Assembly: GCA_030428385.1 (NCBI GenBank)
Contig: JAUIDY010000003.1
Coordinates: forward strand, 1-64,000
From: Rhodothermia bacterium
GTDB lineage: Bacteria; Bacteroidota; Rhodothermia; Rhodothermales; JAAAOL01
Length of the DNA stretch: 64,000 nucleotides
Direction: 5' to 3'
In this document: positions 1 through 64,000 of the stretch, piece by piece
Numbering within the stretch: the stretch's first letter is position 1
Layout of the letters: the number at the start of each line of letters is the position of its first letter
Translations under genes and position numbers: made by a program
The notes under the pieces: generated by a model
Told to the model about the DNA's origin: nothing
Seen by the model: only the letters and a program-made list of their open reading frames with translations
The model's database searches: none

Positions 1-199
1 GGACAATTTCGAGGGTGCCGATGGTTTCGAGGGAAACCCCGCGCACCTCGCGGTCCACCGAGCGGTTCACTTCAATCACAACACCGGATCCTTCGATGCG
101 GATGTCATCATCATCAACGTCAACATCCACAATACAGGCGCTAAAAACGAGGGGAGCGGCCAAAAAGGCCAGCAGCAAGTAAAGACGAGAGCGGTTCAT
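1..199 (-). CDS. Lipoprotein with DUF2807-like start (truncated by window edge)
   Basis: Only the first 66 codons lie in the window; the gene continues past the left edge. The ATG is at 199-197. The product starts with a short basic segment (NRSR), a hydrophobic core and a lipobox ending VFSAC, so it should be a lipid-anchored envelope protein. An acidic stretch (VDVDVDDDD) follows the Cys, and then GSGVVIEVNR...GVSLETIGTLEI, which resembles the opening strands of the DUF2807 (GIN, auto-transporter head-like) beta-helix family common in Bacteroidota. The family call rests on a short piece. The gene is divergent from the AraC-type regulator at 355. Confidence 0.7.
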   Translation of the reverse strand, partial: MNRSRLYLLLAFLAAPLVFSACIVDVDVDDDDIRIEGSGVVIEVNRSVDREVRGVSLETIGTLEIV

Positions 200-354
200 T
201 ATTTCAAAAGGTATGGTCTCAGAGGATGATACAGGCTTACGAGGGTGAGGGCATGCCTGTGACACCTAAGGCCGCACTTCCTTGAGATTTCGTCACATCC
301 GGAAACGTTGCATGCGGGAAGCAATACGAGGTCTTGAAAAAAAGTCCGCCCCAT

Positions 355-1128
355 ATGTACTACCGTGAAATTGCCCCGCCTGAAGTCCTCCAACATCTTG
401 TGTTGACGTACTGGGTCTTCGAGGCTCCTCCCCATCTGGAGGAAGTGTATCAACACCGGGTGATGCCCGATGGCTGTGTGCAACTGGTGTACCTGCGCCA
501 GCCTCAGGTCTTGCATCTGGTGGGGCCGCGTCTTGATGCGCTGGTGGTGCCTGTGCATCCGGGCGCCGCCTACTGGGGCGTGCGGTTTCGGCCGGGGGCA
601 GCGGGTGGCTTGCTGGGGCTTTCTTGCGTAGACGTTCGGGAGGTGGTGGAACCTGCCATGCAGCATATACCGCGGCTTGCATCGGCCATGACGGAAGGGT
701 TAAACCGCTGTACATCGGTGGCGGAGGCCCTTGCGCTGTTTACTGACGTGCTGACGCCCCTGGCCGCACAGGCAAACGCCCCCGATGCGCTTGTGCAAGC
801 AGCGGTCGATGCCCTGATGGAATCGCAGGGGCAACTGCGGATGCGGACGTTGGCCGAGCAGGTGGGGCTCAGTGAACGGCAACTGCAACGGCGGTTTCGG
901 CAGGCCGTGGGGCTCACGCCCAAGCAGTTCGCTCGGATCCGGCGTTTTCGTAGCTCGGTAGGGAATATGCTGCATGATGCCCCCAACGCATGGGGACGGG
1001 TGGCGGCCGAACAAGGCTACGCCGATCAGGCCCATCTCACCCGCGAGTTTCAGGATTTATATGGGGCTGCTCCCACCGAGATGAAAGAAAAGATCCAAGC
1101 CATTGAGCACCGCGATGTGAATCCCTAG
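355..1128 (+). CDS. AraC-family transcriptional regulator with DUF6597-type N-terminus
   Basis: A 257-residue protein if started at ATG 355 (MYYREIAPPE); a TTG at 334 would add seven residues. The first ~120 residues resemble the DUF6597 sensor-like domain found before AraC helix-turn-helix regions (LTYWVFEAPP, MPDGCVQLVYL, GVRFRPGAA). Residues ~155-245 form the two-HTH DNA-binding domain, with LAEQVGLSERQLQRRFRQAVGLTPKQFARIRR-type wording and a second HTH ending GYADQAHLTREFQDLYG. The ligand and targets cannot be read from the sequence. It is divergent from the truncated lipoprotein at 199, so the 155 bp between them should hold both promoters. Confidence 0.88.
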   Translation: MYYREIAPPEVLQHLVLTYWVFEAPPHLEEVYQHRVMPDGCVQLVYLRQPQVLHLVGPRLDALVVPVHPGAAYWGVRFRPGAAGGLLGLSCVDVREVVEPAMQHIPRLASAMTEGLNRCTSVAEALALFTDVLTPLAAQANAPDALVQAAVDALMESQGQLRMRTLAEQVGLSERQLQRRFRQAVGLTPKQFARIRRFRSSVGNMLHDAPNAWGRVAAEQGYADQAHLTREFQDLYGAAPTEMKEKIQAIEHRDVNP

Positions 1129-1224
1129 CGAGGGGGCGTCCATGTCGGTTTTGTTCAAGCATGGTGCTATCCCTTGTGGCTATACTCTGGTTCGTCACCG
1201 TGCTATTCTTGTTTGGAGGTTCGA

Positions 1225-1773
1225 ATGAAAACGCTGTTGATGGTTCTCTTGCTTTGCCTGTTTACCGCCGCTGCGATGGCGCAGCGGCCTAAGTCGCCCG
1301 ATTATCAGGCCCAACACGAGGCCATGCAGAAGCTTCAGTTTTTGGTCGGCCACTGGGAAGGAACCGGCTGGATCGCGTTTGGCGGACAGCGGAGCACCTT
1401 TACCTCCTCCGAAGCCGTGGAGGCGCGCCTGGATGGATTGGTGGTGCTGGTGTCGGGTCTGCACAGCGTAGCAATTCCCAACCGCCCCGAACCAATGGTG
1501 ATCCACGATGCCTTTGGGGTGTTCACGTATGATGCGGAAGCCGGGCACTACCGGTTCCGCACGTATCTGGCGGAAGGGTACAGCGGCGACTACACCGCCA
1601 CGATGGAAGGTGAGGACCTGATCTGGACGATGCAAAACCCACAACTCGGCGACGTGCGTTACACCATCCGCTTGAATGAGCAGGGGCAGTGGTTCGAAAT
1701 CGGCGAGCGCTCCAGTGATGGCGAGACCTGGGAGCAATTCTTTGAGATGACGCTGGACCGCGTGGCGGAGTAA
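1225..1773 (+). CDS. Exported DUF1579-like protein
   Basis: 182 residues. The start at ATG 1225 is supported by a GGAGG at 1215-1219, five bases upstream. A clear Sec signal peptide (MKTLLMVLLLCLFTAAAMAQ, cleavage after AMA) precedes a beta-rich domain beginning MQKLQFLVGHWEGTGWI. A GHWxG motif near the N-terminus and an alternating-strand pattern are typical of DUF1579 and related lipocalin-like barrels of unknown function. No catalytic motif is seen. It lies between the AraC regulator and the polysaccharide deacetylase on the same strand, but the ~130-bp gap to the next start does not show co-transcription. Confidence 0.75.
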   Translation: MKTLLMVLLLCLFTAAAMAQRPKSPDYQAQHEAMQKLQFLVGHWEGTGWIAFGGQRSTFTSSEAVEARLDGLVVLVSGLHSVAIPNRPEPMVIHDAFGVFTYDAEAGHYRFRTYLAEGYSGDYTATMEGEDLIWTMQNPQLGDVRYTIRLNEQGQWFEIGERSSDGETWEQFFEMTLDRVAE

Positions 1774-1901
1774 ATCAATCCGAGGCTGTTCTTTCAACCA
1801 ACGCTTGCGCTTAAAAATGAGGACTCATAATATCACTTTGTAAAGTCGGCCTCCCTCAGACGCCGGTGCTACACGGTTTCCTCAGCAAAAAGCAAGGGTT
1901 G

Positions 1902-3236
1902 ATGGGCAAGCAGATAAAGCCGCCGGGGCTTGTTTCCTTGATAGGAATACTGACGCTGGTGGCCGGGGCCAACGCCGGGGTGGCGCAGTCGGTAGATCCG
2001 AACTATGAAATCGGAACCTGGCACGGCTTTCGGCCTGCGGCGGTCAGCCACACCTTTGACGACAACGACGCCAACCAACTGGCGGTGGCAGTGCCGATGT
2101 TTAACGAGTTCGGCCTAAAGCTGACCTTGTTTGCGCTGACGGGTGCCAGTTGGCGGCCCATCGACTGGGTGGGTCTTGTCGAAGCCGCGGCGCAGGGGCA
2201 TGAGATCGCCGGGCACACCGTTACGCACCCGACCCTCACCGACCTGTCCCTCGATCAGCAGCGGGTGGAACTGGAAGCGTCGCACGATGCCATCGTCGAG
2301 CATATCCCGGAGCAATCGGCGCTGACGCTCGCGTATCCGTTTTGTGTGGCGGGCGACCGGGGGCTGACGGAAACGTACTACATCGCAGCCCGCGCTTGCC
2401 AGGGGCGCGTCGAGTCGCGGACGCCGAGCGATATGCTCAATATCAGCTCCATTGTTGTGGGTTCCGAAGGCTCGGTGCAGACCGCAGCACATCTCAACAA
2501 CCGGGTGGAATCCGCCGTTCGGGCCAGAGGCTGGGCGGTGTTTCTCTCGCATGGCATCGACAACGACGGCGGCTGGTCGCCCGTCGCCTCGGATGAGCTT
2601 CGGGGACATCTGGAATACCTCGCCGAACACAAAGACACGTTTTGGGTCGCCACCTTTGGTCACGTGGTGCGCTACCTCCGCGAACGCGATGCTGCGTCGG
2701 TGATCGAAATATCTGCTGAGGCCGACCGCATCACGCTGGAAGTCACCGATACGCTGGATGATACCATCTACAACGTGCCGCTCTCGGTCCGCCGCCTGCT
2801 GCCAGGCGACTGGGAATCAGCGACGGCAACACAGCAAGACATCCCGGTGCCTGTCCGCGTCGTGGAAGAAAATGATGAACGGTACGTGATGTTCGATGCT
2901 GTTCCCGATGGGGGCGAGGTGGTGCTCGCCCAAAGCGTGGCTACGGGAGCGGAGACAAATGACCAACCCAAACGGGCTTTCGCCACAGTCCGGAGTTATC
3001 CCAACCCGTTTTCACCTACCACGAGCATCGTCTATTACGTCCCTGAAGCAGGCTGGGTACGCCTGGAGGTGTACGACCTGTTGGGACGCCAGTTGGAGAC
3101 GCTGGTGAATACGTCGCTGCTTCCGGGGCGGCACATCACCCATTGGGATGCCACCGGGTATGTGGCAGGCACCTACGTGTACCGACTCGTGACCGCTACG
3201 CAGGCTGCCTCCGGCATGATGACGCTGACTCCGTAA
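1902..3236 (+). CDS. Secreted polysaccharide deacetylase with T9SS sorting tail
   Basis: 444 residues from ATG 1902 (MGKQIKPPGL); an in-frame GTG lies at 1866. After the signal peptide comes a NodB-type carbohydrate esterase 4 domain: a TFDD motif (metal-binding Asp pair) in VSHTFDDNDAN and the H-x3-H motif in GHTVTHPTLTDL. The enzyme should remove acetyl groups from an extracellular or surface polysaccharide. The last ~85 residues are a type A T9SS C-terminal sorting domain (YPNPFSPTTSIVYYV, LEVYDLLGRQ, AGTYVYRLV), so export across the outer membrane is expected. It sits just before the sialate O-acetylesterase-like gene, 27 bp away, suggesting a joint role in deacylating glycans. Confidence 0.85.
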   Translation: MGKQIKPPGLVSLIGILTLVAGANAGVAQSVDPNYEIGTWHGFRPAAVSHTFDDNDANQLAVAVPMFNEFGLKLTLFALTGASWRPIDWVGLVEAAAQGHEIAGHTVTHPTLTDLSLDQQRVELEASHDAIVEHIPEQSALTLAYPFCVAGDRGLTETYYIAARACQGRVESRTPSDMLNISSIVVGSEGSVQTAAHLNNRVESAVRARGWAVFLSHGIDNDGGWSPVASDELRGHLEYLAEHKDTFWVATFGHVVRYLRERDAASVIEISAEADRITLEVTDTLDDTIYNVPLSVRRLLPGDWESATATQQDIPVPVRVVEENDERYVMFDAVPDGGEVVLAQSVATGAETNDQPKRAFATVRSYPNPFSPTTSIVYYVPEAGWVRLEVYDLLGRQLETLVNTSLLPGRHITHWDATGYVAGTYVYRLVTATQAASGMMTLTP

Positions 3237-3263
3237 TCCATTCTCCCGAAAAAAGAAGTGCCA

Positions 3264-5225
3264 ATGTTATTCTCTTTCCGACTCTTTGGCCTGGTTATTA
3301 TGATGGGTCTGATAGCCCCACATACGGGACAGGCGCAAGAGGTGCCCTTGCTCGCCTCCGTTTTTCAAGACCACGTCGTCTTGCAACGGGATCAGCCCAT
3401 CAACGTCTGGGGCACAGTGGTTTCGGATGAAACGGTCACGGTTGAACTGGCGGGCGAAACGGCTATTGCCACCGCCGACGATGATGGCAGCTGGAACGCC
3501 GCCCTGCCCGCAATGGAAGCCGGTGGGCCGCATACGCTGCGAGTGTCGACCGATGGAGGCAACGCGCAAACCGTGGACGATGTGCTCGTGGGAGATGTGT
3601 TCTTTTGCTCGGGCCAGTCGAATATGGTGGTGCAGATAAACCGCACGCTGAACTGGCCGTCGGAAGTGCGTGCTGCGGCCAATGACCGGATTCGCATGAT
3701 GACCGTGGGCAACGTCGCCAGCCCGTGGCCGCTTGATGCCTTTCAGAACGACGTGTCGTGGCAGGTAGCCTCGCCGCAGACGGTAGCCAACTGGTCGGGG
3801 ACGTGTTACTACTTTGCGCGGGAACTGCAACAGACCGTCGATGTGCCGATGGGGTTGATTGTGAGCGCATGGGGCGGCTCCAACATCCGGGCCTGGATGA
3901 ATGCGGACGCACTGGCGCAGGTGGGCGGACACGAAGCCTCATTGGAGATGCTGGCGGCCTATGCCACCGACGAAGCGGCGGCGCAGCAGCTTTTCGGTGA
4001 GAAGACCTGGCAGGCATGGTGGCACGAGCGGACAAATGAAGCCGTAGGCACCGAGCCGTGGCAGCCCGCTACGGGCGCTGCATGGACGGAAGCGCCAGAT
4101 GGGCTGGGCGACTGGACGGCCTGGGACGGGTTACAAGGCTTCACCGGGATGCTGTGGTACCGCACCACCTTCACCCTCACGGCCGAGCAAGCGGCGCAAG
4201 CCGCCGACCTCTCGTTGGGCAGCATCGACGAAGTAGACCAGACGTGGATCAACGGGCAGGTGGTGGGCAACACCTTTGGCTATGGCACCCCGCGCACATA
4301 TCCCATCCCCGCCGCAAAGCTTCGGGAGGGCGAAAACGTAGTGGTTGTGAATGTGCTGAACACCTGGGCATCGGGCGGTCTGGTGGGTGATCCGTCGGCG
4401 CGGGCGCTGGTGCTTGCCAGTGGCGACCGGGTGCCCCTCACGGAATGGCGCTACCAGCAGGTGCCGCGCCCCGTGGGGTTTCCGCCGCGTACGCCATGGG
4501 AAGCCGTCGCCGGGCTGACGACGATTCACAATGCGATGGTTGCGCCGCTTAAAAACTTCGGCGTTAAGGCGGCGCTGTGGTATCAGGGCGAGTCCAATAC
4601 CGGCGAGGCCGCTACGTATCAGGCCGAGCTTGAAGCGCTGATGACGCAGTGGCGGGCGCAGTTTAAAAACGAAGCCTTGCCCGTGCTGGTGATCCAACTA
4701 GCCAACTATGGCCGCCCGCCCATGGCACCGACCGAATCTGGCTGGGCCGACGTTCGCGAAGCCCAGCGCCTCGCTGTTGCCAACGATGAAAACGCCGCGC
4801 TCGCCGTCGCCATCGACATCGGCGACGTATATGACATCCACCCGGCGAACAAGGAAGAACTGGGGCGTCGGCTGGCGCGCGCTGCCCGGCAGGTGGTGTA
4901 CGGGGAAGAAATATCACCGTCAGGGCCGGTTCCAGTGCAGGCAACCCGGCACGAGCACGGCGTTGCGGTGGCGTTTGACGACGTGGAGGATGCATTGGTC
5001 ACCTACAGCCACACCGCGCCGATTGGTTTTGAACTGTGCGGTGATGAAGCCGGAAGCTGCCAGTATGCCAACGCCGTGATTGACGGGGCGCAGGTTGTCC
5101 TCACCAGCGACAGTGCCCAAAATGTCAGCCGCGTGCGCTACTGCTGGGCCGACAGTCCCATTTGCACGCTTTATGATGAAGCGGGGCTACCCACTGGGCC
5201 ATTTGAGATCAGCATCACCGACTAG
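3264..5225 (+). CDS. Secreted sialate O-acetylesterase-like (SASA) protein
   Basis: 653 residues from ATG 3264; a GTG at 3258 is also in frame. A signal peptide ends near GQAQ. The SASA/SGNH esterase core is split by an inserted beta-sandwich: the nucleophile block CSGQSNM is at ~residues 115-121, AWGGSNIRAW and WYQGESNTGEA give further conserved blocks, and the DIGDVYDIHP block near residue 520 carries the Asp/His pair. The inserted jelly-roll (MLWYRTTFTL ... LGSIDEVDQTWINGQVVG) matches the carbohydrate-binding insert common in this family. Substrates are O-acetylated sialic acids or other acetylated sugars. Its partner is the deacetylase just upstream. Confidence 0.88.
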   Translation: MLFSFRLFGLVIMMGLIAPHTGQAQEVPLLASVFQDHVVLQRDQPINVWGTVVSDETVTVELAGETAIATADDDGSWNAALPAMEAGGPHTLRVSTDGGNAQTVDDVLVGDVFFCSGQSNMVVQINRTLNWPSEVRAAANDRIRMMTVGNVASPWPLDAFQNDVSWQVASPQTVANWSGTCYYFARELQQTVDVPMGLIVSAWGGSNIRAWMNADALAQVGGHEASLEMLAAYATDEAAAQQLFGEKTWQAWWHERTNEAVGTEPWQPATGAAWTEAPDGLGDWTAWDGLQGFTGMLWYRTTFTLTAEQAAQAADLSLGSIDEVDQTWINGQVVGNTFGYGTPRTYPIPAAKLREGENVVVVNVLNTWASGGLVGDPSARALVLASGDRVPLTEWRYQQVPRPVGFPPRTPWEAVAGLTTIHNAMVAPLKNFGVKAALWYQGESNTGEAATYQAELEALMTQWRAQFKNEALPVLVIQLANYGRPPMAPTESGWADVREAQRLAVANDENAALAVAIDIGDVYDIHPANKEELGRRLARAARQVVYGEEISPSGPVPVQATRHEHGVAVAFDDVEDALVTYSHTAPIGFELCGDEAGSCQYANAVIDGAQVVLTSDSAQNVSRVRYCWADSPICTLYDEAGLPTGPFEISITD

Positions 5226-5271
5226 AAAATGTCGTTCGATCCGCTTCTTCGTTTACAGCAGGGCGAAAGGA

Positions 5272-8247
5272 TCATACCCCAGCATGGATCAGGGCTTGAA
5301 ACCGGGGATGCTCGCGGAGTGGAGCCCAAGTTGGATCTACGGAAAAAAGCCGGGGGGAGGTAAAGCCGGGATGTGCCAACAGCGCTTCGAGTTGGTCGAT
5401 GGCAGCCTCGGTTTCACCAACCAAGGTATAGATAGCAGCCATGTCCTCGGCCCGCAGGGGGCCTTGTACCGCGTCGCGGGTGATGGGCATTAAGTCGAGG
5501 CCGCGCTGACCGGCTTGAAGGGCTTCTTCTTTCAGCCTCAACCCCGCATAAACACGCCCCAGGGTGGTATACGCCCGGGCATCGTCGGGGTGGTCGCGCA
5601 GGTAGGCTTCGAGGTGCTGCCGGGCCAGGGATTCCTGCTGCCGGGCTTCTTCGGCCTGTCCCATCCCCCGATAAGCCCGTGCTTTCAGGTGAGCAGACGG
5701 GATATAAAACGTCTGGGTGTCAAACACCTCCTGGTCCAGCGCGGAGATCCTATCCAGCACCTTCTGATACTGTTGGCCTACCAACTCGATATAAATGGCG
5801 GTGATGCGGGTGAAATCATCATGGATCGTACTCGATATGCCCTGATCCAACGCGATAAGGGCATCGGTGGGTGAGCCCGTCCACGCGAGATACATGCGCG
5901 CCATCGTGGCATAAAGCAGAGCCGCGTCGGGAAAATGATCCAACGCTCGGAGATACATCTGCTCAGAGGCGGAGTAGTTGCGCAGCATTTGGTGCGTGAA
6001 AGCGAGGGCCGCATAATCTGCTTGCAGAGGATCAAGAGTCACGAGGCGTTCAAAATAGACCAGGGCCTCGGCCATCTTCCCTTGTCGGCGCAACACAAAC
6101 GCTTTGCCCCGAAGGGCGTCAATCGCATCGGGCTGCAAGTCCAAGGCGCGGTCAAAGTAATGAAGTGCCTGCAACAGGTTTAATTGACAGCGGTAAAAGT
6201 ACATGCCCAAAGATTCATAGCCGTACGGTAGATCGGGGGCATACACCAGCGCCTGTTCTGCGGCTCCATGGGCACGTTCACACCGTTCATCGGAAGGGTC
6301 TACTCGGTGAAACCACTGAGCCGCATGCACTTTGGCCAACGCAGCATAGGCCTCTGCAAACGTCGAATCGTGTCCGACGGCTTCGGTATACATGGTTTCA
6401 GCGAGGCGCAAGCTGGTGGCATCCTCATCATTGCGAAAAAACTCATTGCCTCGGAGGTAATAGTTGTAGGCCGTTAAGTTTTGGGAAGACCGGAGCGTAG
6501 AAGAAGGGGCGGTCAGGGTTAGGTTGAGGGCGTCGGCGACCTGCCCCGCAATACGGGATTGAATGGCAAAAACGTCGGAGACGACTTCTTCGTATGATGC
6601 TGCCCACAGGTTGGTGTTGTCGGTGGCACGGATCAAGTGCGCAATCACGCGGATGCGACCCGTAGGATTGGTGGGGTGCTCAAATTGAATCGAGCCTTCC
6701 AGAATAAAGTCCACGCCCAACTCCGCGCCGATTTCGGAGGGGGTCTTGGTGGTGTTTTTGAAGAGTTGCGTGCTGCTCCGGGCAATAACACCTACTCCGT
6801 CAAGCCCTGACATATGGGCGATGATGGCGTCGGCCATGCCATCGGCGAAATAATCTTGCTCTTCAGGGCCCTGATGATCAAACGGGAGCACGGCGATTAG
6901 GGGGGTATGCTCCGGGGGCACGGGTGGTGATGCAGTGGAGGGCTCTTCGACCGATTTTTGCCAGGCCAGGCCCGTCAGGCCCATCACCAGAAGCAGCACG
7001 GTCAGGATCAGCAAAATGCGGGCAGGATGCCGCAGGATGAGCTTTTTGGTGCGGTAAGCAAAGGTTGTCCGACGTGCCTGAATTGGCTGGCCTTGCAGGA
7101 AGCGGTGTACATCTTCGGCCAAAATGGCGGGAGAAGCATAGCGCTGCGAAGGGTCCTTGTGGAGTGCGTGGAGCACGATGGTGTCCAGGTCGCCGCGTAA
7201 TTGGCGCCGTAGGCTGTCAGGGGTGGTGGCGCGGGCTTGGCTTATATGCTCCGGAGTGCGGATGGGCGCGGTTTCATCGGGGTGATAGCGCTTTTTAGTG
7301 GCCCGAATGGCCGTGCTCGGGAGCATGGGTTCGGATTCGCAAATGATCTGCTCTATTTCATGGGTCGTGTGTCCGGTGAGGCGATACGGTCGGTGGCCCG
7401 TAAGTAGCTCGTATAAAATAACCCCCAGGCTGTACACGTCGGTACGAGGCGTCAACAAGCGTTGCCGAATTTGCTCAGGGCTGGCATATTCCGGGGTCAT
7501 GACCCGAAACCCGGTGCGCGTATGGGCCACGGATACCCCGAGGAGGTCTGGATTTAAGACCTTGGCGATGCCAAAGTCGAGCAGTTTGGGGATGCCTGTG
7601 CGGGTTACCAGGATATTGCTGGGTTTGAGGTCGCGGTGGATGACCTGGGCATCATGGGCGTGTTGTACGGCGGCGCAGACCTGAGAAAACAGTGTGAGTC
7701 GATCCGATAGGTTTAGTTGGCGTTTATCGCAGTGGGTGGTAATAGGGAGGCCTTCCAGGTATTCCATGGCAAAGTACGGCAACCCATCCTCTGTCATTCC
7801 ACCATCATAGAGTTGGGCGATGTTGGGATGGTGCAGGCGGGCCAGGATCTGCCGTTCGGCACGGAACCGGCGCAAAATATCGTCACTGTCCATTCCCCGT
7901 CGGATAACCTTCAAGGCCACGACTTGCTCAAAAGTCGCATCGTCTCGTTGGGCCAGGTAGACGGTTCCCATACCTCCACGTCCCAGGATACGGATGGGAG
8001 CATACGGACCAATGCGCTCAGGAATTGGGGGAGCGGGGATATTAAAAAGCTCCTGAGCCAACGCATCCGGGGTTTCTTCGAAAAACGCGTCTGCGCTCTC
8101 GTCGGCGGCGAGGAGGGCTTCCACCCGTTCCCGCAGTTCGGCGTCGTCTATGCAGCGGCGGTCCAGAAACGCCTCCCGTTCGGTTGGAGGCAAGATAACA
8201 GCCTCCTCAAAGAGGGCGCGGATATGTAGCCATCGTTCCCGGTCCAT
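5272..8247 (-). CDS. Serine/threonine protein kinase with TolB-like and TPR regions
   Basis: 991 residues from ATG 8247 (MDRERWLHIR); a TTG at 8259 is in frame. A complete Hanks-type kinase domain runs from ~80 to 370: glycine loop GRGGMGTVYLA, catalytic lysine ALKVI (~K113), HRDLKPSNIL, DFGIAKV and the TPEYASPEQIR activation segment. A single membrane segment follows (~400-420, ILLILTVLLLVMG), then a TolB/CadC-like periplasmic domain (LIAVLPFDHQG ... DYFADGMADAI ... LGVDFILEGSI) and at least six TPR units to the C-terminus. The kinase is thus cytoplasmic with a periplasmic sensor. It lies directly downstream of the ECF sigma factor on the same strand, the usual arrangement for this pair. Confidence 0.93.
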   Translation of the reverse strand: MDRERWLHIRALFEEAVILPPTEREAFLDRRCIDDAELRERVEALLAADESADAFFEETPDALAQELFNIPAPPIPERIGPYAPIRILGRGGMGTVYLAQRDDATFEQVVALKVIRRGMDSDDILRRFRAERQILARLHHPNIAQLYDGGMTEDGLPYFAMEYLEGLPITTHCDKRQLNLSDRLTLFSQVCAAVQHAHDAQVIHRDLKPSNILVTRTGIPKLLDFGIAKVLNPDLLGVSVAHTRTGFRVMTPEYASPEQIRQRLLTPRTDVYSLGVILYELLTGHRPYRLTGHTTHEIEQIICESEPMLPSTAIRATKKRYHPDETAPIRTPEHISQARATTPDSLRRQLRGDLDTIVLHALHKDPSQRYASPAILAEDVHRFLQGQPIQARRTTFAYRTKKLILRHPARILLILTVLLLVMGLTGLAWQKSVEEPSTASPPVPPEHTPLIAVLPFDHQGPEEQDYFADGMADAIIAHMSGLDGVGVIARSSTQLFKNTTKTPSEIGAELGVDFILEGSIQFEHPTNPTGRIRVIAHLIRATDNTNLWAASYEEVVSDVFAIQSRIAGQVADALNLTLTAPSSTLRSSQNLTAYNYYLRGNEFFRNDEDATSLRLAETMYTEAVGHDSTFAEAYAALAKVHAAQWFHRVDPSDERCERAHGAAEQALVYAPDLPYGYESLGMYFYRCQLNLLQALHYFDRALDLQPDAIDALRGKAFVLRRQGKMAEALVYFERLVTLDPLQADYAALAFTHQMLRNYSASEQMYLRALDHFPDAALLYATMARMYLAWTGSPTDALIALDQGISSTIHDDFTRITAIYIELVGQQYQKVLDRISALDQEVFDTQTFYIPSAHLKARAYRGMGQAEEARQQESLARQHLEAYLRDHPDDARAYTTLGRVYAGLRLKEEALQAGQRGLDLMPITRDAVQGPLRAEDMAAIYTLVGETEAAIDQLEALLAHPGFTSPRLFSVDPTWAPLREHPRFQALIHAGV

Positions 8248-8340
8248 CGGTGGCCGCAAAAGGAATGCTGGTGCGTGTGCTAAGCAGATGCTTAAGTTAC
8301 AAAGTCTCTTGCAACAAAAGAGGTCGCTCGTCAGGTCGGT

Positions 8341-8895
8341 TTATTTTTGCATCGCTTCTGCCAAGTATGCCCGGGCGGTGCGCCAGTCTCGCTTGACGGT
8401 GCGTGGCGAAATGCGCAGGGCTGCGGCTGTTTCGTCGATGCTCAGCCCCGCGAAATAGCGGCATTCGACGACCTGGGCCATGCGGGGATCCAAATGGTGA
8501 AGCCCTTCCAGGGCTTCATCGAGCGCAACCAGTTTTTCCGCCTTCATTGGGGTGGAGTACACCTGCTCATCGAAGGTGATGTTCGGCATGTCGCCACCTC
8601 GCTTGGCTGCCAGTTTTTCACGGGCGGCCCCGATCAGGATTTGCCGCATGGCTTTGGCGGCGGTACGAAGGAAATGCAATCGACTTTCCCAATCGCCATG
8701 GCCCACCAGTTTCAAGTAGGCTTCGTGGACGAGGGCCGTCGTGTTGACGGTATCACTGGCACGCCCCTGTCGTACCTTGCGTGCCAGCGTCCGTAGCTGC
8801 TGATATACAATCGGAAACAGGGCATCAAACGCGTCTTCTTCTCCCTCACGAAGGGACTGAAGCAAGGACGTGACAGAAGGCTCTGACGAGGCCAT
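8341..8895 (-). CDS. ECF-type RNA polymerase sigma factor (TIGR02999-like)
   Basis: 184 residues from ATG 8895 (MASSEPSVTS). Region 2 is in the first ~90 residues (EGEEDAFDALFPIVYQQLRTLARK, then NTTALVHEAYLKLV), and region 4 is at the C-terminus (LDPRMAQVVECRYFAGLSIDETAAALRISPRTVKRDWRTARAYL). The HEAYLKL wording and the paired downstream kinase match the TIGR02999 / ECF_sub group. It probably directs transcription of envelope-stress or signalling genes under control of the kinase. No anti-sigma gene is adjacent. No Shine-Dalgarno sequence is visible, as often in Bacteroidota. Confidence 0.9.
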   Translation of the reverse strand: MASSEPSVTSLLQSLREGEEDAFDALFPIVYQQLRTLARKVRQGRASDTVNTTALVHEAYLKLVGHGDWESRLHFLRTAAKAMRQILIGAAREKLAAKRGGDMPNITFDEQVYSTPMKAEKLVALDEALEGLHHLDPRMAQVVECRYFAGLSIDETAAALRISPRTVKRDWRTARAYLAEAMQK

Positions 8896-9376
8896 AAGTA
8901 TGAGAGCAAACGTAGGGAAGGTGGGCGAAAAAGCTCCAGAGCACGCAAAGGTAGAGGGAGGATTTTCATATTCCGAAAACGAAGGGGGGTTTCTGCGAAG
9001 GAAGTCAACGAGCCGCTTTCGGAACGCACCATGCGGATGGCAAGGGCCCATGAGAGGGGAAATACACCAAGATCATCCACATCATCAGGAAATTGCGGGA
9101 AATCCTCATCGACGGCAATGAAATAATCCTGACGGTCTCCGATATGGGATTCACCTCTTTGCCGAGGGGCAGCAGGTGGAACAGTGTTTATTTGGTCTGC
9201 CCCCATTTTGTGGACGTTAGATGCAGCAACGGCGGAGCATTGGTGGAAGCAGGCGGTTACGTTCCCCGAAACGTTTACCAATGCCGATGAGGCGTAGTTA
9301 TTACGCACGGAGCGAAGGGTGGAACAAGGCGTACTGGCACTACCTGTTCATGTATCGAGGGCTTGCTGTGGAATCA
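8896..9376. other. Gene-poor gap between sigma factor and GNAT gene
   Basis: About 480 bp between the divergent sigma-factor and acetyltransferase genes. Several short frames are open on both strands, but none has a start with a ribosome binding site or recognisable protein wording. It should contain both promoters. No hairpin with a T-tract, tRNA or repeat was seen. Confidence 0.5.
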
Positions 9377-9829
9377 ATGCTTCGGCTGGCATCCACGGAC
9401 GAGGTGGATTTGCTTGTTCAACTCATTGGCGAGTTTTACGCCGAGTCTGGCTATCCACTCGACGAGGCAGCGGCACGGGGAGCATTTACCCAACTGGTGA
9501 CCCAACCTGAGCTTGGATGCGTGTGGATGGTGTTGGTGGGGGACGAACCGGTCGGCTACCTGGCGCTCACGTTCGGGTTTAGCCTCGAATATTATGGCCG
9601 CGATGCGTTTATCGATGATTTCTACATTCGTCCCGCGCACCGGAATCAAGGCCTCGGCTCGGCGGTGTTGCATCAGGTGCTGGAAGAGGCACATCGGCTG
9701 GACGTGCGTGCGGTGCATCTGGAAGTGGAGCGGACGAATCACCGGGCGCAGGCGGTATATGCCAAACACGGCTTCCGCAATAACGACCGTCAACTCTTGA
9801 CGGTGCGGCTTTCTGACCCTACCGAATAG
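9377..9829 (+). CDS. GNAT-family N-acetyltransferase
   Basis: 150 residues from ATG 9377; ATG 9350 would add nine residues. The fold is complete: an N-terminal helix pair (LLVQLIGEFYAESGYPLD), the central strand WMVLVGDEPVGYLALTF, the acetyl-CoA pyrophosphate loop in FYIRPAHRNQGLGSAVL (R/Q-x2-G-x-G/A pattern), and the C-terminal block LEVERTNHRAQAVYAKHGF. The acceptor substrate cannot be inferred. It is convergent with the exchanger gene at 9854, 24 bp away. Confidence 0.87.
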   Translation: MLRLASTDEVDLLVQLIGEFYAESGYPLDEAAARGAFTQLVTQPELGCVWMVLVGDEPVGYLALTFGFSLEYYGRDAFIDDFYIRPAHRNQGLGSAVLHQVLEEAHRLDVRAVHLEVERTNHRAQAVYAKHGFRNNDRQLLTVRLSDPTE

Positions 9830-9849
9830 CGAGGCCCTAGGTCGGTAGG
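9818..9849. terminator. Possible bidirectional hairpin between convergent genes
   Basis: Arms CCTACCGA (9818-9825) and TCGGTAGG (9842-9849) are perfectly complementary around a 16-nt loop, overlapping the stop of the acetyltransferase. There is no T-tract on either side, so a role as terminator is only suggested by its place between two convergent genes. Confidence 0.3.
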
Positions 9850-9853
9850 AGAA

Positions 9854-10933
9854 TCAGCCATTGGAACGAGGTCGGGGCCGACGCAATTCGCGAAGTGCCA
9901 CCACGCCCAGCGTAAGGATGGTAAGCGGGATCACGAAAAAAAGCATGACGGCGCTGAACAGGGGAAGTGCATCGTGGTGCGATGCCGCCAGGATGAGATA
10001 AAGCGTATACGCGCCATAGTAGCCCAGGAACAGCGCACCTTCCAGTCGGCTGATGCGGTGCCCGGTAAAAAAGATAGGCAAACACGCAAAGGCAACGGCA
10101 ATCATGATCGGGATGTCGAACCCAATGACGGCAGGCATAACCGGGATGCCACCGGGTGCTATGATGCTGGTGAGCCCCAGCACCGCCATGATGTTGAAGA
10201 TATTACTGCCTACCACGTTGCCTACAGCAATGTCCCGTTCGCCCCGCATGGCGGCAATAACCGACGTCACCACCTCGGGCAGCGAGGTGCCTCCCGCCAC
10301 AATCGTCAGGCCGATCACGAGTTCGCTGATGCCGAGGTAGTGGGCAAAAGCAATGGCACTATCTACGAGCCAGCGGGAGCCGAGAATGAGCAAACCCAGC
10401 CCCGCAACCGTCAACGCGAGGTTGGTCAGAAATTGCAAGGAGGCGGCTCGGTTTGATTCGGGAGTAGAGGTGTCCGTTGGAGCGCTATGTTCCTTTCGGC
10501 TTTGAAGAATCAAGAAACCCGTATACAGCACCAGCCCAATCAGGAAGACGATCCCGTCTAGCCGCCCGAAGCGACCGTCGAGCGCAAAAACCAGCACCAG
10601 CACCGAGAGCACAATCAAGAGTGGCACATCGAGGCGCACGAGTTGCCGAGAGACAACGAGGGGGACCACCACCGCGGAAAGGCCCAGAATAAAGAGCACA
10701 TTGAAGATGTTGCTCCCGATCACATTCCCGACGGCAATGCTGGCTTGCCCCGAAAGCGCAGCCTTGAGGGCGACAGCAAGCTCGGGTGAACTTGTGCCCA
10801 GGGCTACCACCGTGAGTCCAACAACCAGCGGCGAAATGCCGAGTCTGGCTGCGAGTCTGGACGCGCCGCGTACCAGGGCTTCGGCACCAACAATCAACAA
10901 CGCAAGACCACCAAAAAACAGCAGAAAGGTCAT
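9854..10933 (-). CDS. Calcium/sodium antiporter, CaCA (YrbG) family
   Basis: 359 residues and about ten hydrophobic segments. Both alpha repeats of the Ca2+/cation antiporter superfamily are present: VALGTSSPELAVALKAAL in the N-half, followed by SIAVGNVIGSNIFNVLFILG, and VAGGTSLPEVVTSVIAAMRG in the C-half, followed by DIAVGNVVGSNIFNIMAVLG. The acidic residues of GTSSPE and GTSLPE are the ion-binding sites. It should exchange Na+ for Ca2+ across the inner membrane. The N- and C-halves are visibly duplicated in sequence, as normal for the family. Confidence 0.92.
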   Translation of the reverse strand: MTFLLFFGGLALLIVGAEALVRGASRLAARLGISPLVVGLTVVALGTSSPELAVALKAALSGQASIAVGNVIGSNIFNVLFILGLSAVVVPLVVSRQLVRLDVPLLIVLSVLVLVFALDGRFGRLDGIVFLIGLVLYTGFLILQSRKEHSAPTDTSTPESNRAASLQFLTNLALTVAGLGLLILGSRWLVDSAIAFAHYLGISELVIGLTIVAGGTSLPEVVTSVIAAMRGERDIAVGNVVGSNIFNIMAVLGLTSIIAPGGIPVMPAVIGFDIPIMIAVAFACLPIFFTGHRISRLEGALFLGYYGAYTLYLILAASHHDALPLFSAVMLFFVIPLTILTLGVVALRELRRPRPRSNG

Positions 10934-11004
10934 GGAGAGTGCTGGTTAGTTCACGCAGGAAGGGCGGCCTGGATGCGGATCAGGACCGGGCGAATCACGT
11001 GGGG

Positions 11005-12123
11005 CTAATCCAGCGTCAGCACCAGCTTGCGCACTTCATTTGCGTTGCGCTCGATGAGATAGAGCGCATTCTGGTCGTCAAACGCAAAGCCAAACACGCT
11101 ACCGCCCACGCCCACACGTTCGAGGAAGCGTCCGTCGGGACTAAACACCTGCAGCCCCTTGATGTCGCTGACAAACACGCGCCCGCGCCCATCTACGGCG
11201 ATGCCGTGCGGGGCGCGAAACGTGCCGGGTTCGTCGCCGGTGCTACCAAAACGGTTCAGGAAGGTACCGTCGGGGCCGTATTTAAACACTGCCTCGTCCG
11301 ACTTGCCGCGCTCGCTAAAACGTCCGAGGACGTACGTGTTGCCCACGCCATCGACGGTGGCGATGATGTTGCGCGGCTGGGTCTCAAACGCGACCTGCAC
11401 GTTTCCCTGAGCGTCTAGGTGGACCACCATGCCCTCTGCCCCTGCGCTCCCATAGGCCAGCATGCCCCCGTCGAGTTTAGGATAGATGCCATCGAAGCGA
11501 AAACCTGCTGGGCCATTCCAGGTACCGAGGGCATTGCCCGTTGCGCCGTCGTAACGGGTGAGCTGGCCGCGTTGTGCCACGTACACCACCCCGTTGCGGT
11601 CGGCAGCCATTCCGCGCAGGGGCATGTCGGGGTTCACGATCCACTGCGAGAGGAAGCGCCCGGTGGTGTCAAACCGCTGGATACGACCGCCCGAATACTC
11701 GCCAACATACATGTTGCCTGCACCGTCGAGTGCAAGGTGGCGCGCGTCTTCAAAATGGCCGGGCCCGGTGCCTTCCTCGCCGAACGCCCACACGACCCGG
11801 AACTGGTTGTTCACAGCGGGGGCAAGAGGTTGCACAATAGAGGGCGATGCAGGAATCGGGTTGGTAAAGCTAGGCGGCGAGGGCGAAACTGACGAGGGGC
11901 TGCTCGGACGCAGCAAAAAAACAACCAGACCCGCCACCGACACGCCGATTACGACCAAGAAGACGATGATCCCCCGGCTTCCTGAAGATGTAGATCTAAC
12001 AGGCCCACGAAGGTGGGGGACCATCACATTTTGACCGCAAAACGTGCATTTCACCACCTGACCCGCGTTAGCAGTGTATTCAAGGGGGCCGCTACACGAC
12101 GGGCAGTTAAAGGTCTTGGTCAT
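11005..12123 (-). CDS. Membrane-anchored NHL-repeat protein with N-terminal zinc ribbon
   Basis: 372 residues from ATG 12123 (MTKTFNCPSC). The first ~35 residues hold a zinc-ribbon-like pair, CPSC ... CTFC. A membrane segment follows at ~50-70 (GIIVFLVVIGVSVAGLVVFLL), then a Pro/Ser-rich linker and a beta-propeller of NHL repeats from ~110 (VVWAFGEEGTGPGHFEDARHLALDGAGNMYVGE; RFGSTGDEPGTFRAPHGIAVDGRGRVFVSD). The propeller lies outside the membrane and probably binds a protein or glycan. No enzyme motif is visible. It is downstream of and in line with nothing obvious; the exchanger follows after 71 bp. Confidence 0.8.
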   Translation of the reverse strand: MTKTFNCPSCSGPLEYTANAGQVVKCTFCGQNVMVPHLRGPVRSTSSGSRGIIVFLVVIGVSVAGLVVFLLRPSSPSSVSPSPPSFTNPIPASPSIVQPLAPAVNNQFRVVWAFGEEGTGPGHFEDARHLALDGAGNMYVGEYSGGRIQRFDTTGRFLSQWIVNPDMPLRGMAADRNGVVYVAQRGQLTRYDGATGNALGTWNGPAGFRFDGIYPKLDGGMLAYGSAGAEGMVVHLDAQGNVQVAFETQPRNIIATVDGVGNTYVLGRFSERGKSDEAVFKYGPDGTFLNRFGSTGDEPGTFRAPHGIAVDGRGRVFVSDIKGLQVFSPDGRFLERVGVGGSVFGFAFDDQNALYLIERNANEVRKLVLTLD

Positions 12124-12549
12124 GGCAGGGCAGGAGCGGGTTATCAGAAGGCAACAGCGTGCAATATACAATGAAGACGTAATCTCCGTGTCTATCCGGA
12201 AACCGTCGGTTTGTCCACTCTGCGTGGGGGGAGCTTAAATCCATGAATCAGGGTCAACAAGTGCTGGCTGGTCCATCGTTTCGAAGAAGTCGTTCAGGAT
12301 GGCGGTGCGGTCGAAGTTTTGCCAGAGGGTAGTGCGGCGTGGGAGGGCTCCACCCTGTGAATCGCCGCATGGTGAGGGCTGGTTGTCGAAGAGGCGGGAT
12401 GGGTTGACCATGTATTTAACTTTGAAAACGCACCATTTCGCAAAAAAGGGTGAGATCATATTTCGGGAGTTCCATCCACGTTTTTCGGTGGAACGTGGAA
12501 AAGACGTGTTGCATCTTGAGGAAGCATCATAAACGAACCAATCCGAATC
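12124..12549. other. Intergenic region with one doubtful small ORF
   Basis: About 425 bp between the divergent NHL and ada genes. It must contain both promoters. The only frame of note is the leftward 58-codon frame at 12235-12411, listed separately. No structured RNA or repeat was recognised. Confidence 0.45.
12235..12411 (-). CDS. Hypothetical small protein (doubtful)
   Basis: A leftward frame that could start at ATG 12411 (MVNPSRLFDN) and encode 58 residues ending ALVDPDSWI; an upstream ATG lies at 12459. The wording (LPRRTTLWQNFDRTAILNDFFETM) looks protein-like but matches nothing I recognise. It has no clear ribosome binding site and could be a remnant or a chance frame. Confidence 0.25.
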   Translation of the reverse strand: MVNPSRLFDNQPSPCGDSQGGALPRRTTLWQNFDRTAILNDFFETMDQPALVDPDSWI

Positions 12550-13602
12550 ATGTCCTTGTCTTTACCACCCCGCGAAGAAATGGTCGCGGCGTTTCTGTCC
12601 GGCGATGCCTCGTATGATGGGGTGTTTTTTACAGGCGTACGTACGACGGGCATTTTTTGTCGGCCCACCTGCACGGCACGCAAGCCAAAGCCTGAAAATG
12701 TAGAGTTTTTCGCCTCGGCACGGGATGCCTTGTTTTCTGGATACCGGGCGTGCCTGCGATGTAAGCCGTTGGCTCCTCCTGGCGCGGCTCCGCCCTGGGT
12801 TGCGGAACTGATGCGTCAAGTAGAAGCGGATCCCGCACGCCGGTGGAAAGACGCCGACCTGAAGCGCCTGAACCTTGCTCCCGACCGCGTGCGGCGGTGG
12901 TTCCAAAAGCAACATGGCATGACGTTTCATGCGTTTGCGCGTGCCCGCCGGTTGGGCGAAGCATTCACCGAGATCCGCGAAGGCCAGCCGGTGGCACAGA
13001 CCGCGTTTGCCCACGGCTACGAGTCGCTAAGCGGGTTCAACGACGCGTTCCGACAAATGGTGGGTACGCCGCCGCGTAAAGCCAGCGGCCCGCTCGTTGT
13101 CTTCAGCCGTATCGTCACCCCCCTTGGGCCGATGGTGGCGGGTGCGACGGAGGAGGCGGTGTGTTTCCTCGAATTTGCTGACCGGCGTATGTTTGAGGGG
13201 CAGGTGAAGCGGCTCCGGTCACTCCTGAACGGGGTGATGATACCTGGCACCAACGCGCTCATCGCACAGCTACAGGACGAACTCGCCGCTTATTTTGAAG
13301 GGACGTTGCAGGTGTTTACGGTGCCGCTCATGTCGCCGGGTACGGCGTTCCAACAGGCAGTGTGGGGGCAACTTCGCACTATTCCATATGGCGAAACCAC
13401 CAGCTATGGGGCCATTGCGGAAGCCATGGGGAAGGCATCGGCGGTACGGGCAGTGGCGCAGGCCAATGGGGCCAACCGCCTCGCCATCCTGCTGCCCTGT
13501 CACCGGGTGATTGGAAAAGATGGCAAACTAAGCGGCTACGGCGGCGGCGTATGGCGAAAGCAGCGGTTGCTAGATCTGGAGCAGGCACATCGGGTAGAAT
13601 AA
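12550..13602 (+). CDS. ada: Bifunctional DNA repair protein Ada (methylphosphotriester/O6-alkylguanine methyltransferase, AraC regulator)
   Basis: 350 residues with the full Ada layout. The N-terminal zinc domain has the four cysteines C37, C41 (FCRPTCTA), C68 and C71 (CLRCKPL); C37 is the methyl acceptor from DNA phosphotriesters. An AraC-type HTH region follows (~85-165, PDRVRRWFQKQHGMTFHAFARARRL). The C-terminal O6-alkylguanine-DNA methyltransferase domain carries the acceptor C317 in LLPCHRVIG. Methylated Ada is expected to activate its own promoter in the region upstream of 12550. It reverses alkylation damage in the cytoplasm. Confidence 0.95.
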   Translation: MSLSLPPREEMVAAFLSGDASYDGVFFTGVRTTGIFCRPTCTARKPKPENVEFFASARDALFSGYRACLRCKPLAPPGAAPPWVAELMRQVEADPARRWKDADLKRLNLAPDRVRRWFQKQHGMTFHAFARARRLGEAFTEIREGQPVAQTAFAHGYESLSGFNDAFRQMVGTPPRKASGPLVVFSRIVTPLGPMVAGATEEAVCFLEFADRRMFEGQVKRLRSLLNGVMIPGTNALIAQLQDELAAYFEGTLQVFTVPLMSPGTAFQQAVWGQLRTIPYGETTSYGAIAEAMGKASAVRAVAQANGANRLAILLPCHRVIGKDGKLSGYGGGVWRKQRLLDLEQAHRVE

Positions 13603-13629
13603 CCCGACGCATTCATACCCTCATACATC

Positions 13630-14148
13630 CTATATTTTCTTGCGCTCGCACGAATAAGCCTCTGTGGTGCGTTCGAGGCGGATGGGTGCGTTGGGAGTTG
13701 GCAGCATGATGGCCTGAAACGGCGTAGCGAGGGCTTGTGCCGTGGCGCAGTCCTCACCGGGTTGCATCAGGATGTAGCTTGCCACAATTTCATCACCCAG
13801 GCGGTATACTTCTTCAAAGCCGAGGTTGTAGCCTCCTGACGGTACGGGCACGGCAGCAAGGAGGACCACATGGGTAGAAAAATCTACGCTGTCGAAGGGC
13901 ACCATGGGGCGGAGCGATGCCGAAAGGGTGGCCCAGGACGCGGCGTCGCGGACGATGGTTTCGGTGGTATCGGCGAGGTCGGCATGCTGACCTTGCCCGA
14001 GGCGGGTGAACGACACCGGCTCGGGATCAGGCGGGGGTGGGGCGGGTGGTTCGCTGGAGCAGCCGACGAAGGCGAGCAGGACGAGAACAAGAAGCGACGA
14101 TGAAAAGGAGGGCATCATGGAAGCGGTGCGGCGAGGGGTTGCATACAT
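13630..14148 (-). CDS. Lipoprotein with PrcB C-terminal-like domain
   Basis: 172 residues if started at ATG 14148 (MYATPRRTAS); ATGs at 14118 and 14115 are alternatives. The lipobox LLAFVGC directs lipid attachment, followed by a proline-rich linker (EPPAPPPPDPEPV). The mature part contains DAASWATLSASL, FSTHVVLLAAVPVPSGGYNLGFEEVYRLGDEIVASYIL and a C-terminal region with PTPNAPIRLERT, which fits the PrcB C-terminal (protease complex subunit) fold, where the GGY motif is characteristic. Function is unknown; envelope location. It is convergent with ada (27 bp) and divergent from marC (80 bp). Confidence 0.7.
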   Translation of the reverse strand: MYATPRRTASMMPSFSSSLLVLVLLAFVGCSSEPPAPPPPDPEPVSFTRLGQGQHADLADTTETIVRDAASWATLSASLRPMVPFDSVDFSTHVVLLAAVPVPSGGYNLGFEEVYRLGDEIVASYILMQPGEDCATAQALATPFQAIMLPTPNAPIRLERTTEAYSCERKKI

Positions 14149-14228
14149 CGGGCGGGTGCCGTGTATTGAGCGTCTATTTGTCGTAAAGTTGCTGCCAGCG
14201 TACCCACCCACCAAGACTCGGTTTCGCC

Positions 14229-14834
14229 GTGAACGTATATCTCGAAGCCTTCCTGCCTCTTTTTGTCGCGATCAACCTGCCCGGCGTATTGCCGCTATTT
14301 ATCGGGATGACCGACGGACTGACGACCCAGGCCCGCCGTAAACTCGTGTTGCAGGCGGTCACCACGGCCTTTGTTATTGCCCTGCTCATTTTGTTCGCGG
14401 GTCAGTTCATCTTCCAGACCCTCGGCATCACGGTCAACGATTTGCGGGTGGGTGGGGGCCTCATTTTGCTGGTACTCAGCATCACGGACCTGATCTTCGG
14501 GGACTTTAAGCGGCGCGGCACGGAAAAGCAAAACTCGTCGGATGAGGCGCTGACGCTGGGCGTCGTCCCGGTGGGCATTCCGCTCATCATGGGACCTGCG
14601 GCCATCACCACCATCCTCGTTTCGCAACAGAGCTATGGCTATTTGCCCACGCTGGTTTCGATGTTCATCAACCTGAGCGGGGTGTTGGTGGTGTTTCTAT
14701 TCGGACCGATTGTGCTGCAGAAGCTCGGGGCCAACACCTCGAAGGCCATTGCCAAAGTCGCCAGCCTGTTCCTTGCCGCGATCTCTGTCGCGATGATCCG
14801 CTCTGGCATCATGGGCATGATCGCCTCGATGTAG
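14229..14834 (+). CDS. MarC-family integral membrane protein
   Basis: 201 residues with a GTG start (14229-14231) and six hydrophobic segments. Family wording is clear: FLPLFVAINLPGVLPLFIGMT at the N-terminus, DLRVGGGLILLVLSITDLIFG in the middle and VPVGIPLIMGPAAITTILV after the loop. MarC proteins are inner-membrane proteins of unsettled function (once linked to multiple antibiotic resistance). The gene stands alone, divergent from the PrcB-like lipoprotein. Confidence 0.9.
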   Translation: MNVYLEAFLPLFVAINLPGVLPLFIGMTDGLTTQARRKLVLQAVTTAFVIALLILFAGQFIFQTLGITVNDLRVGGGLILLVLSITDLIFGDFKRRGTEKQNSSDEALTLGVVPVGIPLIMGPAAITTILVSQQSYGYLPTLVSMFINLSGVLVVFLFGPIVLQKLGANTSKAIAKVASLFLAAISVAMIRSGIMGMIASM

Positions 14835-14904
14835 CCGTTCGGCCTCGTATCCCAACGTTGTTCCAGGAGGACTCCGTTTCTCGCACATCGTCGCGGTGCA
14901 CGGA

Positions 14905-15849
14905 CTACTCGGAAAGCAGCCGGATCACCTCATTGGCACATCCCCAGGCTACGGTAAATCCTGCTCCTCCATGACCGTAGTTATGAACAATGCGGGGACT
15001 TGTTGCCTCGGGGTCGACTTCCAGGCGGACTTCCTCGCGCCCGGGCCGGAAACCAACAACGGGTCGGAGAAAGATGCTGTCCGCGAGGGCAGGGTCTAGC
15101 ACGCGGCATCGCGCCAGGATTATTTCGCGTGTGTCCCGGTCTTCGTCCCCGAGGTCGCTGCGTTCCTCGGCGGTTCCTCCAAGTATACACACATTGTCTC
15201 GGGAGAGCACATACACGGGATCTGCATAGGAAGTGTCATCCACGATGAACCGGGCAGGTCCGGGGCGTGACACTACCGCAAGTTGGCCGCGGATTGGGTA
15301 GACTTTCTCGTCGCGTACCAGTGTTCTCGCTCCGAGACCCGAGCAGTTCACAATGGCATAAAACCCAGGGCCAATGTCAGCAAGCGACGAGAGGTGCCGA
15401 AGCGCAATGTCGCCGCCCTTCGTTGCAAAGTGCTGGAGTAGGTAGTCGAGGTACCTTCCCGAATGGATGAAGGGGACCATTACAGCATATCCGTCCTGGT
15501 ATCCGGCGGGCAGTTCGCCGGGCGAAAGCCGTCGAAACGGATAGGCGGGCCGTAGCCAAAAAGGAGGAGGAAGGCTGCTTTTTGAGACGGCGATCAACTC
15601 CACTTCCGAGACGCCTGCGGCAGGGATCTTGTATTCGGAAACATACCGGTCGTAGGTTTCGGCGGACCATTGTGCCACTTTGTCTTTGGGCTCCGCCTTA
15701 TAGGGCTCCCAGATGGCCGCGGCCTTGTTGGAGGTGGTGGTGGGCGGGAGGTCTCGGGCGATGATCTGAACGTGATAACCTGCCTTCTGCAACCGAATCG
15801 CCGCAGTAAGCCCGATGATGCCACAGCCAATGACGGCTACCCGTTTCAT
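14905..15849 (-). CDS. FAD-dependent D-amino-acid oxidase
   Basis: 314 residues. An N-terminal Rossmann FAD-binding motif, VAVIGCGIIGLTAAIRLQKAGY, is followed by the DAAO-type second block SNKAAAIWEPYK. NCSGLGARTLV and RGQLAVVSRPGPARFIVDD are typical of the family, and the C-terminus PRIVHNYGHGGAGFTVAWGCANEV contains the conserved GHGGxGFTxxWG FAD signature. It oxidises D-amino acids to 2-oxo acids, ammonia and H2O2. No export signal is seen. Its neighbour upstream, the M20 amidohydrolase, is on the same strand, 56 bp away. Confidence 0.92.
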   Translation of the reverse strand: MKRVAVIGCGIIGLTAAIRLQKAGYHVQIIARDLPPTTTSNKAAAIWEPYKAEPKDKVAQWSAETYDRYVSEYKIPAAGVSEVELIAVSKSSLPPPFWLRPAYPFRRLSPGELPAGYQDGYAVMVPFIHSGRYLDYLLQHFATKGGDIALRHLSSLADIGPGFYAIVNCSGLGARTLVRDEKVYPIRGQLAVVSRPGPARFIVDDTSYADPVYVLSRDNVCILGGTAEERSDLGDEDRDTREIILARCRVLDPALADSIFLRPVVGFRPGREEVRLEVDPEATSPRIVHNYGHGGAGFTVAWGCANEVIRLLSE

Positions 15850-15904
15850 TTCAACGTTAATGCTGGACGCGCCCTCTGAATGATCTCCCTACCCTGTTCC
15901 TCCT

Positions 15905-17155
15905 CTAGTTGTTCATCATCCGCGTGAGCATCGCCGCCAGCATGGCGTGGGTGCCAACGAGGATCGACCCATCGTCGGCGACATAAGTGGGGCTGTGGGG
16001 CATACCTACGGTGCCTGTTTCGGGATTACTGACGCCGAGGAAGTACATGACGCCGGGTACCCGTGCCTGGAACGAGCCGAAGTCTTCGCTGAAGGCAGGG
16101 ACGGCACCGCTGACCGTTTCGATGCCAACGGTAGGAGCCAGTGCTTGTATCCCTGAGTTGGCAAGGTTTACGAGCGCGGCGTCGTTATTAACGCCTTCCA
16201 TAAACCGTTCGTTGTATGCGGTTTCCAGTGTGATGCCGGGAAGGTCCAGCGCCTTGAGCGTGTCCAGTACAGCCGCTTTGGCGCGGGCGCGGTCTTCATA
16301 GCCCGCCGCCATGATTTGTCCCTGAATCACGATGTTACCACCCGCCGTGCCACGCTGAGGGAACAGGTTAACCATAATAAAGCCCTTCGGAGCAATCATA
16401 CCCGCCATTTGGGGTGGATGGGTGCCCACGCCTTCGATGGCTTCTCGAACGGTCGAGGCCGCTTCTATCAGGTCGCCGGCCCCCCGGACAGTCACCGCAA
16501 TAGAGGCGCGGCCCGACATCATCCCGCCTGCCACCGTGGCCACCGTGCCGACGTTGTAAGGGGCGGTGTGTAGGGCAAAGATGGCCTCCGGCGTGATGGT
16601 GTCGAACGCTCCCTCGGCCAGCATGGCATTGGCTCCGATACCGCGCTCTTCGGCGGGTTGAAAGATGAGCATCACGGAGCCGGGCAGGTCGTCTTTGACG
16701 GCGGCGAATCCCTCCGCCAGCCCCACGCCAACGGTGGTGTGGACATCATGCCCGCAGATGTGGCGCACGCCGGGAATAACCGAGCGGTACTCGACCGGGT
16801 CTTCGGCAGTGGAGGGGACCGCATCCATGTCGGCCCGAAACGCCACGATAGCGCCGGGACGGTTGCCTTCCAGCACGGCTACCACACCATGCCCGCCCAC
16901 GCCCGTGCGCACGTCAAAGCCGAGTGCGGTCAGGTGTTCGGCGACGAGTCCAGCCGTGCGTTCTTCTTCGCCCGAGACTTCGGGGTGCCGGTGGATGTCG
17001 TGCCGCAGCGCGATGAGGGCCTCTTCCTGCGCTGTTACCTGCTCGACCATGCGTTCAAAAAGGCGGGTGGATTCGGTGGGCTGCGCAAAGGCGCGATTTG
17101 AAAGGAGCAGTCCGGCCAAGAGCAGGACGGGCAGAAGGAAGTTGCCACGGATCAT
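15905..17155 (-). CDS. Exported M20D amidohydrolase
   Basis: 416 residues with an N-terminal signal peptide (LLPVLLLAGLLLSNRAFAQ). The metal-binding M20D motifs are present: HRHPEVSGEE near residue 55, FRADMDAVP, HICGHDVHTTV and QPAEERGIGANAML. The C-terminal SEDFGSFQARVPGVMYFLG and MPHSPTY complete the binuclear site. Such enzymes hydrolyse N-acyl amino acids or hippurate-like conjugates. The periplasmic or extracellular location fits the signal. The D-amino-acid oxidase lies just downstream. Confidence 0.92.
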   Translation of the reverse strand: MIRGNFLLPVLLLAGLLLSNRAFAQPTESTRLFERMVEQVTAQEEALIALRHDIHRHPEVSGEEERTAGLVAEHLTALGFDVRTGVGGHGVVAVLEGNRPGAIVAFRADMDAVPSTAEDPVEYRSVIPGVRHICGHDVHTTVGVGLAEGFAAVKDDLPGSVMLIFQPAEERGIGANAMLAEGAFDTITPEAIFALHTAPYNVGTVATVAGGMMSGRASIAVTVRGAGDLIEAASTVREAIEGVGTHPPQMAGMIAPKGFIMVNLFPQRGTAGGNIVIQGQIMAAGYEDRARAKAAVLDTLKALDLPGITLETAYNERFMEGVNNDAALVNLANSGIQALAPTVGIETVSGAVPAFSEDFGSFQARVPGVMYFLGVSNPETGTVGMPHSPTYVADDGSILVGTHAMLAAMLTRMMNN

Positions 17156-17280
17156 CGAAGCAGAGAATTGGAAAGAGAAAGGGCGTGCGCCGCTCTACGC
17201 CTGCTTTGGTGCAGAGATGCGGCTCAGTGGGGCGGAATCTCGCCGAAATCTTATCCTGTTGCCGTTTGTGCTCCGCTGCG

Positions 17281-17685
17281 TCACCGAGTCGACAGGCTGC
17301 GTTTGGGTGGTGCTGTGAGGAGCAAGTGCCGATTTTTCCATTCGAGCAAAGCCAACCCGCCGACAAAAACGGCTTCCCCGACGAGGTGCATAAATCCCAA
17401 GGCAGTGGCTTGATCGCGCAAGTACCAAGCCAGTCCCAAGCACACCGGCACCCAGGCGAGATTGGCAGCCACCAGCAGCATAATGAAGGACATGGGGCGC
17501 ACGGGTCGACGGGCGAGCGAGAAGGAGTAGCTGGCATAAAGCAGGTTGCAGCCGCCCGTAAACACCAGCACTCCGCGCGGCAGTCCTTCCAGGGCACTCA
17601 ACCCCGAGGCAAACGCAAGCACAACCACCCCGACGAAGGCTCCGGCGGTGCAGTCTACCCACAACAAGCGTTGAACGAAGCGCAT
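17281..17685 (-). CDS. Small four-helix membrane protein
   Basis: 134 residues with four hydrophobic segments (DCTAGAFVGVVVLAFASGL; VLVFTGGCNLLYASYSFSLA; SFIMLLVAANLAWVPVCLGLAW; GFMHLVGEAVFVGGLALLEW). Starts at ATG 17685. No family recognised; layout resembles small SPW/DoxX-like inner-membrane proteins. Upstream is the GH43 gene on the same strand, 54 bp away. Confidence 0.65.
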   Translation of the reverse strand: MRFVQRLLWVDCTAGAFVGVVVLAFASGLSALEGLPRGVLVFTGGCNLLYASYSFSLARRPVRPMSFIMLLVAANLAWVPVCLGLAWYLRDQATALGFMHLVGEAVFVGGLALLEWKNRHLLLTAPPKRSLSTR

Positions 17686-17739
17686 TGGAAATTGGAGAAG
17701 CGATGCCGATGACGCCCCGTGGCGGACGTTGGCTCCGAA

Positions 17740-18741
17740 TTAATCTCCCGTGTGTTGCATAAAGTCGGGAAAACCACTTGCAGTCCATTGTACCACCCGG
17801 GCGCGAGTCGCGCGATTAGGGTCGTCTAATTCGTGCCCTTCAATTTCCTTATAGTCGCGGGCGTGGTAGATCATCACGACGGTTTCTCCATCTTCTGCCG
17901 TCGTAAACGAGTTATGGCCGGGTCCGTACCGGTTTAACGCCTCCTGGGAATAAAAAACAGGGCCGGGCGACTTGTGCCAGTTGGAGGCATCCAGCAAATC
18001 AGCCGTTTCATCAATCCATAGCAGGCCCATGCAATAGTTGTGGTTGGTGGCGCTGGCGGAGAAGGTGACAAAAATTTTCCCATGTCGCTTTATCACCGCC
18101 GCCCCTTCGTTCACGTTGTATTTCATGCGCTCCCAGTTAAACTCGGGCGTGGTGATGATCACCTCGGGGCCGGTCAGGGTCGTCGCGTCTTCCATCTCCG
18201 ATAACAGCAGGGCGGTGCCCTCCATGCCGTTTACATTTTGTGCCCAGATCAAGTACCGTTTGCCTCCGTGTTCAAAGGTGGTGGCGTCCAGCGAAAAAGA
18301 ATCCTGCTCGGTTTTGATCTGCCCCTCTTCGTTCCATTCCCCTTCCATCGGGTCTGTGGCGGGATTGGACAGCACCCACATCCTGATATTCCAGATGTTT
18401 TCGGCTTCGCCCGCTGCAAAATAGATGTACCAAGTCCCGTCAATCTGGTGTAACTCCGGTGCCCAGATATGATGGCTCATCACGCCCGTATCGTGTTTAT
18501 GCCACACCACTTTCTCTGGGGCATTCTTTAACCCATTGATGCTGCTTGCTTTTCGTATGACGATGCGATCGTACTCCGGAACGGTAGCGATCAAATAATA
18601 CATGCCGTCCTCGGTCTTGACCACCCACGGATCGGCCCGCTGTTCGGCCAGCGGATTGTTATAGGAAAGTGGCTGTGACCACCCGTCGTTGGTAACAAGA
18701 ACCGATAGAACAAGGACGGTAAATGCCGTAAGGAGCCTCAT
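17740..18741 (-). CDS. Secreted glycoside hydrolase, GH43-type
   Basis: 333 residues with a signal peptide (FTVLVLSVLVTNDGWSQ). The five-bladed propeller signatures of clan GH-F are present: the base Asp in EQRADPWVVKTEDGMYYLIAT, the Asp pKa modulator in SFSLDATTFEHGGKRYL, and the acid Glu in YNVNEGAAVIKRHGKIFVTFS. Blocks SHHIWAPELHQIDGTWYIYFAAGE and NRYGPGHNSFTTAEDGE also fit GH43. The likely substrate is an arabinose- or galactose-bearing polysaccharide (alpha-L-arabinofuranosidase class). There is no T9SS tail, so it may stay in the periplasm. Confidence 0.88.
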   Translation of the reverse strand: MRLLTAFTVLVLSVLVTNDGWSQPLSYNNPLAEQRADPWVVKTEDGMYYLIATVPEYDRIVIRKASSINGLKNAPEKVVWHKHDTGVMSHHIWAPELHQIDGTWYIYFAAGEAENIWNIRMWVLSNPATDPMEGEWNEEGQIKTEQDSFSLDATTFEHGGKRYLIWAQNVNGMEGTALLLSEMEDATTLTGPEVIITTPEFNWERMKYNVNEGAAVIKRHGKIFVTFSASATNHNYCMGLLWIDETADLLDASNWHKSPGPVFYSQEALNRYGPGHNSFTTAEDGETVVMIYHARDYKEIEGHELDDPNRATRARVVQWTASGFPDFMQHTGD

Positions 18742-18929
18742 ATCACTCGCCTTGGTTTCGATTTAGATAGGACGACAGCCGAAGTATGGACCCTGGACAA
18801 AACCCACCGTTCCAACAACGGCGTACTGCGCTGGAGCGGTAACCAGGGGCGAGGAAGGTGAGTGACCGTGACCACTACGCGCACCTCTGCCACACGTACA
18901 ACAATCCCTAGTGATGAATGATATCAACC

Positions 18930-18951
18930 GGTGTTTGCTTTGGCAAGCACC
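18930..18951 (-). terminator. Hairpin after the truncated hemoglobin gene, probable end of nos operon
   Basis: Arms GGTGTTTGC (18930-18938) and GCAAGCACC (18943-18951) pair with one G-T mismatch around the loop TTTG, 13 bp beyond the stop of the hemoglobin gene. There is no U-tract on the leftward transcript, so this could be a transcript-end stabiliser rather than a classical intrinsic terminator. Confidence 0.4.
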
Positions 18952-18963
18952 AAGAGCCTCTCC

Positions 18964-19371
18964 TTATCCTTGTGCAACCACGCCCGTAAATCCCAGCTTA
19001 ATCTGAAAGATGAGGGCGATCTGGTTTGCGCGTTGTTTAATGCGCTCGGCGGCGTCGCCTGCGAAGTTCTGGTCGACCACCCGTACAAACCGCTCGAGCC
19101 ATCGCTGGAAATGGACAGGCTCCAGACCGGGCAGGCTCACATGGGCGTCGAAGGGGCGTCCGCGGTAGGTGCCCGTCTGAAACACCACACTCGACCAGAA
19201 TGCCACCATGCGGGGGCGGTGCGCCTCCAGGTCGAGCGCAGCGAAAAAGCGCCCCAGCACGTCGTCGTCGTGAATGTCGCCGTAGAACGCATCCACGATT
19301 TGCTGAATGTCGTTGCGGGTCTGAATATCAGGAAGCATGGGTTGACTAGGTTGTGCAGTTGCGTACGGCAT
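18964..19371 (-). CDS. Group III truncated hemoglobin
   Basis: 135 residues from ATG 19371 (or 124 from ATG 19338, MLPDIQTRND). The N-terminal helix block NDIQQIVDAFYGDIHDDDVLGRFF, the FWSSVVFQTGTYRGRPFDAH region carrying the proximal-side residues, and the C-terminal ERIKQRANQIALIFQIKLG match group III (P-type) truncated hemoglobins. It binds O2 or NO in the cytoplasm. It is the last gene of the leftward nos run, 35 bp after the cupin gene, so a role in handling nitric oxide near denitrification is plausible. Confidence 0.88.
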   Translation of the reverse strand: MPYATAQPSQPMLPDIQTRNDIQQIVDAFYGDIHDDDVLGRFFAALDLEAHRPRMVAFWSSVVFQTGTYRGRPFDAHVSLPGLEPVHFQRWLERFVRVVDQNFAGDAAERIKQRANQIALIFQIKLGFTGVVAQG

Positions 19372-19406
19372 CGGGGCTAAATTAAAAATGTCCGGAGCAC
19401 GTAACG

Positions 19407-19736
19407 TTATGCCCGGAGCATGACCAGGAGCATTTTGAATGGGGTCTGCGCTTCCACAGCGTGCGGCACGTTGGCTGGAAAAATGAGGAAGGCACCTTCG
19501 GCGAGGGGGTGGCGCTCGGTGCCAAGGGTGACGGTGGCCTCTCCGGACACGGCATAAACAAGCGCGTCGAAAGGGGCTGTATGTTCGCTTAGCCCTTCGC
19601 CTGCATCAAAGGCAAAAAGCGACACGTTGCCGGTCTTTTTTTTGAGCAACACCCGGCTCACCACAGCACCCGGCTGTGCCTCAAGGAGTCCAGACAGGAG
19701 GTGGGGCGATGTCCACGAACGGGCGGTCTCTTTCAT
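19407..19736 (-). CDS. Small cupin-domain protein
   Basis: 109 residues from ATG 19736; one base separates it from the nosY stop, so translation is probably coupled. A single cupin barrel is visible: GEGLSEHTAPFDALVYAVSGEATVTLG (motif 1, with His in SEHTAPF and the Glu of SGE) and EGAFLIFPANVPHAVEAQTPFKMLLVML (motif 2, with VPHAV). These residues may bind a metal. Specific role unknown. Its tight linkage to nosY suggests a job in respiration of N-oxides or copper/NO homeostasis. Confidence 0.8.
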   Translation of the reverse strand: MKETARSWTSPHLLSGLLEAQPGAVVSRVLLKKKTGNVSLFAFDAGEGLSEHTAPFDALVYAVSGEATVTLGTERHPLAEGAFLIFPANVPHAVEAQTPFKMLLVMLRA

Positions 19737-19737
19737 G

Positions 19738-20529
19738 TCAAAAGTCTTTGCGGTTGAAGCGCCGCAGCCCGAAAAACAGCGGCACGGCAAGCCATACGAG
19801 CAGCGCGGCGCTGGCAACACCCACGCCGAACAGGCTGCCGAAGAAGCGCTCGAAGACGGCTCCTGTATAGCCCATTAACGCGGAAATATCGACCTGTAAC
19901 AACAGCAGCACCCGCGCCAGATCCACCGGGTTGAGCAACGTGAGGACGAGAGCAGGCGTTTCTAATGGATAGTTGGCGAACATGTGCAAGGCCAGCAGTA
20001 CGAGGCCGTCGTAGAGCACGGCGAGGAACAGCCACACCACCAACGCCACACCCAGCCCACGCGCCTTGTCCTCGAAGCGGACGGCGATCAGAAACGCCAG
20101 CGCTACGAAGATAAACGTGAGGGCTGTGCCCGTCAGCGCCAGCACGAGGAGTGTCTGAGCATGGGAGGCGGCCTCGACGCCATGCCACAGAAAGGGCAAA
20201 CAGGTGCCTGCAAGGAAGCCCGTGGCCAGCGGCACAGCAAGACCCAGGTACAGCCCGCCAAACAGATGCGGACGCCGGATTGGCTGGGAGAGAAGGAGTT
20301 CTACGAAGTCTCGGGCGTTGTACAGGTACATGGTGCCGAAGACGAGGCTAACAAGCGGGAGCAGCAAGAGCACCACGTTCATCAGGCTCAGGAGTACACT
20401 GGCGGTGCTGCTCCCAAATTGCAGTAGTGCCTCGGTGAGGAGCAGGAAAAACACAGCGTAGGCAATCACGCCCCGGCTCCGGAGCACGTCCTGCAACTCG
20501 TAGGTCAGGATTTTGGCGGTGGCGTTCAT
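19738..20529 (-). CDS. nosY: NosY, ABC-type permease of nitrous oxide reductase maturation
   Basis: 263 residues and six membrane segments of the ABC-2 permease class. Characteristic wording: ATAKILTYELQDVLRSRGVIAYAVFFLLLTEAL at the start, LFGTMYLYNARDFVELLLSQPIRRPHLFGGLYLG in the middle and NPVDLARVLLLLQVDISALMGYTGAVF before the last helix. It pairs with the ATPase NosF, with which it overlaps by ATGA (20526-20529), and with NosD, to supply sulfur species and copper for the CuZ site of NosZ. Confidence 0.92.
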   Translation of the reverse strand: MNATAKILTYELQDVLRSRGVIAYAVFFLLLTEALLQFGSSTASVLLSLMNVVLLLLPLVSLVFGTMYLYNARDFVELLLSQPIRRPHLFGGLYLGLAVPLATGFLAGTCLPFLWHGVEAASHAQTLLVLALTGTALTFIFVALAFLIAVRFEDKARGLGVALVVWLFLAVLYDGLVLLALHMFANYPLETPALVLTLLNPVDLARVLLLLQVDISALMGYTGAVFERFFGSLFGVGVASAALLVWLAVPLFFGLRRFNRKDF

Positions 20530-21257
20530 GCGGCGGCCTCGGTCATCAGGTGGGCGATGGCGCGTTCTAGTTCAGGATGGCCCGTCGTTGCCTTCAAGTC
20601 GGTGGCGGTTCCTGCAAACCGGATCTGTCCGTCCAGCAAAAACACAATCCGGTCTGCCAACTCTTCCACTTCGCTCAGCAGGTGCGACGTGAGCACGAAC
20701 GTGGTCCCTTTCTCACGCTCATCAATAATTTTATCCTTCAACACGCGGCTCGCCACGGGGTCGAGCCCGGCGGTCGGTTCGTCGAGGATGATGAAAGAAG
20801 GCTGGAACAGAAAGGCGATTACGGCGCTGACTTTTTGCCGCGTGCCTCCCGAAAGCGTGCGCAGGGGCTTCGCAAGTTCGTTTTTCAGCGCAAACGCTCC
20901 AAGTAATTCTTCGTCGAGCGCCGCAGGATTGCCGCGCAGGTCTTTGAGCATGGCAAGCAACTCCGTGCCGGTCAGGTTCTCGGGAAAACGGGCGATCTGG
21001 GGCATGTAGCCGATGCGGGCGCGGTAGGCAGCATCCGCGCTGAGCTTCTGGCCGTCAAAAAACAGCCGCCCGGCGTCGGGCTTGACGAGGCCGAGGATGG
21101 TCTTGATGAGCGTTGTCTTGCCGGAGCCGTTGTGTCCAAGGATGGCGGTGACGCTACCGGGTTCGAACTGCATGTCGATGCCCCGGAGCACGTGCAATGC
21201 TCCGAACCGCTTGTGCAGGCCGTCGATACTGAGGGTATGGCTGGATACAGGAATCAT
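20526..21257 (-). CDS. nosF: NosF, ABC transporter ATPase for NosZ maturation
   Basis: 243 residues from ATG 21257; the start overlaps the nosD stop by ATGA and its own stop overlaps the nosY start in the same way. All ABC motifs are present: Walker A GHNGSGKTTLIK, signature LSGGTRQKVS, Walker B FIILDEPTAGLDP and the H-loop LTSHLLSEVEELAD. It powers the NosFY transporter from the cytoplasmic face. Longer upstream frame is a shadow running into nosD. Confidence 0.94.
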   Translation of the reverse strand: MIPVSSHTLSIDGLHKRFGALHVLRGIDMQFEPGSVTAILGHNGSGKTTLIKTILGLVKPDAGRLFFDGQKLSADAAYRARIGYMPQIARFPENLTGTELLAMLKDLRGNPAALDEELLGAFALKNELAKPLRTLSGGTRQKVSAVIAFLFQPSFIILDEPTAGLDPVASRVLKDKIIDEREKGTTFVLTSHLLSEVEELADRIVFLLDGQIRFAGTATDLKATTGHPELERAIAHLMTEAAA

Positions 21258-22492
21258 GGCTGCATGGGTGGATGCATGGCGGGCTGGGTGTCCACCAGGG
21301 TTTCGGGTGTTAAGACCGGGAGCACGCGCTCGGCGGCATCGAGCAGATCGACAAACATGCTCCGCAGGAGCAACAGCGACGGCTCGTTTTGCTCCACCAG
21401 TAAGGCAAACAGCCGCACCGGACGAAACGGCACGTCGCCCACGCCGTCGCGGTCGAGGTCGTAGCCCTGATACTTGTCCCAATAGTTGCCGTCGAAAGTG
21501 CTGTAGCTCTGGCGGCTGTTGGTGGCCACGTCGAAGGTGTTGGCAACGAAGCTGTTGCGGGTGAACTCGTTGTCGAGCGCATTCGCCATAATCTTCACCG
21601 CCCACCCGTTTTCGCGGAAGGTGTTATCCTGAATCACGACACGGTTGGAGCCTTCCGCGTACATCCCGATGGTGTTTTGCTCGAACACGTTGCCTTCGAT
21701 GTGGCTGTCGATGATGTCTTTGAGCAGTAGCCCATACGCCGCCGAGCCCCAGTTGTGGGCGAAGCGGTTGCGGTACATCTCCACGTGTTCGGTGTACATC
21801 ACCGCCACGCCTGCGTCGTTGTACTGGAAGGTGTTGTCGTGGTACTGGCAGCGGTCCGAGAACATGAAGTGGAGGCCGTAGCGCAGGTTGCGCTCGCTGA
21901 GGTTGCCAGCCACCCGGCTGTCCTCCACAAACTCGAAGTAAATGCCGTCGCGGTGCCCCGTGATGTAGTTGTCGGCGACAGTAATGTTTTTACAGTACCA
22001 CAGATGGATGCCGTTGCCCGACTTGGTCTCTGTTTCTCCTGAGGCATATAATTCATTGCCCACCACGCGGCAGTTGGCGGTGCGGGCAAGGTAGATGCCA
22101 AAGAAGGTGTCTACGAAGTGATTGTTTTCAATAAGGCAGTGGCTTGCATCGTCTACCTTCACGGCCGCTCGGTCCTCGATGAAACTGACGCCAACATTGC
22201 GAAAGGTGAGGCCCCGCACGGTTACGCTGTCAGCGGTGATGGTGAGGATCTGGTGCTCGCTCTGCCCATCGAGGATCACGTCGCCCTGGCCCTGGAGGGT
22301 CATGGGTTTGTCGATCACCAACGGCGGTTCCTGATACACGCCTGCTTCAATCACCACGGTGCCGCCGGGCGCGACCTGCGCCAGCGCTTCTGCCACGCTC
22401 TGCATGGGGCCATCGGGGGAGACGGTGAGGTGGTCCTGGGCCTGAGCGGGGAGCACCGTAAGCAGCAGGATGGTAAGGAGAAGCCGTGTCAT
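21254..22492 (-). CDS. nosD: NosD, periplasmic beta-helix copper maturation protein
   Basis: 412 residues with a signal peptide (LLLTILLLTVLPAQAQ). The protein is a right-handed parallel beta-helix, seen as a run of ~24-residue repeats such as NNHFVDTFFGIYLARTANCRVVGNELY, DNYITGHRDGIYFEF and RNRFAHNWGSAAYGLLLKD. The C-terminal block FDGNYWDKYQGYDLDRDGVGDVPF is the conserved NosD ending. NosD acts with NosFY in the periplasm to build the tetranuclear CuZ cluster of NosZ. The stop overlaps the nosF start. Confidence 0.95.
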   Translation of the reverse strand: MTRLLLTILLLTVLPAQAQDHLTVSPDGPMQSVAEALAQVAPGGTVVIEAGVYQEPPLVIDKPMTLQGQGDVILDGQSEHQILTITADSVTVRGLTFRNVGVSFIEDRAAVKVDDASHCLIENNHFVDTFFGIYLARTANCRVVGNELYASGETETKSGNGIHLWYCKNITVADNYITGHRDGIYFEFVEDSRVAGNLSERNLRYGLHFMFSDRCQYHDNTFQYNDAGVAVMYTEHVEMYRNRFAHNWGSAAYGLLLKDIIDSHIEGNVFEQNTIGMYAEGSNRVVIQDNTFRENGWAVKIMANALDNEFTRNSFVANTFDVATNSRQSYSTFDGNYWDKYQGYDLDRDGVGDVPFRPVRLFALLVEQNEPSLLLLRSMFVDLLDAAERVLPVLTPETLVDTQPAMHPPMQP

Positions 22493-22527
22493 TTCAGTTG
22501 ATCACTACGTACGAAGTCGGCACGCTC

Positions 22528-22638
22528 AACCCCTCCCATGAGGGAGGTGGCCCAACGGGCCAGAGGGTGTATTTCGGTGGTTTACACCCCCCGTCGCCTA
22601 CGGCGACAGCCCTCTCAAGGGGGCGGTTTGCGGGGGTT
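22528..22638. repeat. Palindromic REP/MITE-like element between nosL and nosD
   Basis: A ~111-bp segment flanked by short inverted ends AACCCC (22528-22533) and GGGGTT (22633-22638). Inside are several hairpins: CCTCCC/GGGAGG (22532-22547), GGCCC/GGGCC (about 22549-22561), GTGTA/TACAC and GTCGCC/GGCGAC. This sort of pseudo-ORF palindromic repeat is common in Bacteroidota intergenic DNA. Its right end supplies part of the stop codon of the upstream fusion gene (22637-22639). Whether further copies exist cannot be judged here. Confidence 0.5.
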
Positions 22639-23755
22639 AATGCTGCATCGCGTCGTGGGCACCGTGCATCACCGTGGGGACACCCTCAGCGCCGGGTGGT
22701 GGCTGTTTGTCGGCTACCACGTCGAGCACATCGTCCCACGTCAGCAGGTTTCCATAGAACGAATGGGTAACCGCCTGCGGTGTGATGCCGGGTCCAAAGG
22801 CCGTGAGGTACATACCCATCGGGCTGCTCAAGTCCTTGCTGTGCAGCAGCGTGGCGTCGGCGACAGGGAGCAGGTGGGGCGGGTTCTGAAAATCGACGAC
22901 CCACAGCGAATGCACGTCCTCCGGCGGCACGCGCTCCTCCAACTGATGCGCGGCGAGGCATTCGATGCTGTCGAAGGCGTAGGTCTTGCCCGTGTTGGTG
23001 ACCAGTTCAGCGCCGTACTGTTCATCGGCCAGCGTCATCTTGCAATATGCGCAGGCATCCTGTCCATGCACCAAGGGTTTGGGGGCGGGTGTGCAGCCGA
23101 TCATTCCCACCATCAGGGCACCGACAAGGGCAAGCTCAGCCGTACGGGCGGATGCCGAAGTCTGCGTTGTCAGTTGCTTCTTGCGGTTGCCCAAAAACGA
23201 TTGTACGGCAACGACAAAACCGATGCCCAACGACGCAAATGCTGCCCAGCCCCCCCACGACGGCCACGAGTTGGCCACGAAGTTGAGCAGTTGTTTTGAG
23301 CCAATGAGTGGGGGCTGGTAGTTCATGCCCGGTACCTTAATCGCCGCCGTGGGGTCGAGGTCGTGTCCGTAGTCGTATTCCCACAGGTAGAAGTCCACCA
23401 GCCCCGTGACGGCAGCGATCAGGAAAAGCCCCACCCAGGTGTACAGCATCCAGCGCTTGCCTCCCGCCGCCGCCCCCAGGCCTAGCACCAGCAGGCCACC
23501 GATCAGCCACGGCATCAGTTTGAGTTCGGGGATGGTATCCGGCTCAATGGTTTTCATGCCGATGTAGTGGTTCAGGCCGTTGATGTTGGCCAGGTCCTGC
23601 GGCTTCTCGCCCGTCACGGTGTCGATCCAGATATACATGCCTAGCCCTTCGGGGTACTGCGGGGCGTCAAGCGTGATTTTCCAGATCGGGAAGAGGTACA
23701 TCAGCACCAGCAGCAGCGCGGCGAAGGCCAGAGCAAGGCGTGTGCGGGGAGTCAT
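22637..23755 (-). CDS. nosL: Fusion of a nos-cluster membrane domain with NosL copper chaperone
   Basis: 372 residues from ATG 23755 (MTPRTRLALA). Residues 1-190 form an integral membrane domain (segments near 7-23, 83-98, 103-120 and 168-188) with the block FPIWKITLDAPQYPEGLGMYIW and INGLNHYIGMKTI, which I recall from a separate membrane gene next to nosL in Bacteroidota nos clusters. Residues ~205-372 are a complete NosL, including its ancestral lipobox (GALMVGMIGC, C221) and copper motif C235-x2-C238-x-M240. NosL delivers Cu(I) to NosZ. No internal start near the NosL part was found, so this is a real fusion rather than two genes. Confidence 0.88.
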   Translation of the reverse strand: MTPRTRLALAFAALLLVLMYLFPIWKITLDAPQYPEGLGMYIWIDTVTGEKPQDLANINGLNHYIGMKTIEPDTIPELKLMPWLIGGLLVLGLGAAAGGKRWMLYTWVGLFLIAAVTGLVDFYLWEYDYGHDLDPTAAIKVPGMNYQPPLIGSKQLLNFVANSWPSWGGWAAFASLGIGFVVAVQSFLGNRKKQLTTQTSASARTAELALVGALMVGMIGCTPAPKPLVHGQDACAYCKMTLADEQYGAELVTNTGKTYAFDSIECLAAHQLEERVPPEDVHSLWVVDFQNPPHLLPVADATLLHSKDLSSPMGMYLTAFGPGITPQAVTHSFYGNLLTWDDVLDVVADKQPPPGAEGVPTVMHGAHDAMQH

Positions 23756-23847
23756 GGCTTTGGAAGGCAAGAGCGAAAAAGGGAAGGGGGAAGAGGGGAG
23801 AAGCCCGGCCTCGGTTGGAGGGGGCTTCTCCCCATTCTTCAAGGGAT

Positions 23848-25797
23848 TTACTGACCGATGCTATAGGCCAGCGGGACATCCGAACTCCGGGGCGAGACCC
23901 GGATATAGCCCTGCATCTCTTGGTGCAGCGCCGAGCAGAAGTCGGTGCAGTAGAACGGGAAGACACCTTCTCGTGTCGGGTACCACTTGAGCGTGCGCGT
24001 CTGGCCCGGCATGATCAGCAGTTCGGAGTTGTTCGCCCCAATCACAGCAAAGCCGTGCGGCACGTCCCAGTCCTGCTCCAGGTTGGTGACGTGGAAGTAT
24101 ACCTCGTCGCCCACCCGAATGCCTTCGATGTTGTCAGGCGCGAAGTGGGTACGGATCGTGCTCATGTACACCCGCACCACGTTGCCTTCCCGTTCGACGC
24201 GTGTCTCTCCTTCGTTCTTGACGGCATATGGGTTGGTGTTTTCTTCGATGGGGAAGAACTTCACCTGTTTGTCCATGATGAGGTCGGCCGGGAGCGCCTG
24301 GGCGTAGTGTGGCTCGCCCATCGTGGGGAAGTCCAGCAGCATCCGCATCTTGTCACCGCTGATGTCGATGAGCTGTGCCGCGTGCGCCAGTTCCGGACCC
24401 GTGGGCAGGTAGCGGTCCTTCGTGATTTTGTTCATCGCCACGAGGTATTTGCCCCACGGCTGCTGGCTGTCACCGCCCGGAATCATCAGGTGACCCACGC
24501 TATAGTACACCGGGATGCGGTCTACCACCTGCGTGCTTGCGATGTCCCACTTGACGATCTCGGATGAGATGAAGGCCGTCGTGTAGGCAAAGCCACGCCC
24601 GTCGAACTCGGTGTGCAGCGGCCCGAGGCCCGGGTTCTCGACTTCGCCGTACAGGATCTCGTCGTAGTTCAGCACCGGGATGCCTTCGATGGTGGTTTCG
24701 AACGACTCGTTAGCGATGGCGGCCTGCATCTTGTCAAACGAATGCACCGGGATTACGGTCGCCAGCTTGCCGCCTGCCACGATGTATTGTCCGGTCGGGT
24801 CTACGTCTACGCCGTGCGGCGATTTGGGCGTGGGCAGGTAATACACCAGCCCGTCGCAGTCCGCCGGTTGCAGCACCGTGACACTCGTTTTTTCTTCCGA
24901 CTGGCCCACATGGCTCGCATCAATGTAGTTGTGTACGTACTGGGCCGACATCGTGCCGCTGTTGCCTTCTGCGATACATTCTTCGGCGCGCAGCCAGTTC
25001 ACGGCAGCGATGAAGTCCTTGTCGTTCTGCGAGGCGTTAACTTCCAACAGGGTGTGCGCTTCTTCCGAGTTGTAGGAGGTGAAGAACATCCAGCCATACG
25101 ATGGACCTTTGCCTGCGTGGGCGAGGTCGTAGTTGTAGCCCGGCACGAGGATCTGGAACGCGACGTCCATGTTGCCAGGATCGTCGGCACGGATGAAGGA
25201 CAGCGTGCCTTTGAAGTTACCGGCGTAGTCGCCAATCGCCATGTCCTGCTGGGGAATCGGGACGCTGAAGCGGGTGGAGGCGACGAGGTATTTGGAATCA
25301 GGCGTAATAAATGGCGAGCCGTGGTTGCCTGCCGAGTTCGGGATCTCGATAATCTCGGTGGTCTCGAACGTCGTCAGGTCGATGCGCGCCACACGCGGCG
25401 TGTTGTTCGCGTTAATGAAGATCCAGCGTCCGTCCGGCACTCCGTCGGTCATCGACAATTCGGGGTGGTGGGCGTCGTCCCATGGCACAAAGCCGTAAGA
25501 GGTATTGAGCATGGGTTTGGTCTCTTCGGTGTAGCCCCAGCCATTTTCTGGGAACTGAGAGAACACCGGCACATCTTTCAGGTGACGGCCCGAAGGCAGG
25601 CCATAGACGGTGAGGTTGCCGCTGAAGCCGCCGGAGAAGAAGGAATAGAACTCGTCGTATTCACCGGGGGCGACGTACACCGCCGAGGCGGCATCAGACG
25701 TACCAACGGGCTGCGTGGTCTGGCACGAAAAAACCGTGGCTCCCATGAGCAGCACCGCGGTGAAGCCGAGCAGGAGGTTGCGTATCAGGGGTTTCAT
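23848..25797 (-). CDS. nosZ: Nitrous oxide reductase, clade II (Sec-type) NosZ
   Basis: 649 residues. The signal region is Sec/lipoprotein-like (RNLLLGFTAVLLMGATVFSCQ) without a twin-arginine motif, which marks clade II (atypical) NosZ. The N-terminal seven-bladed propeller has CuZ histidines in blocks such as DDAHHPELSMTDG and SPHGVDVDPTGQY. The C-terminal cupredoxin domain carries the CuA ligands C617, C621, H625 and M628 (FYCTDFCSALHQEMQGY) plus the upstream DVPHGFAV. It reduces N2O to N2 in the periplasm or at the outer face. It follows a cytochrome c gene at 44 bp and precedes the nosL fusion at 92 bp. Confidence 0.97.
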   Translation of the reverse strand: MKPLIRNLLLGFTAVLLMGATVFSCQTTQPVGTSDAASAVYVAPGEYDEFYSFFSGGFSGNLTVYGLPSGRHLKDVPVFSQFPENGWGYTEETKPMLNTSYGFVPWDDAHHPELSMTDGVPDGRWIFINANNTPRVARIDLTTFETTEIIEIPNSAGNHGSPFITPDSKYLVASTRFSVPIPQQDMAIGDYAGNFKGTLSFIRADDPGNMDVAFQILVPGYNYDLAHAGKGPSYGWMFFTSYNSEEAHTLLEVNASQNDKDFIAAVNWLRAEECIAEGNSGTMSAQYVHNYIDASHVGQSEEKTSVTVLQPADCDGLVYYLPTPKSPHGVDVDPTGQYIVAGGKLATVIPVHSFDKMQAAIANESFETTIEGIPVLNYDEILYGEVENPGLGPLHTEFDGRGFAYTTAFISSEIVKWDIASTQVVDRIPVYYSVGHLMIPGGDSQQPWGKYLVAMNKITKDRYLPTGPELAHAAQLIDISGDKMRMLLDFPTMGEPHYAQALPADLIMDKQVKFFPIEENTNPYAVKNEGETRVEREGNVVRVYMSTIRTHFAPDNIEGIRVGDEVYFHVTNLEQDWDVPHGFAVIGANNSELLIMPGQTRTLKWYPTREGVFPFYCTDFCSALHQEMQGYIRVSPRSSDVPLAYSIGQ

Positions 25798-25841
25798 GAT
25801 TTACTCCATCAGGTTGGAGAAAGGGAGAGTGAGCAAGCGCG

Positions 25842-26321
25842 TTACTCTGCGCTGTTAGGGGCACTATTCTGGTGGGCACGAATGTATTCGAGGACGGCGC
25901 GGGCGTCATCCTGGGTGAGGTTCTGGTTAGGCATCGGCGTGGCAAACTGCGCCAGCATGGCCTTCACCTCGGGGTGCTTTTCGAGCATTTCTGCCGGGTT
26001 CAGCATCATGTTCATTACAAAAGCAGGGCTACGCGTTGCCAGCACTTCACCCAAAGGCGGCCCCACATAGCGGATGTCAAATTTGTGGCACGCCGAACAT
26101 TTGGTGGTGAAGATCTCCTCACCTTGGGCGGCAAGGGCGGCATCTATTGCCGGGGTTAACTCAAGCGTCGAGATAGGCCCCACGCCATTTTCCAGTTGAG
26201 TAGAACTGAGACCCGAGGCTGGTGGGGGCGGGGTGGCAGGAGCCGGTCCCGACTCGGTCCCTCCACAGCCCATAAGGGCCGGAAAGACCGCAAGCGAAAG
26301 GAGGAAAATGAAATAGCGCAT
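25842..26321 (-). CDS. Lipid-anchored monohaem cytochrome c, likely electron donor to NosZ
   Basis: 159 residues from ATG 26321. A lipobox (FPALMGC, C19) is followed by a Pro-rich linker. The haem motif is C75-x2-C78-H79 (TKCSACHKF) with axial Met in FATPMPN (M130). The domain is of the class I cytochrome c type, usual in the first position of clade II nos clusters, where it hands electrons to NosZ. Expression is probably driven from the promoter region at 26322-26495, which contains an inverted repeat. Confidence 0.9.
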   Translation of the reverse strand: MRYFIFLLSLAVFPALMGCGGTESGPAPATPPPPASGLSSTQLENGVGPISTLELTPAIDAALAAQGEEIFTTKCSACHKFDIRYVGPPLGEVLATRSPAFVMNMMLNPAEMLEKHPEVKAMLAQFATPMPNQNLTQDDARAVLEYIRAHQNSAPNSAE

Positions 26322-26448
26322 CGTGGTAGAGGCATTAAGCAGGCCGGAGCCAAAGGTTGATGAACAGGGTAGGAGGCGACGGTTTGCAAGGGGCAGGGGG
26401 CGCGTTGCACGTGGCTTGTCAGGCATTCCCTTAATCGTGTGTAAGGCT

Positions 26449-26456
26449 AAAAAGTA
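26449..26456 (-). promoter_or_regulatory. Possible -7 element of the nos operon promoter
   Basis: Read leftward the sequence is TACTTTTT, one base from the Bacteroidota TAnnTTTG element. It sits 128 bp upstream of the cytochrome c start and four bases beyond the inverted repeat at 26461-26474, so a repressor on that repeat would block the polymerase. Assignment is by eye. Confidence 0.35.
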
Positions 26457-26460
26457 CATG

Positions 26461-26474
26461 AGACAATTTTGTCT
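26461..26474. promoter_or_regulatory. Inverted repeat, candidate operator of nos operon
   Basis: AGACAA-TT-TTGTCT, a perfect 6+2+6 inverted repeat between the Rrf2 gene and the cytochrome c/nosZ operon. It shares a TTTGTC core (GACAAA in the other direction) with the second repeat upstream of the Rrf2 gene. It does not match the FNR box TTGAT-N4-ATCAA. Binding by the adjacent Rrf2 regulator is an inference. Confidence 0.5.
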
Positions 26475-26495
26475 TAAATAGAGGTAAATGGAAAA

Positions 26496-26936
26496 TTACT
26501 CGGAAGCCGTTTTCAGGCGGAAGTTGAAGCGTTCCATGTCATTTGCGAGCGCTTCGAGATCGGTAGAGGCGAACAACTGGTGAAGCCGTCCGCGTTCCTG
26601 GCTCCACTGATCATGTAGCGGGCATGGAGCGGCGTCTCCGCAGTTGGGAAGCCCCAGCATGCAGCCATAAAACAGTTTGGGTCCGTCGATGGCCGTGTAG
26701 ATATCGAGCAGGCTGATCTCGGAAGCGGACCGGGCCAGGGCCACCCCACCGTTTGGTCCTCGGTGCGAGGTCATCAGCCCCGCCTGGGTAAGTTGCTGAA
26801 ACACCTTGGTCAGGAAGGCAAACGAAATGTTCAACTCCTTGCTGATGGTGCTGATGGATACATACCCGTCAGGTTGCAACGAAGCGAGGTGCAGCACCGC
26901 GCGGAATCCGTATTCGCAAGCTTTGGAAAGCAGCAT
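26496..26936 (-). CDS. Rrf2-family regulator with Fe-S-type cysteines (NsrR/IscR-like)
   Basis: 146 residues from ATG 26936 (MLLSKACEYG). The winged-helix Rrf2 domain is complete: VSISTISKELNISFAFLTKVFQQLTQAGLMTSHRGPNGGVALAR, with helix-turn-helix and wing. Three cysteines, C92, C99 and C105 (GCMLGLPNCGDAAPCPLHDQW), are placed like the cluster ligands of IscR and NsrR, so it should hold an Fe-S cluster that senses NO, iron-sulfur status or redox. Its position directly upstream of the nos operon and the shared inverted repeats suggest it controls nos and itself. Longer upstream frame is not needed. Confidence 0.9.
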   Translation of the reverse strand: MLLSKACEYGFRAVLHLASLQPDGYVSISTISKELNISFAFLTKVFQQLTQAGLMTSHRGPNGGVALARSASEISLLDIYTAIDGPKLFYGCMLGLPNCGDAAPCPLHDQWSQERGRLHQLFASTDLEALANDMERFNFRLKTASE

Positions 26937-26947
26937 GGCTGTTCTAT

Positions 26948-26967
26948 TTCGGAGTAATTTGTCCGAA
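26948..26967. promoter_or_regulatory. Inverted repeat just upstream of the Rrf2 gene
   Basis: TTCGGA (26948-26953) and TCCGAA (26962-26967) form perfect 6-bp arms with an 8-bp spacer, ending 11 bp before the Rrf2 ATG. The spacer contains ATTTG, so the site shares TTTGTC with the repeat at 26461-26474. It is well placed for autoregulation. Confidence 0.45.
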
Positions 26968-27105
26968 TAATAAAGGAGAAGACATCTCTCTGCAAGAGAA
27001 GGGGTGTGAAGAAACGGTGGGGCGATGGAACTGCATCTTTTTTCGACCCTTGAGCATACTACGTTGCTATCCTTTTTTACGACGCCATAGGTACCATCAG
27101 TGGCT

Positions 27106-27993
27106 ATGAACAAATGGGTTAAACGAATCGTGGTGACTACCGCCGTTCTTGTTGTTGTTGCCATCGGCGTTGGCGTGGCGCTTCTGCACACCGTTGACTT
27201 TTCGGTGCCGCCGGAGGAGATCGACCGGCGCTTTGCGGCCCAGAACATCACGCCGCACATCGGGGCAGTTACGTTTCAGGACCGTGAGGTACATTTTGTG
27301 GAAGTGGGCAACCGGGAGAAGCCGTTGGTACTCTTTGTGCACGGCTCGCCCGGGACGTGGGACAACTTCCTGGGCTTTATGACCCGCGCCGAGTTGCTCG
27401 ACCGGTTCTGCTTGCTTTCGGTTGATCGTCCTGGGTTTGGAAAGACGGGTGGACCGCACGAGCCCTCGGTGGCCCAGCAGGCGGCGGTGCTGGCGCAGGT
27501 GTTACGGGAGCAACATCCGGGGCGGCGCGCGATTGTGGTGGGGCACTCGTACGGTGGTCCCGTCATTGCGCGTCTGGCAATGGATCACCCGGAGCAGGTG
27601 CAGGCCCTCGTGATGGTGGCGGGATCGGTGGATCCTGCGTTGGAGAAAACCAAATGGTTTCAGATCCCGGCAGACTGGCTCTTGCTATCGTGGATGATTC
27701 CTCAATCCCTGGTCTCGTCCAACCGCGAGATTCTAGCGCTCAAAGACGAATTGGAGGCGATGATGCCGCTGTGGAGTCGCATCACGCATCCCGTCACCGT
27801 GATCCAGGGCGAGGAAGACGTGCTGGTCCCTGCTGCCAACGCCGATTTCGCCGAGCGCATGCTTACACGCGCACCCGTTACGATGGTGCGGGTGCCAGGA
27901 ATGAACCACTTTGTCCCGTGGTCGCACCCCGATCTGATTGTGGAGGCCCTCATGGCCTTTGTTTCGACTGAAACTGGAGAGGACCTGTCGTGA
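27106..27993 (+). CDS. Alpha/beta hydrolase
   Basis: 295 residues from ATG 27106. An N-terminal membrane anchor (VVTTAVLVVVAIGVGVALL) leads to an alpha/beta hydrolase domain: oxyanion block LFVHGSPGTWDNF, nucleophile elbow VVGHSYGGPV (Ser), acid in VIQGEEDVLVPAANA and catalytic His in VPGMNHFVPWSHP. Substrate unknown. Its stop overlaps the GTG of the next gene (GTGA, 27990-27993), so the two are translationally coupled. Confidence 0.88.
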   Translation: MNKWVKRIVVTTAVLVVVAIGVGVALLHTVDFSVPPEEIDRRFAAQNITPHIGAVTFQDREVHFVEVGNREKPLVLFVHGSPGTWDNFLGFMTRAELLDRFCLLSVDRPGFGKTGGPHEPSVAQQAAVLAQVLREQHPGRRAIVVGHSYGGPVIARLAMDHPEQVQALVMVAGSVDPALEKTKWFQIPADWLLLSWMIPQSLVSSNREILALKDELEAMMPLWSRITHPVTVIQGEEDVLVPAANADFAERMLTRAPVTMVRVPGMNHFVPWSHPDLIVEALMAFVSTETGEDLS

Positions 27994-29180
27994 GGGATTA
28001 CAACGGACGGGCCTGCACTTGGTTGATGGGGCTATGGGTGCTGCTGGGTATGCCCATGCCTGCCTTTGGCCAACTCACGATCACCCTGACTCACGTGCCT
28101 GCCAGCACGCCCGATACGGCGACGGTGTTTGTGGCGGGATCTTTCAACAACTGGAATCCAGCGGCTTCCGGTTTTCAGTTGCAGCCGGTGGGCGAGGGCA
28201 CGTATTCGCTTACGTTGGCTGACAGCATCCGGGGAGCCGTGGCGTTTAAGTTTACGTTGGGGGGATGGGATGCTGTAGAAATAGATTCGTCTGGGCAAGA
28301 TGTGCCCAACCGGACTTTTACGGTACCTGCTACGGGGGCTGTGACCTACACCGGCACTGTGTCTGGCTGGAACGACGGGACCCCTCCGCCCTCGACAGTC
28401 TCCACCTCCGTATCCGTGCTGAGCGAGGCGTTTGAAATACCACAACTAAACCGCACCCGCCGGATCTGGGTTTACCTTCCGCCCGACTATGCCACATCAG
28501 GCAGAACGTATCCAGTGCTGTATATGCACGACGGCCAGAATGTCTTCGACACTGCCACTAGCTATGCCGGTGAGTGGGGCGTAGACGAAACGTTGGATAG
28601 CCTCCATACACAGGGTGACCCTGGCCTGATTGTCGTAGCCATCGACAATGGAGGCTCCCACCGTATTGACGAGTATGCGCCCTACACCAACGCACAGTAT
28701 GGCGGAGGGGAAGGGGAAGAATACATCGAATTTATCGTGCACACGCTCAAACCACATATCGATGCGCACTACCGCACCCGGCCCGGCCGGGGGGAGACGG
28801 GTATTATGGGGTCGAGCATGGGCGGGTTGATTTCGTTGTACGCCGTGCTCGCCTATCCCGAGGTGTTTGGAAAGGCGGGTATTTTCTCTCCGTCGCTGTG
28901 GTTTTCGCCAGAGGTTTTTGCCGAAGCTGAGGCAGCCCGCGCCATCCCGCTTCATTCCCGCCTCTATATTGTCAGTGGAGGGCAAGAAGGGCAGAACGTG
29001 CTCGCGCAACAGGCCCAGACTACGGCCCAGGAACGGCTCGTGGAGGCGTTGCTTTCAGCCGGTTTTCAGCGCGAGACCGAAGTGAAGGCGTATATCGACC
29101 CAGAAGGTCAACACAACGAGCCCTTCTGGCAGCGCGTATTCCCCGACGCGTATCAATGGCTGTTTCCTCCACAGCCGTGA
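27990..29180 (+). CDS. Secreted esterase with AMPK/CBM48-type glycan-binding domain
   Basis: 396 residues, GTG start overlapping the previous stop. After the signal peptide (LMGLWVLLGMPMPAFGQ) a CBM48/glycogen-binding-like domain spans ~28-125 (VFVAGSFNNWNPAASGFQL ... YSLTLADSIRGAVAFKFTLGGWDAVEID). The rest is an esterase D/Fes-type alpha/beta hydrolase: IWVYLPPDYATSG, YPVLYMHDGQNVF, nucleophile in ETGIMGSSMGGLISL and HNEPFWQRVFPDA with the His. It probably cleaves an ester on a carbohydrate. The pairing with a second hydrolase supports an esterase module. Confidence 0.88.
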   Translation: MRDYNGRACTWLMGLWVLLGMPMPAFGQLTITLTHVPASTPDTATVFVAGSFNNWNPAASGFQLQPVGEGTYSLTLADSIRGAVAFKFTLGGWDAVEIDSSGQDVPNRTFTVPATGAVTYTGTVSGWNDGTPPPSTVSTSVSVLSEAFEIPQLNRTRRIWVYLPPDYATSGRTYPVLYMHDGQNVFDTATSYAGEWGVDETLDSLHTQGDPGLIVVAIDNGGSHRIDEYAPYTNAQYGGGEGEEYIEFIVHTLKPHIDAHYRTRPGRGETGIMGSSMGGLISLYAVLAYPEVFGKAGIFSPSLWFSPEVFAEAEAARAIPLHSRLYIVSGGQEGQNVLAQQAQTTAQERLVEALLSAGFQRETEVKAYIDPEGQHNEPFWQRVFPDAYQWLFPPQP

Positions 29181-29239
29181 GTACGACTTATTGTGATTCT
29201 GGATAAACGAGCCATTCATCTCTGTTTTTACAATAGGGA

Positions 29240-30007
29240 TCAGGCGATCAGAAACGCCTCTACCCATGTATAAAAAACCCGCTGGCACCAGGGGTAAAGC
29301 ACGGTGGCAAGGGCGATGAATGGGCCAAACGGGATGCGCTGCCGGCGCGTGAGGTGGCGCAAAAGCAGGCCAACAAGGCCATACAGACCCCCGAAAAGAA
29401 ACGCGAGGTAAACCACCCCGAGGATTTGGTCGCCCAAGAACAGCGCTACCATTCCGATGAGTTTAACATCACCCATGCCGATGCCCGGCGTGCGCCAGAT
29501 CCAGAGGGTGAACTGCCGCAGCAGCACACCAAGGAGTACCGCAGCGAGCGCGATCAAAAGGTGCAGGCCCACCACCGAGGGAACTGCCCAAACGAGAATC
29601 AGCAGCCCGCCGAGCGCTCCGGTGAGCAACAGCTTGTTGGGGATAATTCGGTGGAGGCGGTCGATTTCAGCGGCGGCGAGCAGGATCGACAGTAGCAGGA
29701 GGTGCTGCACCAACTCCGTCGATATCTCCATCAATAGGATGGATACGGCAAACAGGACGGCGGTGGCGGTTTCAACAATCAGGTACCGGAGGGCGATAGG
29801 GTGATGGCAGTACGCACAGCGTCCCCGTAGCCACAGGTAGCTTAGGAGGGGCACCTTGTAACGCCACGGAAGCGGCTGCTCGCAGTGAGGACACCGCGAG
29901 CCCGGGGCGATCAGCGGAAGCCGACGGGGCAGCCGGTAGATCACCACATTTAAAAAACTGCCGATGCACGCGCCGAGCACACCGGCGTACACGCTGAGCC
30001 AGAGCAT
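29240..30007 (-). CDS. pilD: Prepilin peptidase (PilD/GspO)
   Basis: 255 residues and about eight membrane segments. The N-terminal methyltransferase-type domain shows CPHC ... CAYC zinc cysteines (RCPHCEQPLPW, GRCAYCHHPI). The catalytic aspartates are in the blocks AAEIDRLHRIIPNK and GMGDVKLIGMVAL (GxGDxK). It cleaves the leader of prepilins after Gly and methylates the new N-terminus, at the inner membrane. It is the last gene of the leftward pilus operon, after the pilin gene, 109 bp downstream of it. Confidence 0.95.
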   Translation of the reverse strand: MLWLSVYAGVLGACIGSFLNVVIYRLPRRLPLIAPGSRCPHCEQPLPWRYKVPLLSYLWLRGRCAYCHHPIALRYLIVETATAVLFAVSILLMEISTELVQHLLLLSILLAAAEIDRLHRIIPNKLLLTGALGGLLILVWAVPSVVGLHLLIALAAVLLGVLLRQFTLWIWRTPGIGMGDVKLIGMVALFLGDQILGVVYLAFLFGGLYGLVGLLLRHLTRRQRIPFGPFIALATVLYPWCQRVFYTWVEAFLIA

Positions 30008-30116
30008 AGGGGCGAAGAGGGCGGAGTTACGAGAAACGCACCGGGACCGAAAATAGATGGATAGAGGCGATACCTAGCCTTTTCCAACCGCTACCGCTTT
30101 CTTGTCTTTTCCGGCA

Positions 30117-30557
30117 TTAATCCGGGGTGCGCTCGGTGACAATGCCATCCTGGTCAACTTGCCAGACGTTAAAGATCCCGTCTTTGTCGAAGTCTACCAC
30201 TGAAGTGGCGATGGCGATCATGTTGGGACCTTCCGCCACTTCAATCGAAAGGACATACCGCGCCGTCCCGCCGTTTTCAACCGTAGCATTTTGTTCATAG
30301 CCAATGGCCGCGAGGTCCGTCGTGTAGGTGTCGTACTCGAAGAAGTGGGCCTGCTCCAGCGCGTGGATCTGTTTCAGGGCCATCTTGGCCTCGGTCATTT
30401 TGGCCTTGGTTGTGATATTCATAAAACGCGGCAGGGCCAACAGGGTCAGGATGCCGATGATGACCAGCACCACCATCAACTCGGTCATCGAGAAGCCGTC
30501 TTCTTCTTTCCAGAGCGCTGCGGAGAGGCGGCGGAGTGATAAGGCGAACGTTTGCAT
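30117..30557 (-). CDS. Type IV pilin / GspG-like pseudopilin
   Basis: 146 residues. The prepilin motif is KEEDGFSMTELMVVLVIIGILTLLALP: cleavage after Gly21, mature Phe-Ser-Met-Thr-Glu with the conserved Glu5, and the hydrophobic helix. The C-terminal part (EYDTYTTDLAAIGYEQN ... VDFDKDGIFNVWQVDQDG) has the type IV pilin/GspG fold with a possible calcium loop (DFDKDGIFN). The leader of 21 residues is longer than usual. It is the only pilin in the window and is processed by the neighbouring PilD. Confidence 0.9.
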   Translation of the reverse strand: MQTFALSLRRLSAALWKEEDGFSMTELMVVLVIIGILTLLALPRFMNITTKAKMTEAKMALKQIHALEQAHFFEYDTYTTDLAAIGYEQNATVENGGTARYVLSIEVAEGPNMIAIATSVVDFDKDGIFNVWQVDQDGIVTERTPD

Positions 30558-30581
30558 AATACCGGTTCGTTTGGTGAGAGG

Positions 30582-31079
30582 TTAGCGTAAGGGCAGGGTG
30601 GTGGTCCGGCCAGCATGGCGCACCACCACCTGGGTTTTTTCGATGCGAAGCACCTGCGCCGTGCCGATACGGTCGCCGGTGTGGGCGAAGTGAAGGACGC
30701 CGTTTTCGTCCTGGAGCAAGGCCGTGTCGTCGATGACGCCCTGCAGGCTGAGCGACAGCGGGTTGGGTTCTGAGGGCACACGCCGCCGGGAGGTGCGGGG
30801 CGCGGTAGGGCGTGGTAATAGCTGTGCGGGCGGCTGAAACGGGTCGCGGAACGCGGAGTCGAGCAGGGCGAATTGATCCTGGCGAATGGGAATGACGGCC
30901 TCGCCATCGGTGGCTAAACCGGGAGCCGCGACGGGCAGGACCAATGCGGGCTGTTCTACGGGATCGAGCCCGGTGGCGACCTGATACAGCACCCGCCCCC
31001 AGATGACCGTGCAGGTCACCGCGAGCGCCACCATCAGCGCGTTTTTGCGGGACAGGCGGGGTTGGGCAGCGTCACTCAT
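30582..31079 (-). CDS. PilP/GspC-like inner-membrane linker protein
   Basis: 165 residues from ATG 31079 (MSDAAQPRLS), which overlaps the pilO stop by 8 bp (ATGAGTGA). A single membrane segment (NALMVALAVTCTVIWGRVLYQ) is followed by a linker and a small beta-domain with the PilP/GspC homology wording LSLQGVIDDTALLQDENGVLHFAHTGDRIGTAQVLRIEKTQVVV. This domain normally contacts the secretin and couples the inner and outer membrane parts. Confidence 0.75.
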   Translation of the reverse strand: MSDAAQPRLSRKNALMVALAVTCTVIWGRVLYQVATGLDPVEQPALVLPVAAPGLATDGEAVIPIRQDQFALLDSAFRDPFQPPAQLLPRPTAPRTSRRRVPSEPNPLSLSLQGVIDDTALLQDENGVLHFAHTGDRIGTAQVLRIEKTQVVVRHAGRTTTLPLR

Positions 31080-31644
31080 ACGGGATGGGATGTTCTTTGA
31101 GGATAGACACCTGCAAGGACAGCGTGCCCAGAAGTGGGGCATCGGGCGTGGGCGCTTTGGCGGGCTCGATGGTCAGCGCCATCACCTTCATGAGGTACTG
31201 TGATTGCTCGATGCGGTGGACGAAGCGGGATAAGGCATGGAACGAGCCTTGCAACTCCAACTCGAACGGCACGTCGTCGTAGTTGGCATGGGCCAAGCGG
31301 TCGCCGGGCCGTACCTGCTTGATCGATACCGTTGTTTCCAACGCGTGGGTTTGCAGGACTTCGAGGATGGTGGACATCTGGTCGCTGCGTGGCAGGCTCA
31401 CGTACAACTGCGCGAAGCGGGCTTCGAGGTGCCGACGCTGCGCCTGCACGCGCATCCGCTCTTGCGGCCACGTCGCTACGGCAGAGAGCGTGCCTTCATC
31501 GGCTTGCCATCCCCGGTAGTTGAGCACCAGGGCCTGCAAGCGCGGCACCATAAAAATCACCACCACGTACAGGCCCAGCAGCAGCCCGCCGATAGCTGTC
31601 GCGCGCCATCGGTGTTCATCTAGCCATTGGAGTAGGGTTTCCAT
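31072..31644 (-). CDS. pilO: PilO-like inner-membrane assembly protein
   Basis: 190 residues with one N-terminal membrane helix (IGGLLLGLYVVVIFMVP), a coiled-coil helix (TWPQERMRVQAQRRHLEARFAQLYVSLP) and a ferredoxin-like domain (MSTILEVLQTHALETTVSIKQVRPGD ... VPFELELQGSFHALSRFVHRIEQ). Its ATG shares one base with the pilM-pilN stop. It forms the inner alignment complex with PilN and PilP. Confidence 0.82.
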   Translation of the reverse strand: METLLQWLDEHRWRATAIGGLLLGLYVVVIFMVPRLQALVLNYRGWQADEGTLSAVATWPQERMRVQAQRRHLEARFAQLYVSLPRSDQMSTILEVLQTHALETTVSIKQVRPGDRLAHANYDDVPFELELQGSFHALSRFVHRIEQSQYLMKVMALTIEPAKAPTPDAPLLGTLSLQVSILKEHPIPYE

Positions 31645-33191
31645 CAGGGCACGGGGTTGGAATGGTGCGCAGAGTCGGCGGACGAAACGCCGAAAGACGA
31701 CAGGTCTACCGGCAAGGCATCGAATTGCATTTCGAAGCGGATGACGGGGCGTGAACCTTGGGCAGCCTGCATAAGGAGGCGGTTGGCAGCGATGCGCTCG
31801 GAGTAGAGCAGCCGCACGTTGCGGATAAATGAGGCTTGCTCCAGCCGGTCGAGGTACGTCGCCATCGATGGTTCATCGACAGCAGCGCCTTGTAAGGTGA
31901 GCCGGTGTGTGCCGGGCGCGTTGTCCGTATTTTCGAGTGTGATGCCTGACAGCCACACGCCCTCAGGGGCCACTCGCCCCACCACGGTGAGTACGGCAGC
32001 GGCGTGGGTGCGCTCCACAACGAGCCGCTCGGCCTGGGCCACGTCGCGCTTCCACTGCGCCAGATTCTCCTGGGCGGCCTCTATTTCAGCGATCTGCCCC
32101 GACACGGTGCGCAATGCTGCATCAGAAGCGGCCTTCTTCGAAGCGATGTAGTTGCCCGTGCCAAACAGGAATAGCACGCAGAGGAACAGCATACCGCCGA
32201 CCATCACCAGCAGCCGCATGGCGTCGGCCCGCTCCAGGTGTTGCTTCCGGGCCTGGGTCTCGGACGGGGGGAGGAAATTCAGCGAAGGATCGGTGCCGTG
32301 CAGCAGGCCCAGCGCAAGGGCGGCGGATGGGAGAGCGTCGGGCGGAACCGTCAACGAGGCATCTGAGACCGCTAAGGAAAGAGTGCTCTCGCGTATAGGG
32401 AAGGTTTTGCCCGCATTCCGACGTAGGCATTGGACAACGGCGGCAGCCTGATGACCTGCCACCACTACCGGGGCGCTGGTCGGGATGCTGTCAAGCGAAA
32501 GCAGGTACGATTGTACTTCGGCACAAAGGGCCTCCAGGTCATCGGTGCCAGAAGCGAGGGCGATCAGTTTTTTTAGGCTTCCTTGCTGGCTTACACCCAG
32601 CGCTGCATGGGTGGGATGCACAGACAGGGTGATCACCTGCGGACTTTCTGCCTCGACAGCCAGCAAGGCGGCGGCTTCGGCGTCGAGACAGCCAAGAAGC
32701 ACGGGTGCAAAGCCCGCCTCGACGAGCAGGGTGTGACGGGCGTGGGCGGCTTCGCGGTGGACGAGCGCAATCAGGCACCACGTTCCTATTTCGGTAGCTT
32801 CGAGGATGCGGTAGCGCGTCTCGAAGTCGTCGAGTCGGGCACCCAGGGGCAACAAATGACTTGCTTCGGCCTCCAACCATGCGGCGAACGACGACCATTC
32901 GTCGAAGACCGGTCCTTCGGCCAGTTGGTAGCGCACATGCTGCGGATCCAGCGCACCGGCTACATAGGCATGGGTGGGTTTAACGGTGTCGGCGAGGCGC
33001 TTCAACGCTCCCTCAACATCGTGATCATCGATGAATTCGCGTTGGATGCGAGCATGAGTAAGGGTGGTTCCGAAACACACCAACTCGGTACATATCACTT
33101 CGTCGTCCCCGATGGTGATGCCGAGGAGTGTCCGGGTCGCAAACGGGACCTTGAGGCGACGCAGCAGGCGATCTTTGGAGAATGGGGCCAT
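31644..33191 (-). CDS. Fused PilM-PilN (GspL-like) protein
   Basis: 515 residues. The N-terminal ~330 residues are an actin-like PilM/GspL domain (FATRTLLGITIGDDEVICTEL at the start; LITLSVHPTHAALGVSQQG region), and a single membrane helix near 345 (LLVMVGGMLFLCVLFLFGTGNYIA) is followed by a PilN-type coil and ferredoxin-like domain (LVVERTHAAAVLTVVGRVAPEGVWLSGITLENTDNAPGTHRLTLQGAAVDEPSMATYLDRLEQ). In most type IV pilus operons these are two genes; here they are one, as in GspL of type II secretion. It overlaps pilO by one base. Confidence 0.8.
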   Translation of the reverse strand: MAPFSKDRLLRRLKVPFATRTLLGITIGDDEVICTELVCFGTTLTHARIQREFIDDHDVEGALKRLADTVKPTHAYVAGALDPQHVRYQLAEGPVFDEWSSFAAWLEAEASHLLPLGARLDDFETRYRILEATEIGTWCLIALVHREAAHARHTLLVEAGFAPVLLGCLDAEAAALLAVEAESPQVITLSVHPTHAALGVSQQGSLKKLIALASGTDDLEALCAEVQSYLLSLDSIPTSAPVVVAGHQAAAVVQCLRRNAGKTFPIRESTLSLAVSDASLTVPPDALPSAALALGLLHGTDPSLNFLPPSETQARKQHLERADAMRLLVMVGGMLFLCVLFLFGTGNYIASKKAASDAALRTVSGQIAEIEAAQENLAQWKRDVAQAERLVVERTHAAAVLTVVGRVAPEGVWLSGITLENTDNAPGTHRLTLQGAAVDEPSMATYLDRLEQASFIRNVRLLYSERIAANRLLMQAAQGSRPVIRFEMQFDALPVDLSSFGVSSADSAHHSNPVP

Positions 33192-33195
33192 ATCG

Positions 33196-35415
33196 CTAGC
33201 GCACCCGGTCGATGAGTTGTTCTACGGGGTTGCGGTCCTCTATGCTTTGCAACTCCATGCTATCCCGCACCTGGTTCCAGCGTTCGTTGTCGCGGTCGTC
33301 GCCGTAGAAGACGTGGGGCGTGAGGAAGATGACGAGTTCCGACTTGGTGGTTTCGTTGGAGGTGCTGCGGAAAAGCCGCCCCAAGAGCGGGATGCTGCCG
33401 AGGATGGGCACCTTGTTGTGCAACTCGCGCGTCTCGTCCTGAATCAGGCCGCCGAGGATGATGGTCTCGCCATCGCGCAGGCGCACGGTCGATTCGATGA
33501 CGCGGCTGTTGATGGTCGGCGGCACGTCGGGGTCGAAGTCGCCCACGGGGGTCGAAAACTCGGGGCGGATGTCGGCGGTGATTTCACCGGAGGCGCTGAC
33601 CCACGGGGTGATTTCAAGGGTGACGTTGGCTTCGATTTTTTCAAACCGCTGGCTCTGTTGCAACAGCACCTGGCTCGGCGACTGGTAGGGCGTCTGGCTG
33701 CGCAGGATGTAGTATTGCGTCGTGCCAATCGTCAGGCTGGCCGTATGGCCGTTGAGCGTTGCTAGTTGCGGGCGCGAGCGGACGTTGGCTTTGCCTTCGA
33801 CGGACAGCGCCCTGATTTTGAGGAAAAAGTCGTCCGGCAGCCGCCCCACGTTGCGGAAGCCCATCAGGTCGGTGAAGCCGTTGAGAAAGCTGCTCACCTG
33901 CGGGCCGTTGGCGCTCGTAAAAAAACCAGGCTCCACGCTGGTGCCGTCGTCCAGGGGTTCGTCGCCAAAACTCGACAGGTCGCCGTTGAACCGGTAGCCA
34001 CGGGCGGCTTCGGCCGCAGCTTCGTCGGCGTCACGGCCATAGTTGATCCCCAACTCGAACAGGTCGTCGGCCTTAAAATCGATCACAAGCGCCTCGATCA
34101 GGATCTGCGGCGTCGGATGGTCGACCTCGCGGAGGAAGGTTTCCAGTTCAAAGATGATGTCGTGCGTGCTGGTGACCATCAGCCCGTTTTGCTCCTTCAC
34201 CACCTGGATTGTCGCGTTGTCCTGCACCACCGCCGGGATCAGTTCCAGCACGGCGTCAGCGCGGATGTGCTTAAGGCGCAGCAGCCGCGTGCTCACGATG
34301 CCGCGTGTCTGCTTGTTGCCGATGAAATACACGCCGTCTTCCTTGCGAAAGGTGACGCTCGTTTGCCGGAGGAGCAGGTTGAGGGCTTCGTCGAATGTGA
34401 GCGCTGAGGCTTTGGCCGTGATGCGCTCTTCGGGCGTGTCGTACGTGATGAGGTTTACCTTCGTCTGCGCCGTGATTTCACGCACCACATCGGCAACACG
34501 GGCATTGGCCACGTCGAGGGTGATGAGGCTGTCTTCTACCTGCACCCACAGCGATCGTGAGGGATGGCCCTCGGCATCCGCGTCCGTATGCTCGCGGTCC
34601 ACATGCAGGATGCCTTCGCGGTTGCGAAGCGCAAAGCCGTTGTTTTGCAGCAGCGTTTGCAGGCCCTGCTCCACGGGCACTTCTTTCAGCATGCCCGAAA
34701 GCTGCCCCCGGATGCCGCGCCGAACCATGATGTTGCTGGCGCTCTGTTGTGCCACCATCCGCATCACCGTTTCCAGGTCGTCGTCATTCAGGTCTACCGT
34801 GAGAAGGCTGTCGCGGACGAAGACGCGCGGTGGCGTGGGCGGTGGCGGGGGTGCCTGTGGGGGCGGCTCCACATAAAAAATGTTGCGGGTGCGTTTAAGC
34901 TGCAGCCCGTTGCGGCGGCACAAAAACTCCAGCGCTTCGATCACGGGGATGTCGGACAGCCGCACCGTAATACGCTTGTCGATGCCATTGTGGACGACGA
35001 GGTTGAGCCCGTACTGATGGGCAATGCCGCGAAACACGTCACGCACATCGGCATCGCGCACATTGAGGGTTTCTAGCATCGCCGTGGCGGCGTCGGGCAG
35101 CGGGTCAGGATCTACGGGTTGTATGGTCGCAACCGTGTCGGGCGGTGTTGGTTGGGAAGTGCGTATGGCCACGCGCACGGTGCGGGTGGTGTCTTCGGGC
35201 GAAGGTTTGCCATTTTCAGACAACCATGCCTGGGCGGGCCGTGCATAGTTGGGGCCGTCAGTGCCCACCGGGAAATCCAGCGTACCCAGCAGCAGCCCCG
35301 CGAGCGTGTCGGTGGGGAGGGACGAGGACTGCGCGAGGGCGGGTCGTCCGCATGATATCCACATGCACAGCGCGAGGAAGAAAACAAGCCGATGAAAAAA
35401 AGCAGGGACAAACAT
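33196..35415 (-). CDS. Secretin (PilQ/GspD family)
   Basis: 739 residues from ATG 35415, supported by GGAGGA at 35420-35425 (leftward) directly after the stop of the TnpB-like gene. A signal peptide (LVFFLALCMWISCGRPALAQ) precedes several STN/N0-N1 domains (VRDVFRGIAHQYGLNLVVHNGIDKRITVRLSD and two similar units), then the secretin barrel (TDLMGFRNVGRLPDDFFLKIRALSVEGKANVRSRPQLATLNG; VRLRDGETIILGGLIQDETRE; SELVIFLTPHV). It forms the outer-membrane channel. Multiple STN repeats suggest PilQ more than GspD. Confidence 0.93.
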   Translation of the reverse strand: MFVPAFFHRLVFFLALCMWISCGRPALAQSSSLPTDTLAGLLLGTLDFPVGTDGPNYARPAQAWLSENGKPSPEDTTRTVRVAIRTSQPTPPDTVATIQPVDPDPLPDAATAMLETLNVRDADVRDVFRGIAHQYGLNLVVHNGIDKRITVRLSDIPVIEALEFLCRRNGLQLKRTRNIFYVEPPPQAPPPPPTPPRVFVRDSLLTVDLNDDDLETVMRMVAQQSASNIMVRRGIRGQLSGMLKEVPVEQGLQTLLQNNGFALRNREGILHVDREHTDADAEGHPSRSLWVQVEDSLITLDVANARVADVVREITAQTKVNLITYDTPEERITAKASALTFDEALNLLLRQTSVTFRKEDGVYFIGNKQTRGIVSTRLLRLKHIRADAVLELIPAVVQDNATIQVVKEQNGLMVTSTHDIIFELETFLREVDHPTPQILIEALVIDFKADDLFELGINYGRDADEAAAEAARGYRFNGDLSSFGDEPLDDGTSVEPGFFTSANGPQVSSFLNGFTDLMGFRNVGRLPDDFFLKIRALSVEGKANVRSRPQLATLNGHTASLTIGTTQYYILRSQTPYQSPSQVLLQQSQRFEKIEANVTLEITPWVSASGEITADIRPEFSTPVGDFDPDVPPTINSRVIESTVRLRDGETIILGGLIQDETRELHNKVPILGSIPLLGRLFRSTSNETTKSELVIFLTPHVFYGDDRDNERWNQVRDSMELQSIEDRNPVEQLIDRVR

Positions 35416-35427
35416 AGAATCCTCCAA

Positions 35428-35964
35428 TCAGAAGGGGCGCAGAGGGCCACCGTCAGACACAACAGGGGAACGGGCGAAACGCGGAAGACGAAACGTCAGG
35501 TCGAGGGCATAGCGGTTGGGTTGGTCGCGAAGCAGAAGACCTCGCAGCACGTGGCTATGCTGGAGGTCGTGCGATGTCACAGGAGTGGGTTGGCGGAGGG
35601 CCACCTCTTTGAGGCGGCCTTGTACCGTTGAAAGACTGACCGCATGTCCGGCATCGACCACCCGAAGCGTGCGGGCATCATAGTGGATCAGCGGGGGAAG
35701 GGTTGTGGAAGGCGGTGCTTTCAGGTAGAGGGCTGCCTGGGCGATGGCCTTTACGGCCAGGTTGGCATTCAGGCCAAAGGCGTTGCGCAACTGGCGGTAA
35801 CACAGCCGATGAATGAGGGCATTGCTGGTGGTATGCGCCCGACGGCCTGCCTGGATTGCGGCCGTCGTCGCTTCTGCAAAGGCCTGGAAGGTGGCCTCCA
35901 GCGCTTCGCAGGCGGCACGATCAGGGCGCAGGAGCAAGGTGGTATGGTGTTCTTTGTGATACAT
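35428..35964 (-). CDS. Stand-alone N-terminal half of a TnpB-like protein (IS605-type)
   Basis: 178 residues from ATG 35964 (MYHKEHHTTL). The wording follows the N-terminal WED/REC region of TnpB nucleases of the IS200/IS605 group: TLLLRPDRAACEALEATFQAFAEATTAAIQ, then RQLRNAFGLNANLAVKAIAQAALYLK (like the LPSQLAxNAIRxVA block), PPLIHYDARTLRVVDAGHAVSLSTVQGR (like the SIDYDxRxF..VSLxTLxGR block) and LRGLLLRDQPNRYALDLTF. It ends where the RuvC-like catalytic domain (GIDxG) should begin. No RuvC motif or zinc finger follows, so no nuclease activity is expected. The gene sits between pilB and the secretin with intact flanking genes. Confidence 0.65.
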   Translation of the reverse strand: MYHKEHHTTLLLRPDRAACEALEATFQAFAEATTAAIQAGRRAHTTSNALIHRLCYRQLRNAFGLNANLAVKAIAQAALYLKAPPSTTLPPLIHYDARTLRVVDAGHAVSLSTVQGRLKEVALRQPTPVTSHDLQHSHVLRGLLLRDQPNRYALDLTFRLPRFARSPVVSDGGPLRPF

Positions 35965-35968
35965 CGGG

Positions 35969-35980
35969 TTCACATGTGAA
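35969..35980. promoter_or_regulatory. Perfect 12-bp palindrome upstream of the TnpB-like gene
   Basis: TTCACATGTGAA is a perfect palindrome, four bases upstream of the ATG at 35964. It could be an operator or the trace of a transposon end, or chance. Confidence 0.3.
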
Positions 35981-36011
35981 TCAAAGCGGCAAAAAGCAGC
36001 AGGTGCAGGGG

Positions 36012-37472
36012 TTAAAAACTGGTTTCCCGGACGATTTCCTCGGGGGTCGTGTCGCCCCGTTCCATACATTCAATGCCCACCGTTCGCAGCGTCCGCATGC
36101 CTTCGTCCATGGCTTGTTGACGTAAGGCGTAGGCGGTGGATTGCTGCGTGATGAGTTCAGTCATCCGCTCGCTGATGGGGAGGACTTCGAACAGGGCGGT
36201 GCGCCCCCGATAACCCGTGCTCATGCATGTGGCGCAGCCCGTGCCGCTGTACACAGATGCCTCTGGCTCTAGGCCATACGCCTCTGCAAAAGCGGGGTCC
36301 AGGGTGGTGGCGTGTTTGCAGTCGGGACAGATCCGCCGGACGAGCCGTTGCGCCAGCGCCAGCCGCAGCGAGGAGGCGACAAGGAAGGGCTCGATGCCCA
36401 TGTCGACCAGCCGGGTGATGGTGGAGGCAGCGTCGTTGGTGTGGATGGTGGAGAGCACGAGGTGCCCCGTGAGGGCGGCGCGGATGGCGACCTCGGCGGT
36501 TTCCCGGTCGCGGATTTCGCCGACCATGATGATGTTGGGGTCTTGCCGCAAAAACGCCCGCAGCGCATGCGCAAAGCTCAGGCCGATGTCGCTGCGTACA
36601 TGGGTTTGGTTGATGCCCGGAAGGTTGTATTCAATCGGGTCCTCGATGGTGGTGATGTTGACGGCGTCGGTGTTGAGCTCATTCAGCGCGGCGTAGAGCG
36701 TTGTCGTTTTGCCACTGCCCGTGGGGCCGGAGACGAGGATGATGCCGTACGGCTGGTGGATGGCGCGGCGAAACAGCGATAGCGGCCCTGCTTCAAAGCC
36801 CAGCGCTTCCAGGTCCAGCCGCAGGAGCCCCTTGTCGAGGATACGCAGCACAATTTTTTCCCCGAACTCAGTGGGCAGCGTCGAGACGCGCAAGTCGATG
36901 GTGCGTCCGGTACGCCGGTCGCCGTGTTGAAAACGAATGCGCCCGTCCTGGGGGCGGCGCTTTTCGGCAATGTCCAGCCCGGCCATAATTTTCAGGCGTG
37001 ACATGATGGCTTCGCGTTGCAACAAAGACAGTTCGCCGACCTGGTGCAGAACACCATCCAGCCGGTAGCGCACGCGGAAAAACGCTTCGTAGGGCTCGAA
37101 GTGAATATCGCTGGCGCGGCGCTCGATGGCTTCGCGGATGATGCGGTCCACCTGCTGTACAACCGGTCCTTGTGGGACAGAGGATTTATGGGGGACTGCC
37201 GAGCGGATTGATGTACCGCGTTCGGCGCGGGGAATGGAAGGGGGCGCCGGAGTGGCAACGGTGCCCAGAAAGTCATCAATGACGTGTGGCTCCACGTGGG
37301 TGGTCACCACCGTCAGCCCAGTCATAAAGGCAAGGTCGTGCAGCAAGGAGGGGCTCGGTGTGTCCTCTACGCCCACGGTCAGCGTGCCCGCTTCACAGCC
37401 CAGCAAGGCCAGGCGGTGCTGGTGCCAGGTGCTGGTGGGAATCCGCTCCATACAAGAAGCTAGATCGGTCAT
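36012..37472 (-). CDS. pilB: PilB/GspE-type assembly ATPase
   Basis: 486 residues. Walker A GPTGSGKTTTLYAAL, Asp box IEDPIEYNLPGINQ, Walker B PNIIMVGEIRDRETAE and His box HLVLSTIHTNDAASTITRL are all present, as is a four-cysteine zinc module (RICPDCKH ... GTGCATCMSTGYRGRTALFE). An N-terminal short domain (CMERIPTSTWHQHRL) is shorter than full GspE N1/N2 domains. The hexameric ATPase works at the inner membrane to drive pilin polymerisation. It is the first gene of the leftward pilus operon, with the promoter expected in the 315-bp gap to its right. Confidence 0.94.
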   Translation of the reverse strand: MTDLASCMERIPTSTWHQHRLALLGCEAGTLTVGVEDTPSPSLLHDLAFMTGLTVVTTHVEPHVIDDFLGTVATPAPPSIPRAERGTSIRSAVPHKSSVPQGPVVQQVDRIIREAIERRASDIHFEPYEAFFRVRYRLDGVLHQVGELSLLQREAIMSRLKIMAGLDIAEKRRPQDGRIRFQHGDRRTGRTIDLRVSTLPTEFGEKIVLRILDKGLLRLDLEALGFEAGPLSLFRRAIHQPYGIILVSGPTGSGKTTTLYAALNELNTDAVNITTIEDPIEYNLPGINQTHVRSDIGLSFAHALRAFLRQDPNIIMVGEIRDRETAEVAIRAALTGHLVLSTIHTNDAASTITRLVDMGIEPFLVASSLRLALAQRLVRRICPDCKHATTLDPAFAEAYGLEPEASVYSGTGCATCMSTGYRGRTALFEVLPISERMTELITQQSTAYALRQQAMDEGMRTLRTVGIECMERGDTTPEEIVRETSF

Positions 37473-37787
37473 GATGCACGGGAGGAGTGGATGCAGAAGG
37501 ACGTTCCTGCCCTCAACATCCCCATCCCGCCAACGCGCTACATGAGCGGGTCATGAGAAGTACATGAGGAGAAGATTAAACCTGCATGAGCAGGTGCAAA
37601 ACGTTCGGCCGCAGCATTCCCTGCACCCACGCTGCCAGACCCATCCAAGCAGCCTACCTGACATTCTACTCGAGGAGAAATGTTATATTTTTTTCCGCCA
37701 TGTGTCTATAAAACCAATATGGGGAATGGTGGGGTTTTTCTCGCTGACGTGCCTCCTTCATCTTCAGCACAGGCCCACGCGCTCGCC
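37473..37787. other. Divergent promoter region between pilus operon and membrane protein
   Basis: About 315 bp without a supported gene, between divergent pilB and the membrane-protein gene at 37788. It includes an AT-rich stretch near 37680-37700 (GTTATATTTTTTT) that may belong to a promoter. An open frame enters from 37680 but its extra residues look non-coding. No structured RNA seen. Confidence 0.5.
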
Positions 37788-38201
37788 ATGAAAGCCACGC
37801 TTTGGATTAAAATCATCACCACCCTTTTTTGGGCGGGTGGTGCGCTGTTCGTCCATGCAGACTATTTGGCACACGTAGGATTTGAGTCTGGCGCAGCGAT
37901 TCTTGTTGTGAGGCTGCTCGGTGTGGCATTCCTTTCGCTTCTCCTCGGATACAGTCTTGGACTACATGCGCTAATCACAAAGAAGCCGAATACGTTGGCG
38001 GTGAGAAACACTGTTCTTGTGGGTATTCTCAGCAATGGGGGCAGTGCGTTGGTTCTGTTTTGGTTTGGCCTAACCGGCAGGTTCACCCTGTTGCCCTCCC
38101 CCTTGCCGCATATTTTTTGGGCGTCGGCTGTTCTTACGGGAGGCATCGCCCTGTCGCTGTTCCTGTGTGGCCGGGACCTTTGGCGAGAAATGAATACCTA
38201 A
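37788..38201 (+). CDS. Small hypothetical membrane protein
   Basis: 137 residues from ATG 37788 (MKATLWIKII) with four hydrophobic segments (WIKIITTLFWAGGALFVHA; ILVVRLLGVAFLSLLLGYSLGL; TVLVGILSNGGSALVLFWFGL; HIFWASAVLTGGIALSLFL). No family recognised. It is followed after 47 bp by another membrane protein on the same strand. Confidence 0.65.
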   Translation: MKATLWIKIITTLFWAGGALFVHADYLAHVGFESGAAILVVRLLGVAFLSLLLGYSLGLHALITKKPNTLAVRNTVLVGILSNGGSALVLFWFGLTGRFTLLPSPLPHIFWASAVLTGGIALSLFLCGRDLWREMNT

Positions 38202-38248
38202 CCCCTTGATGCATCCTCCTATACGTTCACCAAAATGAGGACAGAGGC

Positions 38249-39019
38249 ATGGCACAAACGATGAATGAGGGTCTGGCAAAAAGGACGGTGCACTACCTGA
38301 AGCAGGAAAACCCCGCGCATGTCCTTCACTTCAAGACCCTCCAAAAACTAATCGGCTTCGTTGCCCTTGGCCTGCCCTTCGTGCTCGTGGGCGGTGAATA
38401 CCTGCGCGATCTCCTAGTACCTGGATCGAAGGATAACCCCTGGGTGGTTATTGAGCCTGCGATTAGCTCCTACTTCCATACAGGCATGCGGGATGTATTT
38501 GTTGGCTGCCTTGTTGCGATAGGGATCTTCCTGATCTGTTATAAAGGCTATGAGCGGAGAGACAACTGGGCGGCCAACTTCGCCGGGTTCTGTATTCTCA
38601 TCGTCGCCTTATTCCCGACGACAGAGCGTTTGCCGGAGGATGTATTGCCTCGCTCACTTACGCTCTTCTCAACGGCAAGCTGCAAGGACCCCGGTATTAT
38701 TGGGATCATTCATTTTGTGGCAGCCGCCCTCTTTTTTGTCATGCTTGCCGTCATGTCGATTTGGTTGTTTACAAAGGGCGATACGACCAATCCCCGAAAG
38801 CGGCTCCGAAACAAGTGGCATGTGGGATGTGGGAGCGTCATCATCGCAAGCCTCATCTTTATCTTTATCGGTAAAAAGATTGCACCGGGATTATTTGAGT
38901 CGTTTGGTTTTGGGTTCTTTACCCTCTTTTTTGAAACGACGGCCGAAGGCGCATTTGGTGTGTCCTGGCTGATTAAGGCGGGGGTATGGTTTGCAGACAA
39001 GCAGCCCAACTCCGGCTGA
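38249..39019 (+). CDS. Hypothetical multi-pass membrane protein
   Basis: 256 residues from ATG 38249 with a GAGG ribosome binding site upstream. Six or so membrane segments. The block AISSYFHTGMRDVFVGCLVAIGIFLICYKGYE and the FPTTERLPED wording recur in a family of uncharacterised bacterial membrane proteins, but no function is known to me. Conserved Tyr-Phe-His and acidic residues near the second helix may mark an active or binding site. Confidence 0.7.
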   Translation: MAQTMNEGLAKRTVHYLKQENPAHVLHFKTLQKLIGFVALGLPFVLVGGEYLRDLLVPGSKDNPWVVIEPAISSYFHTGMRDVFVGCLVAIGIFLICYKGYERRDNWAANFAGFCILIVALFPTTERLPEDVLPRSLTLFSTASCKDPGIIGIIHFVAAALFFVMLAVMSIWLFTKGDTTNPRKRLRNKWHVGCGSVIIASLIFIFIGKKIAPGLFESFGFGFFTLFFETTAEGAFGVSWLIKAGVWFADKQPNSG

Positions 39020-39194
39020 ACGAGGTACATTGTGTGCAGCATCCGCGTGCGTTTGGGCGGCAGGGTACGAAGCCGGCATCAATAGCGAAGGAAGGATATG
39101 TCCAGCGCCGCGATGGGGGTGTTGCCTTCGACCTGTTGCAGCCCTCTGCTGCAAAAAATGATTAACAGTCCTTCAAACCCATACAACCGTAGAC

Positions 39195-39803
39195 ATGGAA
39201 CCGATTTCTTCCCCCACATCCGCTACCTTTATCGACAATTGGGCCAGCAAGATCGACCGCGTGTTGCTGACGCAGTTTCTACAGGAGTTGGTGCTTCTTG
39301 CCGCCGATGAAGCGGCCGAGGAACTGCTAAACGATTTTGAACGAGCGGCAGAGGCGTATGAGCGGGCCGCCAAGGCGCACGCCCGCGGCGCGGGCAGAAA
39401 AAAACGGGAGGCTGAAACACAACGTGGTGAGGCAGACGGGGAGCCGGACCCCGCCAAGAAGAAAACCAAATACGGAGAAGCCGGCGATACCGAAAGTGAA
39501 GCGGGCGATGGCTATGACGAAGCAGCAGACGATTGGGGAAAGGCGGCCGAGGCCTGGGACAAGGCTGCCGAGAAATACGCGAAGGATAGCAAACCCGAGA
39601 AGGCACGGGCCGCGCGCGAGCGGGCACGGCAGGCGCGGGAAAAGGCCCGTGAGGAACGGCGCAACGGGGCCAAATCACACGACCAGGCCGCCGAGGAATT
39701 CGGCGAAACGAAGGGCGATGACCCAGCAAAAGAGGCCCGGGAAAGTGAAAAGGCGGCGGAAGACTACAAGAAACTGGCCGAGTCTGCGTCCTCCGGTAGC
39801 TAA
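39195..39803 (+). CDS. Highly charged alanine-rich helical protein
   Basis: 202 residues. The first ~45 residues look like a folded helix (FIDNWASKIDRVLLTQFLQELVLLAADEAAEELL). The rest is strongly biased to Ala, Glu, Lys, Arg and Asp in near-heptad blocks (ERAAEAYERAAKAHARG; KAAEAWDKAAEKYAKDS; ARAARERARQAREKAREERRNG; ARESEKAAEDYKKLAES), predicting long single helices or coiled coils resembling tandem helical hairpins. No signal peptide. Possibly a scaffold or desiccation/LEA-like protein; function unknown. Confidence 0.65.
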   Translation: MEPISSPTSATFIDNWASKIDRVLLTQFLQELVLLAADEAAEELLNDFERAAEAYERAAKAHARGAGRKKREAETQRGEADGEPDPAKKKTKYGEAGDTESEAGDGYDEAADDWGKAAEAWDKAAEKYAKDSKPEKARAARERARQAREKAREERRNGAKSHDQAAEEFGETKGDDPAKEARESEKAAEDYKKLAESASSGS

Positions 39804-39956
39804 AACAGGGTCTCCATTTGATGGGCGACTGGTGGGTTGAATAGTGCGGAGTGATTTGGAACCTTTCACCCGGCGAATCGCGGGGTCCAGCCCACCATCG
39901 GCCTATTGTGTAGATTGCGCAGCGCGTTGTTCAAAACCCGCTTTAGGTTCGCTCCA

Positions 39957-39997
39957 ATAAAATAGCCGCAAGCCCGATGACGAAAGGACTTGCGGCT
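39957..39997 (-). terminator. Intrinsic terminator after tRNA-Ala
   Basis: AGCCGCAAG (39964-39972) and CTTGCGGCT (39989-39997) form a perfect 9-bp stem around a 16-nt loop, followed on the leftward strand by ATTTTATT. It lies nine bases downstream of the tRNA 3' end. Confidence 0.7.
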
Positions 39998-40005
39998 CTT
40001 GCTTG

Positions 40006-40078
<73 letters not shown>

Positions 40079-40191
40079 AGGGGTAAAAAGTGGGCTGCCA
40101 TGATACGACGCAGCACTTCGTGAGTCAATCGTACAGCGGTTGTCTCGCTGCCTTCCACGGGCATTTCATATTTCGAGTTCCCGCTCCGTTG

Positions 40192-40199
40192 TACCTTTG
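40192..40199 (+). promoter_or_regulatory. Bacteroidota-type -7 element upstream of thrA
   Basis: TACCTTTG matches TAnnTTTG exactly, 52 bp before the thrA ATG; TTTC at 40171-40174 is a partial match to the -33 TTTG element at the expected distance. Confidence 0.45.
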
Positions 40200-40251
40200 C
40201 AGTCTTCATTTTTTACGCGGTCCCCGTCAAGAAAACAGTCATCCTTTACCC

Positions 40252-42717
40252 ATGGGCGTGCAGGTTTTTAAGTTTGGAGGTACGTCGGTGGCTGCTGCCG
40301 AGCGCATTCGCCGGGTGGTGGCACTGGTGCGCGAGGAGCCGGGCCGCCGGGTGGTGGTGGTCTCGGCACTGGGAGGCGTGACAGACCAATTGCTCGATGC
40401 CACCCGGGCAGCCCTCGAACGTACCGGGGAGCACCGGACGTGGCTTGCCCGCCTCCAGGCACGGCATGAAGAAGCGCTGGCGTCGCTCGTGCTGCCCGAA
40501 GAGCAGAAAACCGTGCGCGCTGCGTTGGCGGAACGGTGGCAAGAATTAGCGGAACTTCTGGACGGCGTGTATCTCTTGCGTGAATGTACACAGCGTACCC
40601 GGGCGGCCATCATCGGGACCGGGGAGCGGCTGTCGGCCCCGCTCGTTGCGGCGGCATTTCGCGCCGAAGGCATCGGGGCGACGGCCCTGGATGCCACCAA
40701 ACTGATCCGCACCGATACCACCTTTGGCGAGGCGGTGGTGGACTTCAAAACCACCAACCAACTGGTCCAGTCTGGTTTTCAGACGTTTTTTAATCAGACA
40801 GAAGAGACGCACGTCGCGGTTGTTACCGGCTTTATTGCGGCGACGGAGCACGGCGTGATGACGACGCTGGGGCGCTCGGGGAGTGACTATACAGCCACGA
40901 TCCTCGGGTCTGCCTTGAAGGCCGATCGGGTGGTGATCTGGACAGACGTTGACGGCGTGCTGTCTGCCGATCCACGGATGGTGCACGAGGCGTTCCCGCT
41001 GCATCACCTGAGCTACCGCGAGGCGGCTGAGATGGCTTACTTTGGGGCGAAGGTGTTGCACCCCCGCACGATGCGCCCCGTCGAAACGCACGGGATTCCG
41101 ATTGTTATTAAAAACACGCTGAATCCCCAAGCACCGGGCACCATTGTCAACGATGAAACGGTGCCAACGGAGCGCCGAGTGAAGGCGGTGTCCACCATCC
41201 GCGATGTGGCGGTGGTGATGATCGAAGGGCGTGGCTTGCTCGGGGTGCCGGGCACGGCGGCCCGTACCTTCGACGCGCTCGGCGACCACAACATCAACGT
41301 GCTGCTTATCGCGCAGGCCTCCAGTGAACAGAGCATCTGTCTGGTGGTGCGTCAGGAAGATGCCGCCGGGGCGGTGGCGGCACTGTCCCATGCATTCCAG
41401 CGCGAACTGGACCATGGCGACGTAAGCCGGATCTACCCGGTGGAAGACTGCGCCATCGTGTCGGTGGTGGGCGACCTGATGCGGCATGAGCCGGGGCTGG
41501 CCGGGCGTATGTTCGCCGCCCTTGGACGCAGCAAGGTGAATGTCTTGGCGATTGCGCAGGGCGCAGCCGAGACCAACATCTCGGCGGTGGTGGCCGGACA
41601 CGATGCACGGCAGGCCGTGGATGTGCTACACGAGGCGTTTCCGCTGCGGCGCACGCGGGCGCACCTGTGCCTCATCGGGACGGGCGTGGTGGGCAAAACG
41701 CTCATCGAAATTATGCAGCGCCAGGTGCCGCGCCTGCTCGACGAACTGCGCATGAACCTGCGGCTGGTCGGCATCAGCAACTCACGACAGATGCGCTGGG
41801 ACACCAACGGAATCGCACTCGATACGGCCCTTGCCGACCTGGACGCCCACGGCGAACCGGCGGACCTGGACGCGCTCGTCGAGCACCTCAAGACGAGCAA
41901 GCTGGAGCGGATACTGGTGATCGACGCTACCGCTTCCACCGCCGTCGCCCGTCGCTATCCCGAACTGCTCGAGCGCGGCATTGGCATCGTGACGCCCAAC
42001 AAGCGGGCCAATACGCAGGATATGGATTTTTACCGCCGCCTCCGCGAAGCCGAAGACCGCCGCGAGGTGTCGTACCGCTACGAGGCAACGGTGATGGCAG
42101 GGCTTCCTGTGGTGCTGACCCTGCGCGACCTGCTTCGCTCCGGCGATACCATCGAGCGCATCGAAGGGGTGTTCTCGGGGACGCTGGCGTATATTTTTGG
42201 GCAACTGGCAACGGGGGCTACATTCTCCGATGTAGTGCGCGAGGCCAAGGCCAAGGGCTACACCGAACCCGATCCCCGCGACGACCTCAGTGGTGAAGAT
42301 GTAGCCCGCAAGCTGTTGATTCTAGCCCGCGAAACCGGACTCGAAATCGAACGCACCGATGTGTCAGTGGAGTCGCTCGTGCCACCGGAGATGATGGACC
42401 TCAGCGTGGCGGACTTTATGGATCAACTCGGCGATCTTGATGCCGCGTGGACGGAACGCATTGCTGCCGCGCAGCAAGAAGGCAAACGGTTGCAGTACGT
42501 AGGCCGTGTAGAGGATGGACGCTGTCAGGTGGGCGTGCAAGCCATTGCCCTCGACTCGCCGTTTGCGCGGTTGCAGGGCACCGACAACGCGGTCTTGTTT
42601 ACCTCCGAGCGTTACCGCAACACCCCGCTGGTTGTCCAAGGGCCAGGGGCAGGACCACACGTCACGGCTGCCGGTATCCTTGCGGATCTCATCAAAGCGG
42701 CGCAACTCATGCCCTAG
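40252..42717 (+). CDS. thrA: Bifunctional aspartokinase / homoserine dehydrogenase
   Basis: 821 residues from ATG 40252 (MGVQVFKFGGTSVA). The aspartokinase domain has the KFGGTS start, GERLSAPLVAAAFR, and LGRSGSDYTATILG. Two ACT domains (IEGRGLLGVPGTAARTFDALGDHNINVLLIAQASSE and VVGDLMRHEPGLAGRMFAALGRSKVNVLAIAQGAAE) allow feedback control, normally by threonine. The dehydrogenase part has the NAD(P) site LIGTGVVGKTLIEI and the catalytic block YEATVMAGLPVV ... GVFSGTLAYIFG ... GYTEPDPRDDLSGEDVARKLLILARE. It makes aspartyl-phosphate and converts aspartate semialdehyde to homoserine. Followed by dapB and dapA. Confidence 0.97.
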   Translation: MGVQVFKFGGTSVAAAERIRRVVALVREEPGRRVVVVSALGGVTDQLLDATRAALERTGEHRTWLARLQARHEEALASLVLPEEQKTVRAALAERWQELAELLDGVYLLRECTQRTRAAIIGTGERLSAPLVAAAFRAEGIGATALDATKLIRTDTTFGEAVVDFKTTNQLVQSGFQTFFNQTEETHVAVVTGFIAATEHGVMTTLGRSGSDYTATILGSALKADRVVIWTDVDGVLSADPRMVHEAFPLHHLSYREAAEMAYFGAKVLHPRTMRPVETHGIPIVIKNTLNPQAPGTIVNDETVPTERRVKAVSTIRDVAVVMIEGRGLLGVPGTAARTFDALGDHNINVLLIAQASSEQSICLVVRQEDAAGAVAALSHAFQRELDHGDVSRIYPVEDCAIVSVVGDLMRHEPGLAGRMFAALGRSKVNVLAIAQGAAETNISAVVAGHDARQAVDVLHEAFPLRRTRAHLCLIGTGVVGKTLIEIMQRQVPRLLDELRMNLRLVGISNSRQMRWDTNGIALDTALADLDAHGEPADLDALVEHLKTSKLERILVIDATASTAVARRYPELLERGIGIVTPNKRANTQDMDFYRRLREAEDRREVSYRYEATVMAGLPVVLTLRDLLRSGDTIERIEGVFSGTLAYIFGQLATGATFSDVVREAKAKGYTEPDPRDDLSGEDVARKLLILARETGLEIERTDVSVESLVPPEMMDLSVADFMDQLGDLDAAWTERIAAAQQEGKRLQYVGRVEDGRCQVGVQAIALDSPFARLQGTDNAVLFTSERYRNTPLVVQGPGAGPHVTAAGILADLIKAAQLMP

Positions 42718-42762
42718 TTCATGGGTAGCCATGCCTCTTTTCATCAACGGTTGCAGCATGTT

Positions 42763-43506
42763 ATGAACATTGCCTTGGTTGGGACGGGAAACATGGGGCA
42801 GGCCGTGCGCACCCTCGCCATGGAGCAAGGCCACGCCATCGTGGCGCGGTTCGATGCGTCCCGCCCGCTTTTGCAAGCAGACCTCGATGAATTGCATGGG
42901 GCGCATATCGTCATCGACTTCTCGCTCCCCGAAGTCGCCCTGAGTCATATTGAGCGGTATTGCAAGTGGGGTCAGCCCGCCGTGATCGGGACGACGGGGT
43001 GGTACGACGAGGTGTCGAAGGTGCAGACCTGGGTGAATAAACATGACGCCACGTTGCTGTACGCTCCTAACTTCTCGATCGGCGTGGCGTTGATGACGCA
43101 GGTGCTGGGTCAACTGGCTACCCTGCTTAATGAGCTTCCCGACTTTGACGTGGCGCTGCACGAGATCCATCACACCCAGAAGGTGGACAGCCCTAGCGGC
43201 ACGGCGTTGCATCTGGCGCAGGTGTTGCTGGACGGGATGGCCCGGAAAACCCACCTCGACATCGAGCGGCAGGCTACGCGGATCGACCCGGCGGCGCTGC
43301 ACGTCTCTTCATCGCGGCTGGGTAGCGTCTTTGGTGAGCATATCGTTTCGGTAGACAGTCCATTCGATCAACTTACCCTGACCCACCGCGCCAAGAACCG
43401 CGACGGGTTTGCCTATGGGGCGCTCAAGGCAGCCGAATGGCTACACGGACGTCCTCCCGGATTGTATACCCTCCACGATATGCTGGCCGAGCCGAGTGAT
43501 ACCTAA
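42763..43506 (+). CDS. dapB: 4-hydroxy-tetrahydrodipicolinate reductase
   Basis: 247 residues from ATG 42763 (MNIALVGTGNMGQAVRT), 45 bp after thrA. NAD(P)H-binding GTGNMG is at the N-terminus; the catalytic region EIHHTQKVDSPSGTALHLAQVL holds the HH and K-x2-SGT active site motif, and the C-terminus RDGFAYGALKAAEWLHGRPPGLYTLHDML is typical. It reduces hydroxy-tetrahydrodipicolinate on the lysine/diaminopimelate branch. The protein is slightly shorter than E. coli DapB. Confidence 0.94.
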   Translation: MNIALVGTGNMGQAVRTLAMEQGHAIVARFDASRPLLQADLDELHGAHIVIDFSLPEVALSHIERYCKWGQPAVIGTTGWYDEVSKVQTWVNKHDATLLYAPNFSIGVALMTQVLGQLATLLNELPDFDVALHEIHHTQKVDSPSGTALHLAQVLLDGMARKTHLDIERQATRIDPAALHVSSSRLGSVFGEHIVSVDSPFDQLTLTHRAKNRDGFAYGALKAAEWLHGRPPGLYTLHDMLAEPSDT

Positions 43507-43551
43507 GCCCGGTAGTGTCCCCCCCAATAATCATCCCTACGGCTTTTTTTC

Positions 43552-44445
43552 ATGGCGACGACTCCCCTTTTTACCGGAACGGCCCCTGCGTTGGTCACCC
43601 CGTTTATGCCGGATGGCGCGTTTGACGAATCGGCGTTTCGCCGCTTGATCGACTGGCAGATCGAAGAAGGCGTGGAGGCCCTGGTGGTACTGGGTACGAC
43701 GGGAGAGAATCCAACCATCTCGGATACCGAGCGCACCACCATCACCCGCGTTTGTATAGACCAGGCAGCGGGGCGGGTGCCCGTCATCGCCGGGGCCGGC
43801 ACCAACGCCACGAACAATAGCGTGCGCTATGCCCGGGAAGCCGTGGCGCTTGGCGCGGATGGCCTGCTGGTGGTGGGGCCGTACTACAACAAACCCACGC
43901 AGGCCGGTTTTGTCGCCCATGTTGCCGCCATCGCCGACGCTGCCGACGTACCGATCATTTTATACAACGTGCCCGGGCGCACCGTTTTTAATCTCCAGGC
44001 TGAAACGGTCCTCCAAATCGCCGAGGAAATTCCCTCGGTGGTGGGCATCAAGGAAGCCTCGGGCAACCTGGCCCAGATCAGCGATATTCTGGCGCACCGC
44101 CCCGATCATCTGGCCGTGTATGCAGGCGACGATGAGATGGCCTTACCGATCATTGCCCTCGGCGGCGAGGGCGTGGTTTCAGTGATTGCCAATGCCCTGC
44201 CCGGAGTGTACAGCGACCTGATCCGCACCGCCCTCGACGGGGATTATGCCACGGCCCGGGAGCAGCACTTCCAACTCCTAACGGCGATGCGGGCGTGTTT
44301 CTGGGAGCCCAACCCGGTGCCGGTAAAAACCGTCCTCGCCGCGATAGGACGCATGCAGGCCACGGTCCGTTTGCCTCTCGTAGATATTACCGAAGCCACT
44401 GAGCAAAAGGTGATGGCGGCGTTCCAGCCTTTTCTCGAAGGGTGA
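43552..44445 (+). CDS. dapA: 4-hydroxy-tetrahydrodipicolinate synthase
   Basis: 297 residues. The TIM barrel wording is full-length: ALVTPFMPDGAFDESAFRRLIDWQIEEGVEALVVLGTTGENPT (with the pyruvate-carboxylate TTGE), YNVPGRTVFNL (Tyr) and the Schiff-base Lys in VVGIKEASGNLAQ. It condenses pyruvate with aspartate semialdehyde, the branch point that thrA also uses, so thrA-dapB-dapA forms a module for threonine/methionine and lysine/peptidoglycan supply. Convergent with mreD. Confidence 0.96.
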   Translation: MATTPLFTGTAPALVTPFMPDGAFDESAFRRLIDWQIEEGVEALVVLGTTGENPTISDTERTTITRVCIDQAAGRVPVIAGAGTNATNNSVRYAREAVALGADGLLVVGPYYNKPTQAGFVAHVAAIADAADVPIILYNVPGRTVFNLQAETVLQIAEEIPSVVGIKEASGNLAQISDILAHRPDHLAVYAGDDEMALPIIALGGEGVVSVIANALPGVYSDLIRTALDGDYATAREQHFQLLTAMRACFWEPNPVPVKTVLAAIGRMQATVRLPLVDITEATEQKVMAAFQPFLEG

Positions 44446-44453
44446 TCGCTCCC

Positions 44454-44924
44454 CTAGCGCGTGGAGAACAGCGAGGCGACGGTGCCCACAATGGCGGTGT
44501 AAAGGGCAGAGCCCAGCCACAAAGACGTGATCAGGAAAATTGTGCGGGTGCCGGACAAGAGGGTCATGAAAATAACCGTGAGGCCGTTGTGGAGCAGCGC
44601 GATGACCAGCGTTCCGACAAAGGCCTGCTGAGGCAAGATCAGCAAGGTTTCGCGTTCATTGGCCGGGAAAAGGCCCAGAATGAATCCCACGAGGGTTTTA
44701 ACAAACATCTGGATGCCCCATGTCCCATAGATGGCATCCAACAGAAACCCAAGCCCAAACCCGGTAATCGATCCGTGCAAGGGGCCATGCCGCAAGCCGA
44801 TCCACACGATGTAGATGAGCACGCCGTCAGCCATGGCTCCCCAGAGCTGCAATTCCCCCAGAATCAGCCACTGCACAACCACGAGCAACAGCCCGGCCAG
44901 GATTCGGCGGAACGGAAGGGGCAT
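44454..44924 (-). CDS. mreD: Rod shape-determining protein MreD
   Basis: 156 residues with five hydrophobic segments. LLLVVVQWLILGELQLWGAMADGVLIYIVWIGL and GFGLGFLLDAIYGTWGIQMFVKTLVGFILGLF follow the usual MreD pattern (helix 1, a loop ending in GPLHGSITGFGLGFLLD). It is part of the elongasome in the inner membrane. mreB and mreC are not beside it, which is unusual; it lies 84 bp downstream of dacB on the same strand. Confidence 0.82.
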   Translation of the reverse strand: MPLPFRRILAGLLLVVVQWLILGELQLWGAMADGVLIYIVWIGLRHGPLHGSITGFGLGFLLDAIYGTWGIQMFVKTLVGFILGLFPANERETLLILPQQAFVGTLVIALLHNGLTVIFMTLLSGTRTIFLITSLWLGSALYTAIVGTVASLFSTR

Positions 44925-45008
44925 ACGAAGCAGATGGCGGGAACGGTGAACGGAGGAAGTCAGCAGAGGGAGGAGGCAAGGTAGGGCGACACGGTAGATC
45001 GCGCAACC

Positions 45009-46472
45009 TTAACCGTCCGATGGTGCGGTGAGTTCGACCACAATGGCGTCGATTGCCTCTTGAATACGATAAGAGGGGGCGGAGTAGTGATTGGCGAGGA
45101 TAGAAAACGCAAGCGGTCGGCCCGAAGCCGACGTCACATAGCCACTCAGCGCCCGTGCATATCCCAGCGACCCCGTTTTGGCCTGTGCCGGTACACCTAC
45201 CAGCCGGTATTCCAACGTGGTGCGGTCTTCACCACCACGGGGCAGCGAGGCCAGAAAAATGTCCCGCGCCGGATGCAGGTACATCTTGGCCAGCAATGTC
45301 ACCATGGCTTCGGGGGTCACCATGTCTTTGCGCGACAGGCCAGACCCGTCCTGGATGGAAAGGCCCCGCACCGGGACGTCGAGTTGGGAGAGGGTTTCTA
45401 CCACGCGGCGCCCACTTCCATTGGTGGTTCCTCCCCAGCTAAATGTCCGGAAGACCTGCTCCGCGTAGAAGTTGTTACTCGCCTTGTTAATGAGGGGCAC
45501 CATCTCGTGCAGGGGAGGAGAGGTATGGGTCAGGAGCGGGGTTTCGGTATCGTAGGTGGGGGGGGCGTCCAGGGCATCGATATCAATGAAGGAGGCTTCC
45601 TCCACATGGATGCCCGCACGGCGCAGATGCTCCCGAAAGGCATGCAACGTGAACGCCGTCGGGTCATTGACCGGAAGTCGCAGGGTTCCCCGGTACGCCT
45701 GCCGGACGGCTCCTTCGAGCACGACGGTTTCGCTGCCTAGGGGGCGGTTGATGGTCAGGCCGTTGTGGCTGCGTCGCCCCCGTGTCGTAACGCGGTTCCG
45801 CACAGACAGGTATCCGGCGGGTTCTTCTTCAAGCGTGGGAGCCTGTCCCACCTGAGGCGCATCGAGGATGAGGTCGACGAGGTTGTCCCGGTACGAAAGC
45901 CCGCCTGCGGGAGCCGCCCACGATTCCCGACCGATATAACTGACATCCCAGCCGTCGGCATATGGCTCTTCGGCAAAAATATTGTCATCGCCGATAATGC
46001 GGCCTTCAATACGGGTGATGCCTTGCGCTTTTAATTGGTTGGCCCAGGTTACCAGGGGATCCGGGCCCTCCATAGCCTGGCTTCCAAACGTGGGGTCGCC
46101 CGCGCCTTCGAGGATCAGGTCGCCCCGTAAGGTCCCATTTTCGATGGTCCCAACATGGTGCAGCCGGGTGGTGTAACGGTAGTCGGCCCCCAACACATCA
46201 AGCGCGGTGGCGGTAGTCAACAGTTTTAGGTTCGAAGCCGGGATCATGGTGCTCGTTTCATTGAGCCGGTACAGCGGTCGTCCGGTTTGTAAGTCTACCA
46301 CATAGATGCCCCACAGCGCCGAGTTCACGGGGGCATCGCTGATAATAGCATTGATGCGTGACGTGAGCGTGGCCGGAACTGGCGGGTGGGCGCCTGTGCC
46401 CAGAAAGAGTAAAAAAACGAGGGCCAGGGCAATCCTTCCCTGCGAAGAACAGAACAACCGGGGGTGAGGCAT
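45009..46472 (-). CDS. dacB: D-alanyl-D-alanine carboxypeptidase/endopeptidase (PBP4, S13)
   Basis: 487 residues from ATG 46472 (MPHPRLFCSS); a signal peptide follows (IALALVFLLFLGTGAH). The penicillin-binding motifs are S-x2-K in MIPASNLKLLTTATAL, SNN in INKASNNFYAEQVF and KTG in PAQAKTGSLGYARALSGYV. The S13 insertion between the first two motifs is present. It trims or cleaves peptide cross-links in the periplasm. It shares the leftward direction with mreD, suggesting a small wall operon. Confidence 0.93.
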   Translation of the reverse strand: MPHPRLFCSSQGRIALALVFLLFLGTGAHPPVPATLTSRINAIISDAPVNSALWGIYVVDLQTGRPLYRLNETSTMIPASNLKLLTTATALDVLGADYRYTTRLHHVGTIENGTLRGDLILEGAGDPTFGSQAMEGPDPLVTWANQLKAQGITRIEGRIIGDDNIFAEEPYADGWDVSYIGRESWAAPAGGLSYRDNLVDLILDAPQVGQAPTLEEEPAGYLSVRNRVTTRGRRSHNGLTINRPLGSETVVLEGAVRQAYRGTLRLPVNDPTAFTLHAFREHLRRAGIHVEEASFIDIDALDAPPTYDTETPLLTHTSPPLHEMVPLINKASNNFYAEQVFRTFSWGGTTNGSGRRVVETLSQLDVPVRGLSIQDGSGLSRKDMVTPEAMVTLLAKMYLHPARDIFLASLPRGGEDRTTLEYRLVGVPAQAKTGSLGYARALSGYVTSASGRPLAFSILANHYSAPSYRIQEAIDAIVVELTAPSDG

Positions 46473-46625
46473 AATTCCGAGAAGCCAACTAAGAAACCAA
46501 CAAACCGGGTACCGAGCGGCGGCGAAGCAGGCCGCCATCCCTTCGGAACTTGCAAACGGGCCTTCTTGTTTGCCGGTTCGAAAAATAACGATGCCCTTTC
46601 TGTAACCACCTCGCGTCCGAACCCT

Positions 46626-46895
46626 ATGGCGAAAGCCACCAAAAAAGCCTCCCGTCCCCGTCGTACCCCACGCAAGGCGAGCAGCGTGATGGTGTTTACC
46701 CGTCGCAACTATACCCTGCTCATCCTCGGCGTCGTGGCCATTGTGGTAGGCTATGCCATCATGCGGCTGGATAATGAAGTAGACGGCATCATCTCGCTCT
46801 ACATCGCGCCGCTGCTCATCCTGGCAGGTTATCTGGAGATTATTTACGCCATCCTGTGGCGTCCCAAGCCAGACGCTGAAGACACCGCGTCCTGA
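46626..46895 (+). CDS. DUF3098-like small membrane protein
   Basis: 89 residues from ATG 46626 (MAKATKKASR), with a basic tail then two membrane segments (NYTLLILGVVAIVVGYAIMRL and ISLYIAPLLILAGYLEIIYAILW). The block FTRRNYTLLILGVVAIVVGYAIM and IAPLLILAGYLEIIYAI matches the DUF3098 family common in Bacteroidota. Function unknown. Confidence 0.75.
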   Translation: MAKATKKASRPRRTPRKASSVMVFTRRNYTLLILGVVAIVVGYAIMRLDNEVDGIISLYIAPLLILAGYLEIIYAILWRPKPDAEDTAS

Positions 46896-46908
46896 CTGGA
46901 CGCTTCGT

Positions 46909-48204
46909 CTACGGGGATTCGTACAACAGGTACGGAGCCCGGCGGGTACGAAACGCCTCAACTTCGGCCTGCCACGCTGCGATGATGGTTTCTGGCGTGG
47001 CATGCTGGGTAAGCAAATCGTAGAGGCGGTGGGTACCCGATAAATTCGCCAGCCAGTCCTTGCGGGTAATCAGGTCAATGCCCTGCGCCTGGGCCTGCTG
47101 ATAGAACGCATGGAGCACATAAACCCCGGTCTCGACGGGCTGAAACGCCTGTGGGTCGGTAAGGTGTAGCCGGATGCCTTGTAACGCCTGTCCCTTGAGT
47201 TTGGGGTTGGTCGCCATCTGTTCGATGGCCGTGGGCGTGAAGGTTGCTGCCGAAAACCGGATACCGGGGAGGGTACGGGCATTGAGGGATTGCGTCAGCG
47301 CTTCGCCGTCCACCCACGGCGCGCCGAGGAGACGAAAAGGGGTGAGGGTACCCCGCCCTTCGCTCGCTCCGGTGGCTTCGAAAAAGCAGGTGCCGGGGTA
47401 GACCCAGGCCGTTTCTATATCGGGAATGTTGGGGCTGGGCGGGGTCCACGGCAGCTGGGTAGCCTCCCAGGTCATGGTGCGGGTCCAGTTTTCAAGCGAA
47501 ACCACGTGTAATTCCAGCGATGCCAGGCCCGGTAACAGCGCTTCGCCCTTGATCATACGGGCCAGTTCACCCACGGTAAGGCCGTGCGCGATGGGAATGG
47601 CAAATTGGCCGACAAAAGAGGTGTGGGCCGGCTCCATCATAAACCCGGAGACGTACGTACCACCCAGCGGATTGGGACGATCGAGCACCACAAAAGGAAT
47701 CCTCGCTTCGGCGGCAGCCTGCATCGCCAGACCCATCGTTGAGATATAGGTGTAAAACCGCGCCCCAATATCCTGGATGTCGAACACCAGCAGGTCGATG
47801 CCCTCGAGCATGGCGGGGGTTGGTTTGCGGGTTCGTCCATAGAGGCTATAAATCGGCACACCCGTTTTGGCATCGCGCCCATCCACCACCGATGCGCCAT
47901 ATTCGGCCGTTCCACGCAGACCATGCTCGGGCCCAAACAAGGCCACGAGGGAAACATCGGCGGCTTCATGCACCAGGTCGGCCAGATGGGCATCGCCCAC
48001 GAGCGCGGTGTGGTTTACAATCAGGCCAACGTTGCGCCCCTGCCAGTCTGAAAAGCTACGTTCGGCCAGGACCTGAGCCCCGGTCTTTACCGGGCTTGGT
48101 TGCGCGAGGGCGGTGGCAGGGATAGCCGGTGAAGTGCTCGGCCCATCAGGTGTCGCCATGCACCCCCACACCATCCAGCAGAAACAGATAAACACGAGGC
48201 GCAT
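46909..48204 (-). CDS. NamZ-like exo-beta-N-acetylmuramidase (DUF1343)
   Basis: 431 residues. A lipoprotein-type start (LVFICFCWMVWGCM) is followed by the DUF1343 domain: VGLIVNHTALVGDAHLADLVHEA, FGPEHGLRGTAEYGASVVDGRDAKTGVPIYSLYGRTRKPTPAML, LVFDIQDIGARFYTYISTMGLAMQAAAE, FVVLDRPNPLGG and a C-terminal ALQGIRLHLTDPQAFQPVETGVYVLHAF. Members of this family (NamZ) release N-acetylmuramic acid from peptidoglycan fragments. Its first codon lies 24 bp after the ndk terminator. Confidence 0.88.
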   Translation of the reverse strand: MRLVFICFCWMVWGCMATPDGPSTSPAIPATALAQPSPVKTGAQVLAERSFSDWQGRNVGLIVNHTALVGDAHLADLVHEAADVSLVALFGPEHGLRGTAEYGASVVDGRDAKTGVPIYSLYGRTRKPTPAMLEGIDLLVFDIQDIGARFYTYISTMGLAMQAAAEARIPFVVLDRPNPLGGTYVSGFMMEPAHTSFVGQFAIPIAHGLTVGELARMIKGEALLPGLASLELHVVSLENWTRTMTWEATQLPWTPPSPNIPDIETAWVYPGTCFFEATGASEGRGTLTPFRLLGAPWVDGEALTQSLNARTLPGIRFSAATFTPTAIEQMATNPKLKGQALQGIRLHLTDPQAFQPVETGVYVLHAFYQQAQAQGIDLITRKDWLANLSGTHRLYDLLTQHATPETIIAAWQAEVEAFRTRRAPYLLYESP

Positions 48205-48227
48205 GCGTCAGGCCCAAGGTTGAGGCA

Positions 48228-48257
48228 ATAAAAAAAAGGGGTAGTTCCCTACCCCTT
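48228..48257 (-). terminator. Intrinsic terminator after ndk
   Basis: AAGGGGTAG (48236-48244) and CTACCCCTT (48249-48257) give a perfect 9-bp stem with a 4-nt loop, followed leftward by a run of eight or nine T. It ends the leftward ndk transcript. Confidence 0.85.
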
Positions 48258-48304
48258 CTCGTGGCTTGAGATCCAATCCCAACCCTAATCGATGAATTCG
48301 TCGC

Positions 48305-48727
48305 CTATCGATTGGCTACAATCTCGTGTTCGGCAAAGAAGTAGTTGGCTTCTTTGATGCCATTCTCGACGGAGTCGGAGCCATGCACGGCGTTGCGCCC
48401 CAGCGACTCCGCATAGTCCTTGCGGATGGTGCCCTCGGCAGCGTCGGCGGGGTTGGTAGCACCGATAAGCGTGCGCCAGTCAGCCACGGCGTTTTCTTTC
48501 TCGAGGACGAGGGGAATGCAGGCCCCGCTCGACATAAACTCCGTCAGTTCGCCAAAGAAGGGCCGTTCGGCATGGACGGCATAAAACCCTTCGGCTTCGG
48601 CGAGGGTCAGGCGCACCAGCTTCATGGCGGCAATGTGAAAACCGGCCTTTTCGATACGGGCAATGATGGCACCGCTATGCTGATTGGCAACGGCGTCGGG
48701 TTTGATAATGGCTAAAGTACGTTCCAT
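48305..48727 (-). CDS. ndk: Nucleoside diphosphate kinase
   Basis: 140 residues from ATG 48727 ([13 protein letters not shown]). KPDAV is the conserved start, the active-site His is in [22 protein letters not shown], and [34 protein letters not shown] is standard. It moves the terminal phosphate between nucleoside di- and triphosphates in the cytoplasm. Its own terminator lies downstream. Confidence 0.97.
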
Positions 48728-49018
48728 GGTATGCAGATGATGTCCTTTTTTCGGGCAGAATGCGCGTGAAATAGTGCGGAGCAAGTATACGGATTCACCA
48801 ACCGGTAACCGGACGTTCTCCTGTTAAAGATTCCTGAATCTGCGTTTTCGAGCTGTTTGTGGCAGCCTTCCCGGTTCCGTCTTGCAGGACGCAAGGCCCC
48901 GCCCGTTCAAAACATTTAATGCACCAGATCGGAACGAAACGGCGATGTGTTAATAAATTGTTACCATATTATGTAATTGTTAACAACCAGCTTGGATTGT
49001 TAGCGGAAGGGTGGGCGA

Positions 49019-49702
49019 ATGCTATTCCAGAGCCATGCCAGATTGTTAGGTTGTGCGCTTCTCCTGGTGGGTGGGCTGCTGCTCAGCGGGTGCGCCACGA
49101 TGCAGGGAAGTTCGGGGGATTTTTTCGACGGCGAAGTGCTCCCTGAAACCGTTGCCACTTCGGGACCTGCTTTGGAGTCGGAGTTGCTGGAGCGCGCCAT
49201 TCATAACGAAGTGAACCGTGTGCGGCAACGGCATGGCCTGGCAGCACTTGCATGGATAGAACCGGTCGCTCCTCTGGCGCGTGCACACAGTCAGGATATG
49301 AATAGCCAGCGGTACTTTGGGCATGTAAATGCCGCCGGAGAAGACGCCCAACTGCGTGCCGCGCGTTTTGGGTTAGCGACCACGTATACGCGAGGACCGT
49401 GTCAGCTTGAAGGCATTGGAGAGAATTTATACGCCACTCATCGGTATCGGGAATTCACCCTTCGCCGCTCTCCTGCGCAGGAAGCCAGCTACGACGTAGA
49501 CTGGAAGTCGGCGGACGACGTGGTGGCCGAGACCGTGCAGGCCTGGATGACGAGCGCGACCCATCGGGCCAACTTGCTCAGCCCTCTCTATCAAGGGCAT
49601 GCTATTGGTGTAGTGGTGGGGGACCAGGACAAAATCTTTGTGACCCAAAATCTGGTACCAGGAGCACCTGCTTTACTGGCCGATGGAGGGGACGCACGGT
49701 AG
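49019..49702 (+). CDS. CAP/SCP-domain lipoprotein
   Basis: 227 residues from ATG 49019, preceded by GGAAGG. A lipobox (LLLVGGLLLSGC) is followed by a CAP (SCP/PR1) domain: LERAIHNEVNRVRQRHGLAALAWIEPVAPLARAHSQDMNSQRYFGHVNAAG and AWMTSATHRANLLSPLYQGHAIGVVVG, with the putative His residues of the CAP cavity in HSQDM, GHV and THR. Function in bacteria is not settled. Confidence 0.9.
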   Translation: MLFQSHARLLGCALLLVGGLLLSGCATMQGSSGDFFDGEVLPETVATSGPALESELLERAIHNEVNRVRQRHGLAALAWIEPVAPLARAHSQDMNSQRYFGHVNAAGEDAQLRAARFGLATTYTRGPCQLEGIGENLYATHRYREFTLRRSPAQEASYDVDWKSADDVVAETVQAWMTSATHRANLLSPLYQGHAIGVVVGDQDKIFVTQNLVPGAPALLADGGDAR

Positions 49703-49783
49703 TCAGAATCCCGTTGCAACTGACGGGGCCTCAGCGTACCATCTCGTTGCTTCATGGCTCAGGTACGCATCCGCTTTTCGTTC

Positions 49784-51814
49784 ATGCCCCCGAAAACAAA
49801 ATTTCAGCGCGGTAAAACCAACGCAAATCGGCAGTTCACCGACCGCGTGGGCTTTATTGAAGCGTTTGAGCGCTCGCTGGAGGCGTTAAACAAGGACCAA
49901 CACCGCGTGCTGGTATACTACGGCGTGGGCGGCATTGGCAAGACGGCGCTGCGCAGGTATCTGGCGGAGCAGTTGGAAACAAAAAAAGACGTTTGTTGGG
50001 CCACAGTCAACTTCGAAAACCCCGATAACCGAAAAGCGGAGCAAGCGCTGTTTTTGGCCCGCCACGCGCTTCGCCGCAGTCCATACTTCAAGCCATTTCG
50101 GTTCCCGTCGTTCGATGTGGCGTACGCGGTGTATTGGGAAAAGGCACATCCACAAACGGCGCTCTCCAAGAAAGAATTGCCGTTTCTGGATGAGGGTGAC
50201 TTGCTTGCTGACATCGTAAATACGGTGGAAGAGGTGCCGGGGCTGGGGCTGCTGCCGAAGATTGCGAAGTCGGTGCATAAGCTGAAAAACACGACCCGCG
50301 CCTGGTGGCTGAAGCGGGGGCGTGAGGAGTTGCAAGCACTGCCGGGGCTGGAAGCCAGCCAGATCCTGGATCGACTTCCGATGTTCTGGGCAAGCGACGT
50401 GGCGGAACAGTTGGAACGGACAGGGGAAAAGTTGGTGGTGTTTCTGGACACCTATGAGGCGCTGTGGGAGGGCAAACGCCTGGAGCACCAGCGGTTTACG
50501 GTGGACGAATGGGTGCGCGAGTGGGTGGCGCAGTTTCCGGGTGTGCTGTGGGTGGTTACGGGGCGGGAAAGGCTGTACTGGCACGAAGTGGATGCGGACT
50601 GGAACGAGGTGCTGGACCAACACCTGATTGGCGCACTGGCAGAGGAGGATGTGCGGCACTTTTTGAAGACGGCGGGGGTGGCAGAACAGGCGGTGCAGGA
50701 CGCGATGATTGAAGGGGCGGAAGGGGTACCCTTTTATCTGGCTCTGGCGCTGGATCACTACGAAAATATCCGCCTCAGCCGTTTGCCAGTGTCGGACGAT
50801 TTAGGGCGTACACCCCGCGATGTGATCGATCGTTTTTTGCGATATTTGGGCCGTGCCGAGCGCGAGACGATTAATGTGCTGGCGGCAGCGCGGGTGTGGG
50901 ACCGGGGGCTATTCGAGGACCTGATTACGCACTTCAAAACAGGCTACCCGCCGGGGGCCTTGCGCGAGTTGTGCCGCTTTTCATTCGTGGAGCCACAGAC
51001 AACCGAAGGCGACGAACCCACCTGGACGCTGCATGCCCTGATGCGGCGTGGCGTACAGGAGCACGGCGAGGAAAAACGGGTGCGCGAGGTCCACCAGTTT
51101 TTGTTCGAGCGATACAACGAACGCCTTGCGACGGTGGACCACAAAGCCATTTCCGACCACCAGCGGCAGGCACTGGAAGAGGCGTTTTACCACGGCCAGC
51201 AGGTGCTGGACCCCGAGGCGTTTATTGCGTGGTACCGCGAGACCAATGATGTTTTTCAACAGGCGGCCCAGTGGCGGTTGCTGATTCCGATGCAGGAGGC
51301 AATAGTTGATTTTGTGGTGGCCGCTTATGGGACAGCACATGAACAAACGGCCTATGCCTGGCATAACCTGGCCAACTTGTACCACGAGCAAGCCCATTTT
51401 GAAAAAGCCGAGCCGCTCTATCAGCGTTCGCTGGAGATCAGGGAATCACAGCTGGGCAAGGATCACCCGAGTGTAGCGACGACACTGAACAACTTGGCCG
51501 GGTTGTACAAGAGTCAGGGTCGTTATGCCGAAGCGGAGTCGCTTTATCAGCGCACGTTAGGCATCGTCGAAAAAGCGCTGGGCAAAGACCATCCGTATGT
51601 GGCGACGACGCTGAACAACTTGGCGGAATTGTATCGACAACAGGGCCGTTACGCCGAAGCCGAGCCGCTGTATCAGCGTTCGATGGAGATCATGGAGAAA
51701 CGCCTCGGCAACGAGCATCCCAATACCCAGATCGTACGTGCCAACTACGAGCGGTTCGTTCAGGAACGCGACGCCACTGCGAGGGACAATGACAGTGATA
51801 GTGATTCAACGTAG
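49784..51814 (+). CDS. STAND-type NTPase with C-terminal kinesin-light-chain TPRs
   Basis: 676 residues from ATG 49784 (MPPKTKFQRG); ATG 49754 adds ten residues. Walker A is VYYGVGGIGKTALRR (GVGGIGKT at 47-54) and a Walker B-like strand is KLVVFLDTYEALW near 217, followed by WVVTGRERLYW. A winged-helix region and an antiparallel arm (FSFVEPQTTEGDEPTWTLHALMRRGVQEH) come next. Residues ~520-660 hold about three kinesin-light-chain TPR units (YAWHNLANLYHEQAHFEKAEPLYQRSLEI and two close copies). No N-terminal effector domain is present. This is a signal-transducing ATPase whose trigger is unknown. Confidence 0.85.
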   Translation: MPPKTKFQRGKTNANRQFTDRVGFIEAFERSLEALNKDQHRVLVYYGVGGIGKTALRRYLAEQLETKKDVCWATVNFENPDNRKAEQALFLARHALRRSPYFKPFRFPSFDVAYAVYWEKAHPQTALSKKELPFLDEGDLLADIVNTVEEVPGLGLLPKIAKSVHKLKNTTRAWWLKRGREELQALPGLEASQILDRLPMFWASDVAEQLERTGEKLVVFLDTYEALWEGKRLEHQRFTVDEWVREWVAQFPGVLWVVTGRERLYWHEVDADWNEVLDQHLIGALAEEDVRHFLKTAGVAEQAVQDAMIEGAEGVPFYLALALDHYENIRLSRLPVSDDLGRTPRDVIDRFLRYLGRAERETINVLAAARVWDRGLFEDLITHFKTGYPPGALRELCRFSFVEPQTTEGDEPTWTLHALMRRGVQEHGEEKRVREVHQFLFERYNERLATVDHKAISDHQRQALEEAFYHGQQVLDPEAFIAWYRETNDVFQQAAQWRLLIPMQEAIVDFVVAAYGTAHEQTAYAWHNLANLYHEQAHFEKAEPLYQRSLEIRESQLGKDHPSVATTLNNLAGLYKSQGRYAEAESLYQRTLGIVEKALGKDHPYVATTLNNLAELYRQQGRYAEAEPLYQRSMEIMEKRLGNEHPNTQIVRANYERFVQERDATARDNDSDSDST

Positions 51815-51934
51815 GAGCTAAGCGCCCAGTAAATCGGTCACGTCAAAGCCCGGTATCTCGGGGAGGGCTTCCAAAAGCGTCTGAGTCGCGGGGGAAGCGG
51901 GGTAGTGGACAGGGCGTTGGCAAATAAGGCCAAG

Positions 51935-52909
51935 TTACACGTGCTGCTCGGCATGGTAGCTGGAACGGACAAGCGGTCCACTCTCTACGTGCTCTATCCC
52001 TTTGGCCTCGCCCACCTCTTTGTACCAGCGGAACACGTCGGGATGAATAAACTCCTCCACGGGCAGGTGCATCTTGGTGGGCTGGAGATATTGCCCAATG
52101 GTCATCACGTCGAGGCCTATTTCGACAAAATCGTCCATGAGGGCCAGCACCTCTTCTTTGGTTTCGCCGAGTCCCACCATGATGCCGCTCTTGGTGCGTA
52201 AGCCGTCTTCCTTGGCCCATTGGAGCACATCCAGCGAACGCTGGTAAATGGCCTGCGGGCGCACACGGCGGTACAGGCGGGGCACCGTCTCCATGTTGTG
52301 GTTAAACAGGTCGGGGCGGGCATCGTAGACCATCTGGCACGCCTCGCGGTCGCCCCGGAAATCGGGCGTCAGCACCTCTACCGTCGCACCGAGTTCGTGG
52401 ATGAGCCGGATGGTTTCGGCGAAGATGGGCGCACCGCCGTCTTTGCGTTCGTCGCGGTTGACCGAGGTGATGACCGCGTGTTTGATGCCCATCTTTTCGA
52501 CGGCTTCGGCCACGCGGCGCGGCTCGTCGTAGTCGAGCCCCGGATCGGGGCGGCCCGTGAGTACCGCGCAGAAGCCACACGAGCGGGTGCACACGTTGCC
52601 GAGAATCATAAATGTAGCGGTACCGGCCGTCCAGCACTCGCCCATGTTGGGGCAGCGGGCGCTCTGGCACACGGTGTGCAACTGGTGTTTGTCCACCAGA
52701 TCCACGATATGTTTGTATTTTTCGCCGTAGGGTAGCTTCACGCGGAGCCAGTCCGGGCGCTTGCCCCGTGTGCTTACGCCGATGGGAGCTTCCACCACCG
52801 GCAGTTCAAAAAAACCAGTATCACCGTCGCCCGATGCGGAAAGGGCCTCCTTGGGCGCACGTTTGAGTTGAATTTCGCCGGGCTGGAATGGACGTCGGGT
52901 TTCAGACAC
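51935..52909 (-). CDS. lipA: Lipoyl synthase
   Basis: 324 residues with a GTG start (52909). Both cluster motifs are present: the auxiliary [4Fe-4S] motif in [16 protein letters not shown] (C-x4-C-x5-C) and the radical SAM motif [10 protein letters not shown] (C-x3-C-x2-C). RSSYHAEQ at the C-terminus is the usual LipA ending with the Ser ligand. It inserts two sulfur atoms into the octanoyl chain of lipoyl proteins. Confidence 0.97.
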
Positions 52910-53194
52910 GTCGCTTTATGGATCATGAGTAGTTTTCTCAGAAATGCTGACCAATGACCAGCATGACGACTCCCACACGCCCTCGCGCTAAAAGATCCCC
53001 CCCGGCAAGGGCAGGGCGTGTTGAGGAATGAGGAATTCCACCAACCTGGCGCGGGCGCTTTCCTCCTCGTAAGGAAAACAATATGAGAATGCCCAAGTAC
53101 GAAGTTTGCTTATGGTTACCGGGTGGATTTGTTTACCACCTCTGGCATGCAATTGCCGCTGTTCACCTTTTCTGATGCAAGAATAACAACATAC

Positions 53195-54580
53195 ATGGAA
53201 GCTGTCTCAACCCTCATTACCCCGCAGGACGTACGCGGGATTTACCTGCAACACCTTAATGCCAAAGGCATGATGCCGTTGGTGCTTGATATGCAACGCA
53301 GCAACGGTGTGGAACTGTACGACCAGATCGATGGCCGCAAGCTGTTGGACTTTTTTGGTTTTTACGCGTCCAGCGCCGTGGGCATGAACCATCCCAAGAT
53401 GGTGAACGACGCCGCGTTCCGCGAGCGGCTCATGGAGGCTGCCATGAACAAGATCACCAACTCGGATGTGCGCACCCTGCACATGGCCCGGTTTCTACAA
53501 ACCTTCGACCGGGTGGCCATCCCCGATTACCTGCCCTACGCCTTCTTTATTTCTGGCGGAGCGCTGGCGGTGGAAAACGCGCTGAAAATTGCGTTCGACT
53601 GGAAGGTGCGGAAAAACTTCCAAAAGGGCTATCGCCGTGAAAAAGGGCACCAGGTACTTCATTTTGACGAAGCGTTTCACGGGCGAAGCGGCTACACGCT
53701 CTCCCTGACCAATACCTCGGATCCGCGGAAGACCATGTACTTCCCCAAGTTCGAGTGGCCGAGAATCACCAATCCCAAAATGGTGTTTCCGCTGGAATCC
53801 AACCTTGAGGCCGTAGAAGCACATGAAAAACGGTCCCTGGCGCAGGCCAAGCAGGCGTTCCACAACCACAAAGATGATATCGCCTGTGTGATCGTTGAAC
53901 CGATCCAGGGGGAAGGCGGTGATAACCACTTCCGCACGTCGTTCTTGCAGGCGCTAAAAGACCTGGCGCACGAAAATGACGCGTTGCTCATCTTCGATGA
54001 AGTACAAACGGGAGTCGGCATCACGGGCCATTTCTGGGCACATCAGGCCGTTGGGGTCGAACCCGATGTGATTGCTTTCGGGAAAAAGACGCAGGTGTGC
54101 GGGGCCCTTGCCGGAAAGAAGCTGGATGAGGTGGAGGGCCACGTTTTCCAAACGCCCAGCCGCATCAACTCGACGTGGGGAGGCAACCTGGTGGACATGG
54201 TGCGTTTCGACCGTACGTTGGAGATTATTGAAGAAGAGAACCTGTTGGCCCATGCTGCCAGCGTGGGCACCCATTTACTCCACCATTTGCATGAACTATC
54301 CAGCCGCGAGAAGGCTGTAACGAATGTGCGAGGAAAGGGGCTGATGTGTGCGTTTGATTTGCCCAATCGCGAATTTAGGGATCGGGTGCTGGCGCGGTGT
54401 TATGAGGAAGGCGTAATCCTGCTCGGATGTGGGGTTCAGTCTATCCGCTTCCGGTCGCCCCTTACCATTACGTCCGAGGAGATCGACCAAGGGGTCGACC
54501 TGCTCCACCAGTCGGTTATGCATGTGGCACGTGAATACAAACCCTTCCGCAACTTGACCGACGCCCTCACCGATGGCTAA
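53195..54580 (+). CDS. lat: L-lysine 6-aminotransferase
   Basis: 461 residues from ATG 53195 (MEAVSTLITP); GTG 53123 and ATG 53147 are upstream. A class III PLP aminotransferase with FFGFYASSAVGMNHP near the start, AFFISGGALAVENALKIAFDWKVRKN, HFDEAFHGRSGYTLSLTNTSDPRKT, EPIQGEGGDNHFR, LLIFDEVQTGVGITG and the PLP-lysine in PDVIAFGKKTQVCG. The YFPKFEWPRI stretch and the lysine-binding block TPSRINSTWGGNLVDMVR fit lysine epsilon-aminotransferases. It yields aminoadipate semialdehyde from lysine. Confidence 0.9.
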   Translation: MEAVSTLITPQDVRGIYLQHLNAKGMMPLVLDMQRSNGVELYDQIDGRKLLDFFGFYASSAVGMNHPKMVNDAAFRERLMEAAMNKITNSDVRTLHMARFLQTFDRVAIPDYLPYAFFISGGALAVENALKIAFDWKVRKNFQKGYRREKGHQVLHFDEAFHGRSGYTLSLTNTSDPRKTMYFPKFEWPRITNPKMVFPLESNLEAVEAHEKRSLAQAKQAFHNHKDDIACVIVEPIQGEGGDNHFRTSFLQALKDLAHENDALLIFDEVQTGVGITGHFWAHQAVGVEPDVIAFGKKTQVCGALAGKKLDEVEGHVFQTPSRINSTWGGNLVDMVRFDRTLEIIEEENLLAHAASVGTHLLHHLHELSSREKAVTNVRGKGLMCAFDLPNREFRDRVLARCYEEGVILLGCGVQSIRFRSPLTITSEEIDQGVDLLHQSVMHVAREYKPFRNLTDALTDG

Positions 54581-54591
54581 CAGGTGAACCC

Positions 54592-56250
54592 GTGAACGCG
54601 ACAAACAACAACGAGGTGTGGGAACGCAGGAAGTTGGGGTGGGGGGCGGACACGGCTCGTGCCCGGGCTTGGGTGTTGTTACTCGGGGTGGCTATCATGG
54701 CCTGCGCCAACACCGGGGCGCAGGCCCAGCCGCTCCAAACCACTCATTGGTGTGTGTTGCGAGCCGGCGATTTTGTAGCCGAGACCCAGGTCCCGGCGGT
54801 GTCTTGGGCAAATAAAGACGCGGCACCTACCGCTGTTTTCGAGGTCTCGTACTCCGGGTTCTCGCCCGAAGCCCGGGCAGCGTTTCAGTTTGCGGTAGAT
54901 CAATGGTCGCGGCTCATCGCTTCACCGGTTCCTATCCGCATCGAAGCCTCGCTGACGCCCTTGGAGGAAGGGGTTCTCGGTTCTGCCGGATCGAACCTGT
55001 TCGCCAACTTTTCTGAAGCGCCACACCGAAGCCGCTGGTATGCCGCCCCTCTTGCCGATGCCCTTTCGGAGCGGGATCAAGACGATGAAGATGTTGACAT
55101 CTTTGCTTCCTTCAACAGCAACCGCACCGATTGGTACTTTGGAATAGACGGCCGAGGAGCCCGCCACACCTATGACTTTGCGAGCGTGGTGATGCATGAA
55201 ATTGCACATGGGCTTGGATTCACCGCGTCGTATCATGTAAACAACGGGGGTTTCTTCGATGCCCGCTGTGGGGGGAACGAAGGGCTGGGGTGTTGGGGGC
55301 TGAATACCAACGCCGGACAAATCTTCCCTTATATCTTCGATGATTTTATTGAGGACCGCAACGGAGGGTTTTTGCTGGATGAGGTGCAATACCCGAACCC
55401 ATCGGGAGAACTAGCCGATGTGCTACAAAGCACCGAGGTGATGTTCGACAGCCCAACGGTGGAAGTGGCGAATAACGGAGGCGGGGTGCTGATGTATGCC
55501 CCGGCTCCGTACGAAATAGGGTCTAGCCTCTCGCATGTGGATGAAGACCGCTATCCAGCCGGTACGCCCAACTCATTAATGTCGCCGCTGCTTGGTCGTG
55601 CCGAGTCGGTGTTTAATCCGGGACCGCTGGTATGCGCTATGTTACAGGATATCGGGTGGAACCTGGGGCCCGATTGTCTCGCCTTGATGGGCAGTGACAT
55701 CGTGTCGTTTGAGGCTGAGCGACAGGGAAATGCGGTATTGTTAACCTGGGAAGCCACGGCCATCGACGCCATCGATGCATTCCGGATAGAGCAACGCTTC
55801 TTCGATGGCGAATTCGAAGCCATTCATCTCATTGAGGTGGAAGAGGGGGATTTGCACACCTATGCATTTACCACCGATGCGTTAGAACCGGGCTACTATG
55901 CCTTCCGCATCCTTCAGCTTCAAGCCGATGGGAGTAGTGTAGTGGGGGCCCAGGTTGGTATCGAAATACCCCTTTTACAACAGGTAAAAGCATCCTCGGT
56001 CTATCCCAACCCTTTTAACCAGCGAGCGCAACTGGAAATTCAAGTTCAGGAGACCCAACCTGTTCATGTGGCCTTGTTTGATGTACAGGGACGGCAACTC
56101 GAAGTACTCGCCAACCAGGTCGTCCAGGCGCAAAGTCTGCTACAAATCACGTTTGATGGAAGTAGGCTGCAGAGTGGGGTCTATTTCATCCGCATTGTGG
56201 GCGATGACTTCTTGATTATCCGCTCTGCTGTCGTGGTCGGGGCTCCCTAG
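54592..56250 (+). CDS. Secreted metzincin-like protein with T9SS sorting tail
   Basis: 552 residues with a GTG start; the signal peptide ends near GAQAQ. A zinc-protease-like motif VVMHEIAHGLGFTASYH (HExxH) and a later SLSHVDEDRY ... NSLMSPLLG block (Met-turn position) suggest a metzincin fold, although protease activity is not proven. Residues ~390-460 form a Fn3-like domain (EAERQGNAVLLTWEATAIDAIDAFRIEQRF). The last ~80 residues are a T9SS type A tail (VYPNPFNQRAQLEIQV, VALFDVQGRQLEVL, SGVYFIRIV). Paralogous to the gene at 59914. It begins 11 bp after lat. Confidence 0.82.
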   Translation: MNATNNNEVWERRKLGWGADTARARAWVLLLGVAIMACANTGAQAQPLQTTHWCVLRAGDFVAETQVPAVSWANKDAAPTAVFEVSYSGFSPEARAAFQFAVDQWSRLIASPVPIRIEASLTPLEEGVLGSAGSNLFANFSEAPHRSRWYAAPLADALSERDQDDEDVDIFASFNSNRTDWYFGIDGRGARHTYDFASVVMHEIAHGLGFTASYHVNNGGFFDARCGGNEGLGCWGLNTNAGQIFPYIFDDFIEDRNGGFLLDEVQYPNPSGELADVLQSTEVMFDSPTVEVANNGGGVLMYAPAPYEIGSSLSHVDEDRYPAGTPNSLMSPLLGRAESVFNPGPLVCAMLQDIGWNLGPDCLALMGSDIVSFEAERQGNAVLLTWEATAIDAIDAFRIEQRFFDGEFEAIHLIEVEEGDLHTYAFTTDALEPGYYAFRILQLQADGSSVVGAQVGIEIPLLQQVKASSVYPNPFNQRAQLEIQVQETQPVHVALFDVQGRQLEVLANQVVQAQSLLQITFDGSRLQSGVYFIRIVGDDFLIIRSAVVVGAP

Positions 56251-56306
56251 GGGGCAGGGTTCTAAAAAGGGCGTTCCGGTCTGTGCCGCATCGACGCCAA
56301 CGCCAT

Positions 56307-56331
56307 AAAAAAACCCAATGGCTGTGTTGGG
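56307..56331 (-). terminator. Leftward intrinsic terminator
   Basis: CCCAA (56314-56318) pairs with TTGGG (56327-56331), extended by one G-U, followed leftward by seven T. No recognised gene feeds it. Confidence 0.5.
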
Positions 56332-56880
56332 GCGATGCACGACGATGCCTTATTAAATTAGGTTGCTGCTATCGGGTTGTCTCAAAATGGGTAATAAAGT
56401 GATATTGTGTTACAAAATGAAACCAAATTACTACAGTTTTCGAGACGATCAAGGGTTGCAGCGTATCGTCCAGAAGCCCTTTGGCAGGGATTTCTTCGCA
56501 AAAGGTTACGAGAGGTAATGGTTAATTACCAATGGTGTTGACACATAATAGGTAGTAGAATTTGATTAAGGAAGGCAGCGGAAGGGACGATAATTAGTTG
56601 AAGAAGAGGGCGATTTGCCCAGCTATTTTGCGCACAGATTGTCCAATACGAAGAGGCATACCGGTTTCAGCAAAGGATCCCAGGCTGCTGGGAGTGGCTT
56701 CTTTGCCACGGGTTTGTTTTTGCAGAATTTCTACGAAAATAACCACTTGGGAAGGAGGGCTGGAGCAAGCCTTATTGTGTCGGTTCACATAGAAAAGGTC
56801 CTGGGACAAGCACCTGTACGGAGCAGGGGCGGTAGACCTTTCGTCAGCACGGCGCGATGAATCCGGAAGAAAAAGAGAAA

Positions 56881-56907
56881 GGGCCGACGGAGGGAAGCCG
56901 TCGGCCC
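56881..56907 (-). terminator. Strong leftward intrinsic terminator
   Basis: GGGCCGACGG (56881-56890) and CCGTCGGCCC (56898-56907) form a perfect 10-bp GC-rich stem with a 7-nt loop, followed on the leftward strand by TTTCTCTTTTTCTT. It must end a leftward transcript arising between 56908 and 57290. Confidence 0.75.
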
Positions 56908-57117
56908 TGAAATCCTCGCATCGAATCACCTCGTGATCGCTTGGCTGCATAGGGGATAGCACGAGGTGAGTCCGTAAAGCGCACAGACCGTACTCAATGG
57001 AGGACTTGGCATTCATTGCGATTATCTTGCCAATTTTGGTAATCTCCTGTTGCAGGTCATACTTTTTCTTGGATGGGGGTGGTCAATGGTCAGCATGTAG
57101 GACTCCTGTTCGGCCAT
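56908..57117 (-). pseudogene. Possible small frameshifted gene or small RNA ending at the terminator
   Basis: An ATG at 57117 preceded by AAAAGGAT opens a 31-residue frame (MAEQESYMLTIDHPHP...) that stops at 57022. A shift of -1 at an A5 run (57063-57067) instead joins it to a longer frame with protein-like wording (YDLQQEITKIGKIIAMNAKSS). Near its end a perfect 10-bp inverted repeat (56926-56935/56960-56969) and the terminator form two stacked hairpins. It is either a decayed gene, a frameshifted gene or a structured RNA; low certainty. Confidence 0.3.
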
Positions 57118-57293
57118 GCTTGGGCGATCCTTTTGAGCAAAACCAGATTTACACCATCGCTGCAAAGCAAGCCGGCCGTCTTCTGCTAAAGAAAGCGTTC
57201 GAGGCGACGATGAAGAAGAAATACCGCCATTTCCTATGGCCTTGCTTCCCCGCTGCTCGGAAGTTTCCCTGATTGATCCAACCGCTTGTGCGT

Positions 57294-59738
57294 ATGTGCA
57301 AATTCGTTGCTGGAGTTGACGTTCGTTGCTTGCTGGGGCAGGTGTTCGTCGTTTTACTACTTGGTTGGCAGTCTGCGGGGGCACAGCAACTTCCGTCTGT
57401 TCCGGTCGACCTGCATGCGATCCCAGCGGATGCGCCGCTGGTAGTTCCTGCCGACATCCTGCAAAAATTAGCTACACGACACGCGGGAGAAGCGGAGAAA
57501 ATATCCTCGGCGTTGCAGCAGGCTCTTTCGGATTATCATGCACTCGCGCCAGAGAAAAAGGCAAGTGACCTGCCTGGGTTGTTTACGCGAGATGCTCATC
57601 TCGCCTCCAAGAACGACACCGATCCGCATGTGCTGGTTGAGGTGCGACATGAATCCGGTGAAGCGCTTCAGGCCGTACTGGATCGGGTCGGCGGGTTTCT
57701 CCGCACAACATTTTCCGAAGCACGCGCTGAAGTCTCGGTACCGGTGACGCAGATCGGAGCATTGGCTGGTGTACAACACATCCATTTTGTAAAGGCAGCC
57801 CGCCGGGTGACATTTCCTTCTGCCCCAAGTACGCAGCCGTTGGTGCCGCTTACAGGGGGGACCACCACAGCAGGCGTGGCCCTGAGTGGTGCTGACCTTG
57901 CGCATGGAGCCGGTATCGACGGAACGGGGACCACCATTGCCGTCATTGATAGGTTTAACGCGGCTTCTGTGGTGGCTGCACAAGGATCGGGTGACTGGCC
58001 ATCGGGTGGTCAGCTTACGACAGTAGACATGGATGGCGGAGGATTTGGAAGTACTGGAAGCACCCACGGTATCTCAACACTGGACATTGCTTTTGACCTC
58101 GCTCCGGGTGCAGATTTTATCGCCTACGAGACGCAGACCATTGGGCAATGGTACAACGCAATAATTGCAGCCGTCGGAGCGGGGGCCGACATAATATCGG
58201 CTTCGTTGGGTGCTCCGCTCGACGGTATTGGTGATGGGACGGCCCAGTCTGGCTCCATCGCTGAGGCTTCTCAAACAGCGTTTAACAATGGCGTGCTGGT
58301 GGTAAATGCGGCAGGCAACTCTCGCGAAATCCATTGGGGTGGTTTGTTCGATGGTGTTGGGGCGGCGCTAGGACCGTATAGTGATTCCCACGATTGGGGC
58401 GGCGGAGGGAACATCAACCCCATGCTTTTTTGTCTCCCCAATGGGTTTGGGATTCGGGGTGAGCTTTTTTGGTCAGACTGGGTCACCGTAGATCACGACT
58501 ATGCCCTGTTGTTGTTCGAGTTTGATGGTGCAACTTGGCAGTTTCGCTCCCTGGCCGATGACCTGCAAGATGGAGTCGCCCTCGGGCGAATGCCACAGGA
58601 GTTTTTGGCTCACACGGTGGTAGGCGCATTGGGCGCTGGCGGATGTCCTGCCAATTCAGGAGCTTTTGGCTGGGTCATCGCCGAGGGTTCAACTGCCTCC
58701 GATCAAAATTTGCAGTTCTTCGCCAATCAGGCACTGGTGAACATTATTCCGGAACGCAGTCTTGGTTTTCCTGCCGACTCGCCTCACCTGCTGGCCGTTG
58801 GAGCCATTGATGCTGGTGTATGCTGTGGCGCGATTGTCCAAGAGTCGTATAGTTCCGAAGGGCCCATCCTAGAGTTGGGCGGTGGGCTTGCTCCGGCAGC
58901 CGCCGTCAAAGTAAACGCCACACACGACAAACTCGACGTAATGAGCTTTGCGAATGTGTCCACGGTGGCAGGTGGGTTTAATGGCACCTCCTCGGCCACG
59001 CCGCATGTGGCGGGGTTTGCCGCCTTGATTAAGCAAGCCAACCCTGGCTTTTCGGTGGCTCAGCTAATGGATGCCGTGCGGACAACCGCGTCGAGCGACC
59101 CGGACAATGATGGTGGTTCGGTGGGATATGACAATGCCTACGGGTTTGGGCTGGTGCGTACGGAGATTGCATTGCCCGTAGAACTCACCTCGTTTGAGGC
59201 GCTGGCCGATGGAGAAACGGTGACCTTACGTTGGGAAACCGTCAGCGAGACCAACAACGCCGGGTTCGAGGTACAGGTGCGGGCAGAAGACGGCGAAGAA
59301 TGGGAACGAGTGGGCTGGAAAGACGGGATAGGTACCACGACGGTGCCGCAACAGTATCAACTCGCCGTGGATGAATTGGAGCCGCAAACATACACCTTCC
59401 GCTTGAAGCAGGTGGACTTTGACGGCACGTTCGCCTACTCGCCGGAGGTCGAAGTGGCCGTCGAAATGATCGAGGCGTATCGCCTCACGGCGGCCTATCC
59501 CAACCCGTTTAATCCGACGACGCAGTTCACGGTGGCGGTGCAGCGGGCGCAGGACGTTCGGGTGGCGGTGTTCGATATGACAGGGCGCCGGGTACGGACC
59601 CTGTTTGCCGGTCCGCTGCATGCACAGCAAAGCCGTTCGGTGGTGTTCGAGGCGAGCGATCTGCCGAGCGGGGTGTACTACCTGCGCGCCTTCGGCGAGA
59701 CGTTCCAGGCATCCCAGGCCGTGGTACTGATGAAGTAG
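57294..59738 (+). CDS. Secreted subtilisin-like (S8) protease with T9SS sorting tail
   Basis: 814 residues from ATG 57294 (MCKFVAGVDV); TTG 57273 is upstream. After the signal peptide and a prodomain-like region, the S8 catalytic triad is visible: Asp in TTIAVIDRFNAAS, His in GSTHGISTLDIAFDLAPGA and Ser in GFNGTSSATPHVAGFAALI; NAAGNS is the oxyanion Asn. The C-terminal part has a Fn3-like domain (VTLRWETVSETNNAGFEV) and a T9SS tail with YPNPFNPTTQFTVAVQ and GVYYLRAFGETFQASQAVVLMK. The last ~150 residues are nearly the same as in the gene at 59914. Confidence 0.88.
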   Translation: MCKFVAGVDVRCLLGQVFVVLLLGWQSAGAQQLPSVPVDLHAIPADAPLVVPADILQKLATRHAGEAEKISSALQQALSDYHALAPEKKASDLPGLFTRDAHLASKNDTDPHVLVEVRHESGEALQAVLDRVGGFLRTTFSEARAEVSVPVTQIGALAGVQHIHFVKAARRVTFPSAPSTQPLVPLTGGTTTAGVALSGADLAHGAGIDGTGTTIAVIDRFNAASVVAAQGSGDWPSGGQLTTVDMDGGGFGSTGSTHGISTLDIAFDLAPGADFIAYETQTIGQWYNAIIAAVGAGADIISASLGAPLDGIGDGTAQSGSIAEASQTAFNNGVLVVNAAGNSREIHWGGLFDGVGAALGPYSDSHDWGGGGNINPMLFCLPNGFGIRGELFWSDWVTVDHDYALLLFEFDGATWQFRSLADDLQDGVALGRMPQEFLAHTVVGALGAGGCPANSGAFGWVIAEGSTASDQNLQFFANQALVNIIPERSLGFPADSPHLLAVGAIDAGVCCGAIVQESYSSEGPILELGGGLAPAAAVKVNATHDKLDVMSFANVSTVAGGFNGTSSATPHVAGFAALIKQANPGFSVAQLMDAVRTTASSDPDNDGGSVGYDNAYGFGLVRTEIALPVELTSFEALADGETVTLRWETVSETNNAGFEVQVRAEDGEEWERVGWKDGIGTTTVPQQYQLAVDELEPQTYTFRLKQVDFDGTFAYSPEVEVAVEMIEAYRLTAAYPNPFNPTTQFTVAVQRAQDVRVAVFDMTGRRVRTLFAGPLHAQQSRSVVFEASDLPSGVYYLRAFGETFQASQAVVLMK

Positions 59739-59760
59739 GGGCATGGGAATAGGAAACGTC

Positions 59761-59790
59761 AACGACGGACTCCTTAACGACGGACTCCTT
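59761..59790. repeat. Two tandem 15-bp repeats
   Basis: AACGACGGACTCCTT occurs twice without a gap, 23 bp after the subtilase stop. Possible slippage product; no role seen. Confidence 0.6.
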
Positions 59791-59913
59791 CCTGGCCTGT
59801 CCACTAGATTGGAGTTGGGGCTTATTTCCCAGCGGATAATCTGGGACTCCTACTTTTTTCGTTCCCAACGTTTAGTGAAGTCAAGCATCAATAAAATCAA
59901 TCTTATATGCAAA

Positions 59914-61551
59914 ATGATACGGATTGCTTTGCTAGCATCAATATCTTTGTTGTTGGGCGGATTAAACGAGGCTTTTGCCCAGCAGGAATTTCAGGTTGTC
60001 GATAACATTAAGTTGACGGCACCCGCACCCGAGTCGATCTGTGTTTTGCATCCCGGAGCACCTCATGAGGGGCACTATTTGTCCATCCCAGAGCGTGTAG
60101 CCCCGGTAGGAAAAGCGAATGCTGCTACGATCGTCGTGACTTACAACGGATTTACGCCACAGGCCCAAGCCGCTTTTCAGCGCGCTGTGGATACCTGGGC
60201 GGCCTTGCTGACATCGACAGTTCCAATCTATGTGGATGCGACGTTTGCGCCACTAGGGCCAGGGGTGTTGGGGTCGGCAGGACCAACAGGCATTTCCGTG
60301 CTTACGGATGGCACGAACTTTTTTGTGTTCGGGATTGCCCTGGCCGAGTCCTTGATTGGCCCTCAGAACACGGACGGGGATCCAGATATTACCGCCACGT
60401 TTAGCAGCACGTTTACCTGGCATTATGGAATCGGAGCACCTCCACCTGGCACCTTTGATTTTGAAAGTGTGGTTCTTCATGAGTTGGGCCACGGGCTTAA
60501 TTTTACCCGTTTCTCGAACTACGATGATGGCATCAATAATGGGACGACGAACGTGAATGAGTGCGGCGGGGTAGCCGGACAAGGATGTATGAACCTGAAT
60601 GCGAGCCCACCTCCGCCCCTTTATGGGCGGAACGATTTCTTTTTTATTGATGCGGGTGCCAATTTTCTTCGGAATACCGGCATTTATCCTGATCCTTCCG
60701 CCGCACTTGGCACGGCGTTTACCAGTGGGGTGGGGAGTGTTCGTTTTAGTGGCTCCAACGCCACCACCGTCAATGGCGGAACCCCTCCCATTATTTACGC
60801 GCCCGTTACCTTTGCGCCCGGTTCCAGTCTCTCTCATCTAGACGAAACGACGTTTAACGGCACCATCAATGCACTTATGACGCCCCAAATTGCGGCCGCC
60901 GAAGTTGCCCGAACCCCTGGTCCTGTCACCTGTGCTTTGTTTGCTGATTTGGCCTGGACAATCGACCAATCGACCTGCAACGGGTTGCCCTTGCCCGTTG
61001 AACTCACAACGTTCGATGCCATCGCTAATGGAAATGCGGTGACCTTGCGTTGGGAAACCGTCAGCGAGACCAACAACGCTGGGTTTGAGGTGCAAGTGCG
61101 TGAAGCGACAGATTGGGAGACGCTCCAATTTGTTGAAGGCATCGGGACGACAACCACGCCGCAGCAGTACCACTTCTCGCTGGGCGGTTTCGAACCGGGC
61201 ACCCATGTGTTTCGCCTCAAACAGGTCGACTTCGATGGCACGTTCGAATATTCACCCGAGATTGAAGTCGCCGTCGAAATGATCGAGGCGTATCGCTTGA
61301 CCGCTGCCTACCCGAACCCGTTTAATCCGACGACGCAGTTCACGGTGGCGGTGCAGCGGGCACAGGAGGTCCGGGTAGACGTGTATGATGTGACGGGTCG
61401 CCAAGTGGAGACAATCTTCGCCGGTCCGCTGCATGCACAGCAAAGCCGTTTGGTGGTGTTCGAGGCGAGCGACCTGCCGAGCGGGGTGTACTACCTGCGC
61501 GCCCTCGGCGAGACGTTTCAGGCGTCGCAAGCCGTCGTGCTCATGAAGTAG
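59914..61551 (+). CDS. Secreted metzincin-like protein with T9SS sorting tail (paralog)
   Basis: 545 residues from ATG 59914 (MIRIALLASI); signal peptide ends near AFAQQ. The putative zinc motif VVLHELGHGLNF (HExxH) and a later SLSHLDETTF ... NALMTPQIA block parallel those at 54592, so the two are paralogs, though the gene order and tail differ. The C-terminal Fn3-like domain and T9SS tail (YPNPFNPTTQFTVAVQ, GVYYLRALGETFQASQAVVLMK) are almost identical to the preceding subtilase, pointing to shuffling of a secretion cassette. Function: probably extracellular protein processing. Confidence 0.83.
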   Translation: MIRIALLASISLLLGGLNEAFAQQEFQVVDNIKLTAPAPESICVLHPGAPHEGHYLSIPERVAPVGKANAATIVVTYNGFTPQAQAAFQRAVDTWAALLTSTVPIYVDATFAPLGPGVLGSAGPTGISVLTDGTNFFVFGIALAESLIGPQNTDGDPDITATFSSTFTWHYGIGAPPPGTFDFESVVLHELGHGLNFTRFSNYDDGINNGTTNVNECGGVAGQGCMNLNASPPPPLYGRNDFFFIDAGANFLRNTGIYPDPSAALGTAFTSGVGSVRFSGSNATTVNGGTPPIIYAPVTFAPGSSLSHLDETTFNGTINALMTPQIAAAEVARTPGPVTCALFADLAWTIDQSTCNGLPLPVELTTFDAIANGNAVTLRWETVSETNNAGFEVQVREATDWETLQFVEGIGTTTTPQQYHFSLGGFEPGTHVFRLKQVDFDGTFEYSPEIEVAVEMIEAYRLTAAYPNPFNPTTQFTVAVQRAQEVRVDVYDVTGRQVETIFAGPLHAQQSRLVVFEASDLPSGVYYLRALGETFQASQAVVLMK

Positions 61552-61605
61552 GAGCCGGGGGATTGAAGAAATTACTCCCAAACCCCCACACTCCCACACC
61601 CGTTC

Positions 61606-64000
61606 CTACGCTGCGTCCGTCTCGGGGGCTGCTGATTCGGTGGTTTCCGCCGTACCATTCTGGCCATTCTCCGAGACGGCGGCATCGTCTTCTTCATCGT
61701 CCGTTACTACCCGCGTCACGTCCGCGATGGCATCGCCGTTTTTTAAGTTGATGACACGCACGCCAGATGTGTTACGACCCATCATCGAGATGCCGTCCAC
61801 ATGGGTGCGGATCAGGATGCCGTTCTCGGTAATGATCATGATGTCGTCCGAGTCCATCACGCCTTTGATGGAGACCAGCGGCCCGGTTTTGCGCGTCGTT
61901 TTGATGGTGATAACGCCTTTGCCGCCCCGGCTCTGGACGGGGTAGCGGCGGTTGGGGTCGTCGTCGGGATGATCGAAGCTGGTACGCTTGCCATATCCAT
62001 TGGCACTAATGGAAAGCATGGCTTTGGTCTCGTCCTTACGGAGTGCCACCATGCCTACGACCACCTCATCGGGTTCCAGCTTGATACCACGCACGCCTCG
62101 GGTGTTGCGGCCCATCGGGCGGGCGTCGTCTTCGTGGAACCGGATGGCGCGTCCGCCCGAGGAGGCCAGCACCACATGGGTGTCGCCGTCGGTGAGGTGG
62201 GCTTCTAACAGTTCGTCGCCATCCACCACGTCAATCGCAATGATGCCATCCACGCGGGGGCGGCTGAAAGCTTCCAGCGAAGTTTTCTTTACCTGTCCCT
62301 GCCGCGTCGCCATCAGGACAAAATGGTTGTTGAGGAAGTCTTCGTCCTGAAAATCCTCTTTGCGCACATTAATCACCGCCCGCAGCCGGTCATCTGGAGC
62401 AATTTGGATGAGGTTGCGAATGGAGCGTCCCTTCGCAATGCGCGTTCCTTCCGGAATTTCAAACACGCGCAGCCAGTAACATTGACCGTGGTCGGTAAAG
62501 AACAGCAGGTAGTCGTGGTTGCGCGAGACGAACAGGTGTTCCAGATAGTCTTCGTCGCGCATCCCGGAGGCCCGCATGCCCACGCCGCCACGTCCTTGCT
62601 GGCGGTATTCGGCGGTGGCCGTGCGTTTAATCAGGCCCTGGTGTGAGACCGTGACCACAACTTGTTCGTCTTCGATCAGGTCTTCGATGATAATGTCACC
62701 GCCGCCTGCGTAGTCGATCTCGGTGCGGCGTGGCGTGGCGTGTTTGGCGCGGATATCAAGCAGTTCGTCCTTGATGATCTGCATCCGCAGCGCCTTACTG
62801 GCGAGGATACTTTGCAGCCGCTCGATTTCTTGCAGCACATCGCGGTATTCCGCTTCGATCTTCTGGCGTTCCAGCCCTGTGAGACGGCTCAGGCGAAGGG
62901 CCAGGATGCTGTCGGCCTGGGCTTCAGTGAGCGCAAACATCGAGTCGGAATGCAGCGGCAGGCCGAGGCGCTCTCGCTGGAGCGGCGTGAGGCGTTCCGG
63001 AAGCACACCGGCCATCAGGTTGCGGCGGGCTTCATCGGTGTCGTCGCTGTGGCGAATGATGGAGATGACGGCGTCGAGGTGATCGAGCGCGATGGTCAGT
63101 CCTTCGAGGATGTGGGCGCGATCCTGCGCCTTGCGCAGCAGGTATTGCGTGCGCCGCGTCACCACGTCGTGCCGATGGCCCACATAGTGCCGCAGCGCGT
63201 CTTTCAACGTGATGGTGCGCGGACGCCCATTCACCAGCGCGACCATGTTGACGCCAAAGGTTTGCTGGCACTGCGAATATTTATACAACTGGTTTTGCAC
63301 CACCAGCGGAACGGCGTCGCGTTTGAGTTCGATAACGATGCGCATCCCATCGCGGTCGCTCTCGTCGCGCATGTCGCTGATGCCGTCGATGCGCTTGTCG
63401 CGGACGAGCCCTGCAATTTTTTCGATCAGGCTGCTTTTGTTGACCTGAAACGGGATTTCGGTGACGACGAGCGCAAGGCGGTCCTTTCGGATCTCTTCCT
63501 CGTGCATCTTCGCCCGCATAATCACGCGTCCCCGACCCGTGAGGTACGCCTGATACACGCCCGCGTGGCCATAGATGATGCCGCCTGTCGGGAAGTCGGG
63601 AGCCGGCACATGCTCGATCAATTCCTTGACGTCGATGTCCGGATTGTCGATGTAAGCAATGACGGCGTCGATGACTTCGCCGAGGTTGTGCGGCGGAATT
63701 TTGGTCGCCATGCCCACCGCGATGCCGTCGCTGCCATTAACGAGCAGGTTGGGAAACGACGCCGGGAGTACCGTCGGCTCCATGAGCGAGCCGTCGAAGT
63801 TTTCCTGGTAATCAACGGTTTCCTTATCGAGGTCGCGGAGGAGTTCTTCCGCGAGGCGGGTCATGCGGGCTTCGGTGTAGCGCATGGCGGCGGCGCGGTC
63901 GCCGTCCACCGAGCCGAAGTTGCCCTGCCCGTCCACCAGTGGATCGCGCATGGCAAAATCCTGCGCGAGCCGTACCATCGTGTCATACACCGCTGTGTCG
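61606..64000 (-). CDS. gyrA: DNA gyrase subunit A (N-terminus beyond window)
   Basis: About 798 residues lie in the window; the start is beyond the right edge. The catalytic Tyr is in [11 protein letters not shown] (codon 63879-63877). [22 protein letters not shown] and [24 protein letters not shown] are standard. The C-terminal beta-pinwheel carries the GyrA box ([13 protein letters not shown]), which separates it from ParC. A long acidic tail ends [10 protein letters not shown]. The residue equivalent to E. coli Ser83 is Thr (DTAVYD). Confidence 0.97.

What the first reader, a model, noticed from the sequence alone, without database searches (positions are those of the whole stretch)
35428..35964. 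TnpB-like N-terminal half kept as its own gene inside a type IV pilus operon
The product ends just where the RuvC-like nuclease domain of TnpB would start, yet it has its own start and stop, and the secretin's ribosome binding site begins right after its stop. The flanking pilB and secretin genes are intact. A broken transposon would normally leave a disrupted operon or a longer remnant. Keeping a WED-like, nucleic-acid-binding half could mean reuse as an RNA- or DNA-binding regulator of the pilus genes, or simply a recent deletion.
Basis: partly seen in the sequence, partly recalled or inferred. Interest (0 to 1): 0.75.

Follow-up and report, generated by a model that had tools for sequence, protein, structure and literature searches.

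The report
TnpB REC-lobe gene in pilus operon
A bacterium keeps only the DNA-gripping half of a transposon's RNA-guided nuclease (TnpB), without the cutting half, as an intact gene inside an operon that builds type IV pili, and a second, distantly related bacterium of the same order has the same half gene in the same slot, which points to reuse by the host rather than a broken transposon.

Summary
The 178-aa ORF (35964..35428, minus strand) lies between intact pilB and pilQ-type secretin genes. Curated profile libraries miss it. Direct comparison finds Rhodothermus TnpBs (E 4e-24, 55% identity over residues 18-119), and an AlphaFold model (pLDDT 85) matches the N-terminal halves of Cas12f and TnpB. 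It covers one complete TnpB module, the REC lobe (WED+REC), which in ISDra2 TnpB forms the TAM-duplex cleft, and ends where RuvC would begin. No RuvC, guide-RNA region or transposon end was found nearby.

A second genome of another family (G045) has the same half at the same slot in a collinear operon, there in frame with the secretin. The halves are 34-38% identical, lack mostly the same TnpB-invariant residues, and are intact. Profile searches found no full TnpB in either genome. A single recent deletion is therefore unlikely; a domesticated REC lobe is the best reading, probably a guide-free nucleic-acid-binding regulator (function inferred, untested). Weak points: only two genomes; sisterhood of the halves is favoured but not proven (AU p 0.05-0.14); and the operon tree does not pair the two carriers, so losses, transfer or two captures must have occurred.

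The parts
35428..35964 (-). TnpB REC-lobe gene (178 aa): WED strand 1 (res 3-13), REC helices (16-82), WED barrel (92-161), low-confidence tail (166-178); ends before RuvC
35969..35980 (.). perfect 12-bp palindrome TTCACATGTGAA, 4 nt upstream of the half's ATG; the only exact copy in the 6.19 Mb genome; candidate operator, untested
36012..37472 (-). pilB-type assembly ATPase, intact; stop 47 nt upstream of the half's ATG
35421..35425 (-). Shine-Dalgarno GGAGG of the secretin, 2 nt after the half's stop
   Evidence: read from sequence
33196..35415 (-). pilQ-type secretin, intact, own signal-peptide-like N terminus
31644..33191 (-). PilM/PilN-like protein of the operon (Pfam PilN match in its C-terminal part)
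31072..31644 (-). PilO
30582..31142 (-). PilP-like (weak Pfam match)
30117..30557 (-). type IV pilin (N-methylation motif)
29240..30007 (-). prepilin peptidase PilD

Best explanation
The ORF is a domesticated piece of a transposon TnpB: the REC lobe (WED+REC) alone, freed of the RuvC nuclease lobe, the guide-RNA region and the transposon ends, kept as a host gene between pilB and the secretin. Shown here: the homology, the domain boundary, the complete predicted REC-lobe fold, the same arrangement in a second family, intact reading frames, and no full TnpB found in either genome. Inferred: it is under selection as a protein. Inferred further: it works without a guide RNA, by binding a short duplex motif (the TAM-type cleft between WED and REC) or the operon's own mRNA, and so tunes expression of the secretin and downstream pilus genes. 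Translation of the half may be coupled to pilB and the secretin by the tight operon spacing; in G045 it is even in frame with the secretin.
For: Same half in the same slot in two families of the order (G000; G045 = L005/L026, E 1e-18), in collinear operons pilB-half-secretin-pilM/N-pilO-pilP-pilin-pilD. Both halves end at the WED/RuvC border. Model pLDDT 84.6 with the REC-lobe elements; the top 30 or so Foldseek matches are Cas12/TnpB-type chains: 7wju_B TM 0.66, 8exa_A 0.64. In ISDra2 TnpB the REC lobe is residues 1-176, RuvC starts at 185, and the TAM duplex lies in the WED-REC cleft (PMC10097598). No OrfB_IS605 or guided_TnpB family match in either genome, so no sign of a recent donor. No RuvC remnant in the window or around the G045 half. 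Both keep about 71% of residues that are at least 90% conserved among the nearest TnpBs but 15-19% of variable ones; the two halves keep and lose largely the same ones (8 lost in both, 22 kept in both, 7 discordant, Fisher p 0.0014), including the C-N pair that is invariant in the nearest TnpBs. G000 half: synonymous codons follow the host's genes (z=4) and it stays basic (pI 10.4).
Against: Only two genomes; no close relatives for dN/dS. Sisterhood of the halves is 94/95 in one tree, 80/67 in a wider one with a long-branch warning; AU tests do not reject alternatives. In the pilB+secretin tree G045 pairs with G029, which has no half, and G000+G045 is rejected (p 0.0006), so a single origin needs losses or transfer. 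Residue retention could partly reflect selection on TnpB before capture. The half's start has no clear Shine-Dalgarno. The G045 half has little net charge (+2). No direct evidence of nucleic-acid binding, and which TAM-reading residues remain was not established.
Confidence: 0.55

Rival explanations
1. It is a non-functional remnant: TnpB elements landed in the pilB-secretin junction, perhaps twice, lost their 3' parts by deletion, and the 5' part has not yet decayed.
For: TnpB breakage is common in the order: Rhodothermus plasmids carry a recent copy cut at the same WED/RuvC border, and phage RM378 and G052 have split TnpBs. The operon tree does not pair the two carriers. Halves sit on long branches.
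Against: Two genomes, same slot, both frames open although at most about 36-41% identical overall to any TnpB found; no donor TnpB in either genome; element flanks are gone while the ORF is intact; parallel pattern of kept and lost residues; host-like codon use in G000.
Confidence: 0.22
2. It is a selected protein, but not a nucleic-acid binder: the REC-lobe fold was recruited as a cytoplasmic protein module, for example helping the secretin or PilB, and in G045 it is made as an N-terminal extension of the secretin upstream of its signal peptide.
For: In G045 the half runs in frame into the secretin with no stop (812-aa ORF); its net charge is low; both halves have lost residues invariant in the nearest TnpBs.
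Against: In G000 it is a separate, strongly basic protein; the secretin signal peptide would be internal in a fusion, and a GTG start stands just before it.
Confidence: 0.13
3. The ORF acts in cis only, as a translated spacer that sets the PilB-to-secretin ratio; its amino-acid sequence does not matter.
For: No clear Shine-Dalgarno at its start; a strong one for the secretin 2 nt after its stop; 47 nt and 9 nt spacing to pilB in the two genomes.
Against: Conserved residues and fold are kept in both genomes; most related operons have no such spacer.
Confidence: 0.06
4. It is an RNA-guided repressor like TldR that borrows a guide RNA made elsewhere.
For: TldRs are nuclease-dead TnpB descendants tied to flagellin genes (PMC13418256), a similar theme of surface-appendage control.
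Against: TldRs inactivate RuvC but keep guide-RNA and DNA binding; in TnpB the scaffold is held by WED and RuvC together and here RuvC is absent. No Rfam match other than a tRNA in the window and no TnpB found in the genome to supply a guide.
Confidence: 0.04

Closest known systems
TnpB of IS200/IS605 and IS607 elements (Rhodothermus marinus TnpB, ISDra2 TnpB)
   Same: REC lobe (WED+REC): fold, order of elements, GLxANLA and VSL..GR motifs of the Rhodothermus-type TnpBs
   Different: no RuvC, TNB or C-terminal domain, no guide-RNA region, no transposon ends; ACN and RPTS motifs lost
Cas12f
   Same: best structural matches of the model (7wju, 8j12, 8j3r)
   Different: no nuclease lobe; no CRISPR association seen; the zinc finger that Cas12f carries between WED and REC is absent
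TldR (TnpB-like nuclease-dead repressors)
   Same: TnpB-derived, linked to a cell-surface appendage gene, host reuse
   Different: TldR retains a mutated RuvC lobe and an adjacent guide RNA; here both are gone
Truncated TnpB on Rhodothermus plasmids pRMAR01 and pRHOM17201
   Same: cut at the same WED/RuvC border
   Different: recent: about 91% DNA identity to intact copies in the same species; next to vapBC, not in an operon of pilus genes

Membership tests
TnpB RNA-guided endonuclease | REC lobe (WED+REC) homologous to TnpB | tested here: met
TnpB RNA-guided endonuclease | RuvC lobe with catalytic D-E-D | tested here: not met
   absent; no remnant nearby, no family match in the genome
TnpB RNA-guided endonuclease | guide RNA overlapping the 3' end of the gene and the transposon right end | tested here: not met
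   secretin Shine-Dalgarno begins 2 nt after the stop; no RNA family match other than a tRNA
TldR | nuclease-dead but retained RuvC fold | tested here: not met
   no RuvC
TldR | adjacent guide RNA | tested here: not met
TldR | represses a host gene | not testable with these tools
   needs expression data
Domesticated transposon protein | kept at one locus across lineages without the element | tested here: met
   two families; common origin of the two not proven
Domesticated transposon protein | purifying selection (dN/dS) | tested here: inconclusive
   no close relatives; indirect support only
Type IV pilus operon | pilB, secretin, pilM/N, pilO, pilP, pilin, pilD in order | tested here: met
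   PilP match weak

The most novel reading that the evidence does not exclude
A TnpB REC lobe has become a stand-alone, guide-free, sequence-specific nucleic-acid-binding regulator of a type IV pilus: the TAM-reading half of the Cas12 ancestor used on its own as a transcription factor or mRNA binder.
Probability: 0.3. Interest if true: 0.85.

Novelty: new variant of a known kind. Interest (0 to 1): 0.62.

Why it matters
Known host uses of TnpB (Cas12, TldR) keep the RuvC lobe and a guide RNA, as far as I know. A selected REC lobe alone would show that the motif-reading half can have a job without any guide, and would raise the testable question of how TAM/PAM recognition works and evolved apart from RNA guidance. 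It would also be a case of a transposon nuclease part built into a pilus operon.

Tried and rejected
Profile libraries (Pfam, NCBIfam, PHROGs) give no significant match to the half, because their TnpB models hold little N-terminal signal. A profile of the two halves over all 245 held genomes of the class and 394 of the phylum found no third half; weak hits in L047-L049 are spurious. The palindrome upstream of the half was tested as a regulon motif: only one exact copy in the genome, so it supports at most autoregulation. Residues shared only by the two halves are too few to show common descent (3 observed, 1.9 expected). The G045 codon score used a misframed reference gene and is not relied on. 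A sequence-profile search of PDB with the alignment used for folding gave nothing useful.

Full report
What is there. On the minus strand the window holds a type IV pilus operon: pilB (37472..36012), the finding (35964..35428), a pilQ-type secretin (35415..33196), a PilM/PilN-like protein, PilO, a PilP-like protein, a pilin and PilD. The 178-aa ORF has its own ATG and TGA; the secretin's GGAGG begins 2 nt after the stop. The genome is 6.19 Mb, 97.65% complete. It lies in the same order as Rhodothermus marinus: G036 contig C2 is 125,133 bp, the length of plasmid pRMAR01, with TnpB matches at the same places, and that record gives Rhodothermales.

Is it TnpB. Pfam, PHROGs and NCBIfam give no significant match. 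This is not evidence against: even for an intact R. marinus TnpB, the Pfam models match only residues 158 onward. Whole-genome comparison in the order finds full-length TnpBs at E 4e-24 to 1e-11, plasmid TnpBs match at 7e-15 and 1e-6, and an AlphaFold model built from the window protein and viral-contig TnpB rows (pLDDT 84.6) shows one strand, three helices and the WED barrel strands. Foldseek against PDB returns Cas12/TnpB-type chains as the only convincing matches, including ISDra2 TnpB. In ISDra2 TnpB, WED is residues 1-12 and 117-176, REC 13-116, RuvC from 185; the TAM duplex lies in the WED-REC cleft and the guide-RNA scaffold on WED plus RuvC (PMC10097598). The ORF is thus the whole REC lobe and nothing else.

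A second case. One search also found a half in G045, another family: 38% identity over 139 residues, E 1e-18, between pilB and a secretin. The G045 operon is collinear with the window's. There the half begins with GTG 9 nt after the pilB stop and runs in frame into the secretin, whose signal peptide starts at an internal GTG; no stop lies between. Profile searches found no full TnpB in either genome, and no RuvC remnant lies in the window or in 12.5 kb around the G045 half. Fifteen of 245 class genomes have this secretin. In G029 and seven genomes of family f16 with both genes in view, pilB is followed by the secretin with no half; in G022, G031 and G152 pilB is not adjacent; G027 and G147 are cut by contig ends. 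A profile of the two halves found no third.

One origin or two. The halves are sisters at 94/95, 80/67 with more TnpBs and a long-branch warning; AU tests against alternatives give 0.05 to 0.14. Among columns at least 85% conserved in the nearest TnpBs, both kept 22, both lost 8, and 7 differ (Fisher p 0.0014). Both end at the WED/RuvC border. Against this, pilB+secretin put G045 with G029 and G000 with f16, and reject G000+G045 (p 0.0006); rpoB puts G045 with G031 and G000 with G001. So either the half is old and was lost several times, or it moved with operon DNA, or it was captured twice at the same slot.

Selection. dN/dS could not be measured: no close relatives. Indirect signs: neutral simulation leaves both ORFs open in 24 of 1000 runs at 36% identity, indels not counted; the G000 half uses synonymous codons like its neighbours (z=4); conserved TnpB positions are kept at 71-72% against 15-19% for variable ones. 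The last sign is partly expected from selection on TnpB before capture.

How it may work. With RuvC and the guide-RNA region gone, RNA-guided action is unlikely. What remains is the lobe that reads a short duplex motif in TnpB, on a basic protein (pI 10.4). The simplest mechanism is a guide-free DNA- or mRNA-binding regulator of the operon. A perfect 12-bp palindrome, the only exact copy in the genome, sits 4 nt before the half's ATG; it may be an operator or chance. The low net charge of the G045 half and its in-frame link to the secretin leave room for a role without nucleic acid. All of this is inference.

Known relatives. TldRs are nuclease-dead TnpBs that keep guide-RNA and DNA binding and control flagellin (PMC13418256). 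The half shares the theme but lacks two defining features of TldR, so it is not filed there. Searches of the held library found no report of a REC-lobe-only TnpB gene; that library lacks most subscription journals.

Verdict. A real TnpB REC-lobe gene in a pilus operon in two families, more likely domesticated than decaying, with function unproven.

Noticed in passing
L061:2529-3065 and L068:1657-2193 (R. marinus plasmids pRMAR01, pRHOM17201): A recently truncated TnpB (about 91% DNA identity to intact R. marinus copies) also ends at the WED/RuvC border, then a new tail, followed by a Phd/VapC pair; annotated as a 178-aa hypothetical protein in pRHOM17201.
   Followed up: partly
L059:1531-2758 (Rhodothermus phage RM378): A TnpB close to R. 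marinus copies is split into two overlapping ORFs (p057, p058) in different frames.
   Followed up: partly
L030:5681-8119 (G045): The TnpB half and the secretin form one 812-aa open frame with the secretin signal peptide internal; possible fusion or two nested starts.
   Followed up: partly
window 35969-35980: Perfect palindrome TTCACATGTGAA before the half's start, the only exact copy in the genome; it contains a start-stop ATGTGA.
   Followed up: partly
window 30117-30557: The operon's pilin has a weak match to ComP_DUS (DNA uptake receptor pilin, E 0.007), so the pilus might serve DNA uptake.
   Followed up: no
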